A DNA stretch of 46,462 bases from Nitrosovibrio sp. Nv4. Its GTDB lineage: Bacteria > Pseudomonadota > Gammaproteobacteria > Burkholderiales > Nitrosomonadaceae. The stretch covers positions 1-46,462 of the forward strand of contig CAMDAX010000002.1 of assembly GCA_945888885.1 (NCBI GenBank), written 5' to 3'. Position numbers and translations under genes: made by a program. Numbering within the stretch: position 1 is the stretch's first letter; each line of letters starts with the position of its first letter. Positions 1 through 46,462 of the stretch are shown one piece after another. A model generated the notes under the pieces. That model was not told where the DNA came from, ran no database searches, and saw only the letters and a program-made list of their open reading frames with translations.

Positions 1-11
1 GGAAATTATTT

Positions 12-2588
12 ATGAAAGTATCGAATATCCACGCACTGCGCGGCCCCAATTTATGGAGCCAGCACACGGCTATAGAAGCTATCGTTTCCTGCAGCGTTGC
101 CGAGTACCCCATCGACAAACTGCCGAGATTCATCACCCGGTTACGTGAGCACTTCCCGGAAGCCGCCTTGCTCCAGCCAGCCAGGCATTATGAAACCATG
201 ACCATGGCTCATATCCTCGAATTCGCTGCACTCGGCCTGCAAATGCGTGCTGGATGCCCTGTCAGCTTCAGCCACACCGTACAAACGTTGGAAACCGGCA
301 CCTATCGAGTCGTTGTTGAATACAGCGAAGAAGCGGTTGGTCGGCTCGCTTTTGAGCTCTCACAAACTTTGTGCCATTGTCTAATTGACGATACTCCTTT
401 TGATCTGGCCGATGCGCTACACCGTCTGCGCGAACTTGATGAGGACGTGCGCCTTGGACCAAGCACTGGTGCCATCGTCCACGCTGCTGTAGCACGTGGC
501 ATTCCTTTCCGCCGCTTGACTGAAGGTAGTATGGTGCAGTTTGGGTGGGGCAGCCGGCAGCGCCGCATCCAAGCCAGCGAAACCGATCTGACCAGCGCCG
601 TCGCCGAATCCATTGCGCAGGATAAGGAATTGACCAAGATGCTGCTGCATGCTGCTGGCATTCCGGTTCCGTTGGGCCGTCCAGTATTAAATGCTGCAGA
701 TGCCTGGGCGGCCGCCTGTGAAATTGGTGGACCGGTCGTCATAAAACCCCAGGATGGCAACCAGGGTAAGGGAGTCGCGGTAAATCTCGTAAACCGTGAG
801 CAAGTAGAGGCTGCCTACGCAGTAGCGGTTGAAATCAGCGGCGAAGTTCTGGTTGAGCGTTACATCTCCGGTCATGACTACCGCATGCTGGTAATTGGCA
901 GCAAGCTGGTTGCTGCTGCGCGGCGAGAACCGCCTCAAGTAGTCGGTGATGGCGTACACAGTATTCGGCAACTGGTAGAACAGGTCAATAGTGATCCGCG
1001 CCGTGGCAAAGGTCACGTTGCCTCGCTGACTAAAATAAATTTTGATGAAATTACTCTCGCTCACCTTGCAATCCAGAATCTTACGACCGAATCCATCCCG
1101 GTCAAAGGTACACGCATCATCCTGCGCAATAACGCCAATCTTTCCACTGGTGGTACGGCTGTCGATGTGACAGATGAAGTTCATCCCGAGCTTGCTGAAC
1201 GCGTGGTGGCCGCTGCGCAAATGATTGGTCTCGATATCTGCGGAGTTGACGTTATCTGCAACACTGTGCGGGATCCGCTGGAACAACAAAGCGGCGGCAT
1301 CATTGAGGTAAATGCTGCACCAGGTCTGCGCATGCACCTGCAGCCTTCATCCGGCAAAGAACGTGCGGTTGGCGAGGCAGTCATCGCCAATATGTTTGCC
1401 GACGGTGAGGATGGGCGCATTCCTGTTGTTGCAGTAACCGGCACGAACGGCAAGACCACCACCGTTCGTCTGATTGCCAATATCCTCGGCTGTCAAGGCT
1501 TGCGTGTCGGCATGACAAATACTGACGGCGTCTACATTGAAGAGCAACGCATCGACACCGGCGATTGCAGCGGCCCGAAGAGTGCGAGAAATGTCCTCCT
1601 CCATCCCGATGTCGATGCCGCTGTATTTGAGACGGCACGCGGTGGCATGCTGCGCGAAGGACTGGGTTTCGACCTCTGCCATGTTGCAGTAGTCACCAAC
1701 ATCGGCATGGGCGATCACCTCGGTCTCGCACACATCAATACGGCAGAGGATCTGGCCGTTGTCAAACGTGTCATCGTACAAAACATCGTACCCGATACTG
1801 GTGTTGCCGTGCTCAACGCCGCTGATCCGTTGGTAGCCAGCATGGCTGATAGCTGCCCTGGCTCAGTTACTTTCTTTGCCCTCGACCGCAACCATCCGAT
1901 AATAGCCAGGCACCATGCACAACGTAAACGCGTCATCTATCTTGATGGCGACTCGATAGCTGCCGTGGGGGCAACTGGAGTTGAATACCGGATCCCGCTG
2001 AGCGAAATCCCGATCACGCAGAATGGCACCATAGATTTCCAGATTGAGAATGCCATGGCAGCTATCGGAGCTGGCTGGGCGCTTGGTCTTGATTGGGCGG
2101 TCATTTGTGCGGGTTTGACCAGCTTTGTCAGTGATGTGCAAACTGCGCCAGGCCGTTTTAATCTTTTCAGCCATCGTGGCGCTACACTGATCGCTGACTA
2201 CGGCCACAATGCGGATGCGATTCGGGCACTTGTATGTGCCATCGATAATATGCCAGCCAAACGGCGCTCGGTAGTCATCAGTGGTGCCGGTGATAGACGC
2301 GACGAAGACATCCGTCAGCAGACCAAGATCCTTGGTGACGCTTTCGATGAAGTCGTGCTTTATCAGGATCAGTGCCAGCGTGGCCGTGCCGATGGAGAGG
2401 TGCTTGGCCTACTGCGGCAGGGATTGGAGAATGCTAAACGCACCCGTGTGGTCAAGGAAATACGGGGGGAGTTTGTCGCCATTGATGCTGCTTTCGCCAA
2501 CCTCAAAGCTGGCGAGCTATGCCTTATTCTCATCGACCAGGTCGAGGAAGCACTCAGACATATCAGCAGACGGGTAATCGCAGGCTAA
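12..2588 (+). CDS. cphA: Cyanophycin synthetase (ATP-grasp + Mur-ligase-like domains)
   Basis: 858-aa ORF; ATP-grasp region (PVVIKPQDGNQGKGVAVN), Mur-ligase P-loop VTGTNGKTTTVRL, N-terminal CphA-type sequence (RGPNLWS). Confidence 0.93.
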   Translation: MKVSNIHALRGPNLWSQHTAIEAIVSCSVAEYPIDKLPRFITRLREHFPEAALLQPARHYETMTMAHILEFAALGLQMRAGCPVSFSHTVQTLETGTYRVVVEYSEEAVGRLAFELSQTLCHCLIDDTPFDLADALHRLRELDEDVRLGPSTGAIVHAAVARGIPFRRLTEGSMVQFGWGSRQRRIQASETDLTSAVAESIAQDKELTKMLLHAAGIPVPLGRPVLNAADAWAAACEIGGPVVIKPQDGNQGKGVAVNLVNREQVEAAYAVAVEISGEVLVERYISGHDYRMLVIGSKLVAAARREPPQVVGDGVHSIRQLVEQVNSDPRRGKGHVASLTKINFDEITLAHLAIQNLTTESIPVKGTRIILRNNANLSTGGTAVDVTDEVHPELAERVVAAAQMIGLDICGVDVICNTVRDPLEQQSGGIIEVNAAPGLRMHLQPSSGKERAVGEAVIANMFADGEDGRIPVVAVTGTNGKTTTVRLIANILGCQGLRVGMTNTDGVYIEEQRIDTGDCSGPKSARNVLLHPDVDAAVFETARGGMLREGLGFDLCHVAVVTNIGMGDHLGLAHINTAEDLAVVKRVIVQNIVPDTGVAVLNAADPLVASMADSCPGSVTFFALDRNHPIIARHHAQRKRVIYLDGDSIAAVGATGVEYRIPLSEIPITQNGTIDFQIENAMAAIGAGWALGLDWAVICAGLTSFVSDVQTAPGRFNLFSHRGATLIADYGHNADAIRALVCAIDNMPAKRRSVVISGAGDRRDEDIRQQTKILGDAFDEVVLYQDQCQRGRADGEVLGLLRQGLENAKRTRVVKEIRGEFVAIDAAFANLKAGELCLILIDQVEEALRHISRRVIAG

Positions 2589-2753
2589 TTTCAATTCCAT
2601 TTCATTAGCGGCACTTTGTTGATATCCTCACTCGTACCTTGCCGTACTATTCACCCCGAAGAAAATCTCCTTGGGGGGCGTACTGTCTGCGGCGCTCATT
2701 CGTCATCGCCTTATTTTACTTTCGAACTGGAATTGGAATAAGATCTCGACAAC

Positions 2754-3860
2754 ATGCGTACTGATGTTTCGAGAATGCCCTTGGTGGATGCACTTAAGGC
2801 CACTGCCTGTCTGTTGATTGTGTCGCATCATCTATCAATCTACGGCCCCATGTCGGATTTGGCATACCCACTAATTCCTGGCCTGATCGATTGGCTTCGT
2901 GAGTACGGAAGAATCGCAGTGCAGGTTTTTTTTGTTGTAGCAGGTTTTCTTTTGGCAGGAAAACTTGCCCCGCACGGGGTGCCACTCGTCACCGACCCGA
3001 TTCAGGCTATCAAACAACGCTATGTTCGATTGGTCATCCCGTATCTCGCCGCCTTGACCCTAGCAATCGGATGTGCGGCACTGGCAAGGTACTGGATGAC
3101 TCACGATTCCATCCCCGCCGCACCTAACCTCCCCCAACTGCTCGCTCATATATTTCTGCTGCAAGATCTGCTTGATCAGGATGCCCTGTCAGCAGGCGTC
3201 TGGTACGTGGCTATCGATTTTCAGTTATTCACCCTTGCGGTGACCATACTCTGGCTATCCAGAAAAATTGAATGTCGTTATCCACACCTGAAATTGACTG
3301 GCCTGGTTTTAATTGCAGGCTTAACCATGGTCTCGCTATTTACGTTCAACCGGAATGATTTCTGGGACGAAACTGCTTTCTACTTTTTTGGCTCATATGG
3401 CCTTGGGATTCTGGTCTATTGGGCTTCGAACCGGCAACAACATATTGTCTGGCTCGCATTACTAGGCACGCTGGTAGTAGCGGCCTTGCTGGTAGACTTT
3501 CGTTCTCGGATAGCGGTTGCAGGTATCGTAATGCTGGCGCTGGGATTCGCCAGGCAATATGGAGTCTTGGGAAGTTGGCCCGTGCCAAATTTCCTGACCT
3601 ATCTTGGGCGCATTTCTTATTCCATATTCCTTGTGCACTTTCCGTTGTGTCTGGTTGTCAACGCGACTTTCTTCCGCTTCTTCCCACATCAACCGGTCAT
3701 CAGCATATTCGGGCTGATCCTGGCCTTAGGTATTAGCATTCTTGGTGGCGCCTTACTCTTCAAATGGATCGAAAGCCGTCCACTTACGAATAAGATGCAG
3801 CTGTTGCTACCGGCAGGGTTTATGACAAGTGGCTTACTCGTAGCGTTGGGAAGTGGTTAA
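2754..3860 (+). CDS. Acyltransferase 3 family membrane protein (OafA/YrhL-like)
   Basis: 368 aa, many hydrophobic helices, N-terminal LKATACLLIVSHH and VFFVVAGFLLAGK motifs of acyltransferase 3 proteins. Confidence 0.8.
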   Translation: MRTDVSRMPLVDALKATACLLIVSHHLSIYGPMSDLAYPLIPGLIDWLREYGRIAVQVFFVVAGFLLAGKLAPHGVPLVTDPIQAIKQRYVRLVIPYLAALTLAIGCAALARYWMTHDSIPAAPNLPQLLAHIFLLQDLLDQDALSAGVWYVAIDFQLFTLAVTILWLSRKIECRYPHLKLTGLVLIAGLTMVSLFTFNRNDFWDETAFYFFGSYGLGILVYWASNRQQHIVWLALLGTLVVAALLVDFRSRIAVAGIVMLALGFARQYGVLGSWPVPNFLTYLGRISYSIFLVHFPLCLVVNATFFRFFPHQPVISIFGLILALGISILGGALLFKWIESRPLTNKMQLLLPAGFMTSGLLVALGSG

Positions 3861-3861
3861 T

Positions 3862-3909
3862 GGGCACCTCTAAAATTCAAAATTCCAAACAAGATTTTTA
3901 GAGGTGCCC
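3862..3909. repeat. Perfect 14-bp inverted repeat (GGGCACCTCTAAAA / TTTTAGAGGTGCCC) between convergent genes; bidirectional terminator and/or IS-end/MITE remnant
   Basis: Left arm 3862-3875 and right arm 3896-3909 are exact reverse complements with a 20-nt loop; lies between convergent acyltransferase and htpG. Confidence 0.75.
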
Positions 3910-3936
3910 CAATGAATCATCCTCCTGTGCGAACTT

Positions 3937-5859
3937 CTATTTCCCGTTCAAAGTAGTCAACAGCAACAGCTCGTTGAGTCTTTTGACGAATCCAGCCGGA
4001 TCATCAAGCTGACCACCTTCAGCCAGCAGTGCCTGGTCAAACAGGATACGACTCCAGTCTGCAAATCGTGTCTCCTCGTATTTCAAGCGCTGCACCATCG
4101 GATGGTGCGGGTTAATTTCGAGGATGGGCCTGGCCTGGCTCACCTTCTGTCCGGCTGACTTGAGCATGCGTTCCAGATTGCCGCCCATATCGTAGCTATC
4201 TGCCACCAGACAGGCCGGGGATTCAGTCAAGCGCAAGGTGATACGCACATCCTTCACCTGCTCACCCAGAACATTCTTTATTTTTTCGATGAGCTCTTTG
4301 TATTCGTCTGCTTCCTTTTCCTGCTCTTTCTTCTCCGCCTCATCTTCCAGTTTACCCAGATCAAGGCTGCCTTTGGCTATCGATTGGAGTGACTTGCCCT
4401 CAAACTCTCTCAGGTTCGACACCAGCCATTCGTCCACACGCTCGGATAGCAGCAATACTTCGATACCTTTCTTGCGAAAAATCTCCAGATGCGGGCTACT
4501 TCTAGCAGCCTTGAGGCTGTCGGCAGTAGCATAGTAAATTTTCTCCTGCCCTTCTTTCATACGCCCGATATAATCGCTCAATGACACCGCTTGCTCGTCG
4601 TCATCGGCATGGGTAGAAACAAAACGCAGCAGCTTGGCAATACGTTCGCGGTTGGCGTGGTCTTCCCCCACACCCTCTTTCAGAACCTGGCCAAATTCCT
4701 TCCAGAAGGTTTTGAATTTTTCCCTGTTGCTATCTAGTTCACTCTGAGCAAGGTCTTCGATCAACCCCAACACCTTCTTTACTGCACCGGCGCGGATTGC
4801 TTCGATATCTTTCGATTCCTGCAAAATTTCGCGTGAAACATTCAGCGGCAAATCGTTGGAATCGATTACCCCGCGCACGAAACGCAAATAATTCGGTAGC
4901 AACTGCTCCGCATCGTCCATGATGAACACCCGCCGTACATACAACTTGATGCCGTGGCGGTGCTCGCGATCAAACATGTCAAACGGTGCGTGCGATGGAA
5001 TATAGAGCAGTTGGGTGTATTCCTGCTTGCCTTCCACCTTGGCGTGCACATAGGCCAGCGATGGCTCAAAATCATGTGCCACATGTTTGTAGAATTCCTC
5101 GTACTGCTCCGGAGTGATCTCGCTCTTGGGACGCGCCCACAATGCACTTGCCTGATTAACGGTTTCATCTTCATCAGTGATGGTATTTTCGTTCTTCTCC
5201 TTGGACCACTCCTCCTTTTTCATCACAATCGGCAAAGTAATATGGTCGGAATACTTGCGAATGATGGTACGCAGCCGCCAGCCATCGAGCAAATCCTCCT
5301 CTCCTTCGCGCAGATGTAGAATGACTTCGGTACCGCGATCTGTTTTCTCCACTGTCTCCAGCGTATAATCACCCTCACCCGCAGATTCCCAGCGCACACC
5401 ATGTTCTGCGGTCAAACCGGCGCGGCGCGTAATAAGCGTCACTTTGTCAGCGACGATGAATACTGAGTAAAAGCCGACACCGAACTGGCCGATCAAATTT
5501 GCATCTTTGGCCTGATCGCCGGTTAGTGAGCTGAAGAATTCGCGCGTACCGGATTTGGCGATGGTACCGATATGCTCAATTACTTCCTGCCGCGACATGC
5601 CGATGCCATTGTCAGCGATAGTCAGGGTATGGGCAGCAGCATCATAGCTGACACGGATTCCAAGATCGGGATCGGTTTCGTATAAAGCACTATCAGCCAG
5701 TCCCTCGAAGCGCAGCTTATCGGCTGCGTCCGATGCGTTGGAGATCAATTCGCGCAGAAAAATTTCCTTGTTGCTATACAAGGAATGAATCATCAACTTG
5801 AGCAGTTGTTTGACTTCGGTCTGAAAACTCAGGTGTTCTTTGGTGGCAGCGGCTTGCAT
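3937..5859 (-). CDS. htpG: Molecular chaperone HtpG (Hsp90)
   Basis: Hsp90 signatures ([41 protein letters not shown]). The listed ORF extends to 5937, but ATG at 5859 ([20 protein letters not shown]) has an AAGGAG-type RBS. Confidence 0.96.
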
Positions 5860-5955
5860 GGTTATCTCCTTGGAATAATGCAGTAGGATTATGAGGGCAA
5901 ATTGAAATATTTCAAGCTGCCTATATATAGAATTCACATTTAAGTTCTACCAATC

Positions 5956-7059
5956 ATGAAAATTTTCAATCGTTTTGCAATTATTCTTATGCTCTATTGT
6001 GCCTTGCCCGCCACTGCACAAAATCTCGCCCTGCCTCTGGATAAAATCAAATTGCCAGCGGGGTTTATGATCAGTCTGTGGGCGGAAGCACCCAATGCAC
6101 GTGGTCTGACACTGGGAACGAATGGCACAGTATTCGCCGGATCCATGACTGAGGGCAAGGTTTATGCTATTACCGAAAAAGATGGCGTGCGTCAGGTCAG
6201 AGTCATCGCCAGGGGACTCCATCTACCAGTAGGTGTAGCCTTTCGTGATAAAGCGCTGTATGTCTCTGCGGTTAACCGCATCCTGCGCTTTGATGACATT
6301 GAGGAAAAACTTGATCAGCCCGGAAAACCCGTGGTGGTAACTGAAATTTTTCCAAAAGAAAAACAGCAACATGGCGGAAGATCCATCGCCTTTGGCCCAG
6401 ATGGCCTGCTATATGTGTCAGTGGGCGCACCATGCAATAGCTGCGAGGCCGATCCGATGAGCTTTGCGCTGATTGCACGGATTCAACCCGATGGCAGCGG
6501 CTACAAAGTTTATGCACAAGGCGCAAGAAATTCAGCCGGTTTTGACTGGCATCCTAAAACGAAGGAATTGTGGTTTACCGATACCGGACACGACTGGCTG
6601 GGCGACAACACTCCACCCGATGAACTCAATCTCGCACCCGGAAAAGGCATGCATTTTGGCTTTCCCTATTGTTATGCCGACGATGTTCTCGACCCCAAAT
6701 TTGGAGCCAAGCGTAACTGCGGCAAGCTCACTGCCCCAGCAGCCAAATTTGATCCACATGCTGCGCCACTGGGAGTACGCTTCTACACCGGTAAAATGTT
6801 CCCGGAGGAATACCACAACCAGATCTTCGTGGCCGAGCATGGCTCGTGGAATCGCCGTGAAAAAAACGGTTACCAGCTCAAGCTGATACGGATAAAAAAC
6901 AACAAAGTAGTAAAGCAGGAAGTGTTTGCCAAAGGCTGGTTGCAGGCAGAAGACGCATGGGGAAAGCCGGTCGATATGCTGGTGATGCCTGACGGTGCAC
7001 TGCTGGTTTCAGATGATTATGCCGGTGCAATTTATCGCATCAGCTATAAAAAACCTTAA
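5956..7059 (+). CDS. PQQ-dependent sugar dehydrogenase (L-sorbosone dehydrogenase-like), secreted
   Basis: 367 aa with signal peptide; beta-propeller motifs (HGGRSIAFGPDGLLYVSVGAPCN, RNSAGFDWHPKTKELWFTDTGHDWLGDNTPPDELN, EHGSWNR). Confidence 0.85.
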   Translation: MKIFNRFAIILMLYCALPATAQNLALPLDKIKLPAGFMISLWAEAPNARGLTLGTNGTVFAGSMTEGKVYAITEKDGVRQVRVIARGLHLPVGVAFRDKALYVSAVNRILRFDDIEEKLDQPGKPVVVTEIFPKEKQQHGGRSIAFGPDGLLYVSVGAPCNSCEADPMSFALIARIQPDGSGYKVYAQGARNSAGFDWHPKTKELWFTDTGHDWLGDNTPPDELNLAPGKGMHFGFPYCYADDVLDPKFGAKRNCGKLTAPAAKFDPHAAPLGVRFYTGKMFPEEYHNQIFVAEHGSWNRREKNGYQLKLIRIKNNKVVKQEVFAKGWLQAEDAWGKPVDMLVMPDGALLVSDDYAGAIYRISYKKP

Positions 7060-7073
7060 GGAAGCAACGATTT

Positions 7074-7300
7074 ACTCAGTCCGTTCGGGCTGAGTATGAT
7101 ATTCGTCCGCAGGCCGAAAGGCGTTGGCAAGAAACAGGGCAGCCCCAGCCCCGCTCGTCCTGAGCCTGTCGAAGGATGTTTCCGTGCTGTTCGGTCCAAT
7201 TTTGGATGGCGTTTCGCAGCGCTACAAAATCGTAACTTATTGATTTTATGATAATGAAAAAGCTGTTTCTTGAGAGCCCTTCGATAAACTCAGGAGAGCC
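7074..7300. repeat. Cluster of dispersed CCGTTCG/CTGAGCCTGTCGAAGG-type repeat fragments, including an inverted pair
   Basis: 7074-7095 ACTCAGTCC-GTTC-GGGCTGAGT hairpin; 7153-7176 CTCGTCCTGAGCCTGTCGAAGGAT; 7276-7299 GCCCTTCGATAAACTCAGGAGAGC (imperfect reverse complement of the former). Confidence 0.55.
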
Positions 7301-7456
7301 AAAGCGGATGGCTGATCTTTCTCAAAATAGCCTCCTATGCCCCGTTTCGGCGAGCTTTTATTTATATTTATTGAAATACCATGTTTGAGTTATGCTGGTG
7401 ACAAAACTTCGCGCAATAAGTAACACTCTGAACGTTAACCTCCTATCCACGGCATC

Positions 7457-7996
7457 ATGCATCACAACATTATCATGACCCATCAACGTTGGATCGCTGC
7501 TGCCTGCATGTACTGCCTACTTGGTGCCGGCACTGCAACTGCTGCGCCTATCGATGTTGCGGGGGAAGCCTATAACAAAAGTGCCCACGTACAAGCTATC
7601 AAACTATTCAGGCCGTTGGCTGCCCAAGGAAATGCAGATGCGCAAGCCATGCTGGGCATGATGTATCTCAAGGGCGAAGGCACAACCCGGGATTATCCGG
7701 AAGCCATAAAGTGGCTCCTCCTGTCTGCTGCACAAGGCAATGCAGGTGCGCGAAATAACCTTGGGGCGATGCATTTCAATGGCGATGGTGTGAACCGGAA
7801 TTATCCTGAAGCCCTGAAGCTGTTTCGCTTGTCTGCAGAGCAGGGAGATAAATATGGGCAAGTCAGCCTTGCCGCGATGTATCTCAATGGCTACGGCGTA
7901 ACCAAGGATGTCCAGGAAGCCGTGAAGTGGTACCGCCTGGCTGCGGCACAGGGGGATGTAACTGCCGAGAAAGCCTTGAAACGGTTAAATCAGTAA
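7457..7996 (+). CDS. Sel1-like repeat (SLR/TPR) protein with signal peptide
   Basis: Tandem AAQGNADAQAMLGMMYLKGEGTTRDYPEAIKWL-type repeats; hydrophobic N-terminus. The true start may be the later Met at 7475. Confidence 0.88.
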   Translation: MHHNIIMTHQRWIAAACMYCLLGAGTATAAPIDVAGEAYNKSAHVQAIKLFRPLAAQGNADAQAMLGMMYLKGEGTTRDYPEAIKWLLLSAAQGNAGARNNLGAMHFNGDGVNRNYPEALKLFRLSAEQGDKYGQVSLAAMYLNGYGVTKDVQEAVKWYRLAAAQGDVTAEKALKRLNQ

Positions 7997-8053
7997 TGAA
8001 GAAGGGAGCAGGTTGCTGCACCTGAGTTGAGCTCTAATCAATGGATAGAAAAG

Positions 8054-8293
8054 TCATGATGCGCATTCCGCCTTAACTTGGTCGCGTGGCCGGGAGCTCC
8101 TCGAGAAAGATGCTTTTTCACAGTAATTCACCAGCTCATCCTTATTTTGATACATGGTATTCGTAGGGTCAGCTGGCGATAAATCCATACACTTGGAGAA
8201 TAATTCTTTCCGCAAACATTGATCTGTTATGGAAGAGGGTTCGCACCCAGCCAGAAGTGCAAAGATCAGAATAGTTCCGAACATCTTCATCAT
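8054..8293 (-). CDS. Small putative lipoprotein
   Basis: 79 aa, N-terminal MMKMFGTILIFALLAGC lipobox, Cys-rich remainder. Confidence 0.55.
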   Translation of the reverse strand: MMKMFGTILIFALLAGCEPSSITDQCLRKELFSKCMDLSPADPTNTMYQNKDELVNYCEKASFSRSSRPRDQVKAECAS

Positions 8294-8508
8294 GTGTCTC
8301 CAGTGGCTTCGTGGTCATTCAGGGTACACTATCTGTGTAAATCAATGACTCCTATCTGGAAATACAAACTTCCACGATCGACACTGAACGGATGCTCAAT
8401 GTCTGAATTAGCCGGCGGGCTACTGAAGCTTTGTCACGCTAGTCCGGGTGAATGTAAAGTTAGGCAGGTTAATTCGACCCTAGCCTTGAGATTTCCCCGA
8501 ACACTAGC

Positions 8509-8613
8509 GAATTTACCGTACAAAAATGGGAAGTGGATCAGAAAAGACCACGTGGCATGGCGCTTAGGCTATTGCGTGTGGTCGAAAAGCACGGACTTGA
8601 AGTGCTCGTGTAG
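8509..8613 (+). pseudogene. Remnant of the C-terminal part of an XRE/HigA-like HTH antitoxin
   Basis: Short frame EFTVQKWEVDQKRPRGMALRLLRVVEKHGLEVLV* resembles the end of HTH antitoxins (V..LQNWEQGRR.P.GPA..LL.V..K.P..V); no intact N-terminal HTH in frame. Confidence 0.4.
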
Positions 8614-8656
8614 CCATTTCTGTTTACCCGTCATATCCTTGTTAAATTTTGTTAGA

Positions 8657-8671
8657 CTGTTAAAGTAACAG
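8657..8671. promoter_or_regulatory. Palindrome CTGTTA-AAG-TAACAG, possible operator of the downstream TA operon
   Basis: Perfect 6-bp arms, 18 nt upstream of the antitoxin ATG, next to an AT-rich promoter-like stretch. Confidence 0.45.
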
Positions 8672-8688
8672 CTTCAGGAGATCGCATC

Positions 8689-8901
8689 ATGTTAACGACC
8701 ATAGAAGTAACGATTGATAAAACAGGACATTTGCATTGCGTTGAATCCGGACAAACCATCAAGCCCGGACGCGCATTGCTGACTTGGCTGGAACCTGATA
8801 CCGCGCACGAACCCGCCTTGATGGCCGAGGCTGCACTGGCGCAAGACTGGCTCAATCCTGAGGAGGATGCAGCGTGGGCGCATTTGCAGTCGGGCAAGTA
8901 G
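8689..8901 (+). CDS. Putative type II antitoxin of a PemK/MazF-type pair
   Basis: 70 aa, acidic C-terminus (AQDWLNPEEDAAWAHLQSGK), overlaps the toxin start by 28 nt. Confidence 0.7.
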   Translation: MLTTIEVTIDKTGHLHCVESGQTIKPGRALLTWLEPDTAHEPALMAEAALAQDWLNPEEDAAWAHLQSGK

Positions 8902-9209
8902 TCGTACTGCCTTTCCCATTTTCAGACCTCAGCCGAAAAAAACTGCGCCCAGCTTTGTTGTTGGCAGATGCAGGCCGGGGGGATTGGATCGCCTGCCAGA
9001 TAACCAGCAACCCCTATGCAGATGCCCGCGCAATCACCCTGGCAGAAAGCGAGTTTGCCGAGGGTGGCTTACAGCGCGTGAGTTATCTTCGCCCCGGCAA
9101 ATTATTCACCTGCCACGAGTCTCTTCCTGTTGATACCGCTGGACTACTCAACGAGGCTGCATTGCAACAAGCTCGAACAGCCGTTATTCAGATGATTCAA
9201 GGCTGTTAG
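8874..9209 (+). CDS. PemK/MazF-like type II toxin (mRNA interferase family)
   Basis: 111 aa; GQVVVLPFPFSDLSRKKLRPALLLADAGRGDWIACQITSNP matches the PemK/MazF N-terminal pattern. Confidence 0.8.
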   Translation: MGAFAVGQVVVLPFPFSDLSRKKLRPALLLADAGRGDWIACQITSNPYADARAITLAESEFAEGGLQRVSYLRPGKLFTCHESLPVDTAGLLNEAALQQARTAVIQMIQGC

Positions 9210-9290
9210 GTATGAACTTAATCCGAACCTGGCACTTTTAATTGTAAAATGAACGATATGGCACTGTACAAGAGACTTAATCAAGAATCA

Positions 9291-9333
9291 ATCGAGTCTG
9301 ACCCCATTGAACCGCCATCGAGTCTGACCCCAT
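9291..9333. repeat. Two direct copies of ATCGAGTCTGACCCCAT
   Basis: Identical 17-mers at 9291-9307 and 9317-9333. Confidence 0.8.
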
Positions 9334-9342
9334 CGATCCTTA

Positions 9343-9807
9343 ATGGAGGGTAGTGTGCCTGAGCAAACCTACAAGCGCATTGATCTCGCAAAGGAGCAAC
9401 TAGAAATAGCCCTTGAGATGTTCCTTCTGCGTCGTAGCTTCATTTCAGCGTTAACCCTTGCCGGTGCCGCTGAAGAGATTTTTGGGCAAGCTCTGATCCA
9501 ATGCGGTGAGAAGACAACATTACAGAATGAATATCCACTAATCGAACCGGTTGAAAATCTTTTCCGGAAAGAACCGTACAAGTGGAGTGAATTCACTGAA
9601 GGAAAGAATCGAGTCCGAAACGCCGCCAAACACATGAAAGATGCGTCGCAGACAATGGTTACTGCCGATATGGAGGATGAAGCCCTTTGGATGATCGTTC
9701 GGACTCTCGACAACCACACACGGCTTGGATTCAAACCAACACCACAGATGCACGAATTTGAAGATTGGTTCAATAAAAATGTAGTAGGGCTGAAACATGA
9801 GGTATAA
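9343..9807 (+). CDS. HEPN-like domain protein (hypothetical)
   Basis: 154 aa, helical, contains RNAAKH (R-x4-H, the HEPN catalytic motif pattern). Start could be the GTG/ATG near 9343-9355. Confidence 0.5.
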   Translation: MEGSVPEQTYKRIDLAKEQLEIALEMFLLRRSFISALTLAGAAEEIFGQALIQCGEKTTLQNEYPLIEPVENLFRKEPYKWSEFTEGKNRVRNAAKHMKDASQTMVTADMEDEALWMIVRTLDNHTRLGFKPTPQMHEFEDWFNKNVVGLKHEV

Positions 9808-9891
9808 CATTGCATTTGAGCCGAATGTTATGAGTCGACATACCTTTTCCTGCTGTGCTCATGCCCTGCGCCGCTCAACGCCGCGTTAGAC
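9802..9891 (+). other. Integron attC-like recombination site
   Basis: GTATAAC at 9802-9808 contains the TAA stop of the upstream ORF; 3' end GCTCAACGCCGC-GTTAGAC (9873-9891) fits the GTTRRRY core; TTGAGC (9816-9821) pairs with GCTCAA (9873-9878). Confidence 0.45.
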
Positions 9892-9926
9892 TCCCCATTC
9901 ACCACCTTACCTCGCAGGGGCCACTC

Positions 9927-10502
9927 GTGAGAATCGTTCTTACTTCCTTCGTACTCCTGAGTGCCCTGGCAGGTTGCGCCTCAATCAAACACACCTCAAA
10001 TGCTCAACAGCCAGTCGGCCAGACAGTACTTGCCGGTGTCGGCGATGTCGTCTTGCGTGTTGACAGGCAACGTGACCTAGAGAACTTTTTCGGGAAGGCT
10101 ACCATATCCGGACGCAAGACAAACGAAGGCTACTCTGAGCTCCGCTTTGCAGGTGTAGAAAGAACCGGTGAAGTTGTGCTGTACCGAAAGGATATGCGCA
10201 TTATTACCAACGAAACAACAATGAGCAGATCACCACTATCCACGATATTTGGTAGCTCCACTACATCAATGAGCGGTGCCTACACGAACTATGGAGGCAC
10301 AGGAACTATCAATGCAAATGCCCAGACGAACTATTCATCCACCATCATCGCGCCAACTAACGACTTTCACGTAGTTGTTCCTGCTGAAACCATCCCTGTG
10401 CGGCTCGCGCCTGGCGAGACAAGATTTCCGATGGAAGGCTACATCATCGAAATCGTCAAAGTAACACCCAATTCTCTTGAATACCGAGTTACAAAGCAAT
10501 GA
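9927..10502 (+). CDS. Putative lipoprotein, hypothetical
   Basis: In-frame GTG at 9927 gives MRIVLTSFVLLSALAGCASIKH with a lipobox; the listed ORF from 9855 adds an unlikely N-terminus overlapping the attC-like site. Confidence 0.6.
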   Translation: MRIVLTSFVLLSALAGCASIKHTSNAQQPVGQTVLAGVGDVVLRVDRQRDLENFFGKATISGRKTNEGYSELRFAGVERTGEVVLYRKDMRIITNETTMSRSPLSTIFGSSTTSMSGAYTNYGGTGTINANAQTNYSSTIIAPTNDFHVVVPAETIPVRLAPGETRFPMEGYIIEIVKVTPNSLEYRVTKQ

Positions 10503-10658
10503 AGACCAAAAACAAAAGAGCAGAAATAAAAGGGGCCGGGGTCAAATTAACCTTATTGACACCCACAAAACTCACCCAAAACTGAGGGAGTCAAGGCGCT
10601 TGCTGAGACTCTAGCAGTGTGATCTTCAAAAGATGCAACTGTGCCGGGTGCTGCTGCG

Positions 10659-12104
10659 CTATATGGATTGTTGAATCGCGTAAGCGCACAGTGCCATCAA
10701 TGCCTGGGGAAAGAGGCCGAATGCGAGTACCGCCAGGCCATTTGCGCTTATCAGCAGCTTGACGTCGCCCGTTGGCAGAATGGGTGCATCAGTTTCGGGT
10801 TCGTCGAAATACATCAATTTGACGATACGCAGATAATAGAATGCACCGACCAGCGAGAATAACACTGCCACCACCGCCAGCCATATGTAACCCGCATTCA
10901 GTACCGCTTGCAACACCGACAGCTTCGCATAAAAACCTACCACCGGTGGAACACCGGCCAGCGAGAACATCAACAACAAAGTAATGAATGCATACCAGGG
11001 ATTACGCCGGTTGAGTCCTTTGAAGTCACTGAGTTTTTCGGCTTCAAATCCTTCCCGTGACAACAGCATGATCATGCCGAAGGTGCCCAGGGTCATCAAT
11101 ACATAAACCACCATGTAGAACATGGATGAGCTGTAGCCGTTTTCATCCCCGCTGATAATCCCCAGCAGCATGAAGCCCATGTGTGAGATGGTGGAATACG
11201 CCAGCATGCGCTTGATATTAGTCTGGGCAATGGCGGCGAGATTGCCGATGATCATGGACATCACCGCCAGAATGATGAGCATTCCCTGCCAGTCTGCCGC
11301 CATCGCCCCCATACCTTCCACCAGCAAGCGCATGACAAAGCCAAATGCTGCCAGCTTGGGTGCCGAGCCGATAAACAGTACGACTGCGGTGGGCGCACCC
11401 TGGTAGACATCCGGTGCCCACATGTGAAACGGCGCTGCGCTCAACTTGAAGCTGATGCCGGCAACGATGAACACCAGTCCCACCACCAGCACCGTATAAT
11501 CAGCCGCGCCACTCTGAATTACCGCAGTGACCTGTGCGACATGGAGGGCGCCAGTGGCACCGTAAACCATGGACATGCCATACAGCAGGAAACCGGAAGC
11601 CAGTGCCCCCAGTATGAAATATTTTATTGCTGCCTCGGTAGCATCCACTGAGTCGCGGCGCAATGCGACCATGGCATAGAGCGAGAGTGACAAAAGTTCC
11701 AGTCCCAAGTAAAGGGTCAGGAAATGGCTGGCGGAAATCATCACCATCATGCCCAGGGTAGCGAACAACGTCAGGCTGAAATACTCGCCGTTGAACATGC
11801 CGCGCACAGCGATATAGCCACGCGAGTACACCAGCACCATGGATACCGTGACATAGGTTAGCAGCTTCAGTATGTCGGCCATGGCATCGTCCACGAACAT
11901 GCCGGAGAAAGTATAAGTTACACCGGGAGCAGAGGTGGCAAAGGTAATCAGCGCGCAACCAAGCAGCGCAACCTGCGCCAGCAGATAAGCGATGTAACGT
12001 CTTTTTTCACCCGCCGCAAGATCGGCCAGCAACACCACGCACACCATTACCAGAAGAAATATCTCCGGATAGGCGGGGGCGAGATCAGGCGGCAAAAAAT
12101 TCAT
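10659..12104 (-). CDS. nuoN: NADH-quinone oxidoreductase subunit N
   Basis: 481-aa antiporter-like subunit at the end of the nuo operon; [17 protein letters not shown]. Confidence 0.95.
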
Positions 12105-12143
12105 TTATCATCCTCAAATAAAGCAAACCGTATTTCGTTCCAA

Positions 12144-13628
12144 CTACAATTTACCACGGGTCACATGAGCCAGCAGATCATCCACCGTGGCATGCATCAC
12201 TTCTGTCAATGGCAGCGGATAAACTCCCATCCACAGTACTACCGCTGCCAGAATCGTCAGAATAAGAATTTCACGTCGATTGATATCCTTCAGTGCTTCC
12301 ACCCCAGGATTCGCAACCGCACCGAATACCACCCGCTTGTACATCCACAGGGTGTAGGCCGCACCAAAAATCAGCGTAGTGGCAGCAAGGAACGCATACC
12401 AGAAATTTACCTGGATTGCGCCCATGATGACCATGAATTCGCCGACAAAACCGCTGGTGCCGGGCAAACCGGAATTGGCCATGGCAAACAACATGAAAAA
12501 TGCGGCGAATACCGGCATCTTGTTGGCCACCCCGCCATAGTCAGCGATCTGGCGTGAATGCAGCCGGTCATACAACACTCCCACACACAGGAACATCGCA
12601 GCGGAGATGAAGCCATGTGAAATCATCTGTACCATTGCGCCTTCAACCCCATAGGCGTTGAACAGAAAGAAACCCAGGGTGACAAATCCCATGTGGGATA
12701 CCGATGAATAGGCGATGAGTTTCTTCATATCCGCCTGCACCAGCGCGACCAATCCGATATACACCACTGCAATCAGCGACAATGTGATCATCATGCCAGA
12801 GAGATATTGGCTTGCATCTGGCACGATCGGCAGGGAAAAACGCAGAAAGCCGTAACCACCCAGTTTCAGCAATATTGCCGCCAGTACCACCGAACCACCC
12901 GTGGGTGCCTCCACATGCGCGTCTGGCAACCAGGTATGCACTGGCCACATAGGCACTTTCACGGCGAATGCCAACAGGAAGGCGATAAATATCAGAATCT
13001 GTGGTGCCAGCGGCAGCGGCAGCTTGTGATAATCCAGTATCGAGAAACTGCCGCCGGAAACCGTGTAGAGATAAATGAATGCTATCAGCATCAGCAAGGA
13101 TCCCATCAGCGTGTAGAGAAAGAATTTAATTGCCGCATACACGCGATTGGGGCCGCCCCAAATACCAATAATGAGAAACATCGGGATCAGCGAGGCCTCC
13201 CAGAACACGTAAAACAGAATCGCATCGAGCGAGGAAAATACGCCGTTGACGATGCCGGACATGATCAGAAGCGCCCCCATATACTGCGACACCCGGTTGT
13301 TTATCACCTGCCACCCGGCCATGACCACCAGCGGCGTGGTAAAGCAGTTAAGCAGAATCAGCGGCATGGCGATCCCATCTACACCCAGATGGTAATGAAT
13401 GTTGAAGCGCTCGATCCAGGGGTGATACTCGACAAACTGCATGGCGCCCATCAGCGGGTCGAAGTAGCAATAAAGCGGGATCGCTACCAGCAGGCCCGTT
13501 ACCGATCCAACGAGCGCCAGCCACCTTGCCAGCTGAGCATTACGGTCGCTGCCAGTGGCGAGCACCGCGATGCCGGCAAGAATGGGCAGCCAGATAATCA
13601 GACTTAACAGCGGGAAACCAAACGACAT
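12144..13628 (-). CDS. nuoM: NADH-quinone oxidoreductase subunit M
   Basis: 494 aa; FYVFWEASLIPMFLIIGIWGG, WLPDAHVEAPTGGSV. Confidence 0.97.
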   Translation of the reverse strand: MSFGFPLLSLIIWLPILAGIAVLATGSDRNAQLARWLALVGSVTGLLVAIPLYCYFDPLMGAMQFVEYHPWIERFNIHYHLGVDGIAMPLILLNCFTTPLVVMAGWQVINNRVSQYMGALLIMSGIVNGVFSSLDAILFYVFWEASLIPMFLIIGIWGGPNRVYAAIKFFLYTLMGSLLMLIAFIYLYTVSGGSFSILDYHKLPLPLAPQILIFIAFLLAFAVKVPMWPVHTWLPDAHVEAPTGGSVVLAAILLKLGGYGFLRFSLPIVPDASQYLSGMMITLSLIAVVYIGLVALVQADMKKLIAYSSVSHMGFVTLGFFLFNAYGVEGAMVQMISHGFISAAMFLCVGVLYDRLHSRQIADYGGVANKMPVFAAFFMLFAMANSGLPGTSGFVGEFMVIMGAIQVNFWYAFLAATTLIFGAAYTLWMYKRVVFGAVANPGVEALKDINRREILILTILAAVVLWMGVYPLPLTEVMHATVDDLLAHVTRGKL

Positions 13629-13713
13629 GTCTATTCCGTTATATGCGTTAGCGCGTACGTAGGCAGCATGTGGAGTAGCAACATGCTGCCCCCCACGGTT
13701 TTGCAGCTCATTC

Positions 13714-15669
13714 TCATGCGGGGAGCAACCAAAAACTCATCAATACGAACACACCGACGATCATGGTAAATGCGTAATGATAGATATAGCCTGACTGGAA
13801 GCGGCGCACCAGCATGGCGCTCCAACTAACCACCCGCGCTGCACCGTTGACAAAGAATCCATCTATCACTTTTACATCGCCGAATTTCCACAGCCCACCA
13901 CCAAGTGCGCGCGCGCCACCAGCGAAAAGCCATGAGTAAAATTCGTCAATAAAATATTTACGTTCAAGCAAGGTATAAAACGGCCCGGCGATTTGCTTTA
14001 GTTTCTCTGGCAAATCGGTTCTCACCCTATACAGGTACCAAGCGGTAAAAATTCCACCTGTGGAAAGCCAGAATGGCGCGGTAGTGAGCGCATGGGTCAT
14101 CATCCCCCCTATTCCGTGAAATTCCGCCGCCATTTGTGCAACTGCTCCATGCTGCGATGCAATCTGTATGCTGTCACCAAAATAGCCTTCAAACAGCATC
14201 GGTCCGATCAACCAGCCTGCACCGACGGTGGGGATTGCCAGAATGATAAGCGGCAGGGTCACTACCCAGGGCGATTCGTGCAAGTGCTCCTCGGTGTGAT
14301 GATCCATGCGTGGCTTACCATGGAAAGTCATGAACAGCAGGCGGAAAGTATAAAACGCTGTGATGAACACGGTAGACAGTACGCAAAAATAGGCAAAACC
14401 AGCACCGGGAATATTGGCAAAATGCACCGCTTCAATGATGGCATCTTTGGAAAAGAATCCGGAGAAACCGGGCACCCCGGCGCTTGCCAGTGCCGCCATG
14501 AACATGGTCCAGTATGTAATAGGCATGTATTTTTTGAGTCCGCCCATTTTTCGCATATCCTGTTCGTGATGCATGGCGATGATTACCGAACCCGCGCCCA
14601 GAAACAGTACTGCCTTGAAAAACGCGTGGGTCATCAGGTGGAATACCGCCACCGAATAAGCCGATGCACCCAATGCTACCGTCATGTAACCCAGTTGTGA
14701 TAAGGTGGAATACGCCACCACCCGTTTAATGTCATTCTGCACAATTGCTACCAGCGCCATGGACAACGTGGTAATTCCGCCGATTACCAATATCACCGTT
14801 AGCGCGGTCTCGGATAACTCAAACAGCGGCGACATGCGCGCCACCATGAAAATACCTGCGGTCACCATGGTGGCGGCGTGGATCAACGCGGAAATTGGTG
14901 TTGGCCCTTCCATCGAATCCGGCAGCCACACATGCAACGGGAACTGCGCAGATTTTCCCATCGCACCAATGAACAGCAGAATGCACGTCACCGACATCAG
15001 CATCCACGGCGAACCGGGAATGATTTCAACTGTCTGGCTTGCGATCTGTGGCGCATGCGCGAATACCGCCGCATAATCCAGCGTACCAAAATACATCAGC
15101 ACCATGCCAATGCCGAGGAGGAAGCCAAAATCGCCGACGCGATTGACCAGAAAGGCCTTCATGTTGGCATAGACCGCTGTCGGGCGGGTATACCAGAAAC
15201 CGATCAGTAAATAGGAAACCAGTCCCACCGCTTCCCAGCCAAAGAAAAGCTGCAGAAAATTATTGGCCATCACCAGCATCAGCATCGAAAAGGTAAAGAG
15301 CGAGATATAGCTGAAAAACCGCTGGTAGCCAGGATCATCGCGCATATAACCGATGGTGTAGACATGCACCATTAAGGACACAAAACTCACCACCACCATC
15401 ATCGTGGCTGAAAGCTGGTCAATCAGAAAACCAATTTCAAAGCGGGTGTCGCCAGAGGTCATCCAGGTATAAACGCTACCGTTATAGACATTGCCTTGCA
15501 ACACATCCATGAAGACCGTAACCGACGCGGCCACACACACGAGCATTAGCGCAATGGTGATGCGATGACTCAAAGCCGGGCCAATCACACGGCCCAATAG
15601 ACCGGCGATAAGTGCCCCTGCCAGCGGTGCCAGCGGAACCAGTAAATAAAGTTTCTGCATCTCTGTCAT
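13714..15669 (-). CDS. nuoL: NADH-quinone oxidoreductase subunit L
   Basis: 651 aa; FFGWEAVGLVSYLLIGFW, WLPDSMEGPTPISALIHAATMVTAG. Confidence 0.97.
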   Translation of the reverse strand: MTEMQKLYLLVPLAPLAGALIAGLLGRVIGPALSHRITIALMLVCVAASVTVFMDVLQGNVYNGSVYTWMTSGDTRFEIGFLIDQLSATMMVVVSFVSLMVHVYTIGYMRDDPGYQRFFSYISLFTFSMLMLVMANNFLQLFFGWEAVGLVSYLLIGFWYTRPTAVYANMKAFLVNRVGDFGFLLGIGMVLMYFGTLDYAAVFAHAPQIASQTVEIIPGSPWMLMSVTCILLFIGAMGKSAQFPLHVWLPDSMEGPTPISALIHAATMVTAGIFMVARMSPLFELSETALTVILVIGGITTLSMALVAIVQNDIKRVVAYSTLSQLGYMTVALGASAYSVAVFHLMTHAFFKAVLFLGAGSVIIAMHHEQDMRKMGGLKKYMPITYWTMFMAALASAGVPGFSGFFSKDAIIEAVHFANIPGAGFAYFCVLSTVFITAFYTFRLLFMTFHGKPRMDHHTEEHLHESPWVVTLPLIILAIPTVGAGWLIGPMLFEGYFGDSIQIASQHGAVAQMAAEFHGIGGMMTHALTTAPFWLSTGGIFTAWYLYRVRTDLPEKLKQIAGPFYTLLERKYFIDEFYSWLFAGGARALGGGLWKFGDVKVIDGFFVNGAARVVSWSAMLVRRFQSGYIYHYAFTMIVGVFVLMSFWLLPA

Positions 15670-15727
15670 GAAATCCGGTTATTAGTTCTGGATTGCCAAT
15701 GCAGTTCCTGTTTTCCAATCCATGAAA

Positions 15728-16033
15728 CTATCCTTTGAGTTTATTCAGGTCATCCACATTGATGGTGCGCAGGTTGCGGAACAGCACCACCAATATCGCC
15801 AGACCAATGGCAGACTCTGCTGCCGCCACGGTCAGTATAAAAAATACGAAAATCTGCCCCGATACGTCTTGCAAATAATGCGAGAACGCAACGAAATTCA
15901 TGTTTACTGCCAGCAACATTAACTCGATCGCCATCAGCAGGATGATTACGTTCTTCCTGTTGAGGAAAATGCCGACAACACTGATGGCGAACAAAATCGC
16001 ACCAAGCACCAAGTAATGGGATAACGACACCAA
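15728..16033 (-). CDS. nuoK: NADH-quinone oxidoreductase subunit K
   Basis: 101 aa; [27 protein letters not shown]. Confidence 0.96.
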
Positions 16034-16078
16034 GTTAACTGCCCCTTTTTAGGACCACATCAAACACAATAATAATCA

Positions 16079-16684
16079 TTATTCTTTCTTCTCGGATGGC
16101 ATCGATACCATCCGTACCCGGTCTGCGCGCTTGACTGCCACTTGTTGTGCCGGATCAAGAAATTTGGTACCGGTACGATGGCGCAGAGTCAATGCGATCG
16201 CAGCAACTATCGCCACCAGCAGAATCACCGCCGCCAGTTCAAATGCATAAACATATTCGGTGTAAATCAAACGACCCAGCTCCTTGGTGTTGCTATAATC
16301 AGCGGCACGCGCTGCTGGTGTGGGCATTTGGTCAAGGCTGAACTGCTTACCCATCACCACAATGGCCATCTCGGCCGCCATCACCAGTGCCAGCAATGCG
16401 CCAAATGGAAACCATCTCCAAAAGCCCTTACGCAGATGTTCGAGATTGATATCCAGCATCATCACCACAAACAGGAACAGCACCATTACCGCCCCCACAT
16501 ACACCAGCACCAGGGTGATAGCGAGAAATTCCGCTTCCAGCAGCAACCATAGTCCGGCACAAGTAAAAAAAGCCAGTACCAACAGCAATGCTGCATGCAC
16601 CGGATTACGGGCGGTAATGACACCCAATGCGGATGCCACCAGCACTGTCGCAAAAAAATAGAAAATTATGTCCTGAAAACCCAT
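16079..16684 (-). CDS. nuoJ: NADH-quinone oxidoreductase subunit J
   Basis: 201 aa; ARNPVHAALLLVLAFFTCAGLWLLLEAEFLAITLVLVYVGAVMVLFLFVVMMLD. Confidence 0.96.
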   Translation of the reverse strand: MGFQDIIFYFFATVLVASALGVITARNPVHAALLLVLAFFTCAGLWLLLEAEFLAITLVLVYVGAVMVLFLFVVMMLDINLEHLRKGFWRWFPFGALLALVMAAEMAIVVMGKQFSLDQMPTPAARAADYSNTKELGRLIYTEYVYAFELAAVILLVAIVAAIALTLRHRTGTKFLDPAQQVAVKRADRVRMVSMPSEKKE

Positions 16685-16703
16685 ATGTGCCTAATAACAA
16701 GAT

Positions 16704-17192
16704 TCATCGATAGCTTGCATCTGCTTCCCTGTCTTTCGCTATCTGGTCTTCATGCCGATCTCCCACCGCCAGCAGCATCTGCTTGGTATAAATCAGGTCG
16801 CCACGTTTCTCGCCGTGGTATTCCAGAATGCGGGTCTCAACAATCGAATCCACTGGGCAGGATTCCTCACAGAAGCCACAGAATATGCACTTGGTCAAAT
16901 CGATGTCGTAACGCGTGGTGCGCCGGGTTCCGTCATCACGTTGCTCGGATTCAATGGTGATCGCCAGCGCCGGACATACCGCCTCACACAGCTTGCAGGC
17001 AATGCAGCGCTCTTCTCCATTGGGATAGCGGCGCAGCGCATGAAGACCGCGAAAACGAGGTGATTGCGGCGTTTTTTCTTCAGGAAAATGCACCGTGATT
17101 TTACGCGCGAACATGTAGCGTCCGGTAAGCATCATTCCCTTGAGCAGCTCAAACAGCAGGAAAGTGCGGAAAAAATCTTTAATCCGGTTCAT
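16704..17192 (-). CDS. nuoI: NADH-quinone oxidoreductase subunit I (2x[4Fe-4S])
   Basis: [12 protein letters not shown] and [12 protein letters not shown] motifs; start taken at ATG 17192 ([10 protein letters not shown]), the listed ORF extends to 17219. Confidence 0.96.
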
Positions 17193-17206
17193 GGCATTCT
17201 CCTGTC

Positions 17207-18310
17207 TCAGTGAAACCACAGATTAAGCGGGAACGCATTCAGAAACGATGGCGGAAGTTGCATCACCGCACCCAGCAGAACGATCCAAACCAGGGTAATC
17301 GGAATAAACACCTTCCATCCAAGACGCATAATCTGGTCGTAGCGATAACGCGGAAAAGTAGCGCGGAACCAGAGAAAAAAGAACAGCAGAAATGCTATCT
17401 TCAACAGTAGCCAGATAAAACCCGGGATCAGGGTAAACGGCGCGATGTTGAACGGTGGCAACCACCCACCTAGAAATATGAGGCTGGCAAGCGTTGCCAC
17501 CAGAATCATATTGGCGTATTCCGCCAGAAAAAATACCGTAAAAGCCATGCCGGAATATTCAACATGGAAGCCAGCAACGATTTCTGACTCACCTTCAGCT
17601 ACATCGAACGGAGCACGATTGGTCTCTGCTACGCCAGAAATGAAATACACCAGAAACATAGGGAACAGCGGGATCAGATACCAGTTGATAAAACTGCCAC
17701 CCTCCTGACCCTTGACGATATCACCCAGGTTAAGGCTATGCGACATCATCAGCACACACACCAGCGCAAAACCCATCGCCAGTTCGTATGAAACCACCTG
17801 CGCAGCAGAACGCATGGCCCCGAGAAATGCATATTTGGAATTGGATGCCCAGCCCGCAATAATGATGCCGTAAACACCCATGGAGGTCATGGCCAGAATA
17901 TAAAGCAGGCCAGCATTGATGTCCGCCAGCACCATTTCCGGAGAGAATGGCACAACGGCCCACGCCGCCAGCGCTGGTGTGATAGTCAGTATTGGTGCCA
18001 ATATGAACAGAAATTTGTTGGCACCGTTGGGAATGATGATTTCCTTCATCAGCGCCTTGACCGCGTCGGCGATGGGTTGCCCCCAACCAGCCAGCCACGG
18101 AATACCAAAGAACGTCACGCGGTTAGGCCCAACACGAATCTGCATGAAAGCAATAATCTTGCGCTCTGCCAGCGTGAGATAAGCCACACCAAGCAATAGC
18201 GGCAGCACAATGGCGACAATTAGCACCAGATTTTTTGTCAGGGAAAACAGAGCAGGCCCCCACTCGGCGCCAAAGAACTGCCCAAATAATTGTTGCGCGT
18301 ATTCCATCAA
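17207..18310 (-). CDS. nuoH: NADH-quinone oxidoreductase subunit H
   Basis: 367 aa; [44 protein letters not shown]. Confidence 0.97.
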
Positions 18311-18329
18311 TAAACCCTGGATTCCACCA

Positions 18330-20741
18330 TCACAATCTCTCTACCATAATTTCACCAAACATCGCGCCCAAGGTTGCAGTCAGCGGATGGGCCGAAGCCA
18401 CACGTACACAGTTGGCAGGTAGTTTGTCGTCACGAGCTGCCGGCAACAGCGCTTCACCGTCACCTTGCTTCACTTTAATCATGTCCCCTGCTTGCACGCC
18501 GAGTCTGTCCAGTAATGCGCCCGGCATGGATGCCAGCGGCGCCATAGCATCATGCGTGCGCTGCAGCGATTCAGCACGGCGTACGATAGGATCCGCTTGA
18601 TATATTGGAACTTCACCAATACGCTGGAGTCCTTCGCTCACCTGTCCAATCTCACCAACGGCAAAGCTACCCAGCCTATTGCTCAGTTGAGTACTGACGT
18701 CGCTGCCAGCGAGAAAAATCTCCGCCCGCACTTGCTCTGGTGTCTCATAATCGAAACCATCAAGTTGCAGCAGATTGCCGAGTACCCGCAGTATCTTCCA
18801 CGCTGGGCGTGCATCGCCCAAGGGTGCCACGACTCCGTTAAAACTCTGTACACGACCTTCGGTGTTGATAAAAGTACCGGAAGTCTCGGTAAATGGTGCG
18901 ATTGGCAGCAGCACGTCAGCATAATCGACACTGGCGACATGCTTTTTATAGGCGCTCATCATCACTACCAGCTCCGCGGCTGCCAATGTTTTCATCGCCT
19001 GTTGCGGGTTGTAACTGTCGAACTCCGGTTCCAGATTCATCAATACGAAAGCGCGGCATGGTTCGGCAATTGGAATGGCGCTCATCCCCAGCATTTGCGA
19101 AGCGTTACTACCATTTGCTCCGACTTGACTGGAACCACTGATTCCCACAGCACCCGGCCCAGGTACTGCTCCGGCAAGATACGCACCAACACTGTTGGCG
19201 GCCTCTCCCAGTACACCGAAACTCGTTTCTGCAATTTGCGCGATATGTTGCGCCAGCATATGAATATCTGCATATTGCGGATGATGTTGCGCCAAATTGC
19301 CGAGGAAAATAGCAGCCGGCTTGTTGTCGATGAGGCTGGCGGCGATCGCGCGTGCGGTATCAGTCACGCTGATGCTGCTTACCGTATCCTTCAAGGTGGC
19401 AGGAATCTCTGTCGCTTTCAATTCGGCAGCAGCTTTCAGAACCTGTGCCAGCATTGCAGCCATCGCAGCGGGGGCAACGACAACTTGATTAGTTACCTTT
19501 GTGAGCAGATCATCGCTGACTGGGTTAATCAGATTTAAATGGGCGCCCTGCTTCACCGCCTGGCGTAGACGCTGCGCAATAAGAGGGTGATCCTTGCGCA
19601 GCGTGCTGCCGATGACCAGCGCCGATTTCAATTGCGAGATCTCGGCAATTTTCATCCCCAGCCAAGGTGAACCTTGTAGATGACTGTCGGCACGAAAATC
19701 GGACTGGCGCAGGCGATGATCGACATTTCCACTACCCAGGCCCCGTATCAGTTTCTGCAGCAGATAAAGCTCTTCCAAGGTGCTGTGCGGGGAAGCCAGC
19801 GCGCCAATACTCTGTGCCCCGTGTTGTTCCTGCGCCGTTTTTAGTCCGTTAGCAACGAACTCCAATGCGGTATGCCAGTCGCATTCCTGCCACTGGCCAT
19901 CACGCTTTATCATCGGTGTGGTTAAACGCTCCTCCGAATTAAGTCCTTCGTAGGAAAAACGATCCTTATCCGAGAGCCAGCATTCGTTGATCTCCTCATT
20001 CTCGCGCGGCAATACGCGCATTACGCGATTCAACTTTATTTGTACCACCAGATTGGAACCGAGACCGCAATGCGGGCTCACGGACTTCCGGCGCGACAAT
20101 TCCCAAATGCGGGCAGAATAGCGGAACGGTTTGCTGACTAATGCACCCACCGGACAGAGATCAATCATGTTGCCAGACAACTCCGAATCTACTGTACTGT
20201 CGACAAACGTCAGAATTTCAGCATGTTCACCGCGACCAGCTACGCCCAGTTCCATAACGCCGGCGATTTCCTGGCCGAAGCGTACGCAGCGAGTGCAGAG
20301 GATGCAACGAGTCATGTCGGTGGAAATCAGCGGCCCCAGATTCTTGTTTACTACCACACGCTTGGGTTCCGTATAACGTGATGCGCTTGCGCCGTAACCA
20401 ACCGCCAAGTCTTGCAATTGGCATTCACCACCCTGGTCGCAAATGGGACAATCCAGTGGATGATTGATGAGTAGAAATTCCATCTGGCCTTTTTGTGACG
20501 CTACTGCCATTGCGGAATGGGTGGACACTTTCATGCCCTCCACCGCAGGGGTAGAACAGGCAGGCAAGGGCTTGGGTGCCTTCTCTACCTGTACCAGGCA
20601 CATACGACAGTTGGCCGCGATCGATAGCTTCTTGTGATAGCAGAAATACGGAATATAAATGCCTAATTGGGTGGCGCCGTCCATGACGGTGCCACCTGTG
20701 GGCACGGATACCTGTTTGCCATCGATCTCAATATTGGTCAT
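18330..20741 (-). CDS. nuoG: NADH-quinone oxidoreductase subunit G
   Basis: 803 aa; N-terminal 2Fe-2S/4Fe-4S ligands ([48 protein letters not shown]). Confidence 0.96.
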
Positions 20742-20823
20742 TGGATACGAACTCTTGAATTAATCACGAATGAACACGAATAAAACGAGGAAGCCCAATT
20801 TACTTTATTGGTGAGTATCTGGG

Positions 20824-22101
20824 TCACACCATGCATTTCTTGTGCTCTATGTGGTATATAAACTCATCACGGAAATGCTGAATCATGGCGCGAACCGGCA
20901 TTGCTGCTGCATCACCCAATGCGCAAATGGTGCGCCCCTGAATATTATCGGCCACGTTGTTGAGCAGATCGAGGTCTTCTATCCTGCCCTTGCCAGTTTC
21001 AATACGATGCACCACACGATAGAGCCAGCCGGTGCCCTCGCGGCACGGCGTACATTGGCCGCAGGATTCCTCGTAATAAAAATATGACAATCGCTCCAGC
21101 GCCTTTACCATGCAGGTAGTGTCGTCCATGATGATGACCGCACCGGAACCAAGAAAAGAGCCGGCCTTGGCAATAGAGTCATAATCCATGTCAGTCCGCA
21201 TCATGATATCTCCAGGCAGTACCGGCATGGATGATCCACCGGGAATGCATGCTTTCAGCTTCCTGCCGCCGCGCATACCACCAGCCATTTCCAGCAATTT
21301 TGCAAAGGGCGTACCCATCGGCACTTCGTAATTACCCGGTTTATTGACATGACCTGACACCGAGAAAATCTTGGTGCCCCCATTATTCGGCTTGCCGATC
21401 TGCAAAAACTTCTCGCCACCATTGCGAATAATCCAAGGCACTGAAGCAAATGTCTCGGTATTATTGATGGTAGTGGGTTTACCGTAGAGACCGAAGCTCG
21501 CAGGAAATGGCGGCTTGAATCGTGGTTGACCTTTCTTGCCTTCGAGCGACTCCAGCAGTGCAGTTTCCTCGCCACAGATATATGCACCGTAGCCATGATG
21601 GTTGTATAACTGAAAACTAAAACCGGAACCTAGGATGTTGTCACCCAACAGACCTGCAGACCGCGCTTCATCTATCGCCTCTTCCATCCGCTCATAGGTA
21701 TCCCAGATTTCACCATGAATATAGTTGTAACCGGTTCTGATACCCATTGCGTATGCGCCGATAGCCATCCCTTCGATCAGGCTATGTGGGTTGTGATGCA
21801 TGATGTCGCGATCCTTGAAAGTGCCGGGCTCGCCTTCGTCAGAATTGCACACCAGATATTTATCGCCCTCATATTGCTTGGGCATGAAGCTCCATTTCAG
21901 TCCGGTCGGAAAACCCGCACCGCCGCGCCCGCGTAGCGCGGATTTCTTCACCTCCCCAATGATTGTGTCCGGCGGAATTTTTTCGTTCAGAATTTTTCTC
22001 AGCGCGGCATAGCCCTCGCGCTGCTCATAACTCCTGAGGCGCCAGTCGTTGGGATCAGACGGATTCAATCCGGCCAGAAGTATCTGGGTAAGCTGTGTCA
22101 C
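20824..22101 (-). CDS. nuoF: NADH-quinone oxidoreductase subunit F
   Basis: [30 protein letters not shown]; likely GTG start at 22101 overlapping the nuoE stop (GTGA); listed ORF extends to 22155. Confidence 0.95.
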
Positions 22102-22574
22102 TTGCTTAACTCCTCCAGCAGTTGATCGATCTTTTCGCAGGACATGAAGCTGCACATGCGCTTGTTATTCACCAGCAGTACGGGAGCATCGCCGCATGCG
22201 CCCATGCACTCTCCCTCTTTCAAGGTGAATTTTCCATCGGTGGTAGTCTGGTTGAAACCGATACCGAGTTTCTGTTTGAGATGGGCAGCTGCATCATTGC
22301 CACCTGACAGCGCACACGGTAAATTAGTACAAACGGTAAATTTGTATCTGCCCACTGGCTGCAGGTTATACATGTTGTAGAACGTTGCCACTTCATATAC
22401 TGCGATCGCTGGCATACCCAGATAATGGGCAACGAAGTCCATAGTCTCATTGGCCAACCAGCCTTTCTCATCCTGAGCAATGGCGAGCGCAGACATAACT
22501 GCCGATTGCTTCTGATCGGCAGGATATTTTGTGACCTCATGGTCAATTTTTTTAAGGGATTCGGCGCTTAGCAT
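22098..22574 (-). CDS. nuoE: NADH-quinone oxidoreductase subunit E
   Basis: 158 aa; thioredoxin-like 2Fe-2S ligands ([22 protein letters not shown]). Confidence 0.95.
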
Positions 22575-22605
22575 CTCAAACTGTCAATTTAAATTTGCAA
22601 CGGCA

Positions 22606-23859
22606 TTATCTGTCTATCTCACCAAATACGATATCCTGCGTGCCGATGATAGTTACCACGTCGGCGATCATATGGCCTCGCGCCATCTCATCCATTGCCG
22701 CCAAGTGAGCAAAACCAGGAGCCCGGATTTTCAGGCGGTAAGGTTTGTTGGCACCATCTGATATTAAGTAAATGCCGAACTCCCCCTTAGGGTGCTCGAC
22801 CGCTGTGTAAACTTCCCCTGGCGGCACATGGATGCCTTCGGTAAAGAGCTTGAAATGATGAATCAATTCTTCCATGTTCTGCTTCATTTCGATACGTGAA
22901 GGCGGTGCGACCTTATGGTTTCCGGTTATCACCGGGCCAGGATTCTTGCGCAACCATTCGACACATTGCCGGATGATACGGTTGGACTGGCGGAATTCCT
23001 CCATGCGCACCAGATAACGATCATAGCAGTCACCGTTGACCCCCACCGGGATATCAAAATCAATCTGATCATAAACTTCATATGGTTGCTTCTTGCGCAG
23101 ATCCCACTCCACGCCGGAACCGCGCAACATCGGACCGGTAAAACCCAACGCCTTGGCACGCTCAGGCGACACCACGCCGATACCTACTAGACGTTGTTTC
23201 CAGATACGGTTATCGGTAAGCAGGGTTTCATACTCGTCCACATAAGTGGGAAAGCGATTGGTAAAATCCTCAATAAAATCCAATAATGAACCCTGACGGT
23301 TTTCGTTGAGCCCCTTGGTATCCTTTTCATTATGAATTTTTGATGCTTGATATTGTGGCATTGAATCCGGCAAATCGCGATAGACTCCCCCGGGACGATA
23401 ATAAGCAGCATGCAATCTGGCGCCCGATACCGCCTCATAGCAATCCATCAGGTCTTCACGTTCGCGAAAAGCATAGAGGAACATGGTCATTGCACCCACA
23501 TCCAGCGCATGCGCGCCTATCCACAGAAGGTGATTGAGTATGCGTGTGATCTCGTCAAACATCACCCGGATATACTGGGCACGCAACGGCACCTCAAGTT
23601 GCAACAGCTTCTCGATAGCCATCACATAAGCATGCTCGTTGACCATCATCGAAACGTAATCCAGTCGATCCATGTAGGGAACCGACTGGATGTAGGTCTT
23701 GCTCTCGGCCAACTTCTCGGTGGCACGATGCAGCAATCCAATATGCGGGTCGGCACGTTGAATCACCTCACCGTCCAGCTCCAGCACCAAGCGCAGCACA
23801 CCATGCGCTGCCGGGTGCTGGGGACCGAAATTCATGGTGTAGTTGCGTATTTCAGCCAT
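22606..23859 (-). CDS. nuoD: NADH-quinone oxidoreductase subunit D
   Basis: 417 aa; [35 protein letters not shown]. Confidence 0.97.
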
Positions 23860-23886
23860 ACCTTAAAAACCTCCGCCGTAGAGATT

Positions 23887-24504
23887 TCATTCGCTGTCTC
23901 CGTAATGCTGTTCGCGGATCACACGCGGCGTAATTTCACGCGGCTCAATACTGACTGGCTGGTAAATTACCCGTTGCTGATCTGGGTCATAACACATTTC
24001 CACGTTACCGGTTAACGGAAAATCCTTGCGGAATGGGTTACCGATAAAACCATAATCGGTAAGGATTCGGCGCAAGTCCGGGTGACCAGTAAAAACAATT
24101 CCGTACAGGTCGAATGCCTCGCGTTCAAACCAGTTGGCAACTGGCCATATCCCAACTACCGAATCCAGAACTGGGAATTCATCTTCATCTGCAAAAACCT
24201 TGACACGTAATCTACAGTTATGACTAATGGAAAGCAGATGATAGACAGCAGCAAAGCGCTTGCCTTGCCAGTTGGCCTCGGCAATTGACTCGGCACCATA
24301 AGCTGAATAATCCACTCCGCAGACATCGATGAGAGTGTCAAAATCCAGCTCAGAATGATCCCGTAGAGTTTGCATCACCAGCAACGTATCAGCGGGATGC
24401 GTCACAATAGTTAATTCGCCCAGTTGCTCACTTTTGCTGATGAGTTTATTAGTCAGCACGTTCTGCAGGCAAAGGGAGAGCGTTTCCAGGCGGGGGGACG
24501 GCAT
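23887..24504 (-). CDS. nuoC: NADH-quinone oxidoreductase subunit C
   Basis: [32 protein letters not shown]; start taken at ATG 24504 (MPSPRLETL) just after nuoB; listed ORF extends to 24639. Confidence 0.94.
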
Positions 24505-24511
24505 ATATGAC

Positions 24512-24988
24512 TCAGCGGGCGATAGTGTTAGTACGTTGAATCTTGTTCTGTAGCTGAATAAGGCCGTAAAGCAATGCTTCCGCCGTTGGTGGACAACCTG
24601 GCACATAAATATCCACCGGTACAATGCGGTCACAACCACGTACTACCGAATAGGAATAGTGGTAATAACCACCGCCATTCGCGCAAGAACCCATGGAAAT
24701 TACCCAGCGTGGCTCAGCCATCTGGTCGTAAACTTTACGCAGTGCAGGCGCCATCTTATTACACAACGTGCCGGCCACGATCATCACGTCTGATTGACGT
24801 GGACTGGGGCGGAAAACGATTCCAAAACGGTCGAGATCATAGCGTGATGCGCCAGCCTGCATCATTTCCACCGCGCAGCAGGCAAGACCGAAGGTCATCG
24901 GCCACATAGATCCAGTACGCCCCCAGTTAATGACTGAATCCAGGCTGGTGGTAACAAATCCTTTTTCCAGCACACCTTCGATACTCAT
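24512..24988 (-). CDS. nuoB: NADH-quinone oxidoreductase subunit B
   Basis: 158 aa; [61 protein letters not shown]. Confidence 0.97.
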
Positions 24989-24992
24989 AGGG

Positions 24993-25349
24993 TTAGTCCC
25001 ACTCCAGAGCGCCCTTCATCCACTCATAGATAAAACCTACGACAAGGATGCCGAGAAAAACCATCATAGCGATGAAACCAAACGAACCGATCTCATTCAG
25101 CACCACCGCCCAAGGAAACAGGAATGCAATTTCCAGATCAAACAAAATAAAGAGAATGGCAACCAGATAGTAACGCACGTCAAATTTCATGCGTGCATCC
25201 TCAAAAGCCTCGAAACCGCATTCATAAGGTGAGAGCTTCTCGCTGTCGGGACGATTAGGGGCCAGCAACCAGCCACACGCTATGGCTCCGCCACCGACGA
25301 CAAGGCCGACCAGAATAAACAACAGAATGGGGAAATAATTTTCGAGCAT
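24993..25349 (-). CDS. nuoA: NADH-quinone oxidoreductase subunit A
   Basis: [15 protein letters not shown]...[34 protein letters not shown]; likely start at 25349, listed ORF to 25382. Confidence 0.95.
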
Positions 25350-25451
25350 CGTTGCAATCAGAAACCAAGAATTAACGGACAAGGAGGTCGCAAATGTCCA
25401 ATATATACTGCTTTCGCTTAACTGCTAGCTCCTGGTTCCATTACCTGGAAT

Positions 25452-25536
25452 TGGTGCCGACGGCGAGACTCGAACTCGCACAGCTTTCGCCACCGCCCCC
25501 TCAAGACGGCGTGTCTACCAATTTCACCACGTCGGC
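25452..25536 (-). tRNA. tRNA-Leu (anticodon GAG), CCA encoded
   Basis: Minus strand GCCGACGTGGTGAAATTGGTAGACACGCCGTCTTGAGGGGGCGGTGGCGAAAGCTGTGCGAGTTCGAGTCTCGCCGTCGGCACCA folds as a class II tRNA; 7-bp acceptor stem GCCGACG/CGTCGGC, loop TTGAGGG. Confidence 0.96.
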
Positions 25537-25622
25537 GGCTTAAATTTGAGTTCTAAGTTTAAAATCTACCTTGAATTTGAAGGCAGTCTCAACTAATCGT
25601 TCAATATTTTTAATAAATTAAA

Positions 25623-25973
25623 TTATTCAGGTATTTCTCTGGCCTTGGAGGCTCCATCATCTGGAGGTATTGTCGAGGCAGATCCCATCGGCTTGGATGA
25701 TTGAGCCGGTATCGCCTTTTCCATAACACCTTTGCTTTCGGTTTTGTCACTGGAAAAATACGTAAGCCCGAGACTGGTAACAAAAAACACTGCCGCCAGC
25801 GAAGCAGTAGCCCTGCTTAAGAAATTTGCTGAGCCGCTGGCGCCAAACAAGCTTCCTGATGAACCGCTACCAAAAGCGGCGCCCATGTCAGCGCCCTTGC
25901 CGTGTTGCAGCAAAACCAGAACAACTACAGTAATGGCTGCCGCTACATGGATTATCCAGATGAATAGTTCCAA
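25623..25973 (-). CDS. secG: Preprotein translocase subunit SecG
   Basis: 116 aa; LVLLQHGKGADMGAAFGSGSSGSLFGASGSANFLSRATA. Confidence 0.95.
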   Translation of the reverse strand: MELFIWIIHVAAAITVVVLVLLQHGKGADMGAAFGSGSSGSLFGASGSANFLSRATASLAAVFFVTSLGLTYFSSDKTESKGVMEKAIPAQSSKPMGSASTIPPDDGASKAREIPE

Positions 25974-25990
25974 TGTTTACTCCAAAATAA

Positions 25991-26746
25991 TTAACTCTGT
26001 GCTGCTCGATAGATTGCGATAAATTCGCTGGCAACAAGCGAAGCGCCACCGATCAATCCCCCATCAATATCTGGCATGGTGAATAGCTCTGCGGCATTAT
26101 TTGCTTTGACGCTGCCGCCATATAAAATCTGCAGCTCGGTAGCGACTTCAACCTCATACGCAGCGATTTTATTGCGTATGAAAGCATGCATGTCCTGAGC
26201 CTGCTGCGGTGTAGCAGTTTTGCCGGTACCAATGGCCCATACCGGCTCGTAAGCCAGCACCGATTTTGCCAGTGCATTTACACCCAGCAATTCGATTACT
26301 GCATCTAACTGCTCCGCCACCACTTGTTCGGTGATAGCGGCCTCGCGCTGCTCCAAGGTTTCGCCAACACACAGAATAGGCGTTAATCCAGCATCCTGTG
26401 CGGCCCTGAATTTTAGCGCCACGGTGCGACTATCCTCACCGTATAAAGCACGCCGCTCAGAATGACCGACAATTACATAGCGACAACCAAAGTCCGTCAG
26501 CATCACCGCAGACACTTCACCTGTGTAGGCTCCCTTGTCATGCTGACTCACGTTCTGCGCACCCCAGAAAATATGGGTATATTGCAACAATAACTGCACC
26601 TGCGGCAGGTAAGGATAAGGCACACACACAACGCAGTCTGCTCCATGCAGCCCTGCTGTCTCTGTAACGATCGCGTCCAGCAAGTCTCGATTCTGCGTTA
26701 TTCCACCATGCATTTTCCAGTTGCCTGCAACTAGTTTTGAACGCAT
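25991..26746 (-). CDS. tpiA: Triosephosphate isomerase
   Basis: 251 aa; LVAGNWKMHG, IVGHSERR, LAYEPVWAIGTGKTAT, ILYGGSVKANNAAEL. Confidence 0.97.
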   Translation of the reverse strand: MRSKLVAGNWKMHGGITQNRDLLDAIVTETAGLHGADCVVCVPYPYLPQVQLLLQYTHIFWGAQNVSQHDKGAYTGEVSAVMLTDFGCRYVIVGHSERRALYGEDSRTVALKFRAAQDAGLTPILCVGETLEQREAAITEQVVAEQLDAVIELLGVNALAKSVLAYEPVWAIGTGKTATPQQAQDMHAFIRNKIAAYEVEVATELQILYGGSVKANNAAELFTMPDIDGGLIGGASLVASEFIAIYRAAQS

Positions 26747-27073
26747 AGTCGTCTTTGTCCCTAAAAGGTGCGAATGTTACCCGTGAACGGGTACCCGGTC
26801 AATCGCAGGAAGCAAATCACCCAATGGATAGCGCCGGAGTGAAAAAAGAAAACAAAACAGCTGGAGATGAAACGATTGCTGCAACGCAGAGTGCGACCAC
26901 CCTGTTTATAGCCCGGTTGAAGCATGAAATCGTCGTCAAATATGGCAGTAACTTTAAGTGATACAACATGATTTCAGGCCGAAGATTTTGCTGAAAGGCC
27001 CATATGAGAAGTCGAATCAGGCCACTACCCTACCCGTGCAGGATTTGTTCAGAGGCTCCTTAATCGCGATTTA

Positions 27074-28024
27074 TTACCGCAACCCCCACCCACTCCCCGC
27101 ACTGACTAACGTATTTGCCGCTACTGCACCAAAGCGTTTAGCGAAGCGCTCGACAAAACCTTCCTGCGTGGTGTAGTCCACGATATGCTCGGCTTTGATA
27201 ACTTCACGCGCAACATATTCGGCACTACCCATGGCATCGGCAAGTCCAAGGTCTATGCTTTTCTGCCCAGTCCAGACGATTCCACTGAAGATCTCTGGGG
27301 CATCCTTTAAGCGTTTGCCCCGGCCTTGCTGCACTACCTGAATAAACTGCTGGTGGATTTCACCTAGCATTTCTCTGGCGTATTCCTTTTGCTGTAAATT
27401 GGGTGGTGAAAAAGGATCCAGAAATCCCTTGTTCTCTCCTGCCGTGAGCAACCGCCGTTCAATGCCGAGTTTTTCCATCGTCCCCGTAAAACCGAATCCG
27501 TCCATTAACACGCCGATGGAACCGACGATGCTGGCTTTATCCACATAGATCTGATCGGCAGCAACGGCAACATAATAACCACCTGAGGCGCAGATGTCTT
27601 CGACCACAGCATATAGGGGAATTTCAGGATATGCGGTGCGTAGACGGCGAATTTCATCGTTGATGTAGCCTGCTTGCACCGGACTACCACCGGGACTGTT
27701 AATGCGTAAAATCACACCCTGCGTTTTTTTATCCTTGAATGCTTCCTGTAAACCTGCATTGATGTTATCAGCACTGCTAACGCTATCAGCGGAGATTACG
27801 CCGCGCAACTCTACCAGAGCGGTATGTTTGGTGAGAGTGGGGCCATCTTTAGTGTCGACCCAACCCAAAACGAGGAATAAAAGACTAAACAGAAAAAGAA
27901 AAGTAAGCGATTTAAACAATATACTCCAGTGGCGCGCCCGACGCTGCTCCTGCAGAGAGGAGAACACCAGTTTCTCCAGCAGCTGCTTTTCCCAGCCTTC
28001 GCTGCGATTTTCTGAATCAGCCAT
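27074..28024 (-). CDS. sppA: Signal peptide peptidase SppA-type S49 protease
   Basis: 316 aa, one TM segment; LRINSPGGSPVQAGYI, DICASGGYYVAVAADQIYVDKASIVGSIGVL. Confidence 0.92.
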   Translation of the reverse strand: MADSENRSEGWEKQLLEKLVFSSLQEQRRARHWSILFKSLTFLFLFSLLFLVLGWVDTKDGPTLTKHTALVELRGVISADSVSSADNINAGLQEAFKDKKTQGVILRINSPGGSPVQAGYINDEIRRLRTAYPEIPLYAVVEDICASGGYYVAVAADQIYVDKASIVGSIGVLMDGFGFTGTMEKLGIERRLLTAGENKGFLDPFSPPNLQQKEYAREMLGEIHQQFIQVVQQGRGKRLKDAPEIFSGIVWTGQKSIDLGLADAMGSAEYVAREVIKAEHIVDYTTQEGFVERFAKRFGAVAANTLVSAGSGWGLR

Positions 28025-28031
28025 GATTATT

Positions 28032-28382
28032 TCAATCCTTCAAGAAAATGTTGCCATCGCGTTCTTCGATCTTCAAACATTGCAAACTTTTCCCCTTGCA
28101 GGGACCACCAGTGCAAAAACCGCTTTGAGGTGCATAAGTCGCACCATGAGTCGAACAGATTAAGTATAACCCTGAATCATCGAAAAATTCGCCTTCCATC
28201 CAGTCCAGTTCGACACCCACATGAGCGCAACGGTTGAGATAGGCGTAGATATCTCCCCGATAGCGAATCACGAATGCTGGAACGACACCAAATTCATGAT
28301 GATGGTCCACGTTGAAACGGATACCTTTACCGCCATCCGTCAGTTCGCTACTTGCGCAAATCAGACGTTCGCGTTGAGCCAT
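28032..28382 (-). CDS. Rieske (2Fe-2S) protein
   Basis: 116 aa with C-x-H (CAH) and CSTH ligands. Confidence 0.88.
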   Translation of the reverse strand: MAQRERLICASSELTDGGKGIRFNVDHHHEFGVVPAFVIRYRGDIYAYLNRCAHVGVELDWMEGEFFDDSGLYLICSTHGATYAPQSGFCTGGPCKGKSLQCLKIEERDGNIFLKD

Positions 28383-29026
28383 GAATGCAATTCCGTGATG
28401 TTATTGACACAATCGAGTGGCGCCAGAGCGTTGAGATTCTCTCTGGAATGGGCACCATATGCCACCCCCAACCCAGCAACCTTGGCATTGATTGCCATTT
28501 GCAAATCATGGGTAGTGTCGCCTATCATCAGCGTACGCCCTGCTTCCACGCCGAATTGCTCCATTAATTCCAGCAACATTGCTGGGTGAGGTTTGGAGAA
28601 AGTCTCATCGGCACAACGACTAGCATGGAAATAGACTCCCAGCCCGCTGAATTCGAGTGCGCTATTGAGTTCAACGCGACCCTTACCAGTGGCCACTGCC
28701 AGTAGAAAACCATCCACATGCAGGGTTTCGATAATCTCGGTTACACCCTCGAACAGGGGAAGGCTCTTCCCGTATGTAAAGTAATGATGCTGGTAACGAT
28801 CCATCATTGATCCAAATTGCTGCGAGGAAAGATCAGGAAAAAGATATTCCAGAGCTTCGCTCAGACCCAGACCAATGACATGGCGCGCATCTTTAGCCAA
28901 AGGCTCCAGCAGCTCCATATCGCGGGCTGCACCTTGGATTGAAGATACTATGACATTGGTGGAATCCATCAGAGTTCCATCCCAGTCAAATACTATCAGG
29001 TCGAACTTCTTTGTTATCAGAGTCAT
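28361..29026 (-). CDS. HAD-superfamily hydrolase, phosphoglycolate phosphatase-like
   Basis: 221 aa; DLIVFDWDGTLMDS, VATGKGR, MIGDTTHDLQMAINA. Confidence 0.9.
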   Translation of the reverse strand: MTLITKKFDLIVFDWDGTLMDSTNVIVSSIQGAARDMELLEPLAKDARHVIGLGLSEALEYLFPDLSSQQFGSMMDRYQHHYFTYGKSLPLFEGVTEIIETLHVDGFLLAVATGKGRVELNSALEFSGLGVYFHASRCADETFSKPHPAMLLELMEQFGVEAGRTLMIGDTTHDLQMAINAKVAGLGVAYGAHSRENLNALAPLDCVNNITELHSWLNANV

Positions 29027-29031
29027 TTACA

Positions 29032-29066
29032 AGGCAACTCTAGTAATTCGAAATTCCAAACAAAAC
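29032..29066. repeat. Degenerate relative of the 3862-3909 element end
   Basis: AGGCAACTCTAGTAATTCGAAATTCCAAACAAAAC versus GGGCACCTCTAAAATTCAAAATTCCAAACAAGAT; share CTCTA..AATTC.AAATTCCAAACAA. Confidence 0.5.
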
Positions 29067-29207
29067 AAGGTTGAAATAAAAATTCAGGCACGGCATATGG
29101 TTGATATATAAGGAAACATTTTGATTTGGCCATGAAATATTGTGCTGAAATCTGGACTTCTAAAAGTGACCCTACAGAGTAGTGACTGTGCAACCTGATT
29201 CGTATTA

Positions 29208-30215
29208 TTAGCCATTTTCCGCATCGAGCGTGTCCAAAAAATTTTGTAAATCCATTGCTAGCGGCGCCTCCAGGAACAAGCGTTCACCACTTACCGGATG
29301 CACCACCACGGCCGTACGGGCATGCAGAAACATGCGTCCCAAACCTGATTTCCGGTCGCGTTTGGCCAACTTCTTGTTGAGTGCAAAATCCCCATATTTG
29401 TCATCACCAGCAATGGGGAAACCAAGATGGGCAAGATGTACACGGATTTGATGAGTACGTCCGGTTTTTAATTCCGCTTCCAGCAGGCAGAAATCCTGCC
29501 AAGATTTCTGCAGGGTGAATACTGTATGGGTGACCATCCCCTCTCTCTCACCTGAGGTTACAGCTACACGCCGCTCTCCCGTCGCGGTCACATACTTGCT
29601 GAGCGGTAGTTTCACGCTTTGTTTTGGATTGCGCCAATTGCCTTTTACCAGTACTAGATAGCGCTTTTCCATTAATCCTTCACGAATTTGCCGGTGCAGT
29701 GCAACCAGTGCTGCGCGTTTCTTGGCAAGCAGCAAAACGCCGGAAGTGTCCCTATCGAGACGGTGAACTAGTTCCAGGAATTTCCAGTCGGGATGCTGAG
29801 CGCGCAATTGTTCGATGACACCAAAGCTCACACCACTACCACCATGTACCGCCACTCCGGCAGGTTTGTTGATCACCAGAAGCGATTCATCCTGAAACAA
29901 CACGCCGAACGAAATAAATCGGGATTTGGTTATCTTTTTACTGTCCGGCGTATTACCTGGTGTCATTCTCACTGGCGGAATACGTACGGTATCGCCTTGT
30001 TGGAGATGATGATCTGCATGGATACGTTTACTGTTGACCCGTACCTGACCACTACGCAAAAGCTGGTAAATGTGACTTTTGGGTACGCCTTTGAGACGCT
30101 TGATCAAAAAATTATCAATACGCTGGCCATCGCTATCCTCGCCAACAATCTCCTTGATCACAGCATTCAAAGGAAAGTCTTTGCCTAAATCCTTAATTTT
30201 ACCTATACTTGCCAA
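29208..30215 (-). CDS. rluC: 23S rRNA pseudouridine synthase RluC
   Basis: 335 aa; S4 domain plus HRLDRDTSGVLLLAKK; adjacent and divergent to rne. Confidence 0.93.
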   Translation of the reverse strand: MASIGKIKDLGKDFPLNAVIKEIVGEDSDGQRIDNFLIKRLKGVPKSHIYQLLRSGQVRVNSKRIHADHHLQQGDTVRIPPVRMTPGNTPDSKKITKSRFISFGVLFQDESLLVINKPAGVAVHGGSGVSFGVIEQLRAQHPDWKFLELVHRLDRDTSGVLLLAKKRAALVALHRQIREGLMEKRYLVLVKGNWRNPKQSVKLPLSKYVTATGERRVAVTSGEREGMVTHTVFTLQKSWQDFCLLEAELKTGRTHQIRVHLAHLGFPIAGDDKYGDFALNKKLAKRDRKSGLGRMFLHARTAVVVHPVSGERLFLEAPLAMDLQNFLDTLDAENG

Positions 30216-30637
30216 TTCGGAGTTCCATTCTATCTTCTATCCAATGTGCGCAATGGCGCTGTTGATGGAATTTTATTCTACTCATGAAAAGGGGCCGACT
30301 CCGAAACCAGGTTAACGTCGCTCACCAATAGAAGTAGCGATAGTAATTGATTTGTGCGCTCAAAGTACACGTAGATTTCAGCCTTCAGTTTCATAGAACC
30401 TGTTTCCCGAGAAAACCATAGTCGGAACCAGGTTGAAACTGAGCTGAAACTTAATTTCCGGTTCTGCTTGCCAAAGAGGCAGGGCCCTAGTGACAAACCA
30501 GAGAATAGTCATCATTAACAAGCAGCCCGACACTATGACCAAGTTGCCTGACTAATAAATTCTTATATTCATGTGCCGGATACTGTCCTGCACATGCGTG
30601 GGTTGTCCGCCCGTGATCAGAGCGCGGGAGGCATAAA

Positions 30638-33334
30638 ATGAAACGCATGCTATTTAATGCAACACAGCCGGAAGAACTCCGTGTCGCCATTGTCGACGGT
30701 CAAAAACTGATCGACCTTGACATTGAATCCGCCGGCAAAGAACAACGAAAAAGCAACATCTACAAGGCCGTCATTACCCGGCTCGAGCCTAGCCTCGAAG
30801 CTGCCTTTGTCGAGTATGGTGGCGAACGTCATGGTTTCCTGCCGTTCAAAGAAATCTCCCGTGTTTATTTCAAGGAAAATTCCGACCCTACCCGAGTCCG
30901 CATTCAGGATGCGCTACGCGAAGGCCAGGAGCTCATTGTCCAAGTGGATAAGGACGAGCGTGGCACCAAGGGTGCTGCACTCACTACCTTCATTTCACTA
31001 GCCGGGCGCTATTTGGTTCTGATGCCTAACAATCCGCGCGGTGGGGGCGTATCACGCCGCATCGAAGGCGAAGATCGCGCTGAATTACGCGACGTGATGT
31101 CGCAGCTAAATGTCCCCTCTGGCATGAGTATTATCGCTCGCACTGCCGGTATAGGCCGCAGCGAGGAAGAGTTGCAGTGGGATCTCAACTATTTGATGCA
31201 ATTATGGCGCGCCATCGAAGACGCCTCCCAGAGTCAAAATGGCGCTTTCCTGATCTATCAGGAAAGCAGCTTGGTAATACGCGCCATCCGTGACTATTTC
31301 CATCAGGAGATCGGCGAGATCCTGATTGATACTGAAAGCATTTACGAACAAGCCTGCCAGTTCATGAGTCACGTCATGCCTGCCAACGTCAATCGCGTCA
31401 AACTCTATCGTGATGATGTCCCATTATTCTCACGTTTCCAGATTGAGCACCAGATTGAGACTGCTTATTCACGGCAAGTGACCCTACCCTCTGGTGGTGC
31501 CATCGTCATTGATCATACTGAGGCATTGGTGTCGGTTGACGTCAACTCTGCACGCGCCACCCGTGGTTCCGATATTGAGCAAACTGCACTTAACACCAAT
31601 GTGGAAGCTGCTGATGAAATCGCGCGGCAATTGCGTCTGCGCGACTTGGGCGGATTGGTAGTAATTGACTTCATCGACATGGAAGTCGCCCGTAATCAGC
31701 GTGAAGTGGAGAACCGACTGCATGATGCATTGCGTTATGATCGCGCACGAGTACAGGTAGGAAAAATATCTCGTTTCGGCTTACTGGAATTGTCACGTCA
31801 ACGTCTACGCCCTTCCCTGGGTGAGAGCAGCTATATTTCCTGTCCTCGTTGCCACAGCACTGGCCATATTCGCGGCACTGATTCCTCTGCCCTGCATATC
31901 CTCAGAATTATCCAGGAAGAGGCAATGAAAGAAAATACCGCCGCACTGCACGTTCAGGTGCCGGTGGACGTCGCCACTTATCTGTTGAATGAAAAGCGTG
32001 CGGAAATTCATGCCATCGAAGCACGTCTGAAGATGAACGTGATATTGATTCCAAATGTTCACTTGGAAACGCCTAACTATAATATTGCCCGTTTGCGACA
32101 TGATGACATTAAGCTTGGTGAGGTACAAACCAGCTATCAGATGGTAGAAAAGCCAGTAGAAGAAATTACCTTACCATCAGCTGCGCAGGAAGCTAAACCA
32201 GCCCGACCACAAGCGGCTGTGAAGGGCATCACACCGTCACAACCTGCTCCAATACGCGAGGAAAAACCGCAACTCCAGCTCAAGGAGCCATCACTTCTAA
32301 GTAAATTCTTCTGCTGGCTCAAGCAAACGAGTAGCGAAGAGAAGAAAGAGGAGCCGAAACAAGTTAAAACCAAACCGCAGCGACAGGAACATCCACGTGG
32401 ACGCCATGGTCGCGAAGGGCGAGATGTCAAGCGTGGCGAGTCTGGCAACGAGGTTGGCGGTGCCCTGATACAAGGACGCGCGACCACTGCCCAACGTCTT
32501 CCACGCGGCGAACAAGAACCTAGGGGTGAACGACTCATCCAGAAAAAACCTTCGCGCCCTCCACGGGAAGAGCACATCCGGATGGAAGCTAAACCGCTGG
32601 CGGCAGAAGGGCAGCTACCGGAAGAGAGTCAACCCCAGCAAGATGAAGATAATGGGCGTTCCCGCCGCCGTCGCGGTGGCAGGCAGCGTGAACGGGGTGA
32701 ACGTCAAGGACGCGGTGAGCACGGAAACCAGCAAACAGGTATTCAGAGCAATCCGCCCGAGCAGACCGCTACCCAGACAGTGCGCCATGCAGACAGTATC
32801 TCTGAGGTCGCCCCCATACCAATACATAAACCATCAGATTTCGACTCTATTGTTTCCGTCCCACATGTAGTAGAGACACCTGAAAGGACAAAAACCACCC
32901 CTCTCGTTGCACCTCCAGTTGTAACCATGCTAGCAATAGTGCCAGATACAACGCTAGCAGCGGTTAAGACAGAAACGACATTTGCTCCCGTCCAGGAATC
33001 GATATCGGCTGATGCGATACCCGCTTCCATCACGGGTATATCAGCACCCAGCCAATCCAGGGTTGGCATCATGGAAGATAGTGTCCCAGCGGCGTCACCA
33101 GTAGTGGCGCATGTACCCGTGCCTAATGTGCCTCAGCAACCGCCGTCTATGCCAGAACCACTGAATTTGGCTATGAGCGGATTAGTTATGATAGAGACTA
33201 TTCCGAAAAAAATAAAACAGATTGAAGTTATTACATCGGAAGAGCCAGCACAGCCAAAACAACGACGGGAAAGATCTATATCTCCGCCGGGGGTGGAGCA
33301 TGATCCATTGGTGCAAATTGAAACGCACCAATAA
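30638..33334 (+). CDS. rne: Ribonuclease E
   Basis: 898 aa; S1/RNase E catalytic region ([50 protein letters not shown] Zn-link), low-complexity Arg/Pro-rich C-terminus. Confidence 0.97.
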
Positions 33335-33376
33335 TCTCGGCTACAGTTGAAATAAGAGATAGAGGCAAATTAAGTT

Positions 33377-33400
33377 GCCTCCGGCAAAGCCGGAGGTTTG
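33377..33400 (+). terminator. Intrinsic terminator-like hairpin after rne
   Basis: CCTCCGGC-AAA-GCCGGAGG, perfect 8-bp stem, followed by TTTGTT. Confidence 0.7.
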
Positions 33401-33437
33401 TTACTTGAGCGCCTCAAAGACGCTGGTGACCCTCCAT

Positions 33438-33480
33438 GAGCCGCCTAAAGGCGATAAAATTAGGCTCCCTAACCTTTTTT
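33438..33480 (+). promoter_or_regulatory. Structured leader with T-run just upstream of a secreted-protein ORF
   Basis: GAGCC(33438-33442)/GGCTC(33463-33467) enclosing GCC-TAAA-GGC, then CCTAACCTTTTTT; 18 nt before the ORF start. Confidence 0.4.
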
Positions 33481-33497
33481 GCTCTCTAAAATAGCCT

Positions 33498-33860
33498 GTG
33501 AAAAAACTAATCGTCGCATTAATTACTTGTATGCCCATGATTTGCTATGGGCAGCAAGATCTTAGCCTGGTTTGTATTGGTGATAGTGTATATACAGGAG
33601 CAGGTGGAAATACGGATAAAGAATCAATGACCCAGACTTTTTCTTTTGTTGACGGGAAACTACACGGCTTTATACTTTGTCAATGGTCAGATTCAATGAT
33701 CATTTGTGACGCTGAAAAAGTGAAAGCTGGCACTGTTGTTACTTTTACTCAAACCAGTATTGACAGGTTATCTGGAATTGTGACTGATATATCTGAAGGC
33801 AGAAGAGGTGGAGTGATTACTTTTACTGGCCAATGCTCACCTGTCCAACCAAGATTCTAG
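33498..33860 (+). CDS. Hypothetical secreted protein
   Basis: 120 aa with signal peptide MKKLIVALITCMPMICYGQQ; start codon is GTG or nearby (listed at 33498); four Cys in the remainder. Confidence 0.6.
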   Translation: MKKLIVALITCMPMICYGQQDLSLVCIGDSVYTGAGGNTDKESMTQTFSFVDGKLHGFILCQWSDSMIICDAEKVKAGTVVTFTQTSIDRLSGIVTDISEGRRGGVITFTGQCSPVQPRF

Positions 33861-34027
33861 GCACATGATCCTTGATTGCGGTCACCTCTGGAAATCCAAA
33901 CTCAGTCGCGATACTTTACTGCTCATAAAAAATGCCTTCTTGCATATCACCCATATGCCGCATCTGAATCTTTTAGTTCTGGCCTTATCTTGTTTGAAAT
34001 GTCCTCACATCATCCACAGACAGTTAT

Positions 34028-34564
34028 ATGGCACTTAAAGCAACCATTTTCAAAGCCGAGCTGAAAATAGCCGATATAGACCGTAACTACTATCAGAATC
34101 ATGCGCTAACTCTCGCCCGCCACCCTTCTGAAACCGATGAACGCATGATGGTGCGATTACTGGCTTTTGCACTACATGCGCATGAAGCGCTAGTATTTGG
34201 TAATGGGTTGAGTACCGATGACGAACCCGATCTCTGGCAGAAAGATTTGACCGGCGCTATCGAACTCTGGATAGATGTGGGTCTGCCCGATGAAAAACTG
34301 ATTCGTAGAGCCTGTGGCCGCGCCAGGCAGGTATTCATCTATAGCTACGGCGGTCGTATCGCTGACAGGTGGTGGGATCAATGTCGCAGCAAACTGGATC
34401 GGATTAAAAATCTGAGTGTAATTAATCTGCCGCCACAAACTAGTCAGGCCATCGCCAGACAGGCCCAGCGCAACATGCAGTTGAATTGCACTATCCAGGA
34501 GGGACAGATCTGGCTGGCTGATAAAAATGAATCGGTGCAGGTTAAGCTGGTGGCGGTTACGTAA
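34028..34564 (+). CDS. yaeQ: YaeQ family protein
   Basis: 178 aa; MALKATIFKAELKIADIDRNYYQNHALTLARHPSETDERMMVRLLAFALHA. Confidence 0.93.
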   Translation: MALKATIFKAELKIADIDRNYYQNHALTLARHPSETDERMMVRLLAFALHAHEALVFGNGLSTDDEPDLWQKDLTGAIELWIDVGLPDEKLIRRACGRARQVFIYSYGGRIADRWWDQCRSKLDRIKNLSVINLPPQTSQAIARQAQRNMQLNCTIQEGQIWLADKNESVQVKLVAVT

Positions 34565-34633
34565 TTTTCCATGAAAACCCTGCAGTATTTTGGACTTCCT
34601 TATTCCGCTCCCCTTCTTTATCTTCTGGTTATT

Positions 34634-34954
34634 TCAGGGGGCTCCTATCCCGCTCCTGTCTGGTTGGCTAGTATTATTTTCACTACTTTCCAGTACCTGG
34701 AAAAAAATTTCATCCTGCTTAATCATACCCAGCTCGCTGCGCGCACGTTCTTCGATGGCATCGTGACCCTGTTTTAGGTCTTTCACTTCTGCATCCAGTA
34801 CGGCATTGCGGATTTTTAGTTGCTGGTTGGTTTCGTGCTGCGTTATGACTTGTTGATTGACTTCCCACACTTTGAGCCAACTACCCTTGCCCAGCCATAG
34901 AGGGTATTGCAACAGTGCAATCATGGCAATGAGTACAAGCGTCAGCAGCTTCAT
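34634..34954 (-). CDS. ftsB: Cell division protein FtsB
   Basis: 106 aa, one TM and coiled coil ([46 protein letters not shown]), directly downstream of eno. Confidence 0.9.
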
Positions 34955-35075
34955 TTAAACGTCTCTATGAATCCACAATCTGCATCTGCTTGCGGATCGC
35001 CTACCACGTAACGTTATAATGTGGCGGTGCTAAATAAATCTCTTGCCACATCTCCTCTGTCTGATCCCATGAATT

Positions 35076-36380
<1,305 letters not shown>

Positions 36381-36421
36381 TTAAATAATTTACAAGCCGT
36401 GGAATTCTATGCGAAAGGCAT

Positions 36422-38161
<1,740 letters not shown>

Positions 38162-38264
38162 TTATCTCCCGGAAGGAATTAGTCACTACCGATTAATTAC
38201 CATTGTCCGAACGAAATAACCGGCTTTCTTAAACGTCCTGGTCAATGAGACCGTTATTTAACGG

Positions 38265-39268
<1,004 letters not shown>

Positions 39269-39367
39269 TTAGGCGCGTCTACCGTAAAAATCCAACGGCA
39301 TGAGCAGCTTGTTGGGCGAAGTCGCTATCGCGGAGAAATGCTCCCCATCAATTTGATTCAAAGCCAT
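39269..39367 (-). CDS. Putative 32-aa small ORF immediately upstream of tadA
   Basis: MALNQIDGEHFSAIATSPNKLLMPLDFYGRRA*; strong SD (GAGGAGGAATT-ATG); below the ORF-track length cutoff. Confidence 0.45.
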   Translation of the reverse strand: MALNQIDGEHFSAIATSPNKLLMPLDFYGRRA

Positions 39368-39422
39368 AATTCCTCCTCACCCCGCAAGGGATCTTTTGTA
39401 CTTTAGCATGAGGAGAATGATT

Positions 39423-39592
39423 ATGGAACACGAATATCCACAACCATTTACACGAAATTATGAGAGTCTGCTCAAGCGCTTGAAGTGTCCCGGTCGCGGC
39501 CCAGGACGACTGAATCATACCGCCACGGTGTGCGCCGAGCCGCCGCGTATTTTGACTATCAGATCGATGGCTTAAACAAAGATCAGTGTTGA
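39423..39592 (+). pseudogene. Frameshifted, truncated tyrosine recombinase (phage-integrase SAM-like N-terminal domain)
   Basis: MEHEYPQPFTRNYESLLKRLKCPGR then, in the shifted frame, RPRTTESYRHGVRRAAAYFDYQIDGLNKDQC*. Confidence 0.6.
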
Positions 39593-39660
39593 GAGTTCAT
39601 GATTTGTCCGGTTCTGTAGCGCGACATCTGTCCGGTCGTCATAGTACCCGGTGGTATTTA

Positions 39661-39843
39661 TTGAAGTATGAAGCGGAAGGGCTGGAGGGCTGGCGGGCTG
39701 GAGGGCTGGAGGGCTGGAGGGCTGGAGGGCTTGATTGATCGACGGTTGGAACAAGCTTCACACCATCGGGTGCCGGTAGATGAAGTCATGGCTCTGACCG
39801 AGCAGTACCGAACCCGGCATAGCGGCTGGAACATCAAGCACTT
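39661..39843 (+). pseudogene. Fragment of an ISNCY-like transposase
   Basis: GLIDRRLEQASHHRVPVDEVMALTEQYRTRHSGWNIKHFHGW resembles the N-terminal third of ISNCY-type transposases; upstream KYEAEGLEG lies in another frame. Confidence 0.6.
39682..39729. repeat. 8-bp tandem repeat (CTGGAGGG)x6, one unit with a single substitution (CTGGCGGG)
   Basis: Units at 39682, 39690 (variant), 39698, 39706, 39714, 39722. Confidence 0.9.
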
Positions 39844-39918
39844 TCATGGGTGGTCCAATATCGCATATACCTCAGTGAGAGGAAATTCTCGCTGCTTATC
39901 AATCCAGGCGTACTTCAC
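39844..39918 (-). pseudogene. Truncated IS3-family orfB start
   Basis: Minus-strand GTG frame VKYAWIDKQREFPLTEVYAILDHP* matches the typical MKYAWI... OrfB start, then is lost at the junction with the ISNCY-like fragment. Confidence 0.55.
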
Positions 39919-40208
39919 ACTACATCTCTCGCGAAGTACGCCGTGGCTTTTTTTAGGATTTCACATTCTCGCTTCAGTCTTACGTTCTCAGCTCGCAACC
40001 AGGATAAATCCATTTGTTCCGGTATGACACACCTGCTACCCGCGCCAGTGAGTTTGCCCGCAGCCGCTAACTTTGTCCAATTACGCAGCGTTTGCTCTAT
40101 CAGTCCAAGCTCTTTAGCCGCCAAGCCAATCGACTCCCCCTCCTTTACATGTTTGACCGCCCGTTCTTTGAACTCGGTCGTGTATTCCTGCTTCGGGATC
40201 TTTTGCAT
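39915..40208 (-). mobile_element. IS3-family transposase OrfA (HTH), remnant element
   Basis: 97 aa MQKIPKQEYTTEFKERAVKHVKEGESIGLAAKELGLIEQTLRNWTK...LRAENVRLKRECEILKKATAYFARDVV. Confidence 0.88.
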
Positions 40209-40294
40209 CTTCTTCCTCCAAAAAGTAACGTTAACTGTACGTCACCCTTGGAAGACTATTTATCGGGGGAATCTCAATCTGACTTAGGGCATCT

Positions 40295-41467
40295 CTACAA
40301 CCCCCTTGCCAAATCCACTTTGATATCTTGCACCGCTTCCAATCCCACCGCGATGCGCAACAGGCCTTCGGTGATACCCGCCACATCCCGTGCTTCCTGA
40401 CTAATACGGGCGTGGGTAGTACTGGCGGGGTGAGTAAGCGTACTCTTGGTATCACCTAGATTGGCGGTAATCGAAATTAAACGAGTGGAGTCTATCACCT
40501 GCCATGCGGCTTCTTTTCCACCCTTCATTTCGAATGAAACGATGCCACCACCAGTTTTCTGTTGGCGCCGGGCAAGCTCGTACTGCGGATGCGACGCTAA
40601 GCCGGGATAATAAACTCGCGCCACATTTGGCTGCGCCTCCAGCCAGCGAGCAATTTCCATAGCATTAGTAGAATGAGCCTCCATGCGGATTTTTAGAGTT
40701 TCCATTCCCTTCAGAATTACCCAGGCATTGAATGCGCTCAGAGTTGGGCCAGCAGTACGCAAGAAGCCATGCACCCCTTTTTCCATCACCAGCTCGCGTT
40801 TCCCCAGCACTGCGCCACCCAGCACTCTACCCTGACCATCGAGATACTTGGTAGCAGAGTGGATCACGAGGTCGGCGCCCAACTCCAGCGGCCTTTGCAG
40901 TATCGGTGAACAAAAACAGTTGTCGACCGCAAGCCACGCCCCAGTTTTTCTCGCAACTACAGCCAGCGCTGCGATATCGGAAATTTCAGTAAGCGGGTTT
41001 GACGGGGTTTCTACAAAGAAAAGTTTTGTGTTGGTTTTTACTGCCGCCTGCCATGCTGCAACATCGGTGGCTGAAACAAACGTGGTCTCAATACCGAAAC
41101 GTTTGAGGATATTGTTAAACAGGTTTACCGTGGCACCAAACAGGCTGCGTGAAGCGATAACGTGATCCCCTGCAGAGAGCAATCCCATTACGCAGGCAAG
41201 TATTGCCGACATGCCGGAAGAAGTGGCAACACAGGCCTCCGCTCCCTCCAGTGCAGCAAGTCGTTCCTCAAAAGCAGTAACAGTAGGATTGGTGAAACGC
41301 GAATATATATTTCCAGGTTCCGCGCCGGAAAATCGTGCGGCAGCTTGGGCAGCACTATCAAACACATAGCTTGAGGTAAGATACAAAGCCTCGGAGTGTT
41401 CATTGAATTGACTGCGGTGAATACCGGTATGGAGCGCCAGCGTTTCCAGTTCAAAATCGTCAGACAT
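40295..41467 (-). CDS. metZ: O-succinylhomoserine sulfhydrylase (Cys/Met metabolism PLP enzyme)
   Basis: 390 aa; LALVVA..., DLVIHSATKYLDGQGRVLGGAVLG PLP-Lys motif; follows purF as in other betaproteobacteria. Confidence 0.92.
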   Translation of the reverse strand: MSDDFELETLALHTGIHRSQFNEHSEALYLTSSYVFDSAAQAAARFSGAEPGNIYSRFTNPTVTAFEERLAALEGAEACVATSSGMSAILACVMGLLSAGDHVIASRSLFGATVNLFNNILKRFGIETTFVSATDVAAWQAAVKTNTKLFFVETPSNPLTEISDIAALAVVARKTGAWLAVDNCFCSPILQRPLELGADLVIHSATKYLDGQGRVLGGAVLGKRELVMEKGVHGFLRTAGPTLSAFNAWVILKGMETLKIRMEAHSTNAMEIARWLEAQPNVARVYYPGLASHPQYELARRQQKTGGGIVSFEMKGGKEAAWQVIDSTRLISITANLGDTKSTLTHPASTTHARISQEARDVAGITEGLLRIAVGLEAVQDIKVDLARGL

Positions 41468-41485
41468 GGGAGACCCTCTCCAAAT

Positions 41486-41521
41486 AAAAAAACCCGTTCA
41501 GCCTTTGCTAAAACGGGTTTC
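41486..41521 (-). terminator. Intrinsic terminator/attenuator between purF and metZ
   Basis: Minus strand AAACCCGTTTTAGCAAAGGCTGAACGGGTTTTTTTATTTG: long stem followed by a T-run. Confidence 0.75.
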
Positions 41522-41619
41522 CCACGCTTTAGCTGTATTTATAACGCGCCCGCAAGCTGAATATCAAATCGGCGCACAATCACAAATTACACTTGGTAAA
41601 TATTTTTGTCAAATCGCCG

Positions 41620-43140
41620 TTAATCTGCTGCCACCAAATTCAAGTCCAGTTGCGTGCTGGATCTGGCTTGCGCTAAGGCAAGGCCGCCATTGCGTTGCGC
41701 CTCAATAATAGCCAGGTATTCAGGCGTAACATCACCAGTGATGTAATTACCATCGAAACAGGAAGTCTCATAACGTGTAATGGATGGATTAACCCGGCAC
41801 ACATCTTTCTTGAGGGAGTCGAGATCCTGGTAAACAAGATGATCCGCGCCGATTTCTCGGCAAATATCATCGTCATTGCGTCCAGTGGCAATCAGTTCCT
41901 GGCGCGTTGGCATATCAATCCCGTAGACATTTGGAAACCGTACTGGCGGCGCGGCTGAAGCAAAATATACTTTGTGCGCCCCGGCTTCCTGTGCCATTTG
42001 TACAATTTCTCGGCTGGTGGTGCCGCGCACAATGGAGTCATCCACCAATAATACGTTCTTGCCACGGAATTCCACACTCATCGCGTTGAGCTTCTGCCTC
42101 ACCGATTTACGCCGCTGCTGCTGCCCTGGCATGATGAAAGTACGGCCAATGTAACGGTTCTTGACGAAACCCTCGCGAAAGTTTAGCCCCAGGCGATTGG
42201 CAAGCTGCAAGGCACTAGGACGGCTGGAATCAGGAATTGGAATTACCACATCAATATCTAGATGCCGCATGGTCTTAGTGATTTTATCGGCCAGACTCTC
42301 ACCCATGTTCAGTCGTGTCTCGTATACTGAAATACCATCCATTACCGAATCGGGACGCGCCAGATAGACATATTCGAAAATACATGGGTTAAGCGTAGGG
42401 TTGATAGCGCATTGTTTGCTATGGAAATTACCATTCTCGTCAATAAAAACCGCCTCGCCCGGTGCAATATCACGTACCAGTTTGAACCCCAGTGTATCGA
42501 GCGCTACGCTCTCAGATGCTACCAGATACTCGATCCCATGTTCGGTATCGGCACAGCCAAATACTAGCGGGCGGATACCGTAGGGATCACGGAAGGCCAG
42601 CAACCCGTAACCTGCGATCATTGCTACTACTGCGTAAGCACCGCGGCAACGCCGGTGTACACCGGCAACCGCAGCAAAAATAGCAGCAGGATCAAGCTGA
42701 TGGTTTTTCGTGCTCCTTTGCAACTCATGTGCAAGCACATTGAGCAACACCTCAGAATCGGAATTGGTATTGACGTGACGTAGGTCTTCACGAAACAACT
42801 CCTGGTTAAGTTGTGCTGCATTGGTGAGATTGCCGTTGTGTCCCAATACGATGCCAAACGGCGAGTTGACGTAAAAGGGCTGGGCCTCGGCGCTAGATTC
42901 AGCAGAACCAGCGGTCGGGTAGCGCACATGGGCAATACCCATATTGCCAGCCAGCGCACGCATGTTACGAGTTCTAAATACATCCCGAACCAAGCCTCCA
43001 CCTTTTTGCATGTGGAAAGTATTGCCCTGCGCAGTAACTATGCCAGCAGCATCCTGTCCACGATGCTGCAGTACCAACAGCCCGTCATAAAGCAGCTGGT
43101 TGGCAGGCGATTGTGCGACTACACCCAGAATTCCACACAT
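41620..43140 (-). CDS. purF: Amidophosphoribosyltransferase
   Basis: 506 aa; [55 protein letters not shown]. Confidence 0.97.
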
Positions 43141-43270
43141 GATTACATCCCGGAAAGAGCGTACAGGTTAATGCCGCATGAAAAAAGTGTAAAGAAATTT
43201 ACTTCGCGTTTTATTCTGCACCATATTGACGAGGACTGTCCCCCATCTCTGTACCATAATCAGGGAACCT

Positions 43271-43771
43271 CTATCGTTCATAATGAATACGCTTGGACAA
43301 ATCTTGTGGCAGCCAAGGCATTATCATCTTTACCGCTGTTTCGAGCGGCTTACTAAATAGGGCCTTCTGCCAGAACGATTCTTGTGGGAGCGCAGTCATC
43401 CCTGATGCCAATACAATCAGCAGCACTACCAGCAACCCGCGTGCAAGACCGAACAATGCACCAAAAAGTCTGTCAATAAATCCCAACCCCACTGTCTTTA
43501 CCATGGCTGAGGCCAGCATGCCGACCAGACTCATTCCCAACAATGCCGACAAGAATACCGCAACAAATGCCACCAACATGCGTAGCGACTCTCCATGGAT
43601 GCCAGCCGGCAGCATCAATGCAAAACTTGCCGCCAAAGAGTTCGCTGCCATGAACGCTACTACCCAACTCACCAGCGCCAATAACTCGCGCACTGCACCA
43701 CGCGCCACACTCAGCAAAATCGATGCAGCCAATACGCTTAGGACAGCGTAATCGAAAATAGTCATTTGCAA
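43271..43771 (-). CDS. cvpA: CvpA family protein (colicin V production)
   Basis: 166 aa, 4 TM segments; FDYAVLSVLAASILLSVARGAVRELLALVSWVVAF. Confidence 0.9.
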   Translation of the reverse strand: MQMTIFDYAVLSVLAASILLSVARGAVRELLALVSWVVAFMAANSLAASFALMLPAGIHGESLRMLVAFVAVFLSALLGMSLVGMLASAMVKTVGLGFIDRLFGALFGLARGLLVVLLIVLASGMTALPQESFWQKALFSKPLETAVKMIMPWLPQDLSKRIHYER

Positions 43772-43858
43772 AAATGAGAAAAATTACCGGAGCAAGCTTT
43801 CTCCACATGGCAATCGCTATTACTTCGTTGCATCCAAGCTATAAATTCCATCATGGAA

Positions 43859-44485
43859 TTATTGAGCTGTCACTACACCATCAAGCCCCAACTTTTTCAA
43901 TTTCTCACGCATTTCCTCTGCCGTTCCGCGAATAGGGAAAGGGCCGATACGCACACGGATTACTTCACCCTTGTCGGTGTTGATATTTTCCATATAGGTA
44001 TTGATGCCATTTGAAATGAGATTTTGCTGCTGTTGCCTTGCCTTGACTGGATCAGAAAACGCACCCAATTGCACCACAAATGCACCTGTAGCAGCGACAG
44101 ATTTTTCAACTCGGGATTCAGTCTTTAAATCAGATTTATTCTCAACTGGTTTCTCTACCGATTTCCCTACGGCTTGTGCTGACTGCGGTAGAGATTGAGA
44201 TTTCACCTGCTCTGTTTGCGCAGCTTGTTGTGCTATTGCTTCCGGTTCTTCAGCAGCAGCGATAGCTGACACCCCTGCCTCGGGAACAATCTTGGGGGAA
44301 AACTCGCCTGCTGAATTTTCCGAAGGAATACGGATGTCAATCTCATGACTCCCCTGCTTCGGTTCGCTGTCGAGCACCATCGGTAGAATCACAATCGCAG
44401 CGATCACCAGTACAGCCGCCCCAATCAGGCGTCTTCTGGCACTTTTCCTTAATTTAATTTCTTCTTCAGTGATTGTTTTTGCCAT
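43859..44485 (-). CDS. SPOR-domain protein (DedD-like)
   Basis: 208 aa; N-terminal TM, C-terminal SPOR repeat (GAFVVQLGAFSDPVKARQQQQNLISNGINTYMENI). Confidence 0.88.
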   Translation of the reverse strand: MAKTITEEEIKLRKSARRRLIGAAVLVIAAIVILPMVLDSEPKQGSHEIDIRIPSENSAGEFSPKIVPEAGVSAIAAAEEPEAIAQQAAQTEQVKSQSLPQSAQAVGKSVEKPVENKSDLKTESRVEKSVAATGAFVVQLGAFSDPVKARQQQQNLISNGINTYMENINTDKGEVIRVRIGPFPIRGTAEEMREKLKKLGLDGVVTAQ

Positions 44486-44502
44486 TTGAATCTGTCTGTT
44501 TA

Positions 44503-45810
44503 CTACTGTCGGCGCTTAACTGTATTGCGATATCCTAACACTTCACTCACAGTATGGAATGAGCCGAAAACGCAGATTCTATCATTTTCGGTCGCTTGCT
44601 CACAGGCATATGCATAGGCCGTAGCAGTATCTGGAAAAACGCGGATTACCCCTCCTGCTCCCACTACATTCACACCTTCCAGCACCTGCAGTAGTTCATC
44701 GGCAGAGGCGCCGCGTGGCGCATTGATACCCGCCACCAACCACACATCCACTCTGGACATGAGCGATCGCACCACACCGGCCATATCTTTATCCCTGAGC
44801 ATCGCGAATACTGCATAAGTCTTCTGATAGCGATCCATATTATCAAGATTGATAGCCAGAATATGTGCAGCACTTGGATTATGCGCTACATCCAGCACTG
44901 TCAGCGGCCGTCCTGGTAATACCTGAAACCGTCCCGGCAATGTTACTTCCATCAGGCCCTGGCGTATATCGCCCATGGTAACCGGCAAACTGTCCTTGAG
45001 CGTATCCAGCGCAGCGAGGCAGGCACTGGCGTTGCGCAATTGACAAGTACCACGTAGGGCAGGATGGGGGAGCGCATGACGCTTGCCTCCTGCTCCCCAA
45101 TAGCCCCATAGAGTTGCATCGGCTGAGTACCCAAAGTGTTCGCCAATATGCATGAAATTCGCACCAATTACCTCTGCATGTCGACGGACAGCAGCAGGAA
45201 CATTTGGCTCTGAACAGATTGCAGTTCTGCCGCTTCTAAAAATTCCAGCCTTCTCGAATCCGATTTCCTCCCGCGTGTTACCGAGATAATCCATATGATC
45301 GAAGTCCACGCTAGTCAACACTGCACAGTTAGCATCAAAGATATTGACTGCGTCCAGACGCCCACCCAACCCTACTTCCAGAATCGCAACATCCACCCCA
45401 GCCTGACTGAACAACTGCATTGCCGCCAAGGTTCCAAACTCAAAATAAGTCAGAGAAATACCACTATCTATCCGTGCCGAATCGACCGCATCAAAAGCTC
45501 TACATAAATCATCGTCACTTGCCTCCTGCTGATTTATCCTCACTCGCTCGTTATAGCGCAGCAAGTGCGGCGAAGTATAGCAAGCGACACGATACCCGGC
45601 ACGGCTCAAAATTGCCTCCAGCATGGCGCATGTCGAACCCTTACCATTGGTGCCACCGACAGTAATAATGGGAAAAGACGGTGTAAGACCCATTATGGTC
45701 TTGACCTGATCGACACGCTCCAACCCCATCTCGATGGTCTTGGGGTGGAGGTATTCGAGATAACTCAACCAATCAGATAGAGTTCTTGGTTTTGAATTGG
45801 ATTCGATCAT
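44503..45810 (-). CDS. folC: Bifunctional folylpolyglutamate/dihydrofolate synthase
   Basis: 435 aa; ITVGGTNGKGSTCAMLEAIL, YTSPHLLRYNERVRIN, VLEVGLGGRLDAVN-like. Confidence 0.94.
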   Translation of the reverse strand: MIESNSKPRTLSDWLSYLEYLHPKTIEMGLERVDQVKTIMGLTPSFPIITVGGTNGKGSTCAMLEAILSRAGYRVACYTSPHLLRYNERVRINQQEASDDDLCRAFDAVDSARIDSGISLTYFEFGTLAAMQLFSQAGVDVAILEVGLGGRLDAVNIFDANCAVLTSVDFDHMDYLGNTREEIGFEKAGIFRSGRTAICSEPNVPAAVRRHAEVIGANFMHIGEHFGYSADATLWGYWGAGGKRHALPHPALRGTCQLRNASACLAALDTLKDSLPVTMGDIRQGLMEVTLPGRFQVLPGRPLTVLDVAHNPSAAHILAINLDNMDRYQKTYAVFAMLRDKDMAGVVRSLMSRVDVWLVAGINAPRGASADELLQVLEGVNVVGAGGVIRVFPDTATAYAYACEQATENDRICVFGSFHTVSEVLGYRNTVKRRQ

Positions 45811-45881
45811 TTGCTGTCACACGCCGTCCTGACAATGAAGCCACGATACGGATCATTTGCTGCAGCAAGCGCTACCATGGA

Positions 45882-46462
45882 TCAGGATGTAGGGGCAGGC
45901 ACCCGCATCAGTAACGTGCACAGATTGGCGAGCTTATCGCGCATCTGCCTGCGATCCACGATCATATCTATCGCCCCATGCTCTAGCAAGAACTCGGCAC
46001 GCTGAAAGCCTTCCGGTAGAGTTTGACGCACTGTCTGTTCGATCACCCTTGGCCCGGCAAAACCGATCAGCGCTCCAGGTTCGGCGATTACCACGTCGCC
46101 AATGAAGGCAAAACTGGCCGATACGCCACCCATGGTAGGATCGGTAAGTACCGAGATAAAAGGGATTTTCTCCTGACTTAGCTGGGTAAGTACCGCTGAT
46201 GTCTTGGCCATTTGCATCAGCGATAACAACCCCTCCTGCATGCGCGCTCCACCACTGGCGGTAAAACATGCAAACGGCATATGCTGCTCAATGCATACCT
46301 GTACTCCGCGCACAAAGCGTTCGCCCACCACCGAACCCATCGAACCACCCATGAAACCAAATTCGAACGCGGCTACCACCAAGGGTATAGTCTTGACGCT
46401 ACCCTGCATTACCACCAGCGCATCGTCTTCGTCAGTATCTATTTTCGCCTGTGATAGGCGAT
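45882..46462 (-). CDS. accD: Acetyl-CoA carboxylase carboxyltransferase subunit beta (5' end beyond the window)
   Basis: [36 protein letters not shown]...[21 protein letters not shown]; reading frame remains open to the right edge. Confidence 0.95.

Follow-up and report, generated by a model that had tools for sequence, protein, structure and literature searches.

The question raised by this locus is whether a short segment behind a HEPN-like gene is a true integron recombination site and, if it is, how cassette DNA came to lie there. The locus belongs to a stretch of 46,462 nucleotides from the genome of Nitrosovibrio sp. Nv4, which was analyzed as a whole and is called the window below. The earlier note, a reading of the raw letters, had described a 90-nt segment running from GTATAAC, which holds the TAA stop codon of the preceding open reading frame (ORF), to GTTAGAC, and had seen in it the attC site of a stranded gene cassette. 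This description was confirmed base for base at positions 9802-9891 on the plus strand, and the caveats attached to it were also correct: there is one mismatch to the RYYYAAC consensus, no intI is present within the window, and no attC follows the gene that begins at 9927.

The attC site behind the HEPN-like gene

The site opens with the R'' box GTATAAC (9802-9808, plus strand), within which the TAA stop of the ORF at 9343-9807 occupies positions 9805-9807, and continues through a 6-nt spacer (9809-9814) into the L'' arm TTTGAGCCG (9815-9823, plus strand), with T9817 and A9824 as candidate extrahelical bases. The L' arm CCGCTCAA (9871-9878, plus strand) is followed by a further 6-nt spacer (9879-9884) and by the R' box GTTAGAC (9885-9891, plus strand), in which the crossover G9885|T9886 is intact. 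The pairing of TTGAGC with GCTCAA that had been noticed near the ends was found as TTTGAGC at 9815-9821 facing GCTCAA at 9873-9878, and in all, six of seven R pairs and seven of eight L pairs are complementary. The R' spacing is 6, the commoner value being 7. An attC site is classically defined by an R'' box RYYYAAC, an R' box GTTRRRY, complementary R and L arms, and a length of 57-141 bp (PMC3053210); despite its one R'' mismatch, the segment has the R and L arms and the length of such a site.

We scored the segment with an arm-based matrix trained on cassette arrays adjoining intI in related genomes, with the window excluded from training. The final training round comprised 106 sites, nearly all of which lay, within each locus, on a single strand, and that strand was the one predicted from the orientation of intI; this agreement supports the detector. 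The segment scored 45.1, whereas 200 simulated counterparts of the window (order-2 Markov) reached 24.9 at most, and the array sites used for training had a median score of 48.9 with a 10th percentile of 34.7. The nuoN loci of 29 related genomes, 128.7 kb in total, gave no matrix match of 17 or more. A covariance model, which had been proposed as a check on the original reading, also gave a positive result: with a purpose-built model derived from 45 array sites, for which the R and L pairing was supplied by hand and which is not IntegronFinder's own, 9802-9891 was matched at 32.8 bits (E 5.4e-6), and a second segment, 8394-8465 on the minus strand, at 28.2 bits (E 7e-5), these E-values being rough because the calibration was short. 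The next-best match in the window reached 9.9 bits, and a search of the window with Rfam at the gathering threshold returned a tRNA only.

A chance or otherwise unrelated palindromic repeat that resembles the attC consensus would accord with the imperfect R'' box and with the weak folding of the bottom strand of 9802-9891 (z -1.46). The paired state of its L arms has a probability of 1.5e-4, which ranks 37th among 52 attC of the genus and makes this a minor-state fold; the attC at L052, which adjoins a complete intI in G008, a genome of the same genus, is equally low by the same folding measure. However, a chance repeat is difficult to reconcile with the distance between the matrix score and its null maximum, or with the genes on both sides, whose cassette status was established independently (see below). 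At the level of the matrix null and of the flanking genes, the chance explanation is refuted, and we regard it as extremely improbable. We conclude that 9802-9891 is a genuine integron attC on the plus strand.

Cassette genes on either side of the site

The gene upstream of the attC (ORF 9343-9807, plus strand) probably starts at GTG 9355, the likelier start, which has GGAGGG at 9345-9350. It was assigned as a HEPN-like cassette gene from the ORF itself, from homologues in cassette arrays, from a family alignment and from weak fold matches. Genome searches yielded homologues in 16 other genomes, and at about 10 of the 16 loci an attC adjoins the ORF, either directly after it (L010, L013, L132, L135, L136 and L139) or directly before it (L131, L133, L134, L136 and L137). 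In gene cassettes the attC closely follows the gene, and the stop codon frequently falls within R'' or beside it, as it does here; in the closest homologue, that of L131 (49% identity), it likewise lies inside the R'' box (GCATATAAC), after which the attC is interrupted. No attC was found at five of the 16 homologue loci, at the HEPN-family ORFs on four contigs from the species collection, or adjoining the family gene in three plasmid records (relatives in Burkholderia, Paraburkholderia and Vibrio), indicating that the family is not exclusively cassette-borne.

The family alignment contains a conserved LAGAAEE block and the motif R/K-N-x-x-K-H, present in the window ORF as R-N-A-A-K-H. The HEPN superfamily is characterized by a four-helix bundle and the motif Rx4-6H, for which RNAAKH is the candidate in this ORF; some family members have K in place of R or do not have the motif. 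No significant assignment was obtained for the ORF in Pfam, NCBIfam or PADLOC, and a PDB profile search with the family returned nothing significant. In an AlphaFold2 model built from four sequences (mean pLDDT 68), HEPN structures were among the top Foldseek matches, at E 0.2-0.6 only. The modeled protein resembles the HEPN proteins AbiV (9bj6/9bj7, an antiphage RNase) and AF0298 (2hsb) in being an all-helical bundle with R-N-x-x-K-H, but differs from these in that the matches stay at those E-values with a model of that pLDDT, the motif is not family-wide and there is no Pfam match. Its likeliest function, about which our confidence is evenly divided, would be that of an RNase acting in defence or as a toxin, with the gene travelling as cassette cargo.

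Downstream of the attC, the segment 9886-10502 (plus strand), which starts with TTAGAC, is the head of a second cassette whose own attC is missing. It contains a lipoprotein ORF (9927-10502, plus strand) with a GTG start 36 nt past the GTTAGAC core, a placement that the earlier note had likened to that of a following cassette. This reading was borne out by the genome G172, where a homologue of the lipoprotein gene (L127) lies between two attC: one at 1310-1381 before the ORF, with a core-to-ORF spacing similar to that in the window, and an attC-like repeat, read by eye, at ~1962-2044 after it. Since the homologue follows an attC in L127, the simplest reading of G9885|TTAGAC is as the junction of two cassettes. 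The lipoprotein ORF was absent from the 110 relatives searched, it had no significant assignment in Pfam, NCBIfam or PADLOC, and the covariance model detected no attC 3' of it within the window.

The gap beside nuoN and the borders of the cassettes

Both cassettes lie in a variable island (7059-10640) between two convergent core genes, a dehydrogenase-like gene (5956-7059) and nuoN (10659-12104), with a respiratory-chain gene cluster adjoining. A comparison of these flanks across the genus showed that the gap between the two genes, 3.6 kb in the window, does not exceed a few tens of bases in the related genomes G002 and G005, which show the locus free of cassettes, and holds other content in G001, G003, G004, G007 and G008. 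The G003 sequence is common to the window over 7286-9244 and then divergent up to 10524, with homology resuming at 10524/10525, and in G008 the gap contains two attC in minus orientation with different cassette genes. The variable content of the window, G003 and G008 suggests that the gap probably received cassette DNA more than once. None of the relatives searched showed an empty counterpart of the window locus with its breakpoint exactly at G|TT. We also observed that the order of blocks differs in G003:C14, where the counterparts of window 1-9244 and window 10525-39460 have changed sides relative to each other, and that a 3' nuoN fragment is present near G003:C14:5753-6029 besides the full gene, owing either to rearrangement or to an assembly effect.

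The second attC-like site, 8394-8465 on the minus strand, had been overlooked at the first reading. It lies 1.3 kb from 9802-9891 on the opposite strand, its core has decayed to ATTGAGC, and it has homologues at L121:8426-8493 (24.0 bits) and L115:7892-7959 (21.1 bits). The crossover G of the R' box is replaced by A (ATT for GTT) in seven of the 52 attC matches of the genus, namely this site, the two homologues just given, L172:3022-3088, L172:3578-3647, L152:1501-1563 and L185:246-309. A recurrent G-to-A change at the crossover base should disable the site; CpG decay and selection are possible causes.

Antisense to this second site is a two-gene module (8689-8901 and 8874-9209, together 8689-9209, plus strand), which has no match in Pfam, NCBIfam or PADLOC. 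The same module occurs in G003:C14 and also in G008:C45, where attC sites are close by. The layout of the genes suggests a toxin-antitoxin-like pair, which is probably cassette cargo. In G008:C45 (~19490-20620, reverse strand), the unit corresponding to window 8377-9243 is found between direct repeats of ~115 nt, and in three genomes its homology breaks off at one and the same base (9243), which would fit a mobile unit.

The 5' G|TTRRRY border of the HEPN cassette was not found, there being no GTT between 9212 and 9342. GTTAGGT at 9205 was considered as a left border and ruled out, since the sequence of G003 and G008 continues past it unchanged. The absence of the left G|TT border indicates a truncated remnant rather than an intact cassette. 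The suggestion in the earlier note that 9343-9807 is a relic or mobile cassette is thus supported, given the occurrence of the family in arrays, with the refinement that what is left of the cassette is truncated. As clean excision of the HEPN cassette needs a directly oriented upstream attC and none is present, the cassette can be described as "stranded"; further cassettes may still integrate at 9802-9891.

The probable left truncation point is formed by two copies of a GGGGTCAGACTCGATTGA-type motif (9284-9331, minus strand; copies at 9288-9305 and 9314-9331) directly 5' of the ribosome-binding site of the HEPN gene, and a related motif, AAAGGGGCCGGGGTCAAATTAA (10529-10550, plus strand), at the right-hand limit of the unique segment is the probable truncation point of the second cassette. 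Rearrangement at these GGGTC-type motifs is, we infer, what deprived the HEPN cassette of its left border and the lipoprotein cassette of its attC. It was also noted that motifs of the types GGGGTCAGACTC(G/C)ATTGA and AAAGGGGCCAGGGTCGAATTAA border cassette units and toxin-antitoxin-like units, the GGGGTCAGACTC type being rare in each genome; in G003 such edge motifs are found at C14:6035-6052 and, in L182, near 2950-3010 and 3280-3310.

The same motifs permit an alternative in which a piece of an array was brought in by illegitimate or repeat-mediated recombination at GGGTC-type sequences and then decayed, with no one-by-one insertion by an integrase. Three observations are consistent with entry of this kind: such motifs lie at either outer edge of the unique segment 9244-10524, three genomes share one end point of the toxin-antitoxin-like unit, and the HEPN cassette has no G|TT on its left. 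However, the motif is rare, with four matches in the Nv4 genome even when up to two mismatches are allowed, its mobility is putative, and integrase-type entry is known in other bacteria (Loot et al. 2024, as cited in PMC12444791). Repeat-mediated entry is therefore a tenable though somewhat doubtful account of the locus.

The integron of the genus and known systems

The earlier note had proposed searching the rest of the genome for an integrase and for other attC sites, and both were found: an intI fragment on contig C67 and attC on five more contigs. The fragment, which is cut by the contig end, encodes the C-terminal 78 aa of an integron integrase (133.8 bits to TIGR02249), ending THVLNKGGRGVVSPLDAL, and at the DNA level it shares 97% identity with the complete intI of G003, alongside which there are three attC in the expected orientation. 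With the covariance model, at least nine attC were detected on six contigs of the Nv4 genome (G000), and 10-15, as lower bounds, over many contigs in each of G001, G003, G004, G007 and G008; no match was obtained among the part of the candidates scored in G002, G005 and G006. The counts are lower bounds because only part of the candidates was scored per genome and the G000 assembly is incomplete (81% complete, 196 contigs).

We consider it very probable that the HEPN attC cassette and the head of the lipoprotein cassette are the remnant of a short integron array outside its integron. Most likely, the integron integrase of the lineage itself would have delivered the cassettes into the nuoN gap, where an older, oppositely oriented cassette site (8394-8465) would already have been present. 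Entry would have occurred by recombination of attC with a secondary, attG-like site or of attC with attC, the choice of att sites being our supposition, and later rearrangement at GGGTC-type motifs would account for the two losses, that of the left border from the HEPN cassette and that of the attC from its neighbor.

It could also be proposed that the nuoN gap is an active satellite docking site, at which a distant integrase still exchanges cassettes in trans. The intact G9885|TT, the different cassettes of G008 in the same gap and the ppa locus, where one left border is combined with different cassettes in G000, G003 and G008, are compatible with continued exchange. On the other hand, the core of the nearby attC at 8394-8465 has decayed, the hairpin of 9802-9891 folds weakly, and the attC of G008 and of the window are not demonstrably at one point, such that we regard active docking as unlikely. 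The same low probability attaches to a wider proposal, in which fixed gaps, that between nuoN and the dehydrogenase-like gene and that 3' of ppa, would be integrase-less satellite docking sites at which a distant integron integrase continues to exchange cassettes between species, with G-to-A decay of the crossover base retiring individual sites.

With regard to the ppa locus itself, the left border 3' of the gene is common to three genomes (...GTGTCTACTT(A/C/T)ACG|TT) and is followed by different cassettes in G000:C74 (L172:2470-3660), G003:C45 (L182:2370-3400) and G008:C26 (L183:2960-3670). The site is integrase-less with apparent cassette turnover, and attC matches near ppa are also present in G004:C18 and G001:C1.

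The remnant of a short array that we favor for the nuoN gap has several consequences. A true single attC can be recognized from the raw letters of a sequence; the integron cassette pool gains a HEPN-like gene family that is possibly related to defence; and an environmental lineage is added whose integron cassettes are scattered along the chromosome, with attC matches in six of the nine genomes of its genus and none in the remaining three. Lineages with scattered cassettes are natural material for studying how cassettes enter and exit outside integrons.

A complete integron consists of intI, attI and an attC array, whereas the window lacks intI and the fragment of the gene lies on C67. Integrase-less clusters of two or more attC are known as CALIN and single attC as SALIN (PMC9024848, PMC12690207), and cases with a single attC can be true according to the description of IntegronFinder 2.0 (PMC9024848). 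The window shares with these an attC and cassette genes with no integrase nearby and an integrase elsewhere in the genome. However, its two attC, 1.3 kb apart on opposite strands, are nearer to two single sites than to a cluster, and both recognizable cassettes are truncated on one side. The locus is a dispersed, integrase-distant cassette remnant of the CALIN/SALIN kind. The insertion of cassettes at attG sites outside integrons, as the papers PMC12444791 and PMC12690207 describe it in citing Loot et al. (2024, Nat Microbiol), is similar in that cassettes are dispersed one or two at a time over many places on the chromosome and the genus has intI, but differs in that no G|TT left junction or empty site was found at the window locus. 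In Xanthomonas, CALINs occupy conserved loci in several species (PMC12444791), and these likewise are integrase-less attC clusters that recur at one chromosomal locus across species, although here the locus is the gap between nuoN and the dehydrogenase-like gene (and that at ppa) and the lineage is a different one. The phenomenon is thus already known, and the window locus is a well-preserved example of it.
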